Assembly (NCBI GenBank): GCA_020847095.1
Contig: JADLCR010000051.1
Span: 1 to 55,673 of the forward strand
Length of the DNA stretch: 55,673 nucleotides
Origin: Oligoflexia bacterium
GTDB lineage: Bacteria > Bdellovibrionota > Bdellovibrionia > JABDDW01
Direction of reading: 5' to 3'
Positions 1-55,673 of this stretch are shown here, in pieces (within the stretch, counting starts at the first letter, position 1; every line of letters starts with the position of its first letter). The notes beneath the pieces were generated by a model. The model was not told the origin of the DNA. It saw only the letters and a program-made list of their open reading frames with translations, and searched no databases. A program made the translations under genes and the position numbers.

Positions 1-1910
1 TGATCGGGGTAGTTGTGTCTATTGTTAGTGCATCCAGTCCAATTGTTTGGATTTGTAAAATCTGAATCCCAAGTGCCCGCCCATGTGCAAATTTCATTGG
101 TGTCTGTTCCCCAAGTGAATTTACCAAATGGATCGTTTTCATAGAGAGAGCCGTAGCCCCAACTTGAGCGAGCGGTATCGTAGGTTATCGAAACCGCGGG
201 AAGTGCCGCACATGAGGCGTGGGAAGCATTAATATTATAACCTCCTCTTGGAATAATATGCTGAATAGTCAAGTTAGACCAAGTAGTGTCAGTGATCGTG
301 GCTCCTGCACAATTATTGAAAGTTAAACCTCCTGTCGCATTACTCGAATTAATGTCATTGGCAAGTACGCCCAATAGGACATTATCAAACTGTTCAATTT
401 CGAATACGCCTTGAAATTGAGTGCTGTAGTTTGCGGTTCTAATGCCGTCCCATTTGATGCTGCTTGGTGAATTCACACCATTGAGAATCACTGCCGTAAA
501 GTTTTGGCCTACAGGGTTGTTTCCTGATGAGATCAGTGGCCAATTATTGCTGCTCGCATCGGGCGGACCAGTTACAAGATGCCCACCGCGATCGCCATTT
601 CCAAGATACAATGTTCTGTTTCCGTTCCAATAAAGGGGTCCGAAAGTAATATTAGTTAGCAAAGTAACCACGGCGTCGTTCGTAATTTCTAACCCTCCCG
701 CTCCTTGAACTTGGCAAGTGCTGCATCCGGCGGTTCCTTTAAATTGAATGCTAGATTCAATCGAATTGGTAATATCAGAAATAGTAAAAATGACGTTGGG
801 GTTAACTGTTATTATTCCGCCACCGCCCGCACTTGGTTCAAACTTTTTAATGACGGCGTGACTTGCCACAACAGGATCATTGGCCACATCAGGAATAATG
901 ACTGAATCGAGTTGATCGGGGTAATTGCCACGATCATTTGTGCAACCTGCCCAGTTGCCGGAATCGGTCCAACTGGTTCCATTTGCACCGGTCCAAGTAC
1001 ATACTCGGCTTAGGCTATTGGACCAATTAATCTTATTTCCGGGATCCATCTCAAATTGACTGCCGTACCCGCGGCCTCCAGAGGTTCCAGGAGTGTTTGA
1101 TACCGTCACGGTCCATGGGACAGTTGTACAATTGGTTCCATCAACTCTAATGTTGTAGCCAGAAGTATAAACTGGAGGTGCGATAGTGATATTATCCCAA
1201 GCCGTATCAGTGAGTGTCGGTGCGTTTGTGCAGCTGGCAAACCAAATATAAGAAATATTAACGGCGTTACCGTTGTCTCCAATTATAACATTATCAAATT
1301 TTGTAATGTCATAATAATCCCGCAGATAGAGACCACCAATGCTTGCTCCATATCCCATCAAGAAATAATATGAAAAATTAAATCCATTCCAATTGATTGT
1401 TGATTTTTCCGTCGCGGTTCCGCAAACATCAATACGAGAAAAATCCGTAGCGGTGTAAGTGTTTGAGGCACCTAAACTTTCAGCGGCTAAATGGCCGGCA
1501 CTTGTACAATCGCCGACGTAAAAGACAGTCCCGCCACCTGTTCCTCGGTTTACTCTTAAACCATCAAGAAAGGTTACGGTAGCGCCTTCTTTGACAGTAA
1601 AGCCTGCGGATCCCCAGGTTCTTACCCTACAGTTAATGCATGTCGGAGTGTTTCCAATAAATCTAACGTCGGACATAAAAGACGCGCTACCATTGTAGAT
1701 ATCTAAGTTTGCTGCGGCTGCAATGGTGACGGTTCCGCCACCGGGTCCCTTTCCGAACGAGTCGATTTGAGTAGTGCCAGTGACTCTTGGCATGAATGGA
1801 GCTGTAGATAAGACTGCAATTTTATTTGCAAGCACTGGAAAAGTGCCGCCACAATTTGTCCAGTTTGCCGGATCTGTCCATGTGATACTGGTGCCACCAG
1901 TCCACAAGCA
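1..1910 (-). repeat. Tandem ~303-residue coding repeats in the lipoprotein
   Basis: The Cys codons that open three homologous units lie at 1910, 1001 and 89, so the period is 909 and then 912 bases (303 and 304 residues). Each unit starts C-x-W-x-G and continues with an NW-x2-C motif; the second and third also share NYPDQ. The third unit is cut by the window edge. The units are diverged in sequence but nearly constant in length. Confidence 0.75.
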
Positions 1911-3194
1911 GACCGCGTTTTCATACGATTCCAAAGTGATGGTAAAATCCTTCGTATTCGTAGAAACCGTATCAGTGAGTCTTAATACGATAGAGTGCGC
2001 CGCATTTTGCGCTGTGGGATTATTATATGAGACGGCCGCAGTGGCCGTTCCATTTCCAAGCACTGAGCCTGGGCCAGAAAAAATCGACCACGTGTAGTTG
2101 GCAGCCCCAGTTCCGCCGCTACCAGTAAAGTTTTGAGACCAATTGACGTTGTCGAAAGTATAAAATGAGGAAGTTCCCGTAATCACGAGCGTATTGATAT
2201 TCCAAGCCCAGGTGGCTGTGGCCGAATTACCCGCATTGTCGGTGGCGGTAACTCTAAAGAGGTGGTTGCCGTCAGCGATGGTTGCAAAGTTCAGTGAACC
2301 GCTGCAAGCACCCTGAGAAACGGCGTCCAAAAAGCATTCAATGTTTAGCCCGCTGCTGGGCGCGGCATCGGTTACAGTAAATGTGAAATTCGCCGCACTT
2401 GAAGTAGAAACGGGTTGGGTGGGCCCCGTATCAATCGAAACAATAGGTGCGATTGAGTCGCGATAAACTGCCGATGAGCACGACGGCACCGAGCCAGTTC
2501 CATCAACATCATAAGCGGTTAGCCGTATGCTATACACTCCCTCAGCAAGGCCAACCCAATTATAATTAGTGGTTGCCTGGTTTTGGTAGTGACCTGGTGC
2601 CACCGGAGCTCCGGAGCATGATCCATTATCGAAGCGTTCAACAAAATAGGTATTCACCGGATCTAAAACGGGTGCAGCGACGTCGGTGGTGGCCGCATTC
2701 CAGCTAAAGTTATAGCTGTTAGCTGTTTGATAAATGATTGCGGCCGGGGTGATCCAGCCGTTGAGTTGGGGAGGGACCTGGCGGTAGATCGTCGCTGAAA
2801 ATGTTTTTGTTTTTCTCACAACCCCATTGCCATTGGCAGCCCACAAATAGACGGTTTTTAATCCGCCACCGTTTGAAAGTGTGAATGTACTTGGCTTTGT
2901 TCCCCACCAAGTTCCGCCGGTGCAAGTAGAAGTATTGGCTGGTTGAGTGGTTTGAGTTTCTGAAATACACCACTGGGAAATGTTTCCATCTTGGGTTGTA
3001 ACGACAACATTTACAGTCGCTTGTTTAGCGATGCCTGCGGGAGCGGTGGGATCGTTAAGACTAAATGAGTAGCCGCGGCTAATGGACCCTTTCATCGAGT
3101 CGTCGACAGACGCCACTTTGCAGCCGGCAACAACAAGAAAGGTTGCCGTCAATAAGTAGCGCTTAAAGTTCGAAAAGACGGTCCACAAACGCAT
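1..3194 (-). CDS. Large repeat-containing surface lipoprotein (3' end outside window)
   Basis: The frame is open from an ATG at 3194 leftward to the window edge, giving at least 1,064 residues; the C-terminus is missing. The start is a lipoprotein signal peptide with lipobox VVAGC and the lipidated Cys at residue 25. Residues of about 30-400 look like Ig/fibronectin-type beta domains rich in Thr, Ser, Asn and aromatic residues. From residue 429 the protein is built of long repeats opening with C-x-W-x-G and an NW-x2-C motif. It is divergent from the diguanylate cyclase at 3365. I infer an outer-membrane or cell-surface protein, perhaps an adhesin. No enzymatic motif is visible and the exact function is unknown. 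Confidence 0.85.
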   Translation of the reverse strand, partial: MRLWTVFSNFKRYLLTATFLVVAGCKVASVDDSMKGSISRGYSFSLNDPTAPAGIAKQATVNVVVTTQDGNISQWCISETQTTQPANTSTCTGGTWWGTKPSTFTLSNGGGLKTVYLWAANGNGVVRKTKTFSATIYRQVPPQLNGWITPAAIIYQTANSYNFSWNAATTDVAAPVLDPVNTYFVERFDNGSCSGAPVAPGHYQNQATTNYNWVGLAEGVYSIRLTAYDVDGTGSVPSCSSAVYRDSIAPIVSIDTGPTQPVSTSSAANFTFTVTDAAPSSGLNIECFLDAVSQGACSGSLNFATIADGNHLFRVTATDNAGNSATATWAWNINTLVITGTSSFYTFDNVNWSQNFTGSGGTGAANYTWSIFSGPGSVLGNGTATAAVSYNNPTAQNAAHSIVLRLTDTVSTNTKDFTITLESYENAVCLWTGGTSITWTDPANWTNCGGTFPVLANKIAVLSTAPFMPRVTGTTQIDSFGKGPGGGTVTIAAAANLDIYNGSASFMSDVRFIGNTPTCINCRVRTWGSAGFTVKEGATVTFLDGLRVNRGTGGGTVFYVGDCTSAGHLAAESLGASNTYTATDFSRIDVCGTATEKSTINWNGFNFSYYFLMGYGASIGGLYLRDYYDITKFDNVIIGDNGNAVNISYIWFASCTNAPTLTDTAWDNITIAPPVYTSGYNIRVDGTNCTTVPWTVTVSNTPGTSGGRGYGSQFEMDPGNKINWSNSLSRVCTWTGANGTSWTDSGNWAGCTNDRGNYPDQLDSVIIPDVANDPVVASHAVIKKFEPSAGGGGIITVNPNVIFTISDITNSIESSIQFKGTAGCSTCQVQGAGGLEITNDAVVTLLTNITFGPLYWNGNRTLYLGNGDRGGHLVTGPPDASSNNWPLISSGNNPVGQNFTAVILNGVNSPSSIKWDGIRTANYSTQFQGVFEIEQFDNVLLGVLANDINSSNATGGLTFNNCAGATITDTTWSNLTIQHIIPRGGYNINASHASCAALPAVSITYDTARSSWGYGSLYENDPFGKFTWGTDTNEICTWAGTWDSDFTNPNNWTGCTNNRHNYPD

Positions 3195-3364
3195 ACCCTC
3201 TTTTCGGAACCTTTCCGACTAAAGTATAGTCGTCTAACTATTCGAAATAACTAAATAATGAGTCGAACGATCGGTCATTAACTCGTCCTTTTTTTAAAGC
3301 AATCTAGAATAAAGTCTTGTCTAAAAAATAGCCAAAAAACCGAAAAGAAGTTGAAGGAGAAGGG

Positions 3365-5116
3365 ATGCTCCCAAAACGAAAAATCAGTCATAAATTCATG
3401 CTGTTAATGGGCTCACTCTTGGGAGTCGCACTGTCCATTTATTTGGCATTGGCGGCAGCCACCTTTTTCAAAGATAAAACAGCCTTTGCATTTGAAGTGA
3501 ATAAGTCAGTTGTTACGACAATTGCGAATCAAATCGAAACAACCATTTCAAGCACTGTCGATAAACTCAGGCTTTCGGCACTTACCACTCTTACAACCGA
3601 TCAAAATCAAAAAAATGCTCTTCAGCAAATTGTGCAAGACGATCCCATTGTGGTCGCCGTTGAAATCTATGAAGTCACTTTAGACGGAGTGATTAAAACT
3701 GCCTTTTCAGCTTATCAAGACAAGTTTTTAAAAGTGAATGAGCTTCCGGTGAGGTTTTTTCAGGATCGCTTGCCTGTCGAAATTCCGTTACCAGTCAAAG
3801 AAACCATCTCCAATGATTTTTGGATCTGGAATGCCTCTTTGCCTCGAACGACTCCATTGATTGGTGTTTCAACAAAGATCTCATTGAGCGGCGGAAAATC
3901 CGGATTTCTTGTAGCCGTCGGATACCTTAAATCAGATCTATTCTTGAGGTCATTTGGCGCGGCAGGCGTGAGCGAACTTTTTATTACAACTTCAGATGGT
4001 AAAATCTTGATACATCCTGACGCCACAATGGCGGCGCAGAAATTCGACTATTCAGTCATTCCCATTGTCAGTGAATTCAAAAGTTCAAAGCTTACATCGG
4101 CGGTCAAAAAATACCGTTACCAAGAGATTGACTACCTAGGAGCCTTCGCTCGAACGACGGATGGCCGATTGCTGGTTTTTTCAGCTATCGAGGCCGATCG
4201 AGCCTTTGAAGCCGTTGTTGTTTTGCTTCGTCGCTCGGCCCTCTTTGGCGGTATTATCTTCTTTGCTGTTATTCTCATTGCCCAGTTCTTTGCACGAAGT
4301 CTTACAAAACCCATTGAAAGACTAATGATCGCAACTAGAGAATTGGCCGCCGGTAACCTGGGCGTGCGCGTTGACGCTGCTTCAAATGATGAAATTCAAT
4401 CATTGAGCGAATCCTTCAATGCCATGACCGGAGAAATTCAAAAGTCTCGAGAAGACTTAGAAGCCCTGAATCGGGATCTCGAAGAAAAGGTGAAAGAGCG
4501 AACTCGGCAATTAGAAGAACTTGCCACCAAAGATCCACTCACCGGGGCTTATAACCGACGCTATTTCAACGAAAAATTAAAAGAAGAGCTTAAGCGCGCC
4601 CAGCGATTCCAACAGTCGGTTGGACTTATTTATCTCGATATTGATCATTTTAAAAAATACAACGACACCAATGGCCACCCGGGCGGGGATGCTCTGCTTA
4701 AGGCGTTTACTAAAGTGGTGCAGCTATGTGTGCGTTCGACGGACACCGTTTCTCGCATAGGAGGCGAAGAATATACGGTACTCCTTCCCGATACCGATGT
4801 TGAGGGAGCGTGCCAAGTTGCTGAGAAAATTCGAAACGCAATTCAATCAACTCCTTTCCCAAACGGCGATAAGCAGCCCTTGGGGTTTGTTTCGTGCAGC
4901 CTTGGGGTAAGCGGATTTCCTGAGTTTGCAGGTGATGATGAAGCACTTGTGAAATGCGCTGATGAGGCCCTTTACCATATCAAGCAGACATCTCGAAATG
5001 CAGTTGGTCTAGGTAAAGCGGTCGAAGGGTTTAAGCCTCCATATATAGCGACGAAAAGGGGGGCGCGTCCTGAGATTCCAGTCATTGAAGTTTCCGATGA
5101 AGAGAAGGCTGGTTGA
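3365..5116 (+). CDS. Membrane diguanylate cyclase (sensor-HAMP-GGDEF)
   Basis: This 583-residue protein should make cyclic di-GMP from two GTP. It has a transmembrane helix at about residues 11-33, a periplasmic sensor region, a second helix at about 285-308, a HAMP segment (about 309-360), a short coiled coil and a GGDEF domain. The active-site motif is GGEEY at 466-470, an accepted variant of GGEEF. An RxxD motif (R457-S-T-D460) lies exactly five residues upstream, so the product-inhibition I-site is intact. The ATG is preceded by a purine-rich GAAGGAGAAGGG ribosome site. Its stop overlaps the start of the next gene by one base, so the two are probably co-translated. The signal sensed is unknown. 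Confidence 0.93.
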   Translation: MLPKRKISHKFMLLMGSLLGVALSIYLALAAATFFKDKTAFAFEVNKSVVTTIANQIETTISSTVDKLRLSALTTLTTDQNQKNALQQIVQDDPIVVAVEIYEVTLDGVIKTAFSAYQDKFLKVNELPVRFFQDRLPVEIPLPVKETISNDFWIWNASLPRTTPLIGVSTKISLSGGKSGFLVAVGYLKSDLFLRSFGAAGVSELFITTSDGKILIHPDATMAAQKFDYSVIPIVSEFKSSKLTSAVKKYRYQEIDYLGAFARTTDGRLLVFSAIEADRAFEAVVVLLRRSALFGGIIFFAVILIAQFFARSLTKPIERLMIATRELAAGNLGVRVDAASNDEIQSLSESFNAMTGEIQKSREDLEALNRDLEEKVKERTRQLEELATKDPLTGAYNRRYFNEKLKEELKRAQRFQQSVGLIYLDIDHFKKYNDTNGHPGGDALLKAFTKVVQLCVRSTDTVSRIGGEEYTVLLPDTDVEGACQVAEKIRNAIQSTPFPNGDKQPLGFVSCSLGVSGFPEFAGDDEALVKCADEALYHIKQTSRNAVGLGKAVEGFKPPYIATKRGARPEIPVIEVSDEEKAG

Positions 5117-6435
5117 TGGATAAGAAATCAACCGCGATAATTATTGGGGTTCTAGCAATTCTAACTTGGTTTTTACTCATGGACCTGGGAATGGCTCCCA
5201 ACCTCTTTAAGCGAAAACGTGCCGGATATGTCATTGGAAACATCACCCAGGTTCAAAATACTGGTCAACAGCGCCGAAACACTGATCTTTATTGGCTTGA
5301 CGCGAGAATTGAGTCTTCACTTTCATATTACGATTCGCTTGTAACACTTGATGATTCACAATTAAGCTTCGAACTTACCGATGGGACTCAAATTACACTT
5401 GATGAAAACACCCTTGTCATTCTTGAGCCGCCCGAGAGCCATGAAAGAAACCTAAAACTGGTTCTCATCCGAGGAGATGTGCGAGTCAAAGGCACGAGCG
5501 TGGCCGTTGTGGCCCATCCAGAGGCGTCAAATTTAGTGGCATTGGTCGAAGTTAAGCGAGAGCCGGTTGTAGAGCCAAAAAAAGAAGTCGCGATCATCAG
5601 ATCAAAGCCAAAACCAATAGTGGTGGCGTCGCGTGAACCCGAGGCCGAGCCTGAAGAACTCGAACCTGCGGCAATCCCCAAAGTTGAAGCAAGGCTTGAT
5701 GAAGTAAAAGTAAAAAAACACGTGGGACCTTGGTGGGCATGGGTGGGATTAGGATTTAACTATTCCTATTACTCGCAAACTATTTCCAGTTTCAGCGATT
5801 CCGCATACCAGAGCTTTAGAGGTCCTTCGATCTTTGTTCGTCTAGGAAGGTATTTTCTCAATGGCTTTGGCTTTGACTTTTCGTTTAAAGACTCGCCCGG
5901 TGGCGTAAGTTCATCGACCGACATTGCAGTTTCTGATGGGGAATATCATTGGCGAGCTGTGAGTCTTGAGGGTCTGAAGCAATTTGAATTCGGGCCGAAA
6001 ACGGTTTTTGGAATGCCAACATTCTTTGCTGCTCGCGCCGGACTTCAGCACCATTTTATGCCATTTATTGCAGCTCAAAGCAGTGGCGAAGCTCAAATCC
6101 GTCAAAACACTCTAACACTGGCTTCGTTGGGGTTTGACTGGATGCTCGGACAATCTCGTAAATTGCACTATGAGGTTCAGGGGAGATACCAATATCCGAT
6201 TTCTGCTGGGGCAAGCGGAAGTAACAAGTTTTCGGTGACTCCATCTTTTGTTTTTGACGGATCAGTGGGAGCCGTATACAAACTTACTGAGACCACGAGG
6301 CTCGGCGCATTTTGGTACGGACAGTGGCATAATTATTCGTTTAAATACTACGACACCAATGAGGGTGTTGAGAATCTGGGAAGCCAAGTTTTATTCTATT
6401 CTAATGCAGAACTGAGACTGGGGATCTATTTTTAA
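5116..6435 (+). CDS. FecR-like domain envelope protein
   Basis: The 439-residue product begins with one hydrophobic segment (about 7-28), followed by a FecR-like beta region (about 35-130) with the typical pattern of a sheet-rich segment, a D-G-T-x-I-x-L element and G-D-V-R-V-K-G. A Pro/Glu/Val-rich linker follows (about 145-200), then a C-terminal domain of about 235 residues with alternating aromatic and polar residues, suggesting outer-membrane beta strands. The start ATG at 5116 overlaps the stop of the diguanylate cyclase (TGATG) and has AGAAGG seven bases upstream; a TTG at 5113 is a poorer alternative. The coupling suggests a cell-envelope role linked to cyclic di-GMP signalling. The stop overlaps the convergent HD gene by four bases. 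Confidence 0.8.
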   Translation: MDKKSTAIIIGVLAILTWFLLMDLGMAPNLFKRKRAGYVIGNITQVQNTGQQRRNTDLYWLDARIESSLSYYDSLVTLDDSQLSFELTDGTQITLDENTLVILEPPESHERNLKLVLIRGDVRVKGTSVAVVAHPEASNLVALVEVKREPVVEPKKEVAIIRSKPKPIVVASREPEAEPEELEPAAIPKVEARLDEVKVKKHVGPWWAWVGLGFNYSYYSQTISSFSDSAYQSFRGPSIFVRLGRYFLNGFGFDFSFKDSPGGVSSSTDIAVSDGEYHWRAVSLEGLKQFEFGPKTVFGMPTFFAARAGLQHHFMPFIAAQSSGEAQIRQNTLTLASLGFDWMLGQSRKLHYEVQGRYQYPISAGASGSNKFSVTPSFVFDGSVGAVYKLTETTRLGAFWYGQWHNYSFKYYDTNEGVENLGSQVLFYSNAELRLGIYF

Positions 6436-7901
6436 CCCTGGGCCTTTTTGATACCGTTTTTTCTTGTCGAAAATTTGCTCTGAAGATCGGCTAAAATACC
6501 TTCTTTTTGAATAAGGTCATACGTTTGCACACTCATGTAAACGCGAGGGATAAAGCTCTTGTACTCGGCAAGAATGCGCATGAGCGATTGGGAAAATTCC
6601 TCAATTGATCGTACTTGGTTTTCTCTGTCTAAAATTTTGATGAGTCCCAATTCGCCTGACTTGTGATTGACCGTTTTTTTCTTAAACGGATCCTTCTTTT
6701 CCGCGAAAGACACATCTTTTGATGGAATATCTTCGAGAATCCATGAATTGGGTTTACCGTTTAATTTTTCTCGTAAGTACTCAACGGCGTCTTGAATGCG
6801 ACTGACTAGGGTTTGTCGTTCTTCTGGAGTCGATACCAGACTGGGCTCAAAAGGGTCAACGCGAAGTAGCTGCGGAGCAATTCTAAACATCAGCATTTCG
6901 ATCATTTCCATAATTTGAGCGGGTATTTTGGCATTTCCAGCCATGCCGGTTTCGAGGGCCTGATGAAGCTTTGAGGTAAAATAGCTATCATTGAAGCCGA
7001 AAAAAGCCTTGGGCTTTTCAGCGACAAGTTTTTTTAATTCATCGAAACTATAAATAATGTTGTTTTCAACAAAGTAGCGAGAAATTCGTTCAGCGAGGAG
7101 GTCAAATTTGTAACCAGTGCCTTCTCTGATGATTTGAGTGTACCAGGCGTAGCGAGAGATCAAAAAATATTCCAAAGATGTTAAAGCACTTTCATTTATG
7201 GCAATGGCCTCTTTGCCGTCGATAGAAACCACGGTCATATTGGCAATTAAGTAATCAAGTTCGAATACGCCATACTTAACGCCCGTGTGATAGGAATCAC
7301 GCAAAAGATAATCCATGCGATCCGCATCAACGTCTGAGTGAATGAGCTGATTTGAAAGAACTGACTCTGATTGTCCTTGAATAATGAGGGACAGTTCTTT
7401 GGGATCAATCCCTCCTTGAGTGAGAAGTCTTGTGATTCCGCCGTCAAAATCGGTATTAAGTATGATTTGAGCTCCAAGTTCTTCATGATTGGCTTTGATG
7501 GCCTTTTTCCCTTGGCGGACGCGCTCGCGATCGTGATTGATATAGCCGTACTCGACACTATGGCTAAACGGAAACGTTCCAATGTCGTGCAAGAGTGCGG
7601 CAAGCCTCATCGTTCTATGGAATGTTGTTTTGGCATCGTGAACTTTCGGATCAAAAAGCTTCTCATCAGGAACAGCTTTTCCAATCGCTAACAAAATCTT
7701 ATGCATGACATGCATGGCGCCCAATGCGTGTGCAAAGCGGGTGTGAGTGGCTCCAGGAAATATATAATGACTCCATCCCAGCTGCTTGATCCAGCGCAGT
7801 CGTTGAAAGTATGCCGAACGGATTATCTGATCCTCAGTTTTTGTAAGGTTGATAAAGCCGTGGATGCTATCAAAGATGGGTTTTTTAAAAAGCTCTGCCA
7901 T
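6432..7901 (-). CDS. HD-domain phosphohydrolase (dNTPase/SAMHD1-like)
   Basis: This 489-residue protein has the metal-binding set of HD hydrolases: H53-T-R-F-A-H, H105-D106 in LLHDIG, H139 and an S-D-V-D-A-D-R-M-D segment at about 189-197. The arrangement 'HTRFAHALG ... LLHDIG ... DADRMDYLLRD' is characteristic of the deoxynucleotide triphosphohydrolase/SAMHD1-like branch rather than of HD-GYP phosphodiesterases. The natural substrate is not evident from sequence. It is convergent with the FecR-like gene and overlaps it by four bases, and it seems to be transcribed alone. Confidence 0.88.
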   Translation of the reverse strand: MAELFKKPIFDSIHGFINLTKTEDQIIRSAYFQRLRWIKQLGWSHYIFPGATHTRFAHALGAMHVMHKILLAIGKAVPDEKLFDPKVHDAKTTFHRTMRLAALLHDIGTFPFSHSVEYGYINHDRERVRQGKKAIKANHEELGAQIILNTDFDGGITRLLTQGGIDPKELSLIIQGQSESVLSNQLIHSDVDADRMDYLLRDSYHTGVKYGVFELDYLIANMTVVSIDGKEAIAINESALTSLEYFLISRYAWYTQIIREGTGYKFDLLAERISRYFVENNIIYSFDELKKLVAEKPKAFFGFNDSYFTSKLHQALETGMAGNAKIPAQIMEMIEMLMFRIAPQLLRVDPFEPSLVSTPEERQTLVSRIQDAVEYLREKLNGKPNSWILEDIPSKDVSFAEKKDPFKKKTVNHKSGELGLIKILDRENQVRSIEEFSQSLMRILAEYKSFIPRVYMSVQTYDLIQKEGILADLQSKFSTRKNGIKKAQG

Positions 7902-7978
7902 TTCAATAGGCTTATCGGATTTTGAGTCTTCGAAATCAACGATCTAGGTGGAGTGAATCTTAGTCGTTAGTCGAGAAC

Positions 7979-8437
7979 TTATCGCCCGCCATGATAAGAA
8001 ACATGGGCTAGGGGCACAAGCTGGGGGACGTTAAACTCCAGCTCATCAGGAGTCTGACCTTCCATTTTCTCTGGAATGCCCGAAAAAACTGACTTGGTAT
8101 AGGTAATAGAGCCGTAACCGGATTTTAAGTTCTTGGTGATCATGACTCTCTCGACAAAGGTCTTTGCGAAAAACTTAGGGGCTTGGACGTCCAAAGTTTG
8201 AAGTCGATAAGTCAGCTCTTCAACCCGTGTGCGGCGCTGGACTTTGACCAAGAGAAAGCGGCTGTCCGGCATGGATTCTTCGTAGGCGAGACAGACATCA
8301 GTAACATAAGGTGTTTTAGATGATTCGGCTTCTGTGGCTCCGCAGTAGGTGGCGACTATTTCCCCATGGGCCAAGGGGGAGATCCCAATTGATCCTAAGA
8401 AAATCAATCCAAATTTCATGAGTTTTTGCATGGGCAT
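7979..8437 (-). CDS. Small secreted hypothetical protein
   Basis: A 152-residue protein with an N-terminal signal peptide: basic start, a hydrophobic GLIFLGSIGIS stretch and a probable cleavage after A-H-G. The mature part has two Cys early (in YCGATE and DVCLAYEE), compatible with a disulfide, and is rich in beta-prone residues. No known family is recognised. The start is uncertain, because ATGs at 8437, 8431 and 8419 are all in frame and none has a strong ribosome site. It stands between the HD gene and the divergent DUF89 gene. A periplasmic or secreted location is inferred only from the signal peptide. Confidence 0.65.
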   Translation of the reverse strand: MPMQKLMKFGLIFLGSIGISPLAHGEIVATYCGATEAESSKTPYVTDVCLAYEESMPDSRFLLVKVQRRTRVEELTYRLQTLDVQAPKFFAKTFVERVMITKNLKSGYGSITYTKSVFSGIPEKMEGQTPDELEFNVPQLVPLAHVSYHGGR

Positions 8438-8505
8438 CTTGTAGATTTAAGGGCTATGTTTGTCAATTGTTGACCCAAGTGGGCTTAGGCTTCTAGCATA
8501 AAACC

Positions 8506-9420
8506 ATGAAAACAGAACAGGGTTGTGCGGGCTGCATTATTGATGACATCGGTGGGGCAGTAAAGCTTATGGGGTTGTCAGAGGGCCTGCAGCTCGAAAT
8601 CATGCGAGAATGCATGGATTATTTATCGAAAAATTTTAGTTTCGACTCGATTCCAAGCACGCATATTACGGCGGTGCACCGTATTGCCAAGAAATTGAGT
8701 GGACAAAGGCTACCCTTTGAGAAGCTCAGAACCAATTGCAATGATGTCGGCCTAAAGCTTTCAGCGAAGCTTTCTCGAAAGTTAAAGGGGCAAAAAAAAG
8801 ATCTAAAGGCCTTCGAGTTGTTAGTGAAGTGGGTCATCGCCTCAAATCATTTGGATTTTAGAACCGTTGGGACTGGATACGAGGTTCCGTTGAAAAAAAT
8901 TGAAGGCCATGTCCTCGAGAAAGTAAAAGCACCGTTGGTCATAAACGATTGTAAGGAATTTTATAAAATCCTTAATTCTGTTCCAATAAAAGTAAGTCAA
9001 CCAAAGCTTTTGTACATTCACGATAACGTAGGAGAAATCGCATTCGATAAGCTTTTGATTTCTGAAGCTCGACAAAAGGGTTGGTTTGTAACCAGTGCTC
9101 TTCGTGGCGGGCCTATCACTTCAGACGCTACTCTTGAAGATGGCGCTTACGTTGGGATTCAAGAAGTGGCTCATATGGTGATTTGTGCAGGCCCCGATAC
9201 CCTAGGTATTTCTTGGGAAGAGAAATCTCCCGAGTTAACCAGTGCATTAAACGAGGCCGATCTTATTGTGAGTAAAGGTCAGGCGAATTTTTATCTTTTC
9301 TCGGAAAAATTTAAAGAAATACAAAAACCAATCATGTGTCTTTTGACGACAAAATGCCCGTACGTTTCGAGTTATTTCAAGAAGTCAGAATTAATTTCTG
9401 TAGCAAAATTACTCAAATAG
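8506..9420 (+). CDS. DUF89 / ARMT1-like metal-dependent protein
   Basis: The 304-residue product matches the DUF89 family: an N-terminal C-x2-C (CAGC, residues 7-10) within an all-helical region, then an alpha/beta metal-binding domain with IHDNVGEIAFD (about 169-179), a central G-P-D-T-L-G segment and SKGQANF near 264-270. The family contains metal-dependent phosphatases proposed to act on damaged phosphometabolites. The conserved D-N-x-GE and KGQ-N motifs are present, so activity is plausible, but the substrate cannot be read from sequence. It starts at ATG 8506 and is followed by the hairpin at 9432-9457, oriented for the opposite hsp20 gene but possibly serving both. Confidence 0.82.
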   Translation: MKTEQGCAGCIIDDIGGAVKLMGLSEGLQLEIMRECMDYLSKNFSFDSIPSTHITAVHRIAKKLSGQRLPFEKLRTNCNDVGLKLSAKLSRKLKGQKKDLKAFELLVKWVIASNHLDFRTVGTGYEVPLKKIEGHVLEKVKAPLVINDCKEFYKILNSVPIKVSQPKLLYIHDNVGEIAFDKLLISEARQKGWFVTSALRGGPITSDATLEDGAYVGIQEVAHMVICAGPDTLGISWEEKSPELTSALNEADLIVSKGQANFYLFSEKFKEIQKPIMCLLTTKCPYVSSYFKKSELISVAKLLK

Positions 9421-9421
9421 T

Positions 9422-9457
9422 AAAAAAAACAGGCCGAAGGATGCGGGTCCTTCGGCC
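9422..9457 (-). terminator. Intrinsic terminator of hsp20
   Basis: A perfect 10-bp stem (GGCCGAAGGA at 9432-9441 with TCCTTCGGCC at 9448-9457, 6-base loop) has an A8 tract on its left. Read on the minus strand this is a GC-rich hairpin followed by T8, just past the stop of the Hsp20 gene. Confidence 0.85.
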
Positions 9458-9492
9458 TTAACGGGTAAAGAGAACAGCTTCGGTCAGAAGAT

Positions 9493-10020
9493 TTACTGGG
9501 CAACTTTCACGCTATGGCGTGACGTGCGATCACCGTCGGTTTTGCCCATACTTTCTGACTTTGAAGGTTCGTATGCCACCTCAATCTGCCGGGCTGTGGC
9601 CACAGTGTCCTTGGGAACTGCGATCTCCAAAACTCCTTCACGGTAGTGCGCCGTGATGTTTTGGGGCCGGGCGTTGGCAGGTAGCCTAAAAACCCTTTGA
9701 AACTTACCCGAGAAGCGTTCTGTGTAGTGTGTCACAGAATCCTCGTGCTTCTTCTCGGTTTTTCTCTCACCCGAGACAACCAGTTGGTTGTCTAAAATCT
9801 CTACTTTTAAATCCTCTCTTCGAAGTCCTGGGATATCGAATTTAAATGCGTATGTCTTTTCGGTTTCTTCGATATCGCAACTGGGGCTCATGAAAGTTCT
9901 TGTCTCAAGGCTTCGGGGCAAGAACTCTCTGAAGAGACGATCTGCTTCGCGAATCGACTCACCCATTTCTGGGAAAAGCGACCAAGCTTTGTTCTCCATC
10001 GGGTTCATCAGCCATTTCAT
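9493..10020 (-). CDS. Hsp20 small heat shock protein
   Basis: This 175-residue protein is an ATP-independent holdase of the alpha-crystallin family. An N-terminal arm of about 45 residues is followed by the alpha-crystallin domain (about 47-143), with F-D-I-P-G-L near 60-65, L-V-V-S-G-E-R and the family hallmark G-V-L-E-I-A-V-P-K at about 129-137. The C-terminal tail is polar and carries no clear I-x-I anchor. The ATG is preceded by TAGGAGGTCATC, a strong ribosome site. A good -24/-12 promoter lies 54-69 bases upstream and a 19-bp palindrome further back, in the gap shared with the PAS kinase gene. This points to control by sigma54 and an NtrC-type activator rather than by sigma32. Confidence 0.95.
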   Translation of the reverse strand: MKWLMNPMENKAWSLFPEMGESIREADRLFREFLPRSLETRTFMSPSCDIEETEKTYAFKFDIPGLRREDLKVEILDNQLVVSGERKTEKKHEDSVTHYTERFSGKFQRVFRLPANARPQNITAHYREGVLEIAVPKDTVATARQIEVAYEPSKSESMGKTDGDRTSRHSVKVAQ

Positions 10021-10073
10021 GATGACCTCCTAGTTAAAGGGTTAAACAACTTTCAACTCCTACCTCCTGAATT

Positions 10074-10089
10074 TGCATAGGGGGTGCCA
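10074..10089 (-). promoter_or_regulatory. Sigma54 (-24/-12) promoter of hsp20
   Basis: The minus strand reads TGGCACCCCCTATGCA, matching TGGCACG-N4-TTGCW with exact GG-to-GC spacing and two deviations (C for G at position 7, A for T at position 12). Predicted start of transcription is near 10063, leaving an untranslated leader of about 43 bases with the ribosome site at its end. Confidence 0.72.
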
Positions 10090-10172
10090 GGGGCCAATAT
10101 GCTTTTATTTCGACGACAAGGTGAGCGTGAGTCAAAAAGTCGCAAATTGTAAAATCCGACTGCGACAACTCG

Positions 10173-10191
10173 GCACAAGTGGCACTTGTGC
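10173..10191. promoter_or_regulatory. 19-bp palindrome, candidate activator site
   Basis: GCACAAGTGGCACTTGTGC is a perfect inverted repeat with 9-bp arms around one central base. It is centred about 119 bases upstream of the predicted hsp20 start, a typical distance for an NtrC-family enhancer site, and about 40 bases before the ATG of the divergent PAS kinase gene. Confidence 0.6.
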
Positions 10192-10221
10192 AACCCTCTA
10201 AAATGCCCTAATACATAGGTC

Positions 10222-11307
10222 ATGAAAGGCTTAGTGTTTGATCGCGATAACGTCTTTTTTCGATGTGTAGAGGATTCATCGGAAGCCATTATGATTACGG
10301 ACGACCGCGGCGTTTTAAAGTATGTAAACCCGGCCTGGCAGAATATTTATGAGTATTCCTTTGAAGAAGCAATTGGAAAGACGCCGGGAATTTTAAGAAG
10401 TTTCAGGCAAACCGATGACTTTTACAAAGAAATGTGGAAGCGCATTTTGGATCCCAAAATCGGTTCATGGAAGGGCAACATTATGAATCGGAGCAAATCA
10501 GGCCTCGATGTTCCCGTATTTCTAACCATTTCTCCTATTCAAGGAGACGGTGGAGTTGTTGGATACATGGGAACTGCTGTCGATGTGAGTGAAAAGCGCG
10601 ACATGGAGTCAAAAATTTTGCAGCAAGATCGATTGGCGTCGATTGGGCTGTTAGCGTCGGGCATCGCCCATGAGATTGGCACTCCCTTAGGAGTTTTGCG
10701 AGGTCGAGCAGAACTTTTGTCTAAGCAATTGTCTGAAAATGAAAAGACTGTGAACACTATAAATATTATGCTTGTGCAGATCGACCGAATTTCTAAAATT
10801 ATTCAAAATCTTTTAACCCTGAGCCGCGGGCAGCAGTCCAGTGGTCGATGCTTCGTGGCTAAAGTCATTGAAGAAGTTTACAACTTGATGGGGCAAAAGT
10901 TCAAAGAATTCGGAATCGAATTCGTAGCCGATATAGCCCCAGATCTTCGTGTGGCTATGGGCCACAATGAGCTCGAACAAGTGTTGCTAAATTTGGTGAT
11001 TAACTCGGTGTTTGCAATTGACCGCGCTCAAAAAAGCCAATCTTCAAGATCTCATAGTATTGTCATTCAAGTGACTGAACTGGGAACAAGCCATGTCTTA
11101 AGTGTGCGCGATTCAGGTTGCGGAATTTCTCCGAACGACATTAATAAAATCTTTCAGCCTTTTTATACTACAAAGCCGGTAGGTGAGGGCACCGGTCTGG
11201 GGTTAAGTATCAGCTATAGGCTGGTGCGGGAGGCTAAGGGAGATATTCAGGTTGATAGTCAAGTTGGAGCAGGTACCACGTTTCGAATTCAACTGCCAAA
11301 GGCTTAG
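10222..11307 (+). CDS. PAS-domain sensor histidine kinase (NtrB-like)
   Basis: A soluble 361-residue kinase without membrane helices, so the signal is probably cytoplasmic. It contains a PAS domain (about 12-125, including the PAC end V-G-Y-M-G-T-A-V-D-V), a HisKA dimerisation domain with the phosphorylated H150 in GIAHEIGTPL, and an ATPase domain with N box NLVINSV (257-263), G1 box DSGCG (297-301) and G2 box GEGTGLGLS (321-329). All catalytic motifs are intact. The gene converges on the NtrC-type regulator gene with a 4-base overlap of the ends; I infer that the two are cognate partners. PAS ligand (heme, flavin or other) cannot be told; no obvious cofactor-binding Cys pair is present. Confidence 0.93.
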   Translation: MKGLVFDRDNVFFRCVEDSSEAIMITDDRGVLKYVNPAWQNIYEYSFEEAIGKTPGILRSFRQTDDFYKEMWKRILDPKIGSWKGNIMNRSKSGLDVPVFLTISPIQGDGGVVGYMGTAVDVSEKRDMESKILQQDRLASIGLLASGIAHEIGTPLGVLRGRAELLSKQLSENEKTVNTINIMLVQIDRISKIIQNLLTLSRGQQSSGRCFVAKVIEEVYNLMGQKFKEFGIEFVADIAPDLRVAMGHNELEQVLLNLVINSVFAIDRAQKSQSSRSHSIVIQVTELGTSHVLSVRDSGCGISPNDINKIFQPFYTTKPVGEGTGLGLSISYRLVREAKGDIQVDSQVGAGTTFRIQLPKA

Positions 11308-12701
11308 TCAAGTAGGGGTTCGTGCTCTTCGGTGGGTAAACCGTATTGTCTTTCTTTGCGATAAAGGGTACGCCGGTTAATTCCTAAAATTTTCGCAGCC
11401 GCCTCTTTTTTGTGCCCGACTTGAGCCAAAATCAATTTAATGTAGCGCTCTTCAAGCTCATCTAGGGAAGGGTTGTCAGAATAGAGCTGCTGAAAACTTT
11501 CGCGGGCTGACTCAATGGCGCGGCCCATGATGTCATCTTCAGTCAGCATTTCATTAGGACTCATGACCACAGCGCGCTCAATAAGATTTTCAAGTTCGCG
11601 CACATTGCCAGGCCATGGACTTGCCATTAACTTTGCCATGGCTTCGGGAGTGACTCCTTTAGTGTGGGTATTGTTTTGAGCCGAAAATTTTTGAATAAAG
11701 TGATCCACCAAATGGGGAATATCTTGAGGTCGATCGCGCAGTGGTGGAATTTGTATGGGTAAGACATTGAGTCGGTAATAGAGATCTTCTCTAAACTTCT
11801 CTTCTTTTATCATCGAAGCCAAATCTCTGTGAGTGGCACTGACAACGCGCACATCCACTTCTCGCAATTCATTTGAGCCCACGGGTCGAATCGACTTATC
11901 TTGCAAAACTCTTAGGAGTTTTGCCTGTAGGGGTAGGCTGAGATCGCCAATTTCATCGAGAAACAAAGTTCCGCGGTTAGCTTCTTCAAAAAGGCCCTTC
12001 TTATCACCAATCGCACCTGTGAAAGAGCCTTTTACGTGTCCAAAGAGTTCGCTTTCTAAAAGTTGCTCGGGAATGGCGGTGCAATTAATTGGAACAAATG
12101 GTCGGTCTTTCCGAGTTCCAAGTGAGTGAATAGCTCGGGCGACCAATTCCTTTCCTGATCCGCTTTCGCCGCGGATCAAGACATTGGCATTGGCTTGAGA
12201 TACGCGCTTGATCACTTCAAACAGATTTTGCATGGTTGAGCTTTTTCCAATGAGGGATTCAATGCTGAATTCTTTTTTGAGCTCTCGACGAAGCATGGTG
12301 TTGTCGCTCAAAAGTCTAGCGCGCTCAAAGCTTCGGTTAACTTGTAAAAGGAGATCGTCGTTCTTAAATGGCTTAACGATATAGTGGTAAGCGCCCAATC
12401 TCATGGCTTCAATGGCTGTTTCGATTGAGCCAAATGCGGTCATCATGATGCATGTCACCGATGGGAAGGACTCGCGCATTTTTTTAAGAAACATCATTCC
12501 GTCGATGTCTTTCATGCGCAAATCCGTAATGAGAACTGTAGGTAACGGCCCTTTCTTGAATTGAACAAGGGCCTCGGCCACAGAAGTGTAGACCTGAACT
12601 TCGAATCCTTCGCTCACGAGAACGTCTTGAACGAGGCTTCCCATTTCTAAATCGTCATCTACGACGGCAACTCGCTTTGATAGCATCATCTTCTTTGACA
12701 T
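11304..12701 (-). CDS. NtrC-family sigma54 response regulator
   Basis: With the ATG at 12701 the protein has 465 residues: a receiver domain (about 9-125, phosphoacceptor D60 in LITDLRM, K110), a sigma54-activating AAA+ domain (about 148-385) with Walker A GESGSGKE (178-185), the sigma54-contact loop as GSFTGA (225-230, the canonical form is GAFTGA) and Walker B LFLDEIGD, then a Fis-type helix-turn-helix (about 415-455). It should activate -24/-12 promoters when phosphorylated, probably by the convergent PAS kinase. The open frame extends to an ATG at 12776, but that region contains promoter-like signals. If the -24/-12 element at 12704-12719 is used, translation must start at the ATG at 12689 or 12686 instead. 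Confidence 0.93.
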   Translation of the reverse strand: MSKKMMLSKRVAVVDDDLEMGSLVQDVLVSEGFEVQVYTSVAEALVQFKKGPLPTVLITDLRMKDIDGMMFLKKMRESFPSVTCIMMTAFGSIETAIEAMRLGAYHYIVKPFKNDDLLLQVNRSFERARLLSDNTMLRRELKKEFSIESLIGKSSTMQNLFEVIKRVSQANANVLIRGESGSGKELVARAIHSLGTRKDRPFVPINCTAIPEQLLESELFGHVKGSFTGAIGDKKGLFEEANRGTLFLDEIGDLSLPLQAKLLRVLQDKSIRPVGSNELREVDVRVVSATHRDLASMIKEEKFREDLYYRLNVLPIQIPPLRDRPQDIPHLVDHFIQKFSAQNNTHTKGVTPEAMAKLMASPWPGNVRELENLIERAVVMSPNEMLTEDDIMGRAIESARESFQQLYSDNPSLDELEERYIKLILAQVGHKKEAAAKILGINRRTLYRKERQYGLPTEEHEPLLD

Positions 12702-12703
12702 AA

Positions 12704-12719
12704 AGCAGGCCCCGTGCCT
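12704..12719 (-). promoter_or_regulatory. Weak sigma54-like promoter before the NtrC-type gene
   Basis: The minus strand reads AGGCACGGGGCCTGCT, a GGCACG-N4-x-TGC match with correct spacing and two deviations (A1, C12). Predicted start of transcription is near 12693, inside the first codons of the frame beginning at 12701, which would force a start at 12689 or 12686. Confidence 0.4.
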
Positions 12720-12769
12720 CGGCCAGGATACGTTATAAACTAAAGGGAAGGTAAATGCCACAGGATAGT

Positions 12770-12784
12770 GGGACATTTTGTCTC
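12770..12784. promoter_or_regulatory. GAGACA-N3-TGTCTC-like operator
   Basis: The plus strand reads GGGACATTTTGTCTC, one mismatch in the arms from the perfect dyad GAGACA-N3-TGTCTC found at 13348-13362. It is centred about 84 bases upstream of the predicted start of transcription of the NtrC-type gene, which suggests autoregulation. Confidence 0.5.
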
Positions 12785-12809
12785 ACGTGGAAAGAAATGC
12801 GTCTCAAAA

Positions 12810-13241
12810 TCAAATGGCGATGGGCTCATCCGATTCGAGACACTGGCTCGCGATAAGCGCGTATTTAAGAACGTCCGTCTCGGTTAAAATTCCCACGATT
12901 TGTCCGCCCTTGATCACCGGAAGGGAGCGAAATCGTTTTTCCTGCATTTGTTTTAGAGCATCTTTCATCGGAGTACGGGCCTCAATAACAAGCGGATTAC
13001 GAGTCATAACATCACTGACCGTAATTTTCGGAGCAGGTGTCGTCTGCTTAAATTTCTTTTTAATTTGCTCGGCTAACTCTAGGTCAAGGTGCGAAAGAAG
13101 TCCCACTAATTGACCATCTTCATAAACAAGAAGATGATGGATCACTTCTTGGCGCATCAGATCTTGCGCCGATCGTACGTCTTCTTTTGGAGAAATCTTA
13201 AAAACCGTTTTGCTCATCCAAAATTCTGTGGTGTGCTTCAT
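12810..13241 (-). CDS. Tandem CBS-domain protein
   Basis: A 143-residue stand-alone Bateman module with two CBS repeats (about 8-65 and 75-133). Both carry the typical ending of a hydrophobic-G-x-(L/I)-(S/T)-x-x-D segment (VGLLSHLDLE and VGILTETDVLK). Such modules bind adenine nucleotides and report energy state to partner proteins. A strong AAGGAGG site lies about ten bases before the ATG. A -24/-12 element is placed so that transcription would begin about 19 bases before the start codon. It is transcribed divergently from a second CBS gene, with shared operator-like sequences in between. The partner protein is unknown. Confidence 0.9.
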   Translation of the reverse strand: MKHTTEFWMSKTVFKISPKEDVRSAQDLMRQEVIHHLLVYEDGQLVGLLSHLDLELAEQIKKKFKQTTPAPKITVSDVMTRNPLVIEARTPMKDALKQMQEKRFRSLPVIKGGQIVGILTETDVLKYALIASQCLESDEPIAI

Positions 13242-13269
13242 TTTTTTAGGCCTCCTTGCCTAGAGACGA

Positions 13270-13285
13270 TGCAGACAGCATGCCG
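13270..13285 (-). promoter_or_regulatory. Sigma54-like promoter of the leftward CBS gene
   Basis: The minus strand reads CGGCATGCTGTCTGCA: GG and GC are at the required 12-base offset, with deviations at positions 1, 6 and 12 of the consensus. Predicted start of transcription is near 13260, just upstream of the ribosome site of the gene ending at 12810. Confidence 0.5.
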
Positions 13286-13326
13286 CACCTCACAACGAAT
13301 TATATTCTAACGGAAAAGCAATATTC

Positions 13327-13362
13327 GAGACAAGTGGGTGAATCAAAGAGACATATTGTCTC
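13327..13362. promoter_or_regulatory. Shared operator region: GAGACA half site and full dyad
   Basis: A perfect inverted repeat GAGACATATTGTCTC lies at 13348-13362, and a further GAGACA half site at 13327-13332. They sit between two outward-facing -24/-12 elements, about 73 bases from the rightward and 95 bases from the leftward predicted starts, as expected for an NtrC-family enhancer. Confidence 0.6.
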
Positions 13363-13401
13363 GGCCAATGAATTCATGCATGATTTATTGGTTTTGAACC
13401 G

Positions 13402-13417
13402 CGGCACGGCCCTTGCG
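13402..13417 (+). promoter_or_regulatory. Sigma54 (-24/-12) promoter of the CBS-USP operon
   Basis: CGGCACGGCCCTTGCG contains GGCACG-N4-TTGC, a full match to the core sigma54 consensus with correct spacing. Predicted start of transcription is near 13428, leaving about 29 bases before the ATG at 13457. Confidence 0.78.
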
Positions 13418-13456
13418 ATCTTAAAAGTTGCGATTATCAAAACAAGGAGAAAAAAA

Positions 13457-13867
13457 ATGAGCAAATCCATTCCGCCACTTCAAAAGTTCATGACCGTGCA
13501 GCCACATAGCATCGGAATTGATCAACCTATTCAAAAGGCCCGCGATTTAATGACCGAATACAAGATTAGGCATTTGCCTGTGCTAAAGGGCGGAAAAATT
13601 GTCGGCATCATTACGGATAGAGATATTCGACTCGTTATGGGGTTTGAAGGCGTCGATCCAGAGGAGATGGCGGTTGAAGAAGCTTATACACCGGATCCCT
13701 ATATCGCCAGCCCCAATAGCCGTTTGGATGAAGTAGCGTCTTTGATGGCTGAAAAGAAATATGGCTGCGCCTTAGTTGCGGACAATGGTAAGCTCGTAGG
13801 AATCTTTACGGAGGTCGATGCACTCAGAGCCTTGTCCGAACTTTTGCACGGCAGACTCGGAAAGTAA
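13457..13867 (+). CDS. Tandem CBS-domain protein
   Basis: The ATG at 13457 follows AAGGAGA and gives a 136-residue protein; the frame is open further upstream but that part overlaps the promoter and operator and is not coding-like. Two CBS repeats (about 10-68 and 77-130) are present, each with the typical V-G-I-(I/F)-T-(D/E)-x-D ending (VGIITDRDIR, VGIFTEVDAL). It should bind adenine nucleotides and act as an energy sensor. It is the first gene of a rightward cluster with a c-type heme protein, a beta-CASP nuclease, a UspA protein and another CBS protein, driven by the sigma54 promoter at 13402-13417. Confidence 0.92.
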   Translation: MSKSIPPLQKFMTVQPHSIGIDQPIQKARDLMTEYKIRHLPVLKGGKIVGIITDRDIRLVMGFEGVDPEEMAVEEAYTPDPYIASPNSRLDEVASLMAEKKYGCALVADNGKLVGIFTEVDALRALSELLHGRLGK

Positions 13868-13894
13868 CATAAGTTGATAGTCCTTGGAGGGACC

Positions 13895-15067
13895 ATGACT
13901 AAAGTATCCCTGGTTTTGATTTTCACTGTTTGTCTGGGGTCCGTTTCAACCTTGAAGGCTGAAGATAAGAACAAGTTTCAGCCGACAAAACCCATCATGA
14001 ACGATATTGGCGAAACGGTTTATCGTTTGCTGCCTTATGTGGTTAATGAGGGACGATTCGTGGATCCGAAAAATGATCCTGAACTTCGCGTGCTTTTGAA
14101 GAAGCTATCCGAAAATGTAGAAAAGGCTAAGCATGCCGTCCAAGTTGGTGTGGAGCCTTTTGTTTACTCCCGTGACGTCCTTCGAGGTCATGTGCGTGAA
14201 GTCAATCGCGTGTTCACTCACGGCAATAAGTCCTACGCCCGATGGATGCTTCAGTCTATGTTCAATATTTGTTCAAGCTGCCACACTCAATTAGGAACCG
14301 AGTCTTCATGGGCAAGGGCCTTAGAGCCAAATACCAAATGGGCCAGTGACTTCGATCAAGCGGAGTTCTTTTTTGCTACTCGCGACTACTCAAAGGCATT
14401 TGAACTCTACGATAAAATGATAAGAGGTTATCCCGGAAACAAACTAACGACGCTTCAGCTTGAAACAGCCTTTGAACGACAAGCGGCGTATTTTGTAAAA
14501 GTCAAGAGAACGCCTCAAAACGGTGTCGATTACATGGCTAAACTTCAAACGGCTTCACAAGTTCCCGAGTTTTTGCAAAACAATGCAAAAGCATGGGCGG
14601 GTCTATTTAGAGATTGGTCGAAAGAAAAGCCCGTAGACCTTCGCGCCATGAATGAGGCACAGTTCAGAAAGTATGTCGAAGAACAGTTAGCTCCAGGTCT
14701 TTGGGATAAGCTCATCGATGCATCAGAGCCTCGCGTGATTACTTACTTAAAAGTTTCCACCGTATTGGGAGATTATCTTCAAACCCATCCCAACACAAAA
14801 CTCAAAGCGCAAATCTTTTTATGGCTCGCTCGGTGCGATCGCGCCTTAAATAATAATTTCTTCTATTCTCTTGCGGATATTTATTTAAGAGAGTGCATTA
14901 TGAGGTTTTCCGATTCTCCCGTGGCCGTGAAGTGCTACGAGGAGTACGAAACTTCAACGATGGCCGCTTATTCCGGATCGGCCGGAAGCTTTGTCCCTGA
15001 CGAAGTGAATCGAGAATTGAAGCGATTGAAGGCTCTAGTAGATAAGAAACAACCGAAAAAGGAGTAA
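13895..15067 (+). CDS. Periplasmic CxxCH protein, possible mono-heme cytochrome
   Basis: The ATG at 13895, right behind GGAGGG, opens a 390-residue protein with a clear signal peptide (V-S-L-V-L-I-F-T-V-C-L-G, probable cleavage after L-K-A). One heme c attachment motif, CSSCH, lies near residue 127 in an otherwise helical N-terminal domain. The rest (about 145-380) is helical with repeated Y/F/L/A patterns that recall TPR-like solenoids. It may be a redox sensor or electron carrier; no known family is recognised with confidence. It lies 27 bases after the CBS gene and 3 bases before the nuclease gene, so it belongs to the same stress operon. A TTG at 13874 in the same frame is a weaker start. 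Confidence 0.82.
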   Translation: MTKVSLVLIFTVCLGSVSTLKAEDKNKFQPTKPIMNDIGETVYRLLPYVVNEGRFVDPKNDPELRVLLKKLSENVEKAKHAVQVGVEPFVYSRDVLRGHVREVNRVFTHGNKSYARWMLQSMFNICSSCHTQLGTESSWARALEPNTKWASDFDQAEFFFATRDYSKAFELYDKMIRGYPGNKLTTLQLETAFERQAAYFVKVKRTPQNGVDYMAKLQTASQVPEFLQNNAKAWAGLFRDWSKEKPVDLRAMNEAQFRKYVEEQLAPGLWDKLIDASEPRVITYLKVSTVLGDYLQTHPNTKLKAQIFLWLARCDRALNNNFFYSLADIYLRECIMRFSDSPVAVKCYEEYETSTMAAYSGSAGSFVPDEVNRELKRLKALVDKKQPKKE

Positions 15068-15070
15068 GCG

Positions 15071-16483
15071 ATGAAACTCCGGTTCTTAGGGGCTGCTCAA
15101 ACGGTTACAGGGAGCAAGACTCTTTGTACTCACCGTAACAGGCGGTTCCTGGTGGACTGTGGGTTGTTTCAAGGGGCAAAGCCAAAACGTCTTCTGAATT
15201 GGCAGCCATTTCAAGAAGCCGAAAAGATTGATTTCGTGGTTTTAACCCACGCCCATATTGATCACTCCGGTTATCTCCCAAAGCTCGTCAAAGAGGGGTT
15301 TAAGGGGCCCATTTATTGTTCGCCTGGAACTCGAGATCTTTGCGAAGTATTGCTATTGGATTCGGCGAAACTTCAAGAAGAAGATGCTTCGTTTGCTAAC
15401 CGAACGGGCCATTCGCATCATCGACCGGCGCTGCCGCTTTACACCACTCGTGATGCAGAGAACGCTCTAAGGCTTATTCAGACGGTAAAACAAAATGATT
15501 GGGTTGATTTGAAAGATGGACTTTCACTTAAGCTCACAAGATCGGGACACATCATCGGGTCAAGCTTTGTCCAATTGGGCCTTCAAGGTGATTATCGTTC
15601 GCAGCTTGTAACATTCTCTGGAGACTTGGGTAATGGACGATCGGAAATTATTAAGCCCCCGGTTTCTATTCCAGAAACGGATTTTCTAGTTTTAGAAGGC
15701 ACCTATGGTGATCGATTGCAGCCTCGTGGCAATGTGCGAGATGCTTTGAGACCTTTGATTCACCAAATTTTTGAGAGAAAAGGCGTCATGGTGATTCCGG
15801 CGTTCAGCGTCGGCAGGACCCAAGAAATCCTATATCATTTGCGTGTACTTGAAGAGTCGCGACAAATCCCCACGATTCCAGTCTATCTTGATAGCCCAAT
15901 GGCCAATCACGCGACTCAAATTTTCTTAGATCATCCTGAGGAACATTTACTTCGATTTAATAATGGCGAACTCCATTCGCCTATTTGTCCCAGTTGCTAC
16001 AGCGCAGTGAAGAGCGCCGATGAATCGATGGTCTTATGTATGAAGGATGGTCCGATGATTGTCATTTCTGCAGCCGGAATGTTAACTGGCGGTCGAATTC
16101 TCCATCATCTCAAGCATCGCCTGCCGGATCGAAACAACATGGTTGTATTTGTTGGCTATCAGGCAGAAGAAACGAAGGGAGCATTATTGCAACAGGGCAT
16201 ACCGACGATTCGAATTCACCATGAAGAGGTCGCTGTCGATGCCGAAATAAAAACCATTGAAGCATTGTCTGCCCATGCGGATTATCAAGATATTCTGGAT
16301 TGGCTAAAGGGATTAAAACAGCCTCCTACGAAAATTTTTCTTAATCACGGAGAGCCTGCGGCCCTTGAGACACTCGCTCAAAAAATCAAAGCAACCTATA
16401 ATTTCAATGTTATGATACCTAAGCCAAATGAGGAGATCGATTTGGCGCGGATAAAAAGTGAACTCAATGGGAGGACTGCTTGA
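15071..16483 (+). CDS. Beta-CASP metallo-beta-lactamase RNA nuclease
   Basis: This 470-residue protein has a metallo-beta-lactamase fold with the two-metal motif H60-A-H-I-D64-H65 in LTHAHIDHSG, then a beta-CASP insert with LEGTYGDR (motif A) and a C-terminal RNA-specificity segment (SAHADYQDIL, FLNHGE). The domain order fits the bacterial YSH1/CPSF-like RNA nuclease group; RNA cleavage is inferred from the family. A GGAG ribosome site precedes the ATG. The gene overlaps the UspA gene by four bases and lies in the sigma54-controlled cluster. Equivalent nucleases are often encoded beside Hsp20, UspA and CBS genes in other bacteria, which suggests RNA turnover under low energy. Confidence 0.92.
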   Translation: MKLRFLGAAQTVTGSKTLCTHRNRRFLVDCGLFQGAKPKRLLNWQPFQEAEKIDFVVLTHAHIDHSGYLPKLVKEGFKGPIYCSPGTRDLCEVLLLDSAKLQEEDASFANRTGHSHHRPALPLYTTRDAENALRLIQTVKQNDWVDLKDGLSLKLTRSGHIIGSSFVQLGLQGDYRSQLVTFSGDLGNGRSEIIKPPVSIPETDFLVLEGTYGDRLQPRGNVRDALRPLIHQIFERKGVMVIPAFSVGRTQEILYHLRVLEESRQIPTIPVYLDSPMANHATQIFLDHPEEHLLRFNNGELHSPICPSCYSAVKSADESMVLCMKDGPMIVISAAGMLTGGRILHHLKHRLPDRNNMVVFVGYQAEETKGALLQQGIPTIRIHHEEVAVDAEIKTIEALSAHADYQDILDWLKGLKQPPTKIFLNHGEPAALETLAQKIKATYNFNVMIPKPNEEIDLARIKSELNGRTA

Positions 16484-17274
16484 AGATAAAAGTGGTATTA
16501 GCAGGAGCAGATTTTTCTCCGTACTCACGAACCGTGGTTAAGCAAGCTAAGCGCTTGGCTCAGAAATTTAATGCGCGACTTGTAGTTAGTCATTGTGTCG
16601 TTTTGCCGACAGCGGTTCCGGGGACTAAAAAGAGAGCATTTCTAGACGCTATTGAAAAGCGACTGAGAAGTGTTTATTCGCTAGGTCGAACAGTAAAAGT
16701 GAGAATTGCCTTTGGAGTTCCCGATCTGGTTTTGCTAACTCATGGAGCAAACCAAAAAACCACGTTGACGGTGGTGGGGCACCGAGGGTTGACAGGATTG
16801 AAGGGTGCATTTTTGGGAAGTACCGCGGAGCGGTTAGCACTCAATGCTCGAGGGCCTGTGTGGATTCATCGAGGACCGGGTGTTGTGAGTTTGAAATCGG
16901 CTTTGGTTCCGACGGATCTTCATCGGTCTACGGAAGCGCTACTTAAAAGTATTAAGAGTCTCACAGCTAAAAAGGTACTCATGCATGTGCATGAAAGACC
17001 CACCCCGGTTTTGTATTATGACTCCTGGGTGGCTCTCTATCACATGCACGAAGAGCGGGCCAAAAGGAGGCTCAATCAAATTCGATCCAAATTTAAGAAT
17101 GTATCGCTGATTGAAGTTAGGGGATCGGCACCGGAGCTGATCTTAAATCATGCAAGAAAATACGATGTGACGGTGATGCACCCTCGAAAGCATCAAGAGT
17201 TGTTTCGAGGATTCGGAAAGGTTACGGCTCGAGTTCTTCGAAATTCTTCTAAACCAGTGCTTGTGATGCACTAG
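16480..17274 (+). CDS. Tandem UspA universal stress protein
   Basis: The start is TTG at 16480, supported by GGGAGG about ten bases before it and by a 4-base overlap with the stop of the nuclease gene. The 264-residue protein carries two UspA units (about 1-130 and 140-264). The first keeps a nucleotide-binding pattern G-x2-G-x9-G-S (GHRGLTG...LGST); the second is degenerate at this place (HPRKHQELFRGFG), so probably only the first half binds ATP. Unit boundaries fit the alpha/beta Rossmann-like fold. It is likely produced under stress together with the CBS proteins and the nuclease. Confidence 0.88.
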   Translation: MKIKVVLAGADFSPYSRTVVKQAKRLAQKFNARLVVSHCVVLPTAVPGTKKRAFLDAIEKRLRSVYSLGRTVKVRIAFGVPDLVLLTHGANQKTTLTVVGHRGLTGLKGAFLGSTAERLALNARGPVWIHRGPGVVSLKSALVPTDLHRSTEALLKSIKSLTAKKVLMHVHERPTPVLYYDSWVALYHMHEERAKRRLNQIRSKFKNVSLIEVRGSAPELILNHARKYDVTVMHPRKHQELFRGFGKVTARVLRNSSKPVLVMH

Positions 17275-17288
17275 AAACGGAGAGGCCC

Positions 17289-17741
17289 ATGTTTGTCTCA
17301 GATATTGGAGTAAAACCCGTTGTGACAGTCGACAAAAGCGCCACTCTAGATGAAGTGGCAACCAAGATGCGCACAAGTCATGTGGGATGTGTCGTCGTGA
17401 CCGAAGTCACGAATAATAAAAAGGAAAAGCCCTTGGGTATTATTACTGATAGGGACTTAGTTGTAAGTGCAGTGGGGCTCAAAGTGGAGCCGGAACGCCT
17501 TTGCGCTCAAGACATTATGGCGACTGATCTCTACACGGTGAACCAGGATTCGGGTCTGGCCGCCGCCATCAGGGTGATGGCCAGTCACGCTATACGCCGA
17601 GTGCCGGTTGTCGATAAGTCGGGACTTCTGGTTGGAATTGTGACCAGCGACGACGTCTTGGCTTACTTGACAACGGCTTTGGGAGCGCTATCCAGGGTTT
17701 CGTCAAGCCAACGGTCCTTTGAAGGTGAAGTGCGAAACTAA
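17289..17741 (+). CDS. Tandem CBS-domain protein, last gene of the stress cluster
   Basis: A 150-residue Bateman module with two CBS repeats (about 1-65 and 75-135). The segments LGIITDRDLV and VGIVTSDDVL are the usual nucleotide-binding ends. An AACGGAGAGG ribosome site precedes the ATG and it starts 14 bases after the UspA gene, so it belongs to the same transcript. The third CBS protein of the cluster differs from the other two in the insert between its first strands (a Lys/Asn-rich loop near residues 37-46). Partner proteins are unknown. Confidence 0.9.
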   Translation: MFVSDIGVKPVVTVDKSATLDEVATKMRTSHVGCVVVTEVTNNKKEKPLGIITDRDLVVSAVGLKVEPERLCAQDIMATDLYTVNQDSGLAAAIRVMASHAIRRVPVVDKSGLLVGIVTSDDVLAYLTTALGALSRVSSSQRSFEGEVRN

Positions 17742-17829
17742 GAGCTGAGGAAATCAGCCTAACTTGCTGGAATTGCTTGCTAAATTTCTTTAAGCAAGAG
17801 TAACGAATTCTTGAGCCAGGCTGCCGTTC

Positions 17830-18510
17830 ATGATATCCGTGGGATTTATGGACATCATGCAAATCGTCGCCGAAGTGGCTAAGTTTATGATCCCGTTTTT
17901 GTTTGCCATTAGCTTTCATGAGTATGCTCATGGGTGGGTGGCAAATAAGCTGGGAGACCCAACAGCAAGGCTGATGGGAAGACTCAGTCTTAATCCCACC
18001 GCCCATGCGGATCCTATCGGAACCTACCTTCTGCCAATTTTGGCCGTTGTCACTAAAGCCCCATTTTTTGGATGGGCCAGGCCTGTGCCAGTTAACGAAA
18101 ACAATCTTAAAAATCCCAAAGTAGGGATGTTTTGGGTAGCCTCCGCTGGGCCAGCCTCTAATGTTTTACTCGCCTTTTTTGGAGCGCTTGGATTTGGATT
18201 GGCTCAAGGACCCTTAGCCGGCCAAGGTTTTTCTAAGGGACTGAGCGAATTTTCTCAGGCCTTTGTCATGATTAATATGAGTTTGGCTGTGTTTAACTTG
18301 ATTCCAGTTCACCCTTTAGATGGGGGGAAGATCATTGCCATATTCTTACCTAATAGTTTGAATCAATGGCTCGAGGACAATCAGGTCATGATCAGTTTTG
18401 CGCTCTTGTTTTTATTCTTATCTGGAGTCGTAGGAAAGTTTATTTACGGACCAGTCATTTATTCGTCGGCTTACTTGTTGGCTTTAGGGCAAGCATTGGT
18501 AGGGGGTTAA
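17830..18510 (+). CDS. Site-2 protease family (M50) membrane metalloprotease
   Basis: The 226-residue protein has several hydrophobic segments and the zinc motif H30-E31-Y-A-H34 in the first helix, with the third ligand motif in N-L-I-P-V-H-P-L-D-G-G-K (about 157-168). This matches the compact S2P/M50 group without a PDZ domain. It would cleave substrates within the membrane; none is identified here. The start may be ATG 17830 or ATG 17848, and neither has a clear ribosome site. It directly precedes trpS and the scpA-scpB pair, a gene order seen in many bacteria. Confidence 0.88.
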   Translation: MISVGFMDIMQIVAEVAKFMIPFLFAISFHEYAHGWVANKLGDPTARLMGRLSLNPTAHADPIGTYLLPILAVVTKAPFFGWARPVPVNENNLKNPKVGMFWVASAGPASNVLLAFFGALGFGLAQGPLAGQGFSKGLSEFSQAFVMINMSLAVFNLIPVHPLDGGKIIAIFLPNSLNQWLEDNQVMISFALLFLFLSGVVGKFIYGPVIYSSAYLLALGQALVGG

Positions 18511-19500
18511 GTGAATCAAAAACTCCGAGTCATGAGCGGCATGCGCACCACCCATCAGTTGCACGTTGGCAATTATTTTGGTGCTCTCAAGAACTGGATT
18601 CGACTTCAAGAAGATCATCCTTGTTATTTTGGGGCTATGAACTGGCATGCGCTCACTGACGGTTATAAAAGCCCAGAGCTATTTCAAAAGTACGTGAAAG
18701 ATATCGTTGTCACTTGGCTCGCATTTGGAATTGACCCTAATAAGAGCGTGATCTTTGTCCAAAGTCAGATTCCCCAGCTTTTAGAACTTAATATGATCTT
18801 CACCATGCTGACTCCGCTTCCATGGCTTGATCGGGTGACCACGTGGAAAGATGCCGTTGAAGATATGAAAGTCAAAGACGCATACAATTTGGGGCGCTTT
18901 AGCTATCCGGTCCTACAAACGGCGGATATCGCCATTTTTAAAGGCGGAAAGGTGCCCGTGGGCCAAGATCAACTTCCCCATTTAGAGCTGTCTCGAGAGA
19001 TTATCCGGCGTTTTAATCATCTCTATGGCGGAAAGCTTCCTGAGCCTGAATCCCTGTTAACCGAAACCCCAGCCATACCCGGTCTTGATGGGCGAAAAAT
19101 GAGTAAGAGTTATGGCAATGTTTTGCCTCTCTTAGATGAACCAGAGCAAATCATTAAAGTTGTGAAAGGTATGGTGACCGATCCGGCTCGAGTCAAGCGC
19201 ACTGACCCGGGGAATCCAGATATCTGTCCTGTCTTCGGCATGCATAAGCTCTTTTCAGACAAAAAGACCCTGGATCATGTGAACGTCGAGTGTCGAAGGG
19301 CCGGAATTGGGTGCATGGACTGTAAGATGCTTCTGGCCGGCCATATCAATAAGTTTGTGGAGGCTCCTTTAGCAAAGCAAAAAGACCTCTTGAATAATCC
19401 GAAGGGCCTTGATGAAATAATCGGCGACGGGTGTCAAAAGGCCCGTGGGGAAGCGGAAAAAACGCTCAAAGAAGTAAAAGGGGTATTGGGGTGGCAATGA
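18511..19500 (+). CDS. trpS: Tryptophanyl-tRNA synthetase
   Basis: A 329-residue class I synthetase that charges tRNA-Trp. The HIGH-like motif is seen in LHVGNYFGAL (about 17-26) and the KMSKS loop at 196-200 (DGRKMSKSYGN). Both are intact. The start codon is GTG at 18511 right after the stop of the M50 gene, with a GGGGG ribosome site. Length matches the usual 325-340 residues. Its stop overlaps the scpA start (ATGA), so the genes are translationally linked. Confidence 0.96.
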   Translation: MNQKLRVMSGMRTTHQLHVGNYFGALKNWIRLQEDHPCYFGAMNWHALTDGYKSPELFQKYVKDIVVTWLAFGIDPNKSVIFVQSQIPQLLELNMIFTMLTPLPWLDRVTTWKDAVEDMKVKDAYNLGRFSYPVLQTADIAIFKGGKVPVGQDQLPHLELSREIIRRFNHLYGGKLPEPESLLTETPAIPGLDGRKMSKSYGNVLPLLDEPEQIIKVVKGMVTDPARVKRTDPGNPDICPVFGMHKLFSDKKTLDHVNVECRRAGIGCMDCKMLLAGHINKFVEAPLAKQKDLLNNPKGLDEIIGDGCQKARGEAEKTLKEVKGVLGWQ

Positions 19501-20405
19501 CTCAGCTCAACGTACAGCTGAATACGTTCGAAGGACCATTATCGTTACTCCTTTATCTCATTAAGAAAAATGAGATAGATATCTACGACATTCCCATTCA
19601 CGACATCACCAAGCAGTATCTTGAGTACATTCAAATTATGAAAGAGCTCAATCTCGAGCTTGCGGGCGAGTTCATCGCCATGGCGGCGACGCTCATTTAC
19701 ATCAAAAGTCGGATGCTTGTTCCTCAGTACGATGAACAAGGAGAAGAGATTGAAGTCGATCCCCGAAAGGAGCTGGTTCAAAAGCTTCTTGAATATCAAA
19801 AGTTTCAAGAGGCTGGAAAGCAGCTCTATAAGCGTCCTCTGTTGGGGCGGGATCTTTGGGCTCGCGGCGGAAAAGAAACCTTGCCGCAAGGACATGAAGA
19901 AATCATTGTTGATGAAGGTGGCCTGTTTGCCTTGATATCGCATTTCCGCCACCTTATGAAAAATGCCAAAAAGAGCACTCATGAGGTTCGCGCTAAAGGG
20001 CTTAGTATTTCCGCCAAGCTCTTAGAGATCAGGCATCGATTCACCGTCGGTGCAAGAATTGAGATTCAGGAGTTATTGCCTCAAGATTATACCAAGACCG
20101 ACGTTATCATCACATTTTTATCAATTTTGGAATTGTGCCGATTGAAGTTTGCTCGGGTTTATCAAACAGAACCGTTTGCACCGCTTTATATAGAAACTAT
20201 CCGAGAAATAACCTCTGATGTGGTCAGTCGTGTGCAGGAATTTGATGCGGTGGATGCGGCTCAAACGGCCGATCGGTTGATGATTGAAGCCGAAGCAGAA
20301 CTTGATCAAATGACAATGGCCGAAGAAGTGTCACATGGCGTGACAAGTGATCAATTGGAGAACGATAGCGAAATTCGAGCGGTAGAAGCCGGGGAGCTTG
20401 TATGA
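19497..20405 (+). CDS. scpA: Segregation and condensation protein A
   Basis: Starting at the ATG at 19497 (overlapping the trpS stop as ATGA) the product has 302 residues and begins with F-E-G-P-L-S-L-L-L-Y-L-I, the kleisin N-terminal signature that binds the SMC neck. I-D-I-Y-D-I-P-I follows, then L-A-G-E-F-I-A-M-A-A-T-L-I-Y-I-K-S-R-M-L. The C-terminal winged-helix part lies near 190-250. ScpA bridges SMC with ScpB to form condensin. The frame is open 66 bases further upstream inside trpS, which I reject as start. Confidence 0.95.
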   Translation: MTQLNVQLNTFEGPLSLLLYLIKKNEIDIYDIPIHDITKQYLEYIQIMKELNLELAGEFIAMAATLIYIKSRMLVPQYDEQGEEIEVDPRKELVQKLLEYQKFQEAGKQLYKRPLLGRDLWARGGKETLPQGHEEIIVDEGGLFALISHFRHLMKNAKKSTHEVRAKGLSISAKLLEIRHRFTVGARIEIQELLPQDYTKTDVIITFLSILELCRLKFARVYQTEPFAPLYIETIREITSDVVSRVQEFDAVDAAQTADRLMIEAEAELDQMTMAEEVSHGVTSDQLENDSEIRAVEAGELV

Positions 20406-21466
20406 GCGAAAATGAAACAGATAACCTAGAGCCAATTGAGAAGAAAACCGAGATGACTGAGGAAGAGCTTAAAGCTCAAATGCTAGCGGAGTTTGGCGAG
20501 AGTCCCAGTCACGCCGTAGTGGAAGAAGCTGTAGAAGAAGAGCTTGAAGTTCTCCCAACTGAACTGGAAGATGAACATGCTAAAGCTATTCTAGAGAGTC
20601 TGCTGTTTGTTTCAAACAAGCCCCTGACCGTGGCCGTTGTGCGAGGGGTTTTTCATGGGACCAATATTAAGTCTGATAAGATTCGAAAGTTGATGAGCCA
20701 ACTTCAAACCGAATACGAAGGTGGCGAACGCGGACTTCGTATTGAAGAAGTGGCCGGCGGTTTTCAGATTCGATCAAAAAAAGAAAATGCCGGTTGGGTT
20801 CGAAAACTTGTTAAAGCAAGGCCATTTAGGCTTTCCGGACCTGCTCTCGAAGTTTTGAGTATTGTGGCCTACAAACAGCCGGTGATTAAGAACGAAATTG
20901 ATCAAATTCGAGGAGTAGAATCCGGTCATTTGCTAAGAGCGTTGATGGAGCGAAACCTCGTGCGCTTTGATGGAAAATCCGAACTTCCAGGCAAACCCAT
21001 GCAGTATGCAACGACCAAAGAGTTTTTAGAGCTCTTTGGGCTTCGCAATATTAAAGAACTGCCAAGCTTGAGTGAAATTGACGAATTAATTCCCGATGGA
21101 ATCGGCGAAAATCATGACGTTGAAAAAGAGACGTTAGGGGTTTTGACCGAAAATCTGGGGCTTCCGACAGGAGCGAGTTATTCAGACTCTGAAAATGAAC
21201 TTTTGACGATTACCGAAGACCTAGGAAAAATCTCAACCAGCTCGGAGTTTTTTGAAGCTGAAAAACGCCGTGAAAAAGAACGGCGCGAGCGGGAACGGGC
21301 GCAAGATCTGCGTGAACGCAAGATCATGGGAGAAACTCTCGCTGAAACCGATGAGAAATGGTTGGCTAAGTTTGAATCGCGCATGGATCAAGTGGCGCAG
21401 TCGGCAACGACGGTTGATCCATCGGCTTTAGAGCCGTCACCATCTGAGCCAGAGCCCACCCCTTAA
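20402..21466 (+). CDS. scpB: Segregation and condensation protein B
   Basis: A 354-residue ScpB that overlaps the scpA stop by four bases. An acidic N-terminal stretch (1-60) is followed by tandem winged-helix domains: A-I-L-E-S-L-L-F-V-S-N-K-P-L (about 60-75), E-V-A-G-G-F-Q-I-R-S and L-E-V-L-S-I-V-A-Y-K-Q-P-V (about 150-165), and G-L-R-N-I-K-E-L-P-S-L near 220. The C-terminal extension of about 130 residues is rich in Glu, Arg and Ser and looks disordered, making the protein longer than usual homologs of about 200 residues. Confidence 0.93.
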   Translation: MSENETDNLEPIEKKTEMTEEELKAQMLAEFGESPSHAVVEEAVEEELEVLPTELEDEHAKAILESLLFVSNKPLTVAVVRGVFHGTNIKSDKIRKLMSQLQTEYEGGERGLRIEEVAGGFQIRSKKENAGWVRKLVKARPFRLSGPALEVLSIVAYKQPVIKNEIDQIRGVESGHLLRALMERNLVRFDGKSELPGKPMQYATTKEFLELFGLRNIKELPSLSEIDELIPDGIGENHDVEKETLGVLTENLGLPTGASYSDSENELLTITEDLGKISTSSEFFEAEKRREKERRERERAQDLRERKIMGETLAETDEKWLAKFESRMDQVAQSATTVDPSALEPSPSEPEPTP

Positions 21467-21474
21467 AAGTACTT

Positions 21475-22275
21475 ATGACAAAACGTCGTGGTTTAATAAT
21501 TGGATTTGTGGCTTGTTTGATATTAGCCCTGTCGGCCGTAGTGTCTTATCGCAAAATGAGTTCTGAAAAAGGATCAAGCCCGGATAACCCAATTAAAATT
21601 GGAGACGCCGAAGGCGTAGGGATTCCGCGAATTGTTCAACCGAAAGTCGACTCGGCCGCTTGCGAGAGTTCGCCGCGCTATGTGACTCTTCGGCAGGAAC
21701 TTGGTGAAATTGTAAATCGGATTTCTTCAAAAGATGCCTCCAAAAAAATCAAGGCCCTTGAAGAGTTTCGGCTGACTCGGGGATTGCCGATTCCGGTGGG
21801 TATTTCGATGACCGAGCTTAAAGGGCAAAAGTTGGTGTTCTCGTGTCGGCCTGCATGTGGAGAAATGGTTCATTTGATGTTTGTTTCTGACATCGATGGG
21901 ACCGAACAGTTAAAGGTTTTGGCCGAAAATGGCGAACTCAGAAGCCTTCACCGGTCAAGAGATGGAGTAGAGCTTTTAATCTTAGATGAGCTAAATAAAA
22001 AAGGCGTGCCATTTAAATCTTGGATACTGCCAATGGCCGATGGCCCGTTTTTCTTGCTCGAAGATGCCATCCATTACCCGTTGGATGTGTTCGGATACTC
22101 ACTTGAATCCTCTGAACGGGGTCGGTGGAGAGTAGTAAAGGCCAATCCTCTAGCACGCCCATTAACGCCCGTGGATGCCGCTCAAATTCGAGGTTGCGAC
22201 GTTGGTAGCCGATGCTGGGTCGTCCAACAGGGCAAAAACACTCGTTATTTTAAGTCTGCCCGGGTTTGTGATTGA
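21475..22275 (+). CDS. Membrane-anchored hypothetical protein
   Basis: A 266-residue protein beginning with basic residues and one hydrophobic helix (about 7-24), so probably a membrane-anchored periplasmic protein. The remainder has six Cys, including a C-R-P-A-C pair near 123-127 and C-D-V-G-S-R-C near 242-248, compatible with disulfides. No known family is recognised. It begins eight bases after scpB, so it may be read from the same transcript, but it is not a known part of the condensin machinery. The promoter of tRNA-fMet overlaps its stop codon. Confidence 0.7.
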   Translation: MTKRRGLIIGFVACLILALSAVVSYRKMSSEKGSSPDNPIKIGDAEGVGIPRIVQPKVDSAACESSPRYVTLRQELGEIVNRISSKDASKKIKALEEFRLTRGLPIPVGISMTELKGQKLVFSCRPACGEMVHLMFVSDIDGTEQLKVLAENGELRSLHRSRDGVELLILDELNKKGVPFKSWILPMADGPFFLLEDAIHYPLDVFGYSLESSERGRWRVVKANPLARPLTPVDAAQIRGCDVGSRCWVVQQGKNTRYFKSARVCD

Positions 22276-22300
22276 CGGGGCGGGCGCATTTCGATAGATA
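22272..22300 (+). promoter_or_regulatory. Sigma70-type promoter of tRNA-fMet
   Basis: TTGACG at 22272-22277 and TAGATA at 22295-22300 are separated by a 17-bp spacer, placing transcription start at about 22307, some 13 bases before the tRNA. The -35 box overlaps the stop of the preceding gene. Confidence 0.7.
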
Positions 22301-22319
22301 CTAGCGGTTCACTTGATGA

Positions 22320-22396
<77 letters not shown>

Positions 22397-22524
22397 CTTC
22401 AGATCCACTTCGCAATACTTCGTCAAATTTCACCGATCGCTCCTCGATGTGCTTGCGAGCACACCTGCGTCGCTCCGGCTTATTTTCCTCGTCTTGCTCG
22501 TGTCTCTTCGTGGTGGCCAATAGC

Positions 22525-22544
22525 TGGTAGCGGGGAGAGGATTT
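22525..22544 (-). repeat. Inverted 20-bp copy of the tRNA-fMet 3' end
   Basis: TGGTAGCGGGGAGAGGATTT is the exact reverse complement of the last 20 bases of the tRNA gene (22377-22396), 128 bases downstream. Identity stops at both ends of the 20 bases. A read-through transcript could pair here with the tRNA 3' half; alternatively it is a relic of an older attachment site. Confidence 0.85.
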
Positions 22545-22553
22545 TTAGCAAGC

Positions 22554-22580
22554 TTGCGCGGCTATTATCTCGCCGCGCAA
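22554..22580 (+). terminator. GC-rich hairpin, possible terminator at island edge
   Basis: TTGCGCGGC and GCCGCGCAA form a perfect 9-bp stem with a 9-base loop; TCCTTTT follows on the plus strand. It may end transcription from the tRNA side. On the minus strand no T tract follows. The rest of 22397-22593 holds only a smaller inverted repeat at 22448-22463. Confidence 0.45.
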
Positions 22581-22593
22581 TCCTTTTAAAGTA

Positions 22594-24315
22594 TTAGCTA
22601 TTTATTTTTCGAGAAGCAGTAATGCATCTCTGGCACCTTTGAGCTCTCATAATATTATAGACTGAGGTGGTTCTAGTTTTTTTGCAACCCAAACACTGTA
22701 CCGTCAGGGAAGTCACTCCATCTGCTTTTAATAACTTGTAATTATACGGTTTAATACGTCTCCTAATTTCAGATTCATTAATTTTCTTTTCTTTCGACTG
22801 CCGTACTCTCCAACAGCTTGGACAGCCATGCCCAGCAGATACACTCATTATGGATTTCATATGACTCTTATCACAAATAAGACAGCGAAATGGAAGTGGC
22901 GTTGAATTATTTTTAGCAAACTTGAACATTGGCTTAAGCTTTTGACGCATACTTCTTATTTTAATTTCAGACATTGTTAGTCGGGACCTATCGCCTGTAG
23001 CCTTTGCTTGACAAGTTTTACAGTTTTTTGCAATTGTCATCTTTTCGGCAGATGCTTGATATACTGACCCGCAGTCTAAACATTTTATTTTTAACTTACG
23101 CTTGCTGTTTATTATTTTTCTCGAAAGTACAATACAATTCCACTTTTCTGCACGTGACTTTACTTCATTAATATTCAAAGGTAGGTTTCCAGCACAACGA
23201 GGACATCCAAAAGCCGATTTTCGAAGAGACTGGGGCGGAACACTCCAGACGTAGTTGCAAACCATACACTCATGCCTCAGTGGGTATTTTTCACCCAAAT
23301 AAACATGATCGAGTACCAGAATGCCCTTTCCGGCAACATCCCAAAAGTATGATTCCAATTTGTTAGGGCTGTAGATCGCATTTAAATTTAGTGATTTATA
23401 TTTTACTAATGGCTTCAAACCAAAGGACACAAGTTTTTTTATAAGGAAGCCTTCAACTTTATCTATTGGTAAATCCTTCCCGACTGAAGAGACTTCAATC
23501 AGATTTATACCATGTTGTGAGCATATACGCCTTCTAAGAGCGTCTGCGCTTTGTCGCTTTTTGAGGTGCACTTTATTTTTCGTAAATAGATTACCATGTT
23601 TGAAATGTTGTTCACCATGATGCTCAAATGCCAAGCCTAACTCATTACAATAGCCATCAAGTTCAAGCCCACTAAGCCACTTTGGGCGTTGTTTGGGGAA
23701 CCTTTTTCCTAGCATTTCCTCTAATAATGTACGACAGACTTCCTCTCCAACAAAACTCATACATCGAGGACATTTAGTACCTGGTGAGCTAAACTTGTTA
23801 TATGACATTGTAAACCCATGTCCGTTTGGGCAAATAAATGACAGTTTAGTTACAGCTTTTATATAAGATTTTGAGACACAAACAAATCCACGGGATTTAG
23901 CAAATAATTTTACATCAGCTATTGTTCTACGTCTGCCAGCGCAATGCGGACATTTTCTACCCTTAAGAGCATTATAGATTGAATTGGTAAATTTATAGTT
24001 ACATTTAATGCATTGAAGTTGCAGCCTCTTTCGTTTCCCACTATATATCTTTGAAACGAGTATAAAATTATTTTTCTTACCTATCTGGGCTACTTTATCT
24101 AGAACATCATAAATTCTTGTTCCTGAGCAATAAAAGCACCATGCCCCAGCTTTTAATTGCGACGGAAGTCTTAAAAAATTATGTTTTTTGTGGCATCGTA
24201 TTTTAATTGGTATTTGATTGCCCTTATAGGGTGATAATTGTTGACCATGCTTCTTTGAAATTATTAAAGCCGTTGCCTTTTGTGAGGTTAAAAACTGTTC
24301 TTCGGATCGTCCCAT
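22594..24315 (-). CDS. Seven-zinc-ribbon protein with Vsr/DUF559-like nuclease domain
   Basis: A 573-residue AT-rich gene. Seven zinc-ribbon-like units are visible by their paired Cys: 41/60-63, 102-105/122-125, 162-166/182-185, 350-353/371-374, 412-415/432-435, 478-481/498-501 and 541-544/561-564. Between the third and fourth lies a nuclease-like domain (about 189-276) with GEE at 190-192, L-E-L-D220-G-Y, A-F-E231-H-H-G-E235-Q-H and C-S-Q-H-G-I-N-L-I-E-V, the pattern of the PD-(D/E)XK relatives Vsr and DUF559. D220 and E231 are the best catalytic candidates. I infer a DNA endonuclease with ribbons for target recognition. Homing, defence or element mobility are possible roles; none is shown by sequence. 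Confidence 0.82.
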   Translation of the reverse strand: MGRSEEQFLTSQKATALIISKKHGQQLSPYKGNQIPIKIRCHKKHNFLRLPSQLKAGAWCFYCSGTRIYDVLDKVAQIGKKNNFILVSKIYSGKRKRLQLQCIKCNYKFTNSIYNALKGRKCPHCAGRRRTIADVKLFAKSRGFVCVSKSYIKAVTKLSFICPNGHGFTMSYNKFSSPGTKCPRCMSFVGEEVCRTLLEEMLGKRFPKQRPKWLSGLELDGYCNELGLAFEHHGEQHFKHGNLFTKNKVHLKKRQSADALRRRICSQHGINLIEVSSVGKDLPIDKVEGFLIKKLVSFGLKPLVKYKSLNLNAIYSPNKLESYFWDVAGKGILVLDHVYLGEKYPLRHECMVCNYVWSVPPQSLRKSAFGCPRCAGNLPLNINEVKSRAEKWNCIVLSRKIINSKRKLKIKCLDCGSVYQASAEKMTIAKNCKTCQAKATGDRSRLTMSEIKIRSMRQKLKPMFKFAKNNSTPLPFRCLICDKSHMKSIMSVSAGHGCPSCWRVRQSKEKKINESEIRRRIKPYNYKLLKADGVTSLTVQCLGCKKTRTTSVYNIMRAQRCQRCITASRKINS

Positions 24316-24369
24316 GATAAAAACCTACTCTGGTAAAAACGTCTTTGTTGTTTACATTTCCTATAAAAA

Positions 24370-24675
24370 TTAACTCGCCAACTTAAATGTAACCTTCCCA
24401 CCAGCCGCTGCAATTACTTTCAAAAAGAGATCACTAGAAATTCCAGCAAGGGCACCATTTTTAATTGCCGAAACTTTGGATCGGGCGATACCTGAGAGTT
24501 TAACGATTTCATTAACGGTTAAGCCAGAGGCAGCGATAACTTTCTCAGCGAAAGCTGATAATTGAGCCTTGTATTCCATGAGAGCTATATCGGCAGGGGA
24601 GTCGATACCGAGAGCTTTGGCGAGTTCAGTGGGGTTTTTAGCAGTAACGTAATTCTTTTTGCTTTTAGTCTTCAT
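24370..24675 (-). CDS. XRE-type antitoxin of a Gp49/HigB pair
   Basis: The 101-residue protein has a basic N-terminus and a helix-turn-helix region at about 50-85 (LTVNEIVKLSG followed by SKVSAIKNGA), the XRE pattern seen in antitoxins paired with Gp49-like toxins. It should neutralise the toxin and repress the shared promoter. Its start overlaps the toxin stop by 11 bases, the toxin being encoded first, as is usual in higBA-type loci. It sits in the tRNA-fMet island. Confidence 0.87.
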   Translation of the reverse strand: MKTKSKKNYVTAKNPTELAKALGIDSPADIALMEYKAQLSAFAEKVIAASGLTVNEIVKLSGIARSKVSAIKNGALAGISSDLFLKVIAAAGGKVTFKLAS

Positions 24676-25018
24676 TTTTTAGCTCCTCTAAAAAGGTGTT
24701 TAGTCTTTGGCGGCCAGTCTCTATTTCTTGTTTCGGGGTCTTTCTGGATTTTTTCTTGAACGAGTGAAACACTAAAATTCCATGTTTCACTTTGATCAAA
24801 TAAAAAGCCCTGTAAATCCCACTTGCATCCTTAAGCCTGATTTCAAAAACTCCTGGGGCTACGGTACTCATCAATAGTGTATCCGGGTAACCTACGGGGC
24901 TTCCTTTTTGAAGCTTTGTAAGAATCGAACCCAGATCCTTCTTAACTTCTAAAGGCCAACGCTGAATTTCGCTGCGGGCTGGTTCATATATGAGTACTTC
25001 AAGCCAGTTCTTGCTCAT
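24665..25018 (-). CDS. Gp49/HigB-like toxin (RelE superfamily)
   Basis: The 117-residue protein matches the phage-derived Gp49-like family: G-V-F-E-I-R-L-K-D at about 56-64, G-I-Y-R-A-F-Y near 67-73, then a beta strand, F-H-S-F-K-K-K-S-R-K-T-P near 85-96 and E-I-E-T-G-R-Q-R-L. Members are mostly RelE-fold mRNA interferases that act on translating ribosomes; the basic residues needed are present. It is first in a two-gene operon with the antitoxin. It likely helps retain the island, since the island has no visible integrase. Confidence 0.87.
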   Translation of the reverse strand: MSKNWLEVLIYEPARSEIQRWPLEVKKDLGSILTKLQKGSPVGYPDTLLMSTVAPGVFEIRLKDASGIYRAFYLIKVKHGILVFHSFKKKSRKTPKQEIETGRQRLNTFLEELKNED

Positions 25019-25029
25019 GATGCAAATCC

Positions 25030-25058
25030 ATTATGTCCCTTTAAAGGTACATTGTCAA
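25030..25058 (-). promoter_or_regulatory. Promoter and operator of the toxin-antitoxin operon
   Basis: On the minus strand TTGACA (25053-25058) and CATAAT (25030-25035) are 17 bp apart, a near-ideal sigma70 promoter. The spacer contains the perfect palindrome CCTTTAAAGG (25038-25047), a likely binding site for the antitoxin. Confidence 0.78.
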
Positions 25059-25076
25059 TAGGTTTATATTCGATCT

Positions 25077-25096
25077 ATGGTTAACCGATGGTTAAC
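25077..25096. repeat. Two direct ATGGTTAAC repeats upstream of the TA promoter
   Basis: ATGGTTAAC occurs at 25077-25085 and 25088-25096, an 11-bp period (about one helix turn); each contains the palindrome GTTAAC. They lie about 20 bp upstream of the -35 box and could bind a regulator. The rest of 25019-25212 shows no coding signal. Confidence 0.5.
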
Positions 25097-25212
25097 ATTG
25101 GTCCGAAAAGCACCGAAAACGACCATAAAATAACATACTAGAAAAACAGTGGATCACCTTAAGATTATTAAACAATTTCAATAAAATAGGTACTTGGAAA
25201 AAATGGCTTAGG

Positions 25213-25260
25213 GGGCTCATAACCCGAAGGTCAGAGGTTCAAATCCTCTCCCCGCTACCA
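25213..25260 (+). repeat. 48-bp direct repeat, copy 2 (attR, partial tRNA-fMet)
   Basis: This is an exact copy of tRNA-fMet positions from the anticodon stem to CCA. The D arm and 5' acceptor strand are missing, so it is not a functional tRNA. It is the right boundary of the island. Confidence 0.93.
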
Positions 25261-25306
25261 ATTCTAAAATAGCCGTGCATAGTTCGGATGTTTGGAGGGA
25301 GACCTC

Positions 25307-25483
25307 ATGTTTATTAAAGCCATTATTGTTGATGCAATGTTCTACTCTGTTGAGGCGTTAGCGGATGCTATTGAACTTCCGGCAGAACTTGGCACTTATG
25401 AAGACCCCGATTATGACACTTTTGGTCTCGAAACCAGTTGTCCGAAAGCAATGAAGCAAAGATCTCAATGTAATCGCAAATAG
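25307..25483 (+). CDS. Possible small protein or gene fragment
   Basis: An ATG with GGAGGG eight bases upstream opens 58 codons just past attR. The N-terminal half is acidic and mildly hydrophobic. The last 16 codons fall in the 50-bp sequence that recurs at 27508-27557, where the same frame would read nearly the same peptide tail. It may be a real small protein or the remains of a longer gene cut by recombination. No family is recognised. Confidence 0.35.
   Translation: MFIKAIIVDAMFYSVEALADAIELPAELGTYEDPDYDTFGLETSCPKAMKQRSQCNRK
25434..25483 (+). repeat. 50-bp direct repeat, left copy
   Basis: 48 of 50 bases are identical with 27508-27557. Beyond the repeat the similarity continues weakly (AGTTCTTA recurs in both). 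The two copies bracket the DUF3147 and tyrosine phenol-lyase genes. Confidence 0.88.
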
Positions 25484-25568
25484 CCCAAGGCAAACTAAGT
25501 TCTTAACCGAATTTATTAGTGCTTTTGATGGCGCGGAAGCTACACGATTTTATTGAAAAGGCAAACGG

Positions 25569-25919
25569 ATGAGCAATGCGGTCCTATTTTGGAGCAAAGT
25601 CATTCTCTCTTCTCTGCTCATCAGCTTTGCTTCCTGGTTAGCTGGCAAAAAGCCGGCATTGGCGGGATTTATCGTCGCTCTTCCGATAAGTAGCATGTTG
25701 GCACTTGCGTTAGCTCAGATGGAAAATCAGAATCAAGCCGCCAGTTTTGAATTTGCAAAAAGCATTTTTGCGGCTATTCCGCTGTCTCTGATGTTTTTTG
25801 TTCCGATCTTGCTCGCAAGTAAATTTGGTTGGGGCTTTTGGATGGCCTATTCTATGGGCTTCGTCTCGATCGGCGTGGGGTACATCGTCCATAGGGCAAT
25901 TGTCACCTTTGGTTTGTGA
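25569..25919 (+). CDS. DUF3147-like small membrane protein
   Basis: A 116-residue protein with four hydrophobic segments (about 6-24, 29-49, 63-83 and 90-112). The pattern L-A-G-F-I-V-A-L-P-I-S-S-M-L-A-L followed by I-P-L-S-L-M-F-F-V-P-I-L-L resembles the DUF3147 family of inner-membrane proteins, which has no known function. It is convergent with the tyrosine phenol-lyase gene, with 47 bases between them. No ribosome site is strong; AAGGCAAACGG is the best candidate. Confidence 0.72.
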   Translation: MSNAVLFWSKVILSSLLISFASWLAGKKPALAGFIVALPISSMLALALAQMENQNQAASFEFAKSIFAAIPLSLMFFVPILLASKFGWGFWMAYSMGFVSIGVGYIVHRAIVTFGL

Positions 25920-25966
25920 ATGTCCAGGCCAGCGATGTAGCTGGGGTCTATTGGCCCGAGCAAAAT

Positions 25967-27385
<1,419 letters not shown>

Positions 27386-27507
27386 CTAATTGGCGGTTAT
27401 CAAGGTAAAAAGCAAATCACAAGAACCATTAACTGAGATGACTTTTGGCGGAATTTAGACATTCAACATTTAAGAAAAGTCATGGAATCGAAGTATCAAC
27501 TAGAATC

Positions 27508-27557
27508 CCAGTTGTCCGATAGCAATGAAGCAAAGATCTCAATGTAATCGCAAGTAG
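27508..27557 (+). repeat. 50-bp direct repeat, right copy
   Basis: Matches 25434-25483 at 48 of 50 positions. It overlaps the open region that leads into the metallopeptidase remnant. The stretch 27371-27507 before it holds no clear gene; an ATG at 27482 opens a 21-codon frame that ends in the repeat. Confidence 0.88.
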
Positions 27558-28017
27558 GTCAAAGTGGTTAAAGTTCTTAGACTTCGGGAACAGCTTCTTT
27601 GGTAGTCAGCCTCATGAGATGGGACACTACTACTCGTTTCGAAATTTTGGGAATATGATTGTCGCCAACGCGATCACCAACGAAGGATTCGCAACATTCA
27701 CGGAGGAACTTACAAAAGACTTTTTTTCAGATGAATTGAATCCCAATAAATTGGTGTGCGCTGGAGGAGGATTTTACTTTTCGCAGATTCCGGATACCTT
27801 GACGTTGTACGGACCGGAGTATCCGAGACCAACTGGCGCCTGTTTTTATAAAGAAATATGGGAACGTTATGGACCAGATGTATTCAAAAAGATTTTTATT
27901 AAAGCGTCGTTACGGCCCTATTGCAAGGGGTCTGACGCAGACCGCGGCATTTGGGAGAACCGCCTCACCGGCAGTATTGTCAAGCTCTCGGTCTTAAGGC
28001 TTTCCTTTTGTTTTTAG
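27529..28017 (+). pseudogene. 5'-truncated zinc metallopeptidase (gluzincin-like)
   Basis: An open frame without a usable start runs from 27529 and carries P-H-E-M-G-H (27610-27627), a zinc-binding HExxH motif, followed by N-E-G-F-A-T-F-T-E-E, the usual third-ligand segment of gluzincin (peptidase MA clan) enzymes. The first ATG (27619) lies inside the HExxH motif, so translation from it would destroy the active site. The frame just upstream is closed by a TGA, and a one-base shift would join it to a 27482 start (MESKYQ...). The C-terminal end after residue 120 is hydrophobic and may be shifted too. I read it as a decayed or truncated gene. Confidence 0.6.
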
Positions 28018-28127
28018 TGCCGGCCGGATCGGCTTCTGAACCTTCAATGCGATTTCCGCTTGCGTGTAAAGCCCGATAATGGTGAGCTTTCGATAGGGTA
28101 GCCAAATAGGAGGTAGGGGTTATAGGG

Positions 28128-29684
28128 GTGAAAACTGGTCGGTGTTTTGCTTTGACCGTGGGACTATTTTTAGTTGCCTGCTCGCAAGGTTTTAGTTCAT
28201 CAGGCAGCAGTGTTCAAAGTGGGGGGGGCTTTCCGTCACCTACGCTAAGCCCCTTTCCATCGCCTTCGCCGAGCCCAACCGGTTCACCAAGTTCGTCGCC
28301 AACGACTTCACCTTCGCCCACGGCTTCGCCAACGCCTCTTCCGCCACTCAAAGTCGATCGTTTCTTTCAAGATCTTGATGATGGAACTGTTATTGCGGTG
28401 GACAACTGGTCGCGGATGACGCGAGCTGAAATTGGGGAAATTGTTAAGCGCGCAGATCGCTCCACTCAAACGCAATGCCCATCGAAGCAGCCATATAAAA
28501 AGGGACTCTTTAAACAGGGTGATCGCATTTTCGTAAGCGACTATTACCTGGCTTGGTTTGATCTCACCACAAATGACGGGGTGAAGTATGCAACTCATCC
28601 TCAAGGGCCATTCAGTCTAGATTGGGAACGCTCGGGAGAGCTTGCGGGCATCTGGACGTTAGATCCGTTAAAGAAAAACTTTAAGTATTTTAGCAAGGGC
28701 TCGGAATGTTCTGATTGGGCCCGCAATGAGCTAATACCAGGTTCTGCTTCTCCAAATGGAGAGCAACATTGGTGGGATAAATTTGCACCTGCCGTTGAGC
28801 ATGCCATGCTCGTTGAATCAACTCGAGAACCAAAGACAAATTTGTTTATCGGATTTCATTACGCTCGACAGTCCCAAGGTTCAAGTAAATGGACCCAACT
28901 CATTGACGGAGTGCTAGACACCGACGGGGTTCGGTATAAATACTCCGGTTTCTTGACGGGGCCGATTGGAAAAGTCAAACTCTTTGCCGTCGATTTGGCC
29001 GATGGGGATGACACGGTCGTCTCTCATGTCATTGAATCGCAAATTGAATACCTCATGAAAGAAAAAGAAATCATTTCGATTTGGAAATACCGAGCTTTGC
29101 ATACCGATGTGAAAGCAAAGAATATTTTTACTTACACTTGGAATTCGTATGCCCAAGATATGGACATTGATGCAGCTCCTCAGCAAAAGCCCTATTGTGA
29201 TCAAGGGGCCGATCAAGAATTAGATGGATCCCAATGGCCTAGCCCTAGTTTAATTCCAGAAATTCCATTGTTCGCTAAAGGTAAAAAAGTACTAGCGCAG
29301 AACTGGAAGAGTTTGGTGTTTCCGCTAGGAGCCGTGGTGCCCATGGTGTGGGGAGATCCTTGTCCAGGATTTGACCCCCCTTATATGAACCATGACATTT
29401 TCACCGTGGCGACTCCTGTGGACGGCGACTGGATGGAATGGGGGTCCGATTCTACCTTGAGCGATTCAAAGCCAATATTTAGATACACTCACTTGGATAA
29501 GGCCGGAACCGGAACAGGTTCTGAGCAAGATCCTATTCATCTCACTCCCAATTACATGACTTTTTCAAACGAGCGACGCGACGGGACCATGGGTGGGGGC
29601 ATTCAGTTTCGAAAAGATTTTATCGTTTTGAAACAAGGGCAGTGGCATGAAGTGAAATTTTCAATACAAACCACGCGATTTTAA
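28128..29684 (+). CDS. Lipoprotein with Pro/Ser/Thr-rich linker
   Basis: A GTG start at 28128, with AGGAGGTAGGGG upstream, opens a 518-residue protein. A signal peptide ends in L-V-A-C with the lipidated Cys near residue 18. A low-complexity Pro/Ser/Thr linker (about 35-72) is typical of surface lipoproteins. The folded part (about 75-518) is rich in Trp, Asp and Gly; no known family is recognised. The linker's simple repeats (PSPSPS, TSPSPTASP) may vary in length between strains. It is convergent with a beta-propeller lipoprotein with ten bases between the ends. Confidence 0.8.
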   Translation: MKTGRCFALTVGLFLVACSQGFSSSGSSVQSGGGFPSPTLSPFPSPSPSPTGSPSSSPTTSPSPTASPTPLPPLKVDRFFQDLDDGTVIAVDNWSRMTRAEIGEIVKRADRSTQTQCPSKQPYKKGLFKQGDRIFVSDYYLAWFDLTTNDGVKYATHPQGPFSLDWERSGELAGIWTLDPLKKNFKYFSKGSECSDWARNELIPGSASPNGEQHWWDKFAPAVEHAMLVESTREPKTNLFIGFHYARQSQGSSKWTQLIDGVLDTDGVRYKYSGFLTGPIGKVKLFAVDLADGDDTVVSHVIESQIEYLMKEKEIISIWKYRALHTDVKAKNIFTYTWNSYAQDMDIDAAPQQKPYCDQGADQELDGSQWPSPSLIPEIPLFAKGKKVLAQNWKSLVFPLGAVVPMVWGDPCPGFDPPYMNHDIFTVATPVDGDWMEWGSDSTLSDSKPIFRYTHLDKAGTGTGSEQDPIHLTPNYMTFSNERRDGTMGGGIQFRKDFIVLKQGQWHEVKFSIQTTRF

Positions 29685-29694
29685 AGAATAAATC

Positions 29695-30822
29695 TTATAA
29701 CGGTGCTCCAAAAAATATTAATCCTGAGATATTCGAAAGTGCTGTAAAGTTTTGAACATACAGTGAAACTGTACCACTTCCATTGTAAGGATATCGGCGC
29801 AGCACACTGGCAGTTGGATCGGCTACGTAAAGATTTTGCCCTAAGTGATCGGTAACCATGTACCACATATCGCCGATTCCCGTGGAGAGAGTGGAGGTTG
29901 GACTCAGAACGCTACCGCCTCCTGAAATCGTAAACGTCGCAATGTCATTAGAGTTTAGCGCAACGAATAGAAATCGTCCAAATGGGTCCATTGCTACCGA
30001 ATCTGTAGTGCTTCCTGGGTTATACTTATTTACCTGGGTGATAGCACCTGAGCTGGAAATCGAAAATGATTGAACAGAGAAAGTAGCACCATTGGTTCCG
30101 AGATAAAAGTAGTCTGCCGTGGGATGAAATACTGGGGCTGTTTGAACTTGATCGGCTCCATCTTGAGTCGTCATGGCTGATGCATAAGTTAGCGCCCCTG
30201 TCGTTGAGTTGATGGTATATGAATAAATGTTATTGGTGGGAGCTGTATTGGATGTAGTTGCAAGTACAACATCATAAATGGGTGAGGCTGTAACATTAAA
30301 TCGGGATGAGCCTGTCGCAAGATTTTGAATATTGCTCAGTAGGCCTGTTGATGAATCAATCGTCCAAGTGTAAATGGTGGATCCCGCTGTTACGAGTAAG
30401 AATCTCCCATTGGCCGTTACAGTCATGGAGCTTGGTAGTGATGGTAGCGGCCCAGCCGCTGAAACGGCGGTTCCAAATGTGCCAGTGGAAAGGTTTGTCA
30501 ACATTGACATGTAAATCCGATTGTCGCTAGCGCCGCAGTACAGAAATTTGTTGCTCGGTGTGGCGGCAATGACGTTAACACTTACCCCAGATGCGCAGCT
30601 CCAAGTTCCCGAACTGGACAGTGACCCATTGGTCTTATCAACTAAATAGCCATTAGAATTTAGAGCGCTATTTCTTCCAAGGTGTACGAAATAAGTTAGA
30701 TTGAGGACGCTTCCTCCGGATGAACTACCGGTTTCGAAATTTCCGTTGGTGCAAGCAATGCCGAAGAGTCCGGTGAGTAGCGAAATGCTAATTAAATTAA
30801 TGAAATAGGTGATTTTTCCCAC
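29695..30822 (-). CDS. Beta-propeller (YncE/lactonase-like) lipoprotein
   Basis: A 375-residue secreted protein with a hydrophobic N-terminus ending in F-G-I-A-C, an atypical lipobox (G at -3). The rest is a series of about 45-50-residue blades rich in Ser, Thr, Asn and Gly, each with a pattern like 'G-(R/K)-F-L-(Y/L)-V-(A/T)' (for example NGRFLLVTAG, FGRFLFVALN, QNLYVADP). This fits the seven-bladed YncE/6-phosphogluconolactonase-like fold found in surface-exposed binding proteins. Enzyme activity is not implied. No ribosome site is strong. Confidence 0.78.
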   Translation of the reverse strand: MGKITYFINLISISLLTGLFGIACTNGNFETGSSSGGSVLNLTYFVHLGRNSALNSNGYLVDKTNGSLSSSGTWSCASGVSVNVIAATPSNKFLYCGASDNRIYMSMLTNLSTGTFGTAVSAAGPLPSLPSSMTVTANGRFLLVTAGSTIYTWTIDSSTGLLSNIQNLATGSSRFNVTASPIYDVVLATTSNTAPTNNIYSYTINSTTGALTYASAMTTQDGADQVQTAPVFHPTADYFYLGTNGATFSVQSFSISSSGAITQVNKYNPGSTTDSVAMDPFGRFLFVALNSNDIATFTISGGGSVLSPTSTLSTGIGDMWYMVTDHLGQNLYVADPTASVLRRYPYNGSGTVSLYVQNFTALSNISGLIFFGAPL

Positions 30823-30870
30823 CCCTTAGTTTCGGCATATTCTAAATTGAATTTGAGCCTACCAAAAGGT

Positions 30871-33393
30871 CTAGGATTTTTGATGGGAGGTGCCAATAAA
30901 ATCCCAAGCGCTGTAGATTAACAGCAAGATGAGAGCAGGAATCAAAGTGATTTTGTATTGATTTAGGTCGAGTGCCGAAAAGTGAAATATTTTTCTTAAT
31001 TGTGGCACTTCAATAATCAAAGTCAGAAACGACAAGGTACCCAGAAATACTGCCGCCGAAACGGGTTTGGTTAGCTGTTGAAAAAATAGTACCAATGAAC
31101 CTTCCGTTAAATCGCTAATCAGAAGGCTCAATACGGCAAAAACCATCAACCCAAAACTTAAAGTTCGCACTTGATCGGTGGTCGCTCCTAAATCAGTCCA
31201 ATACCGCCCGTATAAAATTATAACAACTGTAGCTAGTAGACCCTTCAGTAAAGCCTTAATTAATTCTTTTTGATCAAAAAGTCGGTTGGTAAGGGGTCTT
31301 GGATTAAGCTCCATAACGGGTCGTCGAGGTTTCGCAGATTCGAACATCAGTGAGCAGGCCGGATCAATGATGAGCTCAAGAAATACAATATGTGCGGGAA
31401 ATAAAATCAGGGGCCAGCCTAAAACCGCAGGCACTATTGAAAGGCCGGCAATGGGTATGTGCACGGCCGATGCAAATCCTAGGGCCCGGCGCATATTGTG
31501 AAAGATCATGCGCCCCCGTTCAATTCCATGGACAATAGAGGCAAAATTATCATCAAGTAAAACTAAGTCTGAAGCTTCTCGTGCTGTGTCTGGTCCTCGA
31601 TTTCCCATGGCGATACCCACGTCTGCCCATTTAAGACTTGGAGCATCGTTGACGCCATCACCAGTCATCGCCACGCAATGGCCGAGTTCTTTAAGGGCCA
31701 TGACGATTTGAAGCTTTTGATCAGGTTTGACTCTTGAAAAAATGCACACCTTTGATAGGGCCGCTTTGAATTCTTGCGACCCCATGCTCCGAAGTTGATC
31801 GCCGGTAAGCACGCCAGCTTCAGTCGACAAACCCGCTTGCTCAGCAATCCGAAGGGCTGTTTCGGGGTAGTCACCGGTAAGCATAATCACCCGAATGCCC
31901 GCCGCATGAGTTAGCCTAACGGCGTCGGGCACTTCTTCTCTCAGTGGATCGGCGAGAGCAATGAGTCCTAGAAATTCAAAGTCCAATGCGTGATGATCTG
32001 CGGGAATTTCGCTACTTTCCTGAATCCGAGAGCGCGCAACGCCTAATACCCTTAAGCCTTGGGCGGCGAACCGATGTACCTGTTGAAGAATTTCCGCGCA
32101 ATGAGATTCATCTAAGTGACAAAGATTAATGATGGCTTCCGGAGCCCCTTTGGAGGCCACAGTAAGGTGGGGGTCATTTCTATTTTTCCAAACGCATGAC
32201 ATCGCCAAAAGCTCATCGCTCAGAGGATACTCTCGAACGAGCTCCCATTCCGGATGGAGATGATCTCTTCCCCATGTTGAATCGGACACGAGGGTTCGAA
32301 TCGCTTTTTCCATTGGATCAAACGGATCGACGTGGCTAGCCAGAACGCCATATTCAATCAACTGATGATGATTTTCAGGAAGCGAGCTCGCAGGAACTAG
32401 ATTTAAATCGAGAGATTCCTGCCTATTCCAAAGCCCCTGAACAGCCATTTGATTTTTAGTTAAAGTGCCTGTTTTATCAACGCACAAAACGGATACGGAT
32501 CCCAGGGCTTCAATGGATCCAGGCACTCGCACCAAAACTTTTTGTCTTGAAAGCCTCCACGCTCCAATTGCCAAAAAAACAGTTAAAATGACGGGAAACT
32601 CTTCAGGCAAGAGCGCAATTTGAGTGGCAAGGCCAACCAAAAGGGCTTCAACCCAATTTTTAGTTAACCACCCATGGGCCACGACAATGACGATACACAC
32701 AAACAGACCAATCCACGCAAAAGCTTTAACAAGTCTTCGAACTTCAAACTGGATGTGGGTGCGCGGGGGAGTTGGAGCTTGCAGGGTCTTTCCGATTTTT
32801 CCCACTTCCGTATGAATCCCAGTTTGTTTAACGGTCATAAGGGCTCTACCCTTTTGAACGAGGGTGCTAGAAAAAACCGAATCACCTAAGCTCTTTCTTA
32901 CCGAAAATGATTCTCCTGTTAATAGGGACTCATCGGTATGGAGATGGCTGACCCATAAAACAGTCCCATCAGCCGGGACCCGATCGCCTTCGTTAATCGA
33001 AACCAGATCTCCGGGGACAAGCTCGCGGGCAGGAATGCGACTGGCCACCCCATTTCGGATGACAAGGGCCCGTGGACTTGAAAGTTGGCGAAGGGCCTCA
33101 AGGGCTCGTTCAGAGCGGAGTTCTTGAAACAATGAGATTGCGAGAACAATTAATACGGAAAAGCTAAGTAAGAGTCCCTCTGAAAAATCACCCAACGTGT
33201 AATAAAACCCAGATGTACCCACAAGCAACAGGAGCATAGGCTCTCGCAAAATTCCGATTATTTTGGCCAAAAGGCTTTTCGATTCGTGATCAGGTAACTC
33301 ATTTAATCCCCACTGCTTTTGCAATTGGTTGGCCTGCTCAAATGTCAGTGATGGGAAGCTGTTAAGATCACTAAAGGGTTGTGTCTTTGCCAT
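30871..33393 (-). CDS. P2-type cation-transporting ATPase
   Basis: An 840-residue membrane ATPase of the calcium/cation class: an N-terminal cation-ATPase domain, actuator motif T-G-E-S near 157, about eight to ten membrane helices, phosphorylated D306 in DKTGTLT, and the hinge TGDGVNDAPSL with a following A-D-V-G-I-A-M-G. Ion specificity cannot be read safely; the M4 segment L-L-P-E-E-F-P-V has the PEEFP form seen in calcium/cation pumps. The gene is divergent from the CoA-transferase gene at 33470, with 76 bases between them. Such pumps are often found near UspA, CBS and Hsp20 genes in other bacteria. Confidence 0.93.
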   Translation of the reverse strand: MAKTQPFSDLNSFPSLTFEQANQLQKQWGLNELPDHESKSLLAKIIGILREPMLLLLVGTSGFYYTLGDFSEGLLLSFSVLIVLAISLFQELRSERALEALRQLSSPRALVIRNGVASRIPARELVPGDLVSINEGDRVPADGTVLWVSHLHTDESLLTGESFSVRKSLGDSVFSSTLVQKGRALMTVKQTGIHTEVGKIGKTLQAPTPPRTHIQFEVRRLVKAFAWIGLFVCIVIVVAHGWLTKNWVEALLVGLATQIALLPEEFPVILTVFLAIGAWRLSRQKVLVRVPGSIEALGSVSVLCVDKTGTLTKNQMAVQGLWNRQESLDLNLVPASSLPENHHQLIEYGVLASHVDPFDPMEKAIRTLVSDSTWGRDHLHPEWELVREYPLSDELLAMSCVWKNRNDPHLTVASKGAPEAIINLCHLDESHCAEILQQVHRFAAQGLRVLGVARSRIQESSEIPADHHALDFEFLGLIALADPLREEVPDAVRLTHAAGIRVIMLTGDYPETALRIAEQAGLSTEAGVLTGDQLRSMGSQEFKAALSKVCIFSRVKPDQKLQIVMALKELGHCVAMTGDGVNDAPSLKWADVGIAMGNRGPDTAREASDLVLLDDNFASIVHGIERGRMIFHNMRRALGFASAVHIPIAGLSIVPAVLGWPLILFPAHIVFLELIIDPACSLMFESAKPRRPVMELNPRPLTNRLFDQKELIKALLKGLLATVVIILYGRYWTDLGATTDQVRTLSFGLMVFAVLSLLISDLTEGSLVLFFQQLTKPVSAAVFLGTLSFLTLIIEVPQLRKIFHFSALDLNQYKITLIPALILLLIYSAWDFIGTSHQKS

Positions 33394-33469
33394 GAGATGA
33401 ATATCTGACCATTAGATCGTGATTTCAATGAAGAATTGAGGTATTAAAACTAAGTTAGGAGAAACACTG

Positions 33470-34732
33470 ATGAAAGTATCTTCTGAAACTGAGGCTGTTT
33501 CAAATATAAGACCTGGGCAAAGAATTTTTGTTCATGGGGCTGCAGCCACTCCTAATACTTTACTCAAAGCCCTGTGCGACCGCGCTCAAGAACTTAATGG
33601 CTGTGAACTTATTCATTTGCATCTTGAAGGTAAGGTTGCCCATGCCAATCCTGAAGTTCTGAAATATTTTAAGGTGGCTAATTTTTTCGTCGGGCCCAGT
33701 ATGCGCCCACTTATTGATCACGATCGAGTCGATTATATTCCAATATTCCTATCAGAGATTCCAAGATTAATTCGGTCGGGGAAACGGCCCATTGATGTTG
33801 CCATGATTCATGTGTCTCCACCGGATCAACATGGATATTGCACGTTGGGAACCAGTGTCGACGTTGCAAGAGCGGCCGTTGAGTCCGCCGACATGGTGAT
33901 CGCTCAGGTCAATAGGCAAATGCCACGAATTCATGGTGATGGATTCGTTCATCTTGATCAAATTGATAAGTTCATCGAAATTGACGAGCCACTTCCCGAA
34001 CGACATTGCGCACCTCTCACTAATGAAGAGCGAGCGATAGGGCGAAACGTCGCATCTCTCATTGAGAACGGGTCAACACTTCAAATGGGAATTGGATCGA
34101 TTCCTGATGCGGTGCTGGAAGCACTTAAAGGTCACAAGCATTTGGGGATACACACCGAAATGTGGGCTCAAGGGGCGTTGGACCTGATAAAAACGGGGGT
34201 GGTTGATAATTCTAAAAAGAAAGTTCACCCGGGAAAAACGGTTTCGGCATTTATTTTTGCGAATAAAGCTGTTTATGACTTTATTCACGATAACCCCTCA
34301 ATCGTGCAGCTTGAAACTGACTATGTAAACCATCCCGTGGTCATTGCCAGAAACCCTAAGGTTGTTGCTATTAATTCGGCAGTTGAAGTCGACCTAACTG
34401 GCCAAGTTTGTGCCGACTCGGTAGGGACAAAAATTATTTCTGGTGTTGGCGGACAGATGGATTTTATGCGAGGTGCGGCCATTTCGACTGGCGGAAAACC
34501 CGTAATCGCCATCACCAGCCGCTCGAAAAAAGGACACTCTAGAATTGTGTCCACTCTTAGACCGGGAGCCGGTGTGGTTACCACGAGATCTCATGTCCAC
34601 TATGTCGTTACTGAATATGGAATTGCCGATCTCTATGGGAAAACCCTAAGCGAACGGGCACAAGCTTTGATTGCTATCGCTCATCCTGAAGACCGAGAGA
34701 ATCTGACCCGGCAATTTAAGACCAATAAATGA
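33470..34732 (+). CDS. Acetyl-CoA hydrolase/CoA-transferase family protein
   Basis: A 420-residue enzyme of the acetate/4-hydroxybutyrate CoA-transferase family, which moves CoA between carboxylates through a glutamyl thioester. Characteristic segments are G-I-G-S-I-P-D-A-V (about 204-212), G-V-G-G-Q-M-D-F-M-R-G (about 325-335), and V-V-T-E-Y-G-I-A-D-L (about 380-389). The natural acid acceptor is unknown. TTAGGAGAAAC is a good ribosome site before the ATG. It is divergent from the cation ATPase gene. Confidence 0.9.
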   Translation: MKVSSETEAVSNIRPGQRIFVHGAAATPNTLLKALCDRAQELNGCELIHLHLEGKVAHANPEVLKYFKVANFFVGPSMRPLIDHDRVDYIPIFLSEIPRLIRSGKRPIDVAMIHVSPPDQHGYCTLGTSVDVARAAVESADMVIAQVNRQMPRIHGDGFVHLDQIDKFIEIDEPLPERHCAPLTNEERAIGRNVASLIENGSTLQMGIGSIPDAVLEALKGHKHLGIHTEMWAQGALDLIKTGVVDNSKKKVHPGKTVSAFIFANKAVYDFIHDNPSIVQLETDYVNHPVVIARNPKVVAINSAVEVDLTGQVCADSVGTKIISGVGGQMDFMRGAAISTGGKPVIAITSRSKKGHSRIVSTLRPGAGVVTTRSHVHYVVTEYGIADLYGKTLSERAQALIAIAHPEDRENLTRQFKTNK

Positions 34733-34822
34733 TAGTCCAAACAGGGATATGTTGTTGGAAATAGTGGTCTGTCAAAAGCTTTTAAAATTGCAATTGTACC
34801 GACACATTTTTAAGATAAGTGC

Positions 34823-35986
34823 ATGCGGCCATCGTTTGTAGTCTTTTTTTCAATCGTTTCTACAATTTTACTTCTTGCCCTTGTTTATTGTTGGCGACGC
34901 CTCGTTGAGCCGCTGATGCTTTCACGGCCTTGGAAAAATGCCGCTCTCGCGACATTCGTTCTCTTATTTGCCATTCAAGTGATTGGACCATTTTGGTACC
35001 GTCAGTTCAGTGTTAAAAATCCCGAAGGGCCTTATTATTTTGGCTGGCTGACCTACCTTTCGCTTGGATTTATCGCCATGATTTTTTTCTCTACACTTGT
35101 TAAAGACCTCATCATTTTGATCTCAGAATTTTCTTTGAAAACCAATCCCGAACGTCGGCTGTTTTTAGAGAAGGCTTTAAGCCTTGGCGCTTTAGGCGCC
35201 GCCACAGGCGGTTGGGCAGTGGGCGTTGGACAAGCGGTTTATGGCCCGGTGGTTCGAGAGGTTCCGGTTCCGGTGTCAGGGCTTCCTGAAGAGTTGAATG
35301 GAGTCACTATAGCTCAAGTGAGCGACCTTCATGTGGGACCAACAATTCGGCGAAAAGAAGTCGAGCGAGTTGCCGAAATTGTAAATGGTCTCCATGCTGA
35401 TTTTGTTGCCATCACGGGCGACCTGGTTGATGGCACTGTCGAACAATTGCGAGCCGACGTGGAGCCTTTGGGAAAAATAAAAGCAAAAATTGCGAAATTC
35501 TACTGCTCTGGTAATCACGAGTACTACTGGGGTTTAGATCAATGGGTGGCTCATCTAGAGTCGCTGGGCTACCAAGCCATGGAGAATCGGGGAGCTCTTT
35601 TCCCTTTTGGCACGGCGACGCTTGGAATTTCAGGAGTTCGTGACTTTGCCTGTCAGCGAATACGCGAAGACCATGTATCAGACCCTCGCGAAGCGATGAG
35701 GGGCTGTGAATCTGCTAACTTCAAAATTCTGCTCGCCCATCAACCTAAGAGTTGTATTGGGGCATTTGAGGCGGGATTTGATTTGCAGGTGAGCGGACAT
35801 ACTCATCATGGGCAGTTTATGCCTTTTCATTTTTTTGCAGGTTTGGCGCATCCCTATTATAAGGGGTTGAATTTGCATAAAGACAAGATGTGGGTTTACG
35901 TCAATGCGGGAACTGGATACTGGGGGCCGCCGCTTCGACTGGGAATTCCCTCGGAGATATCCCTCATTAGGTTGGTTCGTGCTTAA
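34823..35986 (+). CDS. Membrane-bound metallophosphoesterase (YaeI-like)
   Basis: A 387-residue protein with several N-terminal membrane helices (about 4-28, 35-55, 70-100 and perhaps 112-140) and a calcineurin-like domain with V-S-D-L-H, G-D-L-V-D, G-N-H-E-Y-Y and G-H-T-H-H-G-Q in the usual order. These are all the metal ligands. The closest known group is YaeI, which includes lipid phosphoesterases. The substrate is not known. It overlaps the following flippase gene by eight bases. Confidence 0.88.
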   Translation: MRPSFVVFFSIVSTILLLALVYCWRRLVEPLMLSRPWKNAALATFVLLFAIQVIGPFWYRQFSVKNPEGPYYFGWLTYLSLGFIAMIFFSTLVKDLIILISEFSLKTNPERRLFLEKALSLGALGAATGGWAVGVGQAVYGPVVREVPVPVSGLPEELNGVTIAQVSDLHVGPTIRRKEVERVAEIVNGLHADFVAITGDLVDGTVEQLRADVEPLGKIKAKIAKFYCSGNHEYYWGLDQWVAHLESLGYQAMENRGALFPFGTATLGISGVRDFACQRIREDHVSDPREAMRGCESANFKILLAHQPKSCIGAFEAGFDLQVSGHTHHGQFMPFHFFAGLAHPYYKGLNLHKDKMWVYVNAGTGYWGPPLRLGIPSEISLIRLVRA

Positions 35987-37358
35987 AAGTATACTCACTC
36001 TGTTTTCTGCCAACATCTTGAGTCAAATCATTCGCTTTTTGACTTTAATTGTCTTAGCTCGAAAACTCGATGCGGATCACTTTGGGTATTTTAACTACGT
36101 GATGGTTTTACTCACCCAGGGCATGCCATTTGTTGAGTTGGGATTAAAAAATTATGGAATTCGAGAGTACGCTTCAGGGAAAAATCCCACGGGGTTGATC
36201 AATCAAATCGCCATGACTCGATTGTTGGCTTTTGGACCGGCAGCCTTATGGATCTTTATCATTTCTGCGGAAGCCTTTGGACCCGATCAAGATTGGATAT
36301 TTTTAAGTACGATGATCGCAGCGCTACTCTTTCAAAATGTTTTGAACCCGGACTATTGGCTGATCGCCAAGGGCAAAATTGCTATAACGGCCCATGCTCA
36401 ATTACTGCAGGCGTTAGTATTTGGGGCTGGAGTCGCGGTATTGTCGTATGGACTACTTCCACTAAAGACGATTGGCGTTTTGTATTTGATGAGCTTTATT
36501 TTGAGTTGGTTGTGGCTCCGGACGTCAGTTGATGAATCTGAAAAAAAGCCTAAGCGTCCGAAGTTCACAGAGTTATGGCTCGTGGTGAAAAATGGATTTC
36601 CATTTCTTTTGGTCATGGTCATAGGCACTTATCAGCTTACCATTGACTTTTTTATTCTGGGGCAAACCGAGCTTAAAGATGATTTAGGTGCGTACGCAGC
36701 GGGAGTTAAATGCGTCGGTATCGCATTGTCCTTGATCAACGCAATCTTTGCGGTGTTTCAGCCAAAATTCGCTCAGCATGCAGAAAATTTTAAGTCTATG
36801 GAGCTTCAGCGACTCTTGCATGCTTCAACGCGACCGGTATGGATCATCATGTCCGGATTGGTACTGGTTTGTTTGAGATTTCCAAATGAGATTCTCACAA
36901 TGACGTTTGGCGAAAAATATTTGGGAGCAAGCTTTGTGTTATTACCCCTTTCTTTAGGTCTTGGTTTTTTTGCCTTAGCACTGGGGCCCACACACACACT
37001 TTATATCTCAAATCGTGCAAAACAAATGGTGGGATTTTCTTTGTCGCATTTGTTGCTCACCGCTCTTTGCGTTTGGGCTGGATTGGTTTTTTATGAAACC
37101 ATTGGGGTCGCTTGGGGAATGGCATTGGGGCAATTATTTTTCATGATCTCGGCCTGGAGGTTTTTTGGATTCAAGGTGCTTCTGTCTATTGATGAATTAG
37201 GCCAGGTGCTACTTCCAGCGGTGTTTTTTCTTTTGCCAAGCGTTTGGCTAAAGGGATTTTGGGGCTTGGCTGCGTCATGCTTTTGCTTTCTCATTGTTCT
37301 CATGGGCACAAAATTTTGGAAACGAGCCTGGTTTAAGGCATTCGTGAGTTTAACGTGA
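35979..37358 (+). CDS. Polysaccharide flippase (Wzx/MATE-like)
   Basis: Starting with GTG at 35979, the protein has 459 residues and about twelve hydrophobic segments, beginning L-F-S-A-N-I-L-S-Q-I-I-R-F, the pattern of oligosaccharide flippases that move lipid-linked glycans across the inner membrane. The frame is open 75 bases further upstream, inside the metallophosphoesterase gene, which I reject as start. It overlaps the preceding gene by eight and the glycosyltransferase gene by four bases (GTGA), so the three are likely one operon for a cell-surface glycan. Confidence 0.87.
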   Translation: MLKSILTLFSANILSQIIRFLTLIVLARKLDADHFGYFNYVMVLLTQGMPFVELGLKNYGIREYASGKNPTGLINQIAMTRLLAFGPAALWIFIISAEAFGPDQDWIFLSTMIAALLFQNVLNPDYWLIAKGKIAITAHAQLLQALVFGAGVAVLSYGLLPLKTIGVLYLMSFILSWLWLRTSVDESEKKPKRPKFTELWLVVKNGFPFLLVMVIGTYQLTIDFFILGQTELKDDLGAYAAGVKCVGIALSLINAIFAVFQPKFAQHAENFKSMELQRLLHASTRPVWIIMSGLVLVCLRFPNEILTMTFGEKYLGASFVLLPLSLGLGFFALALGPTHTLYISNRAKQMVGFSLSHLLLTALCVWAGLVFYETIGVAWGMALGQLFFMISAWRFFGFKVLLSIDELGQVLLPAVFFLLPSVWLKGFWGLAASCFCFLIVLMGTKFWKRAWFKAFVSLT

Positions 37359-38341
37359 AGTGGTTGATTTGGGCCAATATTGATCTCGAAAATAGTCTTG
37401 GTGGCGTTGAAGTTCACTGCCGAAGCGTCAAGAGAGAACTTGCAGTTCTTGGCGAAGAGGTTGCATGGAGCTGGAAAGAAGACGACTTAAATCACTGGGG
37501 CTTTGAAGTTGTGGTGACTCACGGAAGTTTAACATCGTGGAAGGCCTTAACGCTTTTAAAGAACCGTCCATCGAATATCGTTTGGCTTCATGTACTTCAC
37601 GGCAGCACCTTTGATCGCATGTCGGCCATGGGCGAGTGGACTTGGCCAGGCGGCTATTTGGCATATGGGCGCGAGATGTTTGCGACCTATTATTGTGATG
37701 GGCTTGCTGCGGTTTATGGTGAGATTAGCTTTCTTGATTTTTTAAAGAGGGGGAACCGGCCTTTTTCGGTCATTGGTAACGGTTGGGATTCGGGAGCCAA
37801 GAAAGAAGTTTCCAAGACGGAGAAACGAGGACATTGGGCTTTTGTTGGGCGAGGACTTGATCCCGTTAAAGGAGTCGATTTGATCGAAGAAATCATCGGC
37901 TATGATCGGTCAATCCGGATTGATGCGATTCCTGGCGATGGTTTTACCGATAACATTCAAACTCGATGCCTTGGAAAAATGAGTAACGAGCAGGTGGTGG
38001 AGCATTTGGAGAAATCAAAAGGGCTCATTCTTCCCTCATATTTTGAAGCCATGCCCCTTGTTATTTTAGAAGCATTGGCCTTTGGGATTCCAGTGGTAGC
38101 GGCCAATGTGGGTGGAATTAGAACATTGAATTCTTCGCTCAAAGGATTGTTTAGATTAGATATTCGCGATGCGAAACTTTGGTGTGAAGTGATCAATGAA
38201 GCAAGTCTTCAAGACCAAGGTCAGGATCGAATTGAGCGGGCAATGTGGAATCGGCGCCTATTACGCACTTGGAACCAAGTGGCTCAGGACATGAAGAGTC
38301 TATGCCAAGCAGTTCTCGATCAACGTCGTAAGACGAATTAA
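37355..38341 (+). CDS. GT4-type glycosyltransferase
   Basis: A 328-residue glycosyltransferase with a GTG start that overlaps the flippase stop. The C-terminal Rossmann half shows G-R-G-L-D-P-V-K-G-V-D-L (about 170-181) and the E-x7-E motif in F-E-A-M-P-L-V-I-L-E-A (about 230-240), which mark retaining GT-B enzymes of family GT4. It is shorter than the usual 370-400 residues because its N-terminal half is compact. The sugar is unknown; it probably builds the glycan exported by the flippase. Confidence 0.9.
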   Translation: MKWLIWANIDLENSLGGVEVHCRSVKRELAVLGEEVAWSWKEDDLNHWGFEVVVTHGSLTSWKALTLLKNRPSNIVWLHVLHGSTFDRMSAMGEWTWPGGYLAYGREMFATYYCDGLAAVYGEISFLDFLKRGNRPFSVIGNGWDSGAKKEVSKTEKRGHWAFVGRGLDPVKGVDLIEEIIGYDRSIRIDAIPGDGFTDNIQTRCLGKMSNEQVVEHLEKSKGLILPSYFEAMPLVILEALAFGIPVVAANVGGIRTLNSSLKGLFRLDIRDAKLWCEVINEASLQDQGQDRIERAMWNRRLLRTWNQVAQDMKSLCQAVLDQRRKTN

Positions 38342-38366
38342 GTTAAAAAATCCGATATCTTACGTG

Positions 38367-40193
38367 ATGAGCACTGACTTAAATTCGGAGCCCCAGGCCT
38401 CCGATAAAAAGATCATTTTTTTGCTTAATGACGAGCGCAATGTGCGTTCTGTGTTAAAGCATTTGCAGGGAGTCGGATATGAAATTCGAATTGCTCATCA
38501 TTTGGGTGAACTTATAAAGAGTCTAGAAATTTTCGAACCACGCGCGATTATGATGAGTTGGAATCTCAAGCGCACGAACGTCAGACTCATGTATAAACTT
38601 CTATCCGAAAAATTAGGAATTCCTTGCATTGTTTTTGCGGAAGAGTTGGGTACGAAAACAGCAGTCACCCTCATGAATAGCGGGATTCTAAATCATATGT
38701 TGGCCCCGGTTAGTGGCGGAGCCGTTCATACAAAAATCGAAGCGCTCTTGCATGGGCCCGTTGAATCAAAATCCGATGTCTTTCATTTTGATAAACTCAT
38801 AGTCGTTCAACCAGATGATATTCCCGGAAGTACGAGCTGGGAATTGGCGCAAAATCAAAAGATTACAATTGGTGAGCATACTATTTGGCGCGGAACCTAC
38901 CATGACAAGAAAACCCAAACTAAAAAGATGTATTATTTCAAAGGCCCACAAGCTCCGAGTTTTGATGATGATACAAAAAAATGGTCCGGATTTGAAAATG
39001 GGTCAGGCCCGATTTTGATGCAAGAACGGCCGCAATCGGATGCCTTCAATATGATTCAGTCTCAGGCGGAATCAAAGATCTTAAACGCTATTCAAGAGGG
39101 AACTGTTCAAAAAGAATTTAAAGTCGTTCAATCGTCTCAAATAGGTTCTAGAGGTAAAACCAACTGGAAAGAGGCGGTTCAACAGTTAAAAACTTTATAT
39201 CATTCAGAATCTTCCCACCAGCACGGCTCGTCGGGGGAATCGCTCTTTCATAACCCCTCTCACGATGAACCCGCTCATGATATCGAATCTACAAAGACTC
39301 AAGTGTCGGTTAAGAATTTAGAGGGCGCTCAAGAACTATCCAACGAATTCAACCATGACCCCGTAACAGAAGGAAGTGACTCAACTCATGAAGGCTCAAA
39401 CCCGGGGATTGTTATTTCGAAATCCACTGATGGAGCACAGCAAGGATTAAATCAGGGTCAATCAAGTTTAACCGGATCGGGACTTAAAATTATTGATTCT
39501 GACCATGCGTCGTTAGGTCCTTCAGAAGACAAAAAGAAAAGTATTTTGGAAGAAGCCTGTTCAAAGGCCTTTCAAGGTGGACCCTCAGCTATTCCGGAGG
39601 GTGATTACTTTTTGCATGTGACGCACTTAAAGACGTCTCGATTTTGCGGGTTTATTATTTTGGGGTTAGCCGCTAAGAACGATCAATCATCAGCTCGATC
39701 ATTTTCGGATTCTCTTGAGGGGCAATTGAAGACCCTTGGGGAACCTCTTTTAGAATCTTGTATTTGGGGAACTGGGTGGCGTCCCTTGGGGCAGTGGAAT
39801 TTGAGTCTCTTACGGCAAAGTCAATTTGCACTCGAGGGGCAATTGAGTGGTCAAAACGCCTACTGCTGGTTTATTCAGTCAGACGTCAAGGCTCAGATGG
39901 CAGAAGCCACGACCTCTGAGACCATACAGAAAAATCTCAAACCTCTTGATGTGATCAAAAATCTCAGACCCAACGTGACCGTCGATTTTGATGTTTACCT
40001 TGATCTTGAGATTAATAAGAAGACGATTCACTATCTTAAAAGCGGGACCATTTTAACTGAAAAGGCATTTGAAAAATTATCCAAGCATAAAACTCATTTG
40101 GTTTATCTGCCTGCCGATCAAGCGGGTGCTTTTTGGGAATACTTCTTCTTCAATTTTATTATTTCGGTTGGATCTGGAGTTGATGCCGCCTAA
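38367..40193 (+). CDS. Pseudo-receiver protein with a C-terminal helical cap
   Basis: A 608-residue protein (ATG 38367; a GTG lies one codon upstream). Residues 14-130 look like a response-regulator receiver, but the phosphoacceptor position holds S64 (M-M-S-W-N-L instead of L-L-D-W-N-L) and the conserved Lys-Pro is A113-P114, so phosphorylation is unlikely. The middle (about 240-390) is Ser/Asp/Gly-rich and probably disordered. The C-terminus (about 530-600) has V-D-F-D-V-Y-L-D-L near its start, recalling the N-terminal domain that precedes some HD-GYP proteins. No enzyme domain is visible. Its last 35 bases overlap the convergent deacetylase gene. Confidence 0.72.
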   Translation: MSTDLNSEPQASDKKIIFLLNDERNVRSVLKHLQGVGYEIRIAHHLGELIKSLEIFEPRAIMMSWNLKRTNVRLMYKLLSEKLGIPCIVFAEELGTKTAVTLMNSGILNHMLAPVSGGAVHTKIEALLHGPVESKSDVFHFDKLIVVQPDDIPGSTSWELAQNQKITIGEHTIWRGTYHDKKTQTKKMYYFKGPQAPSFDDDTKKWSGFENGSGPILMQERPQSDAFNMIQSQAESKILNAIQEGTVQKEFKVVQSSQIGSRGKTNWKEAVQQLKTLYHSESSHQHGSSGESLFHNPSHDEPAHDIESTKTQVSVKNLEGAQELSNEFNHDPVTEGSDSTHEGSNPGIVISKSTDGAQQGLNQGQSSLTGSGLKIIDSDHASLGPSEDKKKSILEEACSKAFQGGPSAIPEGDYFLHVTHLKTSRFCGFIILGLAAKNDQSSARSFSDSLEGQLKTLGEPLLESCIWGTGWRPLGQWNLSLLRQSQFALEGQLSGQNAYCWFIQSDVKAQMAEATTSETIQKNLKPLDVIKNLRPNVTVDFDVYLDLEINKKTIHYLKSGTILTEKAFEKLSKHKTHLVYLPADQAGAFWEYFFFNFIISVGSGVDAA

Positions 40194-41211
40194 TAGTACG
40201 TTCCTGGGCAGCAAGCGCGTCGTAAAGAGTGACGATTTTGTAACCATCTTTAATGAGCCTTGGAATAATACGTTCAATGGCCAAGACCGTTTGAGCGTGG
40301 ATATCGTGAAATAGAATGATACCTCGATTTTTAAATGAGTCGAGTTGACTAAAAACTCGCTTCTCAATGCTCTCGGGATTTTTATCTGCCCAGTCAAGGG
40401 AGTCCACAAGCCAGACGACATGATTGAGTTTAGAGATCGCGCAGATCTGATTCTGACATGATTCGCCTACGGGATAGCTTTTGATAATATCTAATACTCT
40501 CCGGCTACGGGCTCCGTAAGGTGCACGGAAGAACTCATTGGCCACGATTTTTCTTAATTGATGAGGAAAGAGGGCTGCGAAAAAAAGTTGGAACTGGTCA
40601 TTCCAAAATCCGGGGCCTCCGAGTGTTTGATTGAGAAACTGTTGGACGCCTTCAATCTGCGAGCGAATTTCGGGCTCATCCATTTTGGTCAAGTTCTTGT
40701 GACTGACGGAGTGATTTGCAACTAAGAATCCTAAGTCTCTCAGGCTTTGTGTGTGTCCCGGAAATTTCACCCCTTCTTCACCGACCTGAAAAAACGCCCC
40801 GGGGGCTCCCCAATGCTTGAGGATCGAAGCGACTTCTAATGTTCTCGTCTCGTGGGGACCGTCGTCAAAAGTCAAAACGACTTCGTAAGGCTGAAGTTCT
40901 CGACCGCTTAGTTCATTTGAAGCGAAGTAGCGAAAATCCGCTTCCGTAAGGCCCAATGGGTTTTTCGTCTTTAAGGCTTCTTCTAGTTCAGCTCTTGAGG
41001 CTGAATCGCCTAAGGCTTTTAGATTGTAGAGACGTAATAAAGTTTGGTGAAGGGGGCCCGCTTGCTTGGCTTCCGCTTGGTGATCTGCCGCGTCGAGAAG
41101 GCTTTCGATGGCATAATCGTAGAACAATTGAGCCGAAGTTCTTTTACACTGTGCGCCATTTGGAATTAGTAGCAACGCTAAAGCAAAGGTCCAAAAACTA
41201 AGCTGTTTCAA
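40159..41211 (-). CDS. Polysaccharide deacetylase (NodB domain)
   Basis: A 350-residue secreted enzyme with a signal peptide (L-S-F-W-T-F-A-L-A-L-L-L-I-P) and a NodB domain: T-F-D-D-G-P (metal ligands), A-N-H-S-V-S-H, R-A-P-Y-G, V-D-S-L-D-W and I-L-F-H-D-I-H, all motifs intact. It would remove N-acetyl groups from chitin-like or peptidoglycan sugars in the periplasm. A helical domain of about 85 residues precedes the catalytic part. In predatory bacteria such enzymes modify prey or own peptidoglycan; that link is only inference. The gene converges on the pseudo-receiver gene with a 35-base overlap. Confidence 0.9.
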   Translation of the reverse strand: MKQLSFWTFALALLLIPNGAQCKRTSAQLFYDYAIESLLDAADHQAEAKQAGPLHQTLLRLYNLKALGDSASRAELEEALKTKNPLGLTEADFRYFASNELSGRELQPYEVVLTFDDGPHETRTLEVASILKHWGAPGAFFQVGEEGVKFPGHTQSLRDLGFLVANHSVSHKNLTKMDEPEIRSQIEGVQQFLNQTLGGPGFWNDQFQLFFAALFPHQLRKIVANEFFRAPYGARSRRVLDIIKSYPVGESCQNQICAISKLNHVVWLVDSLDWADKNPESIEKRVFSQLDSFKNRGIILFHDIHAQTVLAIERIIPRLIKDGYKIVTLYDALAAQERTIRRHQLQIQPK

Positions 41212-41297
41212 ATCGGTCCCCCTTTGAATTTTACCCTCACAAAAGAATTATGTTTTTACTTGAGTATTTCAACTCAAATTCGTCGCAGGAGTTTAAA

Positions 41298-41325
41298 TTG
41301 ACAGTCCAGAAAATCGAGCCATAAT
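41298..41325 (+). promoter_or_regulatory. Sigma70-type promoter of the E1 operon
   Basis: TTGACA (41298-41303) and CATAAT (41320-41325) are 16 bp apart. The predicted start of transcription (about 41332) is within two bases of the GTG start codon at 41334, implying a leaderless mRNA. Confidence 0.7.
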
Positions 41326-41333
41326 GACCCCTT

Positions 41334-42320
41334 GTGAACGAGAAAATTCCTTTAAAAAAGATCCATGAACTCATGGTGAAAAGTCGCGTCCTCGAGGAAC
41401 GGCTCATCAAGATTTATAAATCTGGTGAGGGGTTCTTTTGGATTGGAGGACCAGGGCAAGAGGCCTTTGATGTCTGCCTTGGCCTTCAGTTAAAAAAAGG
41501 GCGAGGGAATCAATTTGACTGGTTTCATGGGCACTACCGGTCAACGCCTGTGTTGGTGGCAATGGGGATGGAAATGATTGAAGGCGTTCGCATGATGAAG
41601 AATCTGGCGACTGACCGCTCATCCCATGGCCGCAACTTTTGCAATCACTATGGATTTCCTGAATGGAACGTGGCCCCCATTTCGTCTCCGATTGAAGTGC
41701 AGTATTCAATCGCTATCGGTACTGCTTGGGCCCAACGAGCGGAGAAAACTCAAGGGATTACCGTAGTCACTGGAGGAGATGCGGGGACGGCCGAAGGTGA
41801 TTTTGCCTCGTGCTTAGTTTGGTCAAGCCGTCCTGGTTCTGAGCTTCCCTTACTTATTTTGGTTGAAGATAATCGCTGGGGGATTTCTACGGCCGCTGAA
41901 ACCCAACACGGGGACAAGCATATTGCGGATCGAGGAAAAGCCTTCGGCATGAAAACCATGATTGTTGACGGTAACAATGCTGAAGAATCGTGGAATGCGA
42001 TTGCCGAAGCTGTTGATTATGTACGCACCAAGCGCAAGCCCCTTTTGTTGCAAGCTAATGTTTCGAGGCTCTATGGGCACTCTTCGGCCTCCGGAGCTAG
42101 TTTTGTGACTAATGAAACTGATCCAATCAAGATTCTTGAAGATCAGCTTATGAAAGAAAAGATTCTCACAGAAAAGCAAATCAAAGCCATTTGGGAGAAG
42201 TTTCAAGAAAGTAGCATGAACGCTCTAAATCTTGCGAGAACGGAGCCGCAGCCTACGGCAGAGTCCGTTTGGGACTATGTTTACGCCGGAAATGAAAACG
42301 CCGACTGGAGAAAGTTTTAG
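41334..42320 (+). CDS. 2-oxoacid dehydrogenase E1 component, alpha subunit
   Basis: A 328-residue thiamine-diphosphate-binding subunit. The motif G-D-A-G-T-A-E-G-D-F (about 145-154) followed by D-N-R-W-G-I-S-T (about 182-189) is the cofactor-binding pattern of E1 alpha. The start is GTG at 41334, without a ribosome site. The beta subunit follows after two bases. No E2 or E3 gene is nearby, so the core of the complex must be encoded elsewhere. Pyruvate or branched-chain keto acids are possible substrates; sequence does not settle it. Confidence 0.9.
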   Translation: MNEKIPLKKIHELMVKSRVLEERLIKIYKSGEGFFWIGGPGQEAFDVCLGLQLKKGRGNQFDWFHGHYRSTPVLVAMGMEMIEGVRMMKNLATDRSSHGRNFCNHYGFPEWNVAPISSPIEVQYSIAIGTAWAQRAEKTQGITVVTGGDAGTAEGDFASCLVWSSRPGSELPLLILVEDNRWGISTAAETQHGDKHIADRGKAFGMKTMIVDGNNAEESWNAIAEAVDYVRTKRKPLLLQANVSRLYGHSSASGASFVTNETDPIKILEDQLMKEKILTEKQIKAIWEKFQESSMNALNLARTEPQPTAESVWDYVYAGNENADWRKF

Positions 42321-42322
42321 CT

Positions 42323-43378
42323 ATGGCTAATATGGCTCAGGCCATTCGCATGGCGCTTCATTATGGGGAATCGCACCTAGGATTAAAAGACATCTTTGGC
42401 GAAGATGTGGGACCACCACTGGGTGGGGTTTTCACAGCCACTCAGGGTTTGACGACAACCTGGAATTCTCCTTTGGATGAACGCGGGATTATCGGAATGG
42501 GAATCGGCATTGCCATGACGGGGCGCCGTTGTGTGGCGGAGATTCAATTCTGCGATTATATTTTTAATACAATCGATCTTTTGAAAATTGCCGGAAATAC
42601 TTGCTGGGCCACTTATGGACAGTTTCCTATTCCACTGGTGGTGATGACTCCTGTGGGATCAGGCATACGAGGATCGATTTACCATAGTCATAGTTTTGAT
42701 TCATGGGCGACGAGGCTTCCCGGTTGGAAAATGGTGATGCCTTCGAATCCGCTAGATGCCTATGGACTCATGCTGGCGGCCCTAAAAGATCAAAATCCCG
42801 TTTTATACATGAAGCCTAAAGCGCTGTTGCGTGTAAAGGGAGAAGAGCTCATTCCGGGTGAGCCTTCCGACGAAAAAGAGTTACGCTCGATGATCGATGC
42901 ACCCCTGGGGGATCGATCTCAATGGAAGCCGCAGTGGCCGGATCTGAAAGAGTATGTGGTGCCCATCGGAAAGGGTAAACGCCTGCGCGAAGGTCAAAAC
43001 GGAACCGTTGTGACTTGGGGACGAATGGTGCCATTGACCCTTCAGGCCGCACAAAGCCTTGAGACCCAAGGAATAAGTTTTGATGTGATTGATCTTCGTT
43101 CGCTATATCCCTACGACTGGTCGATGATCAAAGAAAGTGTCATGAAAACCAAGCGGGTTTTGTTCATTAACGAAGACACCGAAGTGACCAACTTTGGCGA
43201 GCATCTATTAAGGCGCAGTATCGAAGAATTGTTTTATCACCTCGAGGCAAGGCCTCGGGTTTTAGCGGGTAAACATTTGCCAGGAATTGGATTGAATCCC
43301 GTTCTTGAAGATAATAGCGTTCCGCAACTCCACGATATCATTCATGAGCTGAAAGAATTGGCCTCTGAAGTTCCATAA
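42323..43378 (+). CDS. 2-oxoacid dehydrogenase E1 component, beta subunit
   Basis: A 351-residue partner of the alpha subunit, with the transketolase-like pyrimidine domain in the first half (G-E-D-V-G near 26, A-E-I-Q-F-C-D-Y near 72-79) and a C-terminal domain with V-T-W-G-R-M-V-P-L-T-L and F-D-V-I-D-L-R-S-L-Y-P-Y-D, the end-domain hallmark. Together they form the decarboxylating heterotetramer. It starts with ATG two bases after the alpha stop, so the two are co-translated. Confidence 0.92.
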   Translation: MANMAQAIRMALHYGESHLGLKDIFGEDVGPPLGGVFTATQGLTTTWNSPLDERGIIGMGIGIAMTGRRCVAEIQFCDYIFNTIDLLKIAGNTCWATYGQFPIPLVVMTPVGSGIRGSIYHSHSFDSWATRLPGWKMVMPSNPLDAYGLMLAALKDQNPVLYMKPKALLRVKGEELIPGEPSDEKELRSMIDAPLGDRSQWKPQWPDLKEYVVPIGKGKRLREGQNGTVVTWGRMVPLTLQAAQSLETQGISFDVIDLRSLYPYDWSMIKESVMKTKRVLFINEDTEVTNFGEHLLRRSIEELFYHLEARPRVLAGKHLPGIGLNPVLEDNSVPQLHDIIHELKELASEVP

Positions 43379-43401
43379 CAATTAACGATAAGGAGACGAT
43401 C

Positions 43402-43788
43402 ATGAAGTTGTTATTCGCTTTTGCCGTCTTGTGGTCAGCCGGAGCATGGGCCGATAAGGCGTCTGAATGCACCAGACTCTGGGCACTTGAAAAAGAACTC
43501 GGTTGCCCCCAAATGCCAGCGGATTTTCAGGGCGGACCTGCCGTTAAGGCAGAGCTAGTCTCGGAAACAAACGATTTTGGCCCATCAAAATGTGTTCCAG
43601 CCTCAGATCAGGGCGACGAAAAGAAGTCTCTTAAAAAGGAATGCGATGATTGGATCAAGGAACAAAAATCCGATCTCAAATCAGATTACAAGACCGGAAA
43701 ATGTAATATTACCTGTGGCCCGTGCCCAGATCAGCCTGGGTTAAAGCAATGCACCGGCAAGGGTGAGGTGAAGCATCTCGTTCGATAA
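43402..43788 (+). CDS. Small secreted Cys-rich protein
   Basis: A 128-residue protein with a signal peptide (L-L-F-A-F-A-V-L-W-S-A-G-A-W-A, cleavage probably before D18). Seven Cys remain, with C-N-I-T-C-G-P-C near 101-108 near the C-terminus, likely as disulfides. A Lys-rich central region is probably helical. No known family is recognised. It has a good ribosome site (ATAAGGAGACG) and is followed by a strong hairpin terminator, so it may be the last gene of the E1 transcript or stand alone. Confidence 0.78.
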   Translation: MKLLFAFAVLWSAGAWADKASECTRLWALEKELGCPQMPADFQGGPAVKAELVSETNDFGPSKCVPASDQGDEKKSLKKECDDWIKEQKSDLKSDYKTGKCNITCGPCPDQPGLKQCTGKGEVKHLVR

Positions 43789-43810
43789 CCCGATCGGCGT
43801 AAGGTAAAAA

Positions 43811-43840
43811 AAAGGCCAGGATTTCTCCTGGCCTTTTATT
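43811..43840. terminator. Bidirectional intrinsic terminator
   Basis: GGCCAGGA (43814-43821) and TCCTGGCC (43826-43833) form an 8-bp GC-rich stem with a 4-base loop, with a T-rich tract on the right and an A tract on the left. It can end both the rightward secreted-protein gene and the leftward SWIB gene. Confidence 0.88.
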
Positions 43841-43857
43841 TTTGATCAAAATAACAA

Positions 43858-44148
43858 TCAGCTTAAATGCTTGCTAACGTATTTTGTCATCTCAAACATG
43901 GAGACTTGTTTTTTGCCTCCAAAAATGGGTTTGAGATTATCGTCAGCATTGATCATGCGGCGATTTTTTGCATCTTGAAGTTTGTGCTTACGGATGTAAG
44001 CCCATAGCTTCTTAACGACTTCCGTACGAGGAATCGCTTTTGATCCGACCACTTCTGACAGCTGGGCGCTCGGAGTTAGAGGTTTCATAAATGCGCTGTT
44101 AACTTTGCGCTTGGTGGTCTTCTTTGCCTTCTTTGCTTTTTTTGCCAT
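43858..44148 (-). CDS. SWIB/MDM2-domain protein
   Basis: The start at 44148 follows CGGAGGAACACTC and gives 96 residues; the frame is open 36 bases further upstream. The N-terminus is very Lys-rich (AKKAKKAKKTTKRK), likely DNA-binding. The rest is a complete SWIB domain: P-L-T-P-S-A-Q-L-S-E-V-V-G at its start, then A-I-P-R-T-E-V-V-K-K-L-W-A-Y-I-R-K-H-K-L-Q-D and a hydrophobic end. In eukaryotes the fold occurs in chromatin-remodelling complexes; bacterial copies are presumed nucleoid proteins, but their role is unproven. Confidence 0.92.
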   Translation of the reverse strand: MAKKAKKAKKTTKRKVNSAFMKPLTPSAQLSEVVGSKAIPRTEVVKKLWAYIRKHKLQDAKNRRMINADDNLKPIFGGKKQVSMFEMTKYVSKHLS

Positions 44149-44255
44149 GAGTGTTCCTCCGTTTAAATTAACTTTTTTAGGCAACTTGATAACTCAATCA
44201 AAGACCGCATTTGCATTCTGTGCAACAAAAAAATCGGTTTTCTCGAGGGGAAATC

Positions 44256-44287
44256 GAAAAAAAACACCATTTTCCGAGGGAAAATGG
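44256..44287 (-). terminator. Intrinsic terminator of the PilZ gene
   Basis: CCATTTTCC (44267-44275) and GGAAAATGG (44279-44287) form a perfect 9-bp stem with a 3-base loop. The A-rich tract at 44256-44264 gives a T run after the hairpin on the minus strand, next to the PilZ stop. Confidence 0.83.
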
Positions 44288-44289
44288 GC

Positions 44290-44919
44290 TTATTTGTCTC
44301 TTTTTTGCTTGGGATTCGTCTTTATGACTTTATCGAAGAAGCCTTCGGCAAACGTGGGCTCCCGCTCGGGGAGAGAAAAATTAGTCGAATCGAAATTTGA
44401 CCAAAGCAGATAGGCACCGGTTCCCAGGGCGACGAGAAGAACAAGGGTTGCAATGATCGATTGGCCGTGGCGATAGATCCAGCCGTTTTTCCATTGATTG
44501 CGCGCTTGTTCGCGTTGGTAGCGAAGGCGCTCATTGTAAAAAGCGTGTCCTAAGGCGTTATTGAGTATGCGACGGTAGGGTTTGGGAAGTTTGAAAAAGG
44601 CCACTCCCACTTTAACCGTGTCAGGAAACCTTGCCCAGTTAGTCCCTTTAGAGGGTTCTTCAATTCGAATGACTTTACCCAGACAGGCGATTTGCATGGA
44701 GCCCATAGGCGAAAAGTCCATTTTAATGACTTCTCCTACTTGGGGGGCTAGTTTGAGCGATGTTAAGAAGGCTACTCCAGACTCAGAAATATCGTACATA
44801 TAGGTCGTAGAAATGCGGCCAGCCCGCCTTGAGACAAAGCGGATGACCTTCACATCTTCGTGTCGGAGGCGGTATCGAGGCGAGCCTCGACGACTGGTTT
44901 TTTCTGCGGTCTGGGACAT
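44290..44919 (-). CDS. PilZ-domain membrane protein
   Basis: A 209-residue protein with a PilZ domain (about 10-120): R-Y-R-L-R at 15-19, then D-I-S-E-S-G-V-A-F at 43-51, the cyclic di-GMP-binding pattern (R-x3-R and D-x-S-x2-G). A transmembrane helix follows near 153-170. It may sense the cyclic di-GMP made by enzymes such as the one at 3365. The output is unknown; the C-terminal tail after the membrane helix is short and polar. Confidence 0.88.
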   Translation of the reverse strand: MSQTAEKTSRRGSPRYRLRHEDVKVIRFVSRRAGRISTTYMYDISESGVAFLTSLKLAPQVGEVIKMDFSPMGSMQIACLGKVIRIEEPSKGTNWARFPDTVKVGVAFFKLPKPYRRILNNALGHAFYNERLRYQREQARNQWKNGWIYRHGQSIIATLVLLVALGTGAYLLWSNFDSTNFSLPEREPTFAEGFFDKVIKTNPKQKRDK

Positions 44920-44985
44920 TTGAACTCCGAACCTATTCTCAATTGCTTTTCGGACTTATTTGAAATTAGGCCAAGGGCTAAGGAT

Positions 44986-45015
44986 AAAAAAACTCCCCCG
45001 TTTATCGGGGGAGTT
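44986..45015 (-). terminator. Intrinsic terminator of glutamine synthetase
   Basis: AACTCCCCCG (44991-45000) and CGGGGGAGTT (45006-45015) form a perfect 10-bp stem with loop TTTAT. The adjoining A run becomes a T run after the hairpin on the minus strand. Confidence 0.88.
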
Positions 45016-45046
45016 GAGAAAAACCGCCTAAAAGTTCGTCAAAAAA

Positions 45047-47287
45047 TCAAGAAAGGCTGTTGCTGAAGAGCATTTCTCGGTACTTCGGAAGTGGCCACAG
45101 TTCGTCGGCAATAAGGCTTTCTGCCTCATCGCAGGCATTTCGTAGCTCTTCACCAAGTACTTTAGTGGTCGTGGCGAGAGTCTTCATTTTCTTAGACTCA
45201 TCGTGACTGCCACTGAGCTTTTCCAAGCCTTCGTTAAGGGCCGAGAGACCTTTGAGTAACCGTTCAAGAGTCTTTTCAATGGTCTTAACACGGTCACCAT
45301 AGGTCTTTTTGACCGAAGCGCTTGTCAGCGCACTCGCGGTGGCCGAAAGCCTGGTGATTTGGGACTCAACCGCCGGAACAACATAACCTTGAGCGATTTC
45401 CGCCAAAGTCTTCAACTCAATCTCGAGAGTCTTAACATAGCGCTCCACATTGATGTGGTAACGACTGACGATCTCTTCTTCGGTGAGAACGCCCTGATTG
45501 ACCAAAAACTGGGTTGCCCCTTTGTCTTTGAGCACCTCGAGCGCATCAGCGGTCGAATTTAAAATCGGCAAGCCCCGCTTTTTTGCATCAGCTTTCCATT
45601 CGTCTGAATATCCGTTTCCTTCAAAACGAACGGTTTTCGTAGCTTTAACATTGAGTCTCACGAGCTCCATGACGGCCTCATCGCGGGACTTCTTAGACTT
45701 CAAGAGCTCTCTAAGCTTGACGGAAGCCTTTTGAAACGCGTCGGCCACCGCCGCGTTGAGCACGGACATTGGTACCGCTACGTTTTGAGATGACCCAACG
45801 GCTCGGAACTCAAACTTATTTCCAGTGAAGGCAAACGGACTCGTTCGATTTCGATCCGTATAGTCTCTAGAAATATTGGGGATTTTTGTGACCCCCAAAT
45901 CAATGATCTGACTTTCAGTGGCTTGAAGCGCTTTACCGGCTTCAATGCTATCGAGAATTTCGCTAAGCAAGCTTCCCAAAAACACTGAAATGATCGCTGG
46001 CGGGGCTTCGTTGGCTCCCAAACGGTGATCGTTCCCCGGGCTAGCGATAGAGGCCCTTAATACGTCTGAATGATCATGGACAGCTTTTAAAATGATCGAG
46101 AGTACAACTAAGAAGCGTAAGTTTTGATGAGGGGTTGTGCCCGGTTCAAGTAGATTTTCGCCCTTGTCGTTACTCATGGACCAGTTATTGTGCTTTCCCG
46201 AGCCGTTAATACCAGCGAACGGCTTTTCGTGAAGAAGGCAAACGAGTCCATGGCGGAGCGCCGTTTTCTTGAGCACCTCCATTAAGAGAACGTTGTGATC
46301 AGAAGCAATGTTCACGTCTTCGAAAATGGGGGCAACTTCAAACTGACTTGGAGCCACTTCATTGTGACGCGTCTTTACTGGGATACCCAACTTATAAAGT
46401 TCCATTTCGGCATCTTGCATATAGGTCAGCACGCGACTGGGAATTGATCCAAAATAATGATCTTCCAGTTGTTGCCCTCGAGTTGGTGAGGAACCTAGCA
46501 AGGTGCGTCCCGTCATCATGAGGTCTGGGCGAAGGCTTACAAAGTTCTTGTCGATCAAGAAGTACTCTTGCTCGGCCCCAAGGGTGGCGTTGACGCGTTT
46601 GACATCCACATCGCCCAATAGCTTGAGAAACTCACAGGCTTCTTTAGAAAGTGCCTCAACCGAGCGCAGCAACGGGGTTTTGTTGTCGAGAGCTTGACCG
46701 TGGTAGCCAAAAAATACAGTTGGGATACATAAGGTCTTGCCAGCTTCATCTTCGACGATAAATAACGGTGAGCTCGGATCCCAGGCCGTATAGCCGCGGG
46801 CCTCAAATGTTGAGCGCATGCCTCCAGATGGAAAGCTAGAAGCATCCGGTTCGCCTTGAATGAGCTGGGAGCCGGTGAATCGCTCAATCACGCGAAGCTC
46901 GGAATGTTGACTATGCTGGATGCTGATAAAGGCATCATGCTTTTCGGCGGTGAGTCCGGTCATAGGTTGAAACCAGTGGCAAAAATGGGTGGCGCCTTTG
47001 GTTACGGACCATTCTTTGATCGCCGATGCGATGGCCTCAGCGGTTTCTTTAGGAAGTTTTTTGCCCTTTTCTAGGGTGTTAAGAAGGCTTTGATAAGCAT
47101 CCCGGGGGAGCTTCTCTCTCATTTGGGCCAATCCAAATGTGTTTGATCCGAAATATTCTGAAATAGGCGTTGTTTTGCCCTGTCCATTATAGGCCATATT
47201 ACGTTCCATTCTTTTAATGCTATTGAGTACTGCGAGTTTAAGTGCTGCCGAACGGTCCGTCTGAGACGGAGTCGTGCCTGATTGCAT
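45047..47287 (-). CDS. glnN: Type III glutamine synthetase
   Basis: The 746-residue length and motifs match glutamine synthetase III, which makes glutamine from glutamate, ammonia and ATP. G-S-G-K-H-N-N-W-S (about 361-369) is the characteristic segment of the active site. N-E-V-A-P-S-Q-F-E-V-A-P (about 309-320) is the matching metal-site segment, and H-D-H-S-D-V-L-R follows further on. The larger domain inserts seen only in type III enzymes are present. A strong AAAAGGAGAG site precedes the ATG. The long upstream region (47288-47437) has an inverted repeat and may control expression. Confidence 0.95.
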   Translation of the reverse strand: MQSGTTPSQTDRSAALKLAVLNSIKRMERNMAYNGQGKTTPISEYFGSNTFGLAQMREKLPRDAYQSLLNTLEKGKKLPKETAEAIASAIKEWSVTKGATHFCHWFQPMTGLTAEKHDAFISIQHSQHSELRVIERFTGSQLIQGEPDASSFPSGGMRSTFEARGYTAWDPSSPLFIVEDEAGKTLCIPTVFFGYHGQALDNKTPLLRSVEALSKEACEFLKLLGDVDVKRVNATLGAEQEYFLIDKNFVSLRPDLMMTGRTLLGSSPTRGQQLEDHYFGSIPSRVLTYMQDAEMELYKLGIPVKTRHNEVAPSQFEVAPIFEDVNIASDHNVLLMEVLKKTALRHGLVCLLHEKPFAGINGSGKHNNWSMSNDKGENLLEPGTTPHQNLRFLVVLSIILKAVHDHSDVLRASIASPGNDHRLGANEAPPAIISVFLGSLLSEILDSIEAGKALQATESQIIDLGVTKIPNISRDYTDRNRTSPFAFTGNKFEFRAVGSSQNVAVPMSVLNAAVADAFQKASVKLRELLKSKKSRDEAVMELVRLNVKATKTVRFEGNGYSDEWKADAKKRGLPILNSTADALEVLKDKGATQFLVNQGVLTEEEIVSRYHINVERYVKTLEIELKTLAEIAQGYVVPAVESQITRLSATASALTSASVKKTYGDRVKTIEKTLERLLKGLSALNEGLEKLSGSHDESKKMKTLATTTKVLGEELRNACDEAESLIADELWPLPKYREMLFSNSLS

Positions 47288-47326
47288 GGGACTCTCCTTT
47301 TAATATGTCTTCTAAAATGTCGAAAA

Positions 47327-47351
47327 CACTTTAGAAAACGGTTTTAAAGTG
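47327..47351. promoter_or_regulatory. Inverted repeat upstream of glutamine synthetase
   Basis: CACTTTA (47327-47333) and TAAAGTG (47345-47351) are perfect 7-bp arms with an 11-base gap, 40 bases before the ATG. It could be an operator or a leader-RNA hairpin. Confidence 0.4.
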
Positions 47352-47437
47352 CGAACCCCCAAAGCGAAAAAATATCTCGTGGGAGCTCCCTTTTGGCCAA
47401 GTATTGCTGAGAAGGTTGTGATGGTCAAGACGAGTTG

Positions 47438-47890
47438 TTATTTGGTGATGAGAATTCCCTTCATCACCGTGTGATGACCCGCATTGGTGCAAATATAGGG
47501 ATACTCGCCAGCGGGTGGAGCCTTGAATGTAATTGTATCTTCAGCTTTAACATCAACGAGCTTTGTATAAGCTAAAACGGCTGGATTATCTGGAATGAAT
47601 TGCTTTGCTTCACCGGCCTTGATTCCTTGCATTCCGACTTCGTTTTCTTTTCCAGGTTGGGTGAGTACCCAGTTGTGTTTAAGAACCGTCGATGTGTTCT
47701 TAAAGGTTAGGGTGATTTCAGCGCCGGCCTTTGCCACAAGGGTGGTTTTATCAAAGGCCATAGTTTCACCTAATACGCCTATGACAAGGTTAGTTTGGGG
47801 CTCTGACGCGCTTGTATCGACTCCCTTTTTGCGCGTACAGCCCAAGTTAAGGCTCAAAAGTAGGGCTAAGAAAAGACTCAACAGCTTCAA
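47438..47890 (-). CDS. Azurin-like cupredoxin lipoprotein
   Basis: A 150-residue secreted lipoprotein (lipobox L-N-L-G-C18) with a type I copper site: H72 in L-K-H-N-W-V-L, then C134, H139 and M143 in C-T-N-A-G-H-H-T-V-M. The spacing C-x4-H-x3-M matches auracyanin/azurin-like cupredoxins. It would be an electron carrier to the terminal oxidase; it is encoded last in the oxidase cluster, 13 bases after the subunit IV fusion gene. A soluble-copper storage role is less likely. Confidence 0.92.
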   Translation of the reverse strand: MKLLSLFLALLLSLNLGCTRKKGVDTSASEPQTNLVIGVLGETMAFDKTTLVAKAGAEITLTFKNTSTVLKHNWVLTQPGKENEVGMQGIKAGEAKQFIPDNPAVLAYTKLVDVKAEDTITFKAPPAGEYPYICTNAGHHTVMKGILITK

Positions 47891-47903
47891 GATTTAAATC
47901 CTT

Positions 47904-48995
47904 TTATCGACCCGATAGGGCACGAGCGTATGAATAGAGTTGGCTCCACTCGTCTGAGTTAAAGTGCCCAATGCCAGGCTTTCCCCAACCGGTGAGGCCT
48001 TCAGAGACAATCTTTTTAAAGGCCGAAGAATCTTGAATCCAGCCGGCCTGCAGGCCATTCCAGCTTGTTGTGTAAAGGGCGATTGGAGGATTTACGCCGA
48101 CGGCTGTGACCTTGGCCCCTTGCCCGGATAAACCGTGGCAACTCGCGCAATGTTGAGCATAGAGCTTGGCCCCCGGATGGTCTGAGAACTTTTGTCGGTC
48201 TTGGGGGAGTTCAACCTGATCAACTTGAGCCATGTTCTCCATGACAATTCCCACGTCGACCATTTGCTTAGGTTTGAATTTGCTGAAATCACCGTCAAGA
48301 CCAGCGGCTTTAAGGTCTTCTGCCGAGTCATCGGATTTTTGAGGTGAAATACTTCGAACGTAGTGAACAAGCGCGTAGCGCTCTTCAACGGACATTCCGC
48401 TGTAAGAGCTCATTCCCGTGCCTTTAACTCCATTTGTGATCGTAGTGAAAATGCGGGTAGGGCTTGATCCGTACTTCCATTCGCCGCTTAAAAAGTTTCG
48501 AGGTTTTGGATTTAAAGCGGCAGCTCCTGGTCCGTCTCCGCCGCCTGTAGCTCCGTGGCAAGAGGCGCAATTGTTCGCATAAAGCACTTTGCCTTTAGCG
48601 ACTTGGTCATCGGTGACTGCTCTGAGTTTATTCATGAGTGCGGGGTCATCGCCACCTTGGGCGGCCTTTTCGATGCGCATGGGACGACCGTTATCACGTA
48701 CGATCACATCACTTGCGGTGATCAGGATAAAAATGGCCACAAACAAAATAGCGCTGATCATACAAAGCTGATTAAGAATATTATCGTATTTCAGCTGCAT
48801 GAAAAACATGATGACAAGTGCTGCTTTGAGACTGGCTATAGCCATGGCCACAACCATGTTCATCATTCCAAAGTCATAAAGACTTGTGACAACGGTGAGC
48901 ACCGTAAGCCCGATCAGGGCGATAAAGACCTTATGAAAGATCTCTAGTGGAGTGACGTGATGATGTTCTTCTTTGTGATTACCGTGATGTGCCAT
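47904..48995 (-). CDS. Cytochrome oxidase subunit IV fused to two cytochrome c domains
   Basis: A 363-residue fusion. Residues 1-100 form a subunit IV (CtaF-like) domain with three membrane helices (about 21-40, 46-66 and 75-95). Two c-type heme domains follow, with CASCH at 143-147 and 283-287. The first has Met candidates for the second axial ligand (M195 in G-T-G-M-S-S-Y). The second has no Met after its heme motif at all; H344 is the only obvious candidate. The fused cytochromes would form a wire on the periplasmic side of the caa3 oxidase. It lies 7 bases after the subunit III stop. Confidence 0.9.
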   Translation of the reverse strand: MAHHGNHKEEHHHVTPLEIFHKVFIALIGLTVLTVVTSLYDFGMMNMVVAMAIASLKAALVIMFFMQLKYDNILNQLCMISAILFVAIFILITASDVIVRDNGRPMRIEKAAQGGDDPALMNKLRAVTDDQVAKGKVLYANNCASCHGATGGGDGPGAAALNPKPRNFLSGEWKYGSSPTRIFTTITNGVKGTGMSSYSGMSVEERYALVHYVRSISPQKSDDSAEDLKAAGLDGDFSKFKPKQMVDVGIVMENMAQVDQVELPQDRQKFSDHPGAKLYAQHCASCHGLSGQGAKVTAVGVNPPIALYTTSWNGLQAGWIQDSSAFKKIVSEGLTGWGKPGIGHFNSDEWSQLYSYARALSGR

Positions 48996-49002
48996 GGCTG
49001 CC

Positions 49003-49668
49003 TCATCCTATTAAATAGAGTAAGGGGAACAAGAAAATCCAAACTAGGTCAACTAAGTGCCAATATAGAGCTGTGACTTCGACTGGGGTGAAGTAGTGTT
49101 CGTTAAAATCTCCCCGACGAGTACGCCACCAAACCCAAGCGATAACTCCCATTCCGATTAAAACGTGAAGGCCATGAAGACCCGTCATCATGAAATACAG
49201 TGAAAAGAATAATCCGGGGTGGCCGGCGGAGATGCCTTCAAAAGTATAAAACTTCGCCGTCAATAGGCCTGCGTGAAACTTATGAGAGTACTCAAAGTAC
49301 TTAACGACCATAAAGGTTGCCGCGCAAAGAAACGTTAAGATCAACATTTGCGAGGCACGCTTGGTATTGTTGCGCTGCAAATAGCCCACTGAAAGAGCCA
49401 TCGTTAGCGAACTAAATAGCAAAACGATCGTGTTAAGGCCGCCCATCCATTTATTAAGTTGATGGCTGGCCTCGTGAAACATGACTGGGTCTTTTGCACG
49501 AAACATGGCGTAAGCCACAAAAAGCGCGGAGAACAATAAGATCTCGTTAACAAGAAATACCCACATCCCCATCTTTGAAGCATCAAACTCGTGATAGCCG
49601 CTGTTGAAGTGGTGAGGAATGGCGTGTTTGGTGCCTTCGACGTAGTGAACTTCGTGATGTCCGCTCAT
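49003..49668 (-). CDS. coxC: Cytochrome c oxidase subunit III
   Basis: A 221-residue membrane protein with about five to six helices. The N-terminal part has [20 protein letters not shown], the family signature with the conserved Glu, and the end [17 protein letters not shown] is typical. It has the shorter five-helix form common in caa3 oxidases. Its start overlaps the subunit I stop by four bases. Confidence 0.93.
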
Positions 49669-51275
49669 GCATGGCTCCTGGCTTTATTTGGTGTTCCGTA
49701 CGGGTAGGGTTCGGTAACGACCGGATCCGTTAAGAAGTTTTCTGTTGGTGGAGGCGAAGCAATCGTCCATTCCAAAGACTTAGCATCCCATGGATTGGCC
49801 GGTGCTTTCTTTCCTTTAAAGAGACTGTAAATCAAATACGACATGGTTAACAGAAAGCTTGCGGCAATAAACCACGAGCCTACGGTTGACACTTGGTGAA
49901 GGGGTTGAAAACGCTCGGCATAGTCATAGTAGCGGCGGGGCATTCCAAGATTTCCCATGATGAACTGAGAACCGAAGGTCATATTGAACCCAATAAACAT
50001 TAGGGCGGCGCCGATTTTTCCGAGGCATTCGTTATACATGACTCCAAACATTTTCGGCCACCAGTAGTGAAGGCCACCAAGCATAGCCATGACTGTTCCG
50101 CCCATCATCACGTAATGGAAATGAGCAACGACGAAGTACGTGTCATGAAGATGAACCGAAACCGCGAGCGAAATGTGGAATAGACCGGTAAGGCCTCCGA
50201 TGGAGAACATGAAAATAAAAGCCATGGCGTAGAGCATCGGAGTTTCCCAAGAAACCTTGCCTTTGTACATGGTGGCAACCCAGTTCACAATTTTGATCGC
50301 CGTAGGAACGCCGATGATGATGGTGGCAACGCTAAAGAGCAAGCTTGCTAGGTAGCTTTGCCCGCTGGTGAACATGTGGTGTCCCCAAACGATGAAACTA
50401 GCAAAAGCAATGGCAAGACTTGAGTAGGCAATGGGTTTATATCCGAAGATTGTTTTCTTAGAAAACGCCGGAATGATTTCAGAAATGATCGCCATTCCAG
50501 GAACGATCATGATGTAAACCGCTGGGTGTGAATAAAACCAGAAAAAGTGCTGAAACAAAATCGGATCGCCGCCTAATGCAGGATCAAAAAATCCAATGCC
50601 AAATACCCGCTCCATGATGAGTAGAGCGACGGTCATTCCGATTACCGGCGTTGCCAAAACTTGAATGATGGCAGTCGCGTAGATTCCCCAAATAAATAAC
50701 GGAAGATGAAAGAACGTCATTCCCGGAGCGCGCAGCTTATGAACCGTCACAATAAAGTTGAGGCCAGTTAAAATGGACGACATCCCCATAATAAAGGCCC
50801 CGGAGGCCATGAAGATAACCGCCGTATTTGTTCTGATGCTATAAGGCGTATAGAAGGTCCATCCCGTATCAACACCACCGAAAATAATGGCGCAAACGGC
50901 TAAGATGGCCCCGAGCCAAAATACATAATAGCTCAGCAAATTGATTTTCGGAAAAGCGACGTCCTTTGCCCCAATCATAATGGGCAAAAAGAAGTTTCCG
51001 AAAGCCGCCGGAACGTTGGGTACGATAAACATAAAGACCATGATGGCGCCGTGAAGGGTAAAGGCGATGTTGTATTGATTGGCATCCATGATGGTGCGCC
51101 CAGGGGTGAGATGTTCAATTCTCAAGAGTAGAGCGAATATTCCCCCAAGAGCAAAAAAGGCCAATGTCGTGAAGAGATACATGATGCCAATGCGCTTGTG
51201 ATCGATAGTCACAAGCCAAGACCATAGGCCTTTTGGAGAATTGATATAGTTAACGTCTGAGTTGGCTACGGACAT
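49665..51275 (-). CDS. coxA: Cytochrome c oxidase subunit I
   Basis: A 536-residue heme-copper subunit with twelve membrane helices. All key residues are visible: the heme a His in T-L-H-G-A-I-M-V-F, the CuB segment [15 protein letters not shown] with the His-Tyr pair, the W-G-H-H-M-F His pair, and V-A-H-F-H-Y-V-M at the heme a3/heme a site. These are features of an A-type oxygen reductase. It should reduce oxygen and pump protons with subunits II and III. Confidence 0.96.
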
Positions 51276-51278
51276 AAT

Positions 51279-52229
51279 CTACTCCTTCAAGCTCTTGATA
51301 TAGGCAATGACGGCTGAAATATCGTTTTCGGATAACAATCCCTGAAATGCCGGCATAATTGGTCGAAAACCCTTCACCACATGGGTGGCGGGATTAATGA
51401 TGGAAGTGCGAATGTAATCTTCGTTGGCTACGACTTGAGTTCCATCGCTCAAATTAACCTTGCGATTAAATAATCCCTTAACGGTGGGGCCGGCTTGGGT
51501 CTGAACGCCAGTCACTGAGTGGCATGCAACACAGTTTCGGGTGTTAAAAATTTTCTTGCCGATTTCAAGTTGAGTGAGCTGGTTCGGATCGGAACCTTGG
51601 AGCCAAGCTTTGAATTGTTCGGGTTCTAGGACAATCGCTTTAGCAAGCATATTTGAGTGGGCCGTTCCGCAGTACTCGGCGCAAAAGATATCATGTTCAC
51701 CCAGTTGATCAGCCTGGAACCAAAGCGTTGTGTACATTCCAGGAACCACATCTTGTTTTACGCGAAAGTTCACGACGTAAAAACTATGAAGAACGTCCGG
51801 AGAGCTCATGACCAGTTTTACTGGAATGCCCTTTGGCAAATAGAGCTCGTTTCGGGTGGTCTTTCCGTTGGAATAATTAAATTCCCACATCCATTGCTTG
51901 CCTACGACGCCAATTTCATAGGTGCCCGCGGGGGGATTATGAAGTTCGTTGAATCCAATGAGTCCCCAAACGAAAATGATAAAAAAGATGACTCCAACAA
52001 ATGCTGAAATGAACCACTCAAACGTGTGATGCCCATCGATATAGGGAACTTCACGATTGTCGTTTGGCTTGGTTCGGTATTTCCAGCCAAAGTAAATCAT
52101 GGCCACGATAGTGGGAATAAACAAGAAGACGCTGCTGTAGAAAATAAAGTCGTAAAGCAAATCGACTTTCGGTGCGAACGTCGAAGCCTGGGGCAGCGGA
52201 AACTTCAGTCGTTGTAGAAACTCGAGCAT
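51279..52229 (-). CDS. coxB: Cytochrome c oxidase subunit II with cytochrome c domain (caa3)
   Basis: The ATG at 52229 follows AGGAG and sits directly after the Sco stop; the frame is open a further 21 bases upstream, which I reject. The 316-residue protein has two membrane helices (about 20-42 and 60-85), the CuA domain with H-S-F and C-A-E-Y-C-G-T-A-H-S-N-M (all copper ligands), and a C-terminal cytochrome c domain with C-V-A-C-H and a later Met in P-I-M-P-A-F. This makes the enzyme a caa3 type, able to take electrons straight from a quinol-cytochrome c reductase or another carrier. Confidence 0.95.
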   Translation of the reverse strand: MLEFLQRLKFPLPQASTFAPKVDLLYDFIFYSSVFLFIPTIVAMIYFGWKYRTKPNDNREVPYIDGHHTFEWFISAFVGVIFFIIFVWGLIGFNELHNPPAGTYEIGVVGKQWMWEFNYSNGKTTRNELYLPKGIPVKLVMSSPDVLHSFYVVNFRVKQDVVPGMYTTLWFQADQLGEHDIFCAEYCGTAHSNMLAKAIVLEPEQFKAWLQGSDPNQLTQLEIGKKIFNTRNCVACHSVTGVQTQAGPTVKGLFNRKVNLSDGTQVVANEDYIRTSIINPATHVVKGFRPIMPAFQGLLSENDISAVIAYIKSLKE

Positions 52230-52230
52230 G

Positions 52231-53100
52231 TTAACTCCTGTGCTGTGCACTCAGTGATTTTCTTCTCTCTCTGAGCCAAAAATTTCCCAAAAATATAGCC
52301 AGAATAATCGCAGTCCCGGCGGCCACTCCAGTCATGAGACGGTCGGCAAGCAGGACATACTTCTTCGTGGCTGTGTCGTAATAAAAGCAGAATAAAATGA
52401 TTCGATCAACAAAACTTCCAATCTTCCCTTGGCCGGCTTCAAGAAGGGCGAGTTTCATATCTTGGGGGGCGTACTGGATTCCGTACAAATAGCGAGAGAT
52501 TTGCCCATTTGGGGTCAGAACAAATACGGCGGAGCCATGGGCAAACTGCTTGGACTTTTCATCCCATTTGTAACGAAAGCCAATTTGCGATGCGACAGAT
52601 TTAATATGGGTGTCACTTCCTGTTAAAAAGTGCCAGCCTTGAGCTGTTTCGGGCTTACCAAATGCTTCTAAGTAATTGATCTTCTTTTCGGAGGCGAGAT
52701 CTGGCTTTTCGTTGGGGTCGATGCTGATAACCACGACTTCAAAGTCTTTGCCCGGGTTGAGGTTGATTTTTTTGAGCGAGTCAACCACCCCATTCAGAAC
52801 AAAAGTGCATATGTTGGGGCAACCGAAGTACACAAGGCTGAGTAAAACTGGTTTACCCTTATTGAAGTATTTCTCCAAGGTGACCGCTTGGCCTTTGTCG
52901 TCGTTGAATTCGGCTTTGAGCCCAAGAAACTCTCCCCGGTGCTCATCAATGCCAACTTCTTTAAACTCTTCAGGGAGTGTGTTTTCAGTCTTTCCCAAAT
53001 GTCCTTTTGACCCAAAGTCAGCTTGCGCATTGGTCCCTGAATGCAAGGTCAAGAGCGCGAAAAAGGTTGCGATGAGATAGAGACTGAAACTGGATTTCAT
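52231..53100 (-). CDS. SCO1/SenC-type copper chaperone
   Basis: A 289-residue protein with an N-terminal signal or anchor (about 5-20), a thioredoxin-fold domain with the copper-binding C94-P-N-I-C98, a later His in H-G-S-A-V-F-V, and a C-terminal membrane helix near 255-275. Sco proteins put copper into the CuA site of subunit II, here encoded right after it (one base between). The C-terminal membrane anchor is an addition to the usual N-terminally anchored Sco form. Confidence 0.92.
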   Translation of the reverse strand: MKSSFSLYLIATFFALLTLHSGTNAQADFGSKGHLGKTENTLPEEFKEVGIDEHRGEFLGLKAEFNDDKGQAVTLEKYFNKGKPVLLSLVYFGCPNICTFVLNGVVDSLKKINLNPGKDFEVVVISIDPNEKPDLASEKKINYLEAFGKPETAQGWHFLTGSDTHIKSVASQIGFRYKWDEKSKQFAHGSAVFVLTPNGQISRYLYGIQYAPQDMKLALLEAGQGKIGSFVDRIILFCFYYDTATKKYVLLADRLMTGVAAGTAIILAIFLGNFWLRERRKSLSAQHRS

Positions 53101-53171
53101 CGATTTTTCAAGGCCTTATCGGTAATTGTTGTGGGGCCAATTTAAGGCCAGTCGGCCTCATTCGTCAAATA

Positions 53172-53645
53172 CTAAGGACGGATTTTGCACTTTCCGAAAT
53201 CACATTTTCCTTCGCAACACTGGCTATCGGTGGCGCACGTCTTTCCAAATGTCAGGGTGCAATTGTTTTTCCCCGCACAGGTCTTAAAGTGGCAGTTTCC
53301 CGATTGGCAATTGGAATTTGACTCGCAGCGTTCTCCCAGCGCCCGCGACCCTTCTGGTGGGGGGGTGGCCGGTTGAGGGGATGTGCTATTGCCGGTCTCT
53401 AAAAAAAAGTCCTGGGAGCGGCCAAAGGCAGTGACTTTTTGGTCTTTAAATCTAATTAAGAAGGTTCGATTCTCGTAATACCAAGTTTCGATGCCATCGA
53501 TCAGAGACTTTTCTTGGGGTTCGCCCAGACTTGATTGAACCTCTGCTTTAGTCATCTGAGCGGCCAATGCGTTATAGCGGTTGTTTTTGGAGGTGGAACT
53601 GCAGGAAGAAAGAACTAATGCCATGCATAAGAGCCATTTAATCAT
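53172..53645 (-). CDS. SmpA-like lipoprotein with Cys-rich tail
   Basis: A 157-residue lipoprotein: signal peptide L-L-C-M-A-L-V-L-S-S-C with lipidated Cys near residue 15. The next 60 residues (M-T-K-A-E-V-Q-S-S-L-G-E-P-Q-E-K) resemble SmpA/BamE-like small outer-membrane domains. After a Pro/Thr linker, the tail holds ten Cys with a repeated N-C-Q-S-G-N-C / C-C-E-G-K-C spacing, a disulfide-rich mini-domain reminiscent of animal dickkopf-type Cys repeats. The role beside ctaB and sco is unclear. Its start overlaps the ctaB stop by four bases. Confidence 0.78.
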   Translation of the reverse strand: MIKWLLCMALVLSSCSSTSKNNRYNALAAQMTKAEVQSSLGEPQEKSLIDGIETWYYENRTFLIRFKDQKVTAFGRSQDFFLETGNSTSPQPATPPPEGSRALGERCESNSNCQSGNCHFKTCAGKNNCTLTFGKTCATDSQCCEGKCDFGKCKIRP

Positions 53646-54520
53646 GAGCTACCTCTTAGCGCTGCCTGACCGGCAATTAGAGCTAGAAACAAACCGAATA
53701 AGTAAACAATCGAAAAACCAAACATTCGATAGGCCGTATTGTTGTTGCGATCTTTTTTGAGTTTTAGCGCCATTTTTACAAAAATTAAATTAAGGATTGC
53801 CGCTGCACCCAAGTAAACAAGGCCACCCGCTTTGGTGAGGACGGGTAAAAAAGTCAGCGGAACGAGCAATACCGTATAAATGAGAATTTCCCATCGGGTG
53901 CGTTCGTCGCCAGCAACAACCGGAAGCATGGGGACTTTTGCCTCTTTGTAATCGTCTTTGACAACAAGGGCGAGTGCCCAAAAGTGCGGCGGGGTCCACA
54001 TGAAAATGATGAGAAACAAGACCCAGGCCAGGAGATCGATATTTTGGGAGCCCGCAGCCCAAGCCATTAAGGGAGCGGTTGCTCCGGCAGCGCCACCGAT
54101 CACGATATTATAGGGAGTGCGTCGTTTGAGATAGAGGGTATAAACCCCTACGTAAAATAGAATGGTGAAAAGACCTAGAGCGGCTGAAAGTGTTGAACCG
54201 GCCCAAATCAGACAACCCATCGCGATAAATCCCGTGATCACTCCAAAGTAAAGAGCTTGGGTGGGACTTAGCGATTTAAGCGGAAGGGGACGCTTCTTTT
54301 TAGTACGAGCCATTAATTCATCAATGTCTCGATCAAAATACATATTCAAGGCGTTGGCAGAGCCTGCGGTCAGGCAAATTCCAAACATGACGACGGCTAG
54401 ACGTAAAGGATGAGATAGAAGTGAGCCTTCGATGTACAAGGCCGTAAACCCTGTCAGAGCAAACAGTAAGACGATAGTGGGTTTAGTGAGCCTTACGTAG
54501 CTCGAAATGACGGATTTCAT
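53642..54520 (-). CDS. ctaB: Heme O synthase (protoheme IX farnesyltransferase)
   Basis: A 292-residue UbiA-family membrane enzyme that adds a farnesyl group to heme B to give heme O. The first Asp motif is N-M-Y-F-D-R-D-I-D-E-L-M (about 58-69) and K-K-R-P-L-P follows. The second motif region lies near V-V-K-D-D-Y-K-E-A. About nine membrane helices are visible. I prefer the ATG at 54520; the frame is open to 54559. The start overlaps the ctaA end by 38 bases. Confidence 0.93.
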   Translation of the reverse strand: MKSVISSYVRLTKPTIVLLFALTGFTALYIEGSLLSHPLRLAVVMFGICLTAGSANALNMYFDRDIDELMARTKKKRPLPLKSLSPTQALYFGVITGFIAMGCLIWAGSTLSAALGLFTILFYVGVYTLYLKRRTPYNIVIGGAAGATAPLMAWAAGSQNIDLLAWVLFLIIFMWTPPHFWALALVVKDDYKEAKVPMLPVVAGDERTRWEILIYTVLLVPLTFLPVLTKAGGLVYLGAAAILNLIFVKMALKLKKDRNNNTAYRMFGFSIVYLFGLFLALIAGQAALRGSS

Positions 54521-55421
54521 AAGTGGCCATAAGTACCAGGGCCAGTAAAAGCTCCGCAACTGCTAAGTGTGCGACACCGCCAATTACTGGAATCCCAAGT
54601 AAAACATTCGCAATTCCGATGGCCCACTGAATAATCACCACCACCAAGGAGGCCTTTGCTTTGAAATGGATATGTTTAGGAAGGGCACGGTCTTTTAAAG
54701 TGCCGACCACAAACCAAACGACCGATAAGAGCGTCAAAACGGCACCTATGCGATGGGTGATTTGAATACCCAAGGCGCCCTCAAAGCCCGGCCACCATTC
54801 TCCATTTATACAAGTTGGAAATTCAGGACACGCCAGGCCCGCTCCATTACTAGAGACGACGCCACCCAATACAATTTGTATAAAGACCATAACTGTCGCC
54901 GCGACGGCCGATCTCCATGTCATCGACGGTTCCGAGCGTTTGCGGTCTCTGGCGATTGCAAAAAGCTGAGGAGAGTCACCAAAGCGGTAAGCCCGTAGGG
55001 TGAGAATAAGAGAGACGACAAAAAACAAAGTGCCAAACGTTAAATGGAGAGTCACGATCTCACTTTGAAGAAGGTGTAGGACGGTAAGTCCCCCAAGTAT
55101 GATTTGGGCAGCTAAAATAATTGCCCCGAGAACAATGAGTCTGCCTAAAAGCGTTCTTAATCCTCTATCTCGAGTAATCCAGACGGCTGCGACTAAAAAA
55201 ACGATGCTGATTGCAGCTGCAAAAAAACGATGGAAAAATTCAGCGAAAATCTGAATATCAAAATGAGGAATAAGTTTTCCAAAGCAAAGTGGCCAATCAG
55301 GGCACGCCAGGCCCGCTCCAATATTTCGGACCCAACCGCCAACCGGAAGTAAAATAAAAATTAGAATGCTAAGAGCCGCGAGCCAGTTGGCAATGCGGCT
55401 CATGGCCCTAGGTAAAACCAT
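54483..55421 (-). CDS. ctaA: Heme A synthase (COX15/CtaA)
   Basis: A 312-residue protein with about eight membrane helices that converts heme O to heme A. The duplicate G-A-G-L-A-C-P-D-W-P / G-A-G-L-A-C-P-E-F-P segments near 36-45 and 195-204 are the Cys-containing loops of the two half-domains, and conserved His residues (F-F-H-R-F, L-T-L-H-L-T, I-T-H-R-I) bind heme. It starts one base after the actF stop at ATG 55421 or at ATG 55403 (behind AGGG). It feeds heme A to subunit I. Confidence 0.92.
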   Translation of the reverse strand: MVLPRAMSRIANWLAALSILIFILLPVGGWVRNIGAGLACPDWPLCFGKLIPHFDIQIFAEFFHRFFAAAISIVFLVAAVWITRDRGLRTLLGRLIVLGAIILAAQIILGGLTVLHLLQSEIVTLHLTFGTLFFVVSLILTLRAYRFGDSPQLFAIARDRKRSEPSMTWRSAVAATVMVFIQIVLGGVVSSNGAGLACPEFPTCINGEWWPGFEGALGIQITHRIGAVLTLLSVVWFVVGTLKDRALPKHIHFKAKASLVVVIIQWAIGIANVLLGIPVIGGVAHLAVAELLLALVLMATYEIRHFELRKAH

Positions 55422-55422
55422 T

Positions 55423-55673
55423 TTAAGAATGTAAATGGAGAGCTTCGTGAACCCTTGGATCTTTTTGAGGTTGAACGGGAACCTTCGATAAAAACTTGGT
55501 CACGATGTATCCAAAACCTCCTGCAAATCCAACAAAAACGCCTATTTCAACCCAAGGAACAAATGGGCTTTTCGAATAGCTGGGCATCACCATCCAGAAT
55601 AAATCAAGCCAGCAAGCGGCCACAAGCCAATAGGAAACCTTCACTAAATAGTTCGGGCGGCGCTTAGCTTCCA
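55423..55673 (-). CDS. actF: Alternative complex III subunit ActF, C-terminal end (partial)
   Basis: Only the last 83 codons lie in the window; the frame stays open to the right edge, so the 5' part is outside. Two hydrophobic segments (A-C-W-L-D-L-F-W-M-V-M-P and V-E-I-G-V-F-V-G-F-A-G-G-F) and the end Q-K-D-P-R-V-H-E-A-L fit the C-terminus of ActF, a quinone-binding NrfD-like subunit of alternative complex III (quinol:cytochrome c reductase). Its position before ctaA and the caa3 genes supports this. A GTG at 55644 could be mistaken for a start. Confidence 0.75.
   Translation of the reverse strand, partial: EAKRRPNYLVKVSYWLVAACWLDLFWMVMPSYSKSPFVPWVEIGVFVGFAGGFGYIVTKFLSKVPVQPQKDPRVHEALHLHS

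Follow-up and report, generated by a model that had tools for sequence, protein, structure and literature searches.

A predicted palindromic enhancer shared by divergent sigma54 promoters, and a candidate NtrC-type regulon, in an Oligoflexia bacterium

We analysed a 55,673-nucleotide stretch of DNA from an Oligoflexia bacterium (hereafter the window, meaning the stretch at its full length) in which two genes for CBS-domain proteins are transcribed away from each other. The region between them is best read, from its sequence and from that of related loci, as a divergent pair of sigma54 promoters driven from one shared enhancer by an NtrC-type response regulator (RR) encoded nearby, and we put the probability of this reading at roughly 0.8. 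The regulator and its candidate site recur together in relatives, and they probably define a conserved regulon for low-oxygen or energy stress run by the neighbouring two-component regulator.

The genes for the two-CBS-domain proteins CBS_A (12810–13241, minus strand) and CBS_B (13457–13867, plus strand), both identified by domain search, lie back to back and are separated by a gap of 215 bp (13242–13456). Within this gap, the first-pass annotation had described two outward-facing −24/−12 elements flanking a perfect GAGACA-N3-TGTCTC dyad and a half site, and each of these features was found. The dyad, GAGACATATTGTCTC, occupies 13348–13362 (no strand assigned) and is the predicted RR site and shared enhancer. 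The half site is the intact left half, GAGACA at 13327–13332, of a degenerate second site at 13327–13341 (also unstranded), which was recognized from its sequence and from the site spacing in relatives. It is offset from the perfect dyad by exactly 21 bp in the upstream direction, which corresponds to two helical turns. On the CBS_B side, the −24/−12 element CGGCACGGCCCTTGCG (13402–13417, plus strand) is strong, with GGCACG-N4-TTGC intact; transcription is predicted to start at ∼13428 and is followed by AAGGAG and the ATG at 13457. On the CBS_A side, the weaker element CGGCATGCTGTCTGCA (13285–13270, minus strand) keeps GG-N10-GC with two core mismatches, and a predicted start at ∼13259 is followed by GGAGG and the ATG at 13241. 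Judged against GG-N10-GC in a TGGCACG-N4-TTGCW-like context, the plus-strand sigma54 element is strong and the minus-strand one weak, though correctly spaced.

The minus-strand element is the weakest part of the observation. It scored 11.1 compared with 14.7 for the plus-strand element and, when 13242–13456 was subjected to 2000 dinucleotide shuffles, an equal or better score was reached in 1.8% of cases for the minus strand, in 0.05% for the plus strand and in 0 of the 2000 for both together. Consensus scans for the dyad and for −24/−12 elements in the window alone did not rise above chance; they were therefore not used as proof, and the significance comes from the combination of elements and from their conservation. 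The low score and the 1.8% match rate would also suit an arrangement where the dyad serves only the promoter of the CBS_B operon, with CBS_A transcribed from a sigma70-type promoter and the minus-strand element a chance GG-N10-GC. There is a sigma70-like site with 9/12 matches at 13333–13304 on the minus strand. However, sigma70-like matches occurred at background density (7 found against 5.6 expected), and the minus-strand element is sensibly spaced from its Shine–Dalgarno sequence and ATG. Moreover, the CBS_A orthologue in genome G002 has TGGCACGTGATGCGCA 29–30 bp before the ATG, the same distance as in the window, with GAGACATCTTGACGT located ∼45 bp upstream. We consider this one-sided arrangement unlikely, and retain the divergent pair served by one dyad.

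Downstream of the strong plus-strand element, CBS_B is the first of five closely spaced genes on that strand. It is followed by ORF397 (13874–15067; probable ATG at 13895), whose product carries a CxxCH (haem-c-like) motif, appears to be exported and matches no Pfam family, and then by genes that domain searches identified as encoding a metallo-beta-lactamase/beta-CASP/RMMBL RNase-like protein (15071–16483), a double universal stress protein (USP; 16480–17274) and a further two-CBS-domain protein, CBS_C (17289–17741), the probable end of the operon. From its motif and the recurrence of distant homologues behind GACA-N3-TGTC sites, ORF397 may be a c-type cytochrome-like component of the regulon. 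The first-pass annotation had raised sigma54 control of the whole operon; the close spacing of the genes from CBS_B to CBS_C (13457–17741) is the sole ground for extending it that far.

The candidate regulator is a protein of 465 amino acids encoded at 11304–12701 on the minus strand. It has the composition of an NtrC-type RR, with a receiver domain carrying D60, an AAA+ domain with the Walker sequence GESGSGKE and the sigma54-contact loop GSFTGA, and a Fis-type helix–turn–helix (HTH) containing INRRTLYRKE. The home genome (2.7 Mb) encodes one rpoN (PF04552, E 9.9e-66). Convergent with the RR gene is a gene for a histidine kinase of 361 amino acids with PAS-HisKA-HATPase architecture by domain search (10222–11307, plus strand). 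Its PAS domain is nearest to the sensor domains of MmoS and NifL and then to that of FixL. The PAS domains of MmoS and NifL bind FAD and that of FixL binds haem, a likeness that makes a redox or oxygen input to the window kinase plausible. Beyond the kinase lies a gene for an HSP20 small heat-shock protein (9493–10020, minus strand), which is preceded by a −24/−12 element detected by sequence scan, TGGCACCCCCTATGCA (10074–10089, minus strand), and by a degenerate site, GAGTCAAAAAGTCGC (10129–10143), centred 47 bp upstream of that element.

The RR gene has sites of its own. A near-identical dyad had been noted before it, and this corresponds to GAGACAAAATGTCCC at 12784–12770 on the minus strand, a near copy of the perfect dyad that is likewise accompanied by a half site, GAGACG, 21 bp upstream. 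A −24/−12-like element, AGGCACGGGGCCTGCT, follows at 12719–12704 (minus strand). The start predicted from it, ∼12693, falls just after the annotated ATG at 12701, the next ATG being at 12689. Either the transcript is nearly leaderless and RR translation starts at 12689, or transcription continues into the gene from the CBS_A promoter; because the predicted start lies after the annotated ATG, what looks like autoregulation could be such read-through, and both routes would still amount to self-activation of the RR. The RR promoter of G002 has the same GACAAAATGTCCC plus TGGCATACACCATGCT.

To scan the home genome with the GAGACA-N3-TGTCTC model had been proposed in the first-pass annotation; all genome-wide scans were run as pattern searches with reversed controls. 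The perfect dyad occurred only twice in the 2.7 Mb, in the window and on contig C62. The C62 dyad is upstream of another CBS gene, with a strong TGGCACTCCCATTGCT between the dyad and the start. Directly 3′ of that CBS gene, and probably co-transcribed with it, is a gene for a small hydrophobic protein that by eye is DUF2892-like (L006, 5583–5777). Allowing one mismatch added the promoters of the RR gene and of ccoNO, together with a site that appears to be due to chance; a dyad match on C107 was discounted. On contig C9, a cluster of sites with TGGCCCCTCAACTGCA precedes ccoNO-ccoP-ccoG, which encodes a cbb3 oxidase. The ccoN and ccoO genes are fused here in a single reading frame of 727 amino acids with COX1 and FixO domains (L007, 5019–7202). 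The HSP20 and ccoNO dyads are degenerate in the home genome, and membership of the regulon is likely for both. A small CBS gene on C96 had no convincing upstream site.

When the core dyad was required to be followed within 39–69 bp by GGCAY-N6-TGC, three such composites were found in the home genome, compared with ∼0.08 expected and 0 in the reversed control. All three are in the window, at the RR, CBS_A and CBS_B promoters. This count is partly circular, as the spacing limits were set after inspection of the window, and the independent weight therefore lies in the relatives.

A search of 148 genomes for the RR revealed a clade A, with 56–72% identity to the window protein, and a sister clade B, with 49–55% identity. 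Both were recovered in the tree (support of 100/100 for A, 100/98 for B and 98/90 for A and B together), and the two clades share the recognition helix (N/S)RRTLYRKE. Their loci repeatedly carry genes for a PAS kinase, a REC-HisKA-HATPase kinase, CBS_B-like proteins, USP, RNase and ORF397-like proteins, and ccoI-ccoNO-ccoP-ccoG is also present at RR-homologue loci, mainly in clade B. The CBS_B-like genes adjoin the RR gene in most relatives and the REC-HisKA-HATPase kinase gene is beside it in several; the best match to this kinase in the home genome is the PAS kinase of the window, over the kinase core only.

To rank candidate sites, every gapped palindrome with 4-bp arms was counted in the intergenic DNA of 40 RR-homologue loci, with the window excluded. 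The top palindrome was GACA-N3-TGTC, which occurred 38 times where the frequency in coding DNA predicts 1.8; the runner-up had 18 against 2.6. In clade A, there were 35 GACA-N3-TGTC sites distributed over 14 of 17 loci, the next best palindrome reaching 13. Clade B had only 8, spread over 6 of its 22 loci, and its regulators may accordingly recognize a dyad that differs slightly. At one clade-B locus (L111, genome G034), the dyad directly follows the 3′ end of the regulator gene; 48 bp further on come TGGCACCGTCCTTGCT and a gene for an exported protein of 130 amino acids. Dyad matches at L032, L033, L034 and L035 were discounted as intragenic or unconnected. Among 53 pairs of neighbouring sites, the spacing peaked at 20–22 bp (14 pairs) and 30–32 bp (15 pairs), with a probability of ∼1e-14 for bins that were chosen after inspection. 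These peaks would correspond to two or three helical turns, as expected of activators bound on one face of the helix. With the same proviso about the bins, the targets are preceded by palindromic sites in helical phase, as for NtrC-type activators.

Composites of a dyad and a −24/−12 element were also sought in 144 genomes of the class. The strict pattern gave 18 hits and a looser one 36, with 0 in the reversed controls for either. The genes behind them include nine for CBS proteins (two of which are those of the window), two for HSP20 (L110 and L119), one for a USP, two for the RR (window and G002), two for kinases, two for ORF397-type CxxCH proteins (L118 and L145) and one for a cytochrome-like protein, along with several for exported proteins of no known role. 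With the window excluded, the enrichment of CBS genes was ∼3e-11 if roughly 10 in every 2800 genes are taken as background, a figure that is indicative because the genomes are related. For nearly half of the composite sites in the class, the gene that follows has no obvious connection, and a few of the sites are probably due to chance. At L147 and L148, from two genomes, the genes behind composite sites appear by eye to be putative lysine-decarboxylase/LOG-family genes. Distant homologues of ORF397 recur behind GACA-N3-TGTC sites at L118, L145 and L071. At L070 (genome G038) and L028 (genome G050), a perfect dyad likewise separates two divergently transcribed genes whose products are small exported proteins, one of them His/Gly-rich; in G038 there is CGGCACTGTGCTTGCA on one side of the dyad, and this may be another divergent pair with a shared enhancer.

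The distribution of these composites bears on which protein acts at the dyad. The home genome encodes ∼11 full-length or near-full-length sigma54 activators, and the dyad is weaker around clade-B regulators, so that it could be the operator of another regulator, either a repressor or another of these activators, with the NtrC-type neighbour being coincidental. Against this, composites were found in 12 of 18 genomes with a clade-A RR but in only 12 of 126 without one (p 2.8e-7, or 1.1e-6 without the home genome, values that are indicative since the genomes are related), and 23 of the 36 composite sites fall in clade-A genomes. In addition, the dyads cluster at the regulator's own locus in clade A, in the 14 of 17 loci given above, and the recognition helix is common to both clades. 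We regard control by a different regulator as distinctly improbable. Control of both CBS genes and of the operon by the NtrC-type neighbour, offered in the first-pass annotation as an inference, gains support at the sequence level from the ranking of the motif, its co-occurrence with clade A and the classes of target gene.

Among described systems, NmpRSTU of Myxococcus xanthus comes closest; it is hypoxia-linked and sigma54-dependent (PMC11841059). Its NtrC-like regulator NmpR binds tandem GCGCA-N5-TGCGC sites, which are 15-bp dyads, and targets a CBS gene, a USP gene, a P-type ATPase and cbb3 operon and the genes of its own system (PMC11841059). The 'energy stress' label given to the window operon fits both its gene content and this precedent (PMC11841059). 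By walking 400 kb of a Myxococcus-like genome, we found an nmp-type locus (L211) with a CBS gene preceded by a pair of GCGCA-type sites spaced by 29 bp and a −24/−12 element, together with genes for an NmpR-like RR, a REC-HisKA kinase and a protoglobin kinase, the last with two perfect GCGCA-N5-TGCGC sites. The best RR matches, L196–L201, were ruled out as the Myxococcus nmpR, as they have no CBS or protoglobin neighbours.

The two systems have in common an NtrC-like RR, sigma54 promoters, tandem 15-bp dyads, self-regulation and CBS, USP and cbb3 oxidase targets (the cbb3 site being degenerate in the home genome), and in relatives of the window system the REC-HisKA hybrid kinase encoded next to the RR gene recalls NmpS. 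These likenesses would be explained if the window RR were this group's NmpR orthologue and the system a true Nmp system. However, Myxococcus NmpR, which has a long branch in the tree, falls outside the clade formed by A, B and another myxococcal group, and the window RR is 43% identical to NmpR, less than to another Myxococcus paralogue (46%). The recognition helix of NmpR, ISVRKIQYRLKEYG (VRKIQYRLK), differs from the (N/S)RRTLYRKE of clades A and B, and its GCGCA-N5-TGCGC site differs from the GACA-N3-TGTC-based site, GAGACA-N3-TGTCTC in the window. The kinase is of the PAS-HisKA-HATPase type rather than a protoglobin kinase such as NmpU. Furthermore, unlike in NmpRSTU, the window dyad would serve two divergent promoters, and HSP20 and an RNase-like gene would be included. 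Orthology to NmpR is very improbable: the window system works like Nmp without being a member of it, and its regulon resembles the Myxococcus one without descent from it.

NtrC and ZraR systems have activators with receiver, AAA+ and Fis HTH domains, upstream palindromic sites and divergent sigma54 promoters. In these general features they are like the window system, whereas their targets (nitrogen; zinc and envelope stress) and their sites are different. The low-oxygen regulons of DosR, FNR/ANR and FixLJ-FixK have HSP20, USP, CBS and cbb3 oxidase targets, as here, but these regulators activate sigma70-type promoters rather than being sigma54 enhancer-binding proteins, a comparison that PMC11841059 discusses in part.

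The minus-strand form of the dyad was flagged as terminator-like (a 6-bp stem followed by TTTGATTC). A non-regulatory function as a bidirectional terminator or hairpin can practically be dismissed, as the dyad sits between divergent gene starts, where there is no transcript to end, and is repeatedly found upstream of −24/−12 elements with helical phasing.

For the preferred reading, activation of both promoters by the NtrC-type RR from the shared dyad, we envisage the following sequence of events. The histidine kinase at 10222–11307, or a relay feeding it, would phosphorylate the RR, whose dimers would occupy GAGACA-N3-TGTCTC and the adjacent weaker, helically phased site and then oligomerize. 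The bound RR would loop to sigma54 polymerase at the −24/−12 elements on both sides, switching on CBS_A in one direction and the operon for CBS_B, the CxxCH protein, the RNase, USP and CBS_C in the other. Other genes probably activated by this RR are its own, HSP20 and the C62 CBS gene, and perhaps those of the C9 cbb3 oxidase operon. Such a regulon would be likely to help the cell to cope with a fall in oxygen, redox state or energy.

Control of low-oxygen programmes is generally attributed to FNR, FixLJ or DosR. To our knowledge, and as far as the literature searched tells, cbb3 oxidase, USP and CBS genes have been shown to be under a sigma54 activator only in Myxococcus (2025); searches for Bdellovibrio with sigma54 or cbb3 gave nothing relevant. 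That the same programme is found in another class, with a non-orthologous activator and a different DNA site, points to a wider distribution of sigma54 control over micro-oxic respiration and energy stress, possibly by convergence. We lean towards a class-wide, hitherto undescribed sigma54 regulon for oxygen or redox and energy limitation, with a two-component regulator clade non-orthologous to NmpR, its own GACA-N3-TGTC dyad and a multi-kinase relay in relatives, so that CBS, USP and cbb3 genes would have come under sigma54 separately in two bacterial groups. Its motif, targets and regulator are specific enough for immediate testing, and the regulon should interest those who work on sigma54 control and micro-oxic respiration.

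Two further features were noted elsewhere in the window. A gene at 22594–24315 encodes a protein with a DUF4379 treble-clef zinc-finger domain and, at 24370–25018, a Gp49/RelE-like toxin-family gene has a small ORF beside it, a possible toxin–antitoxin pair.
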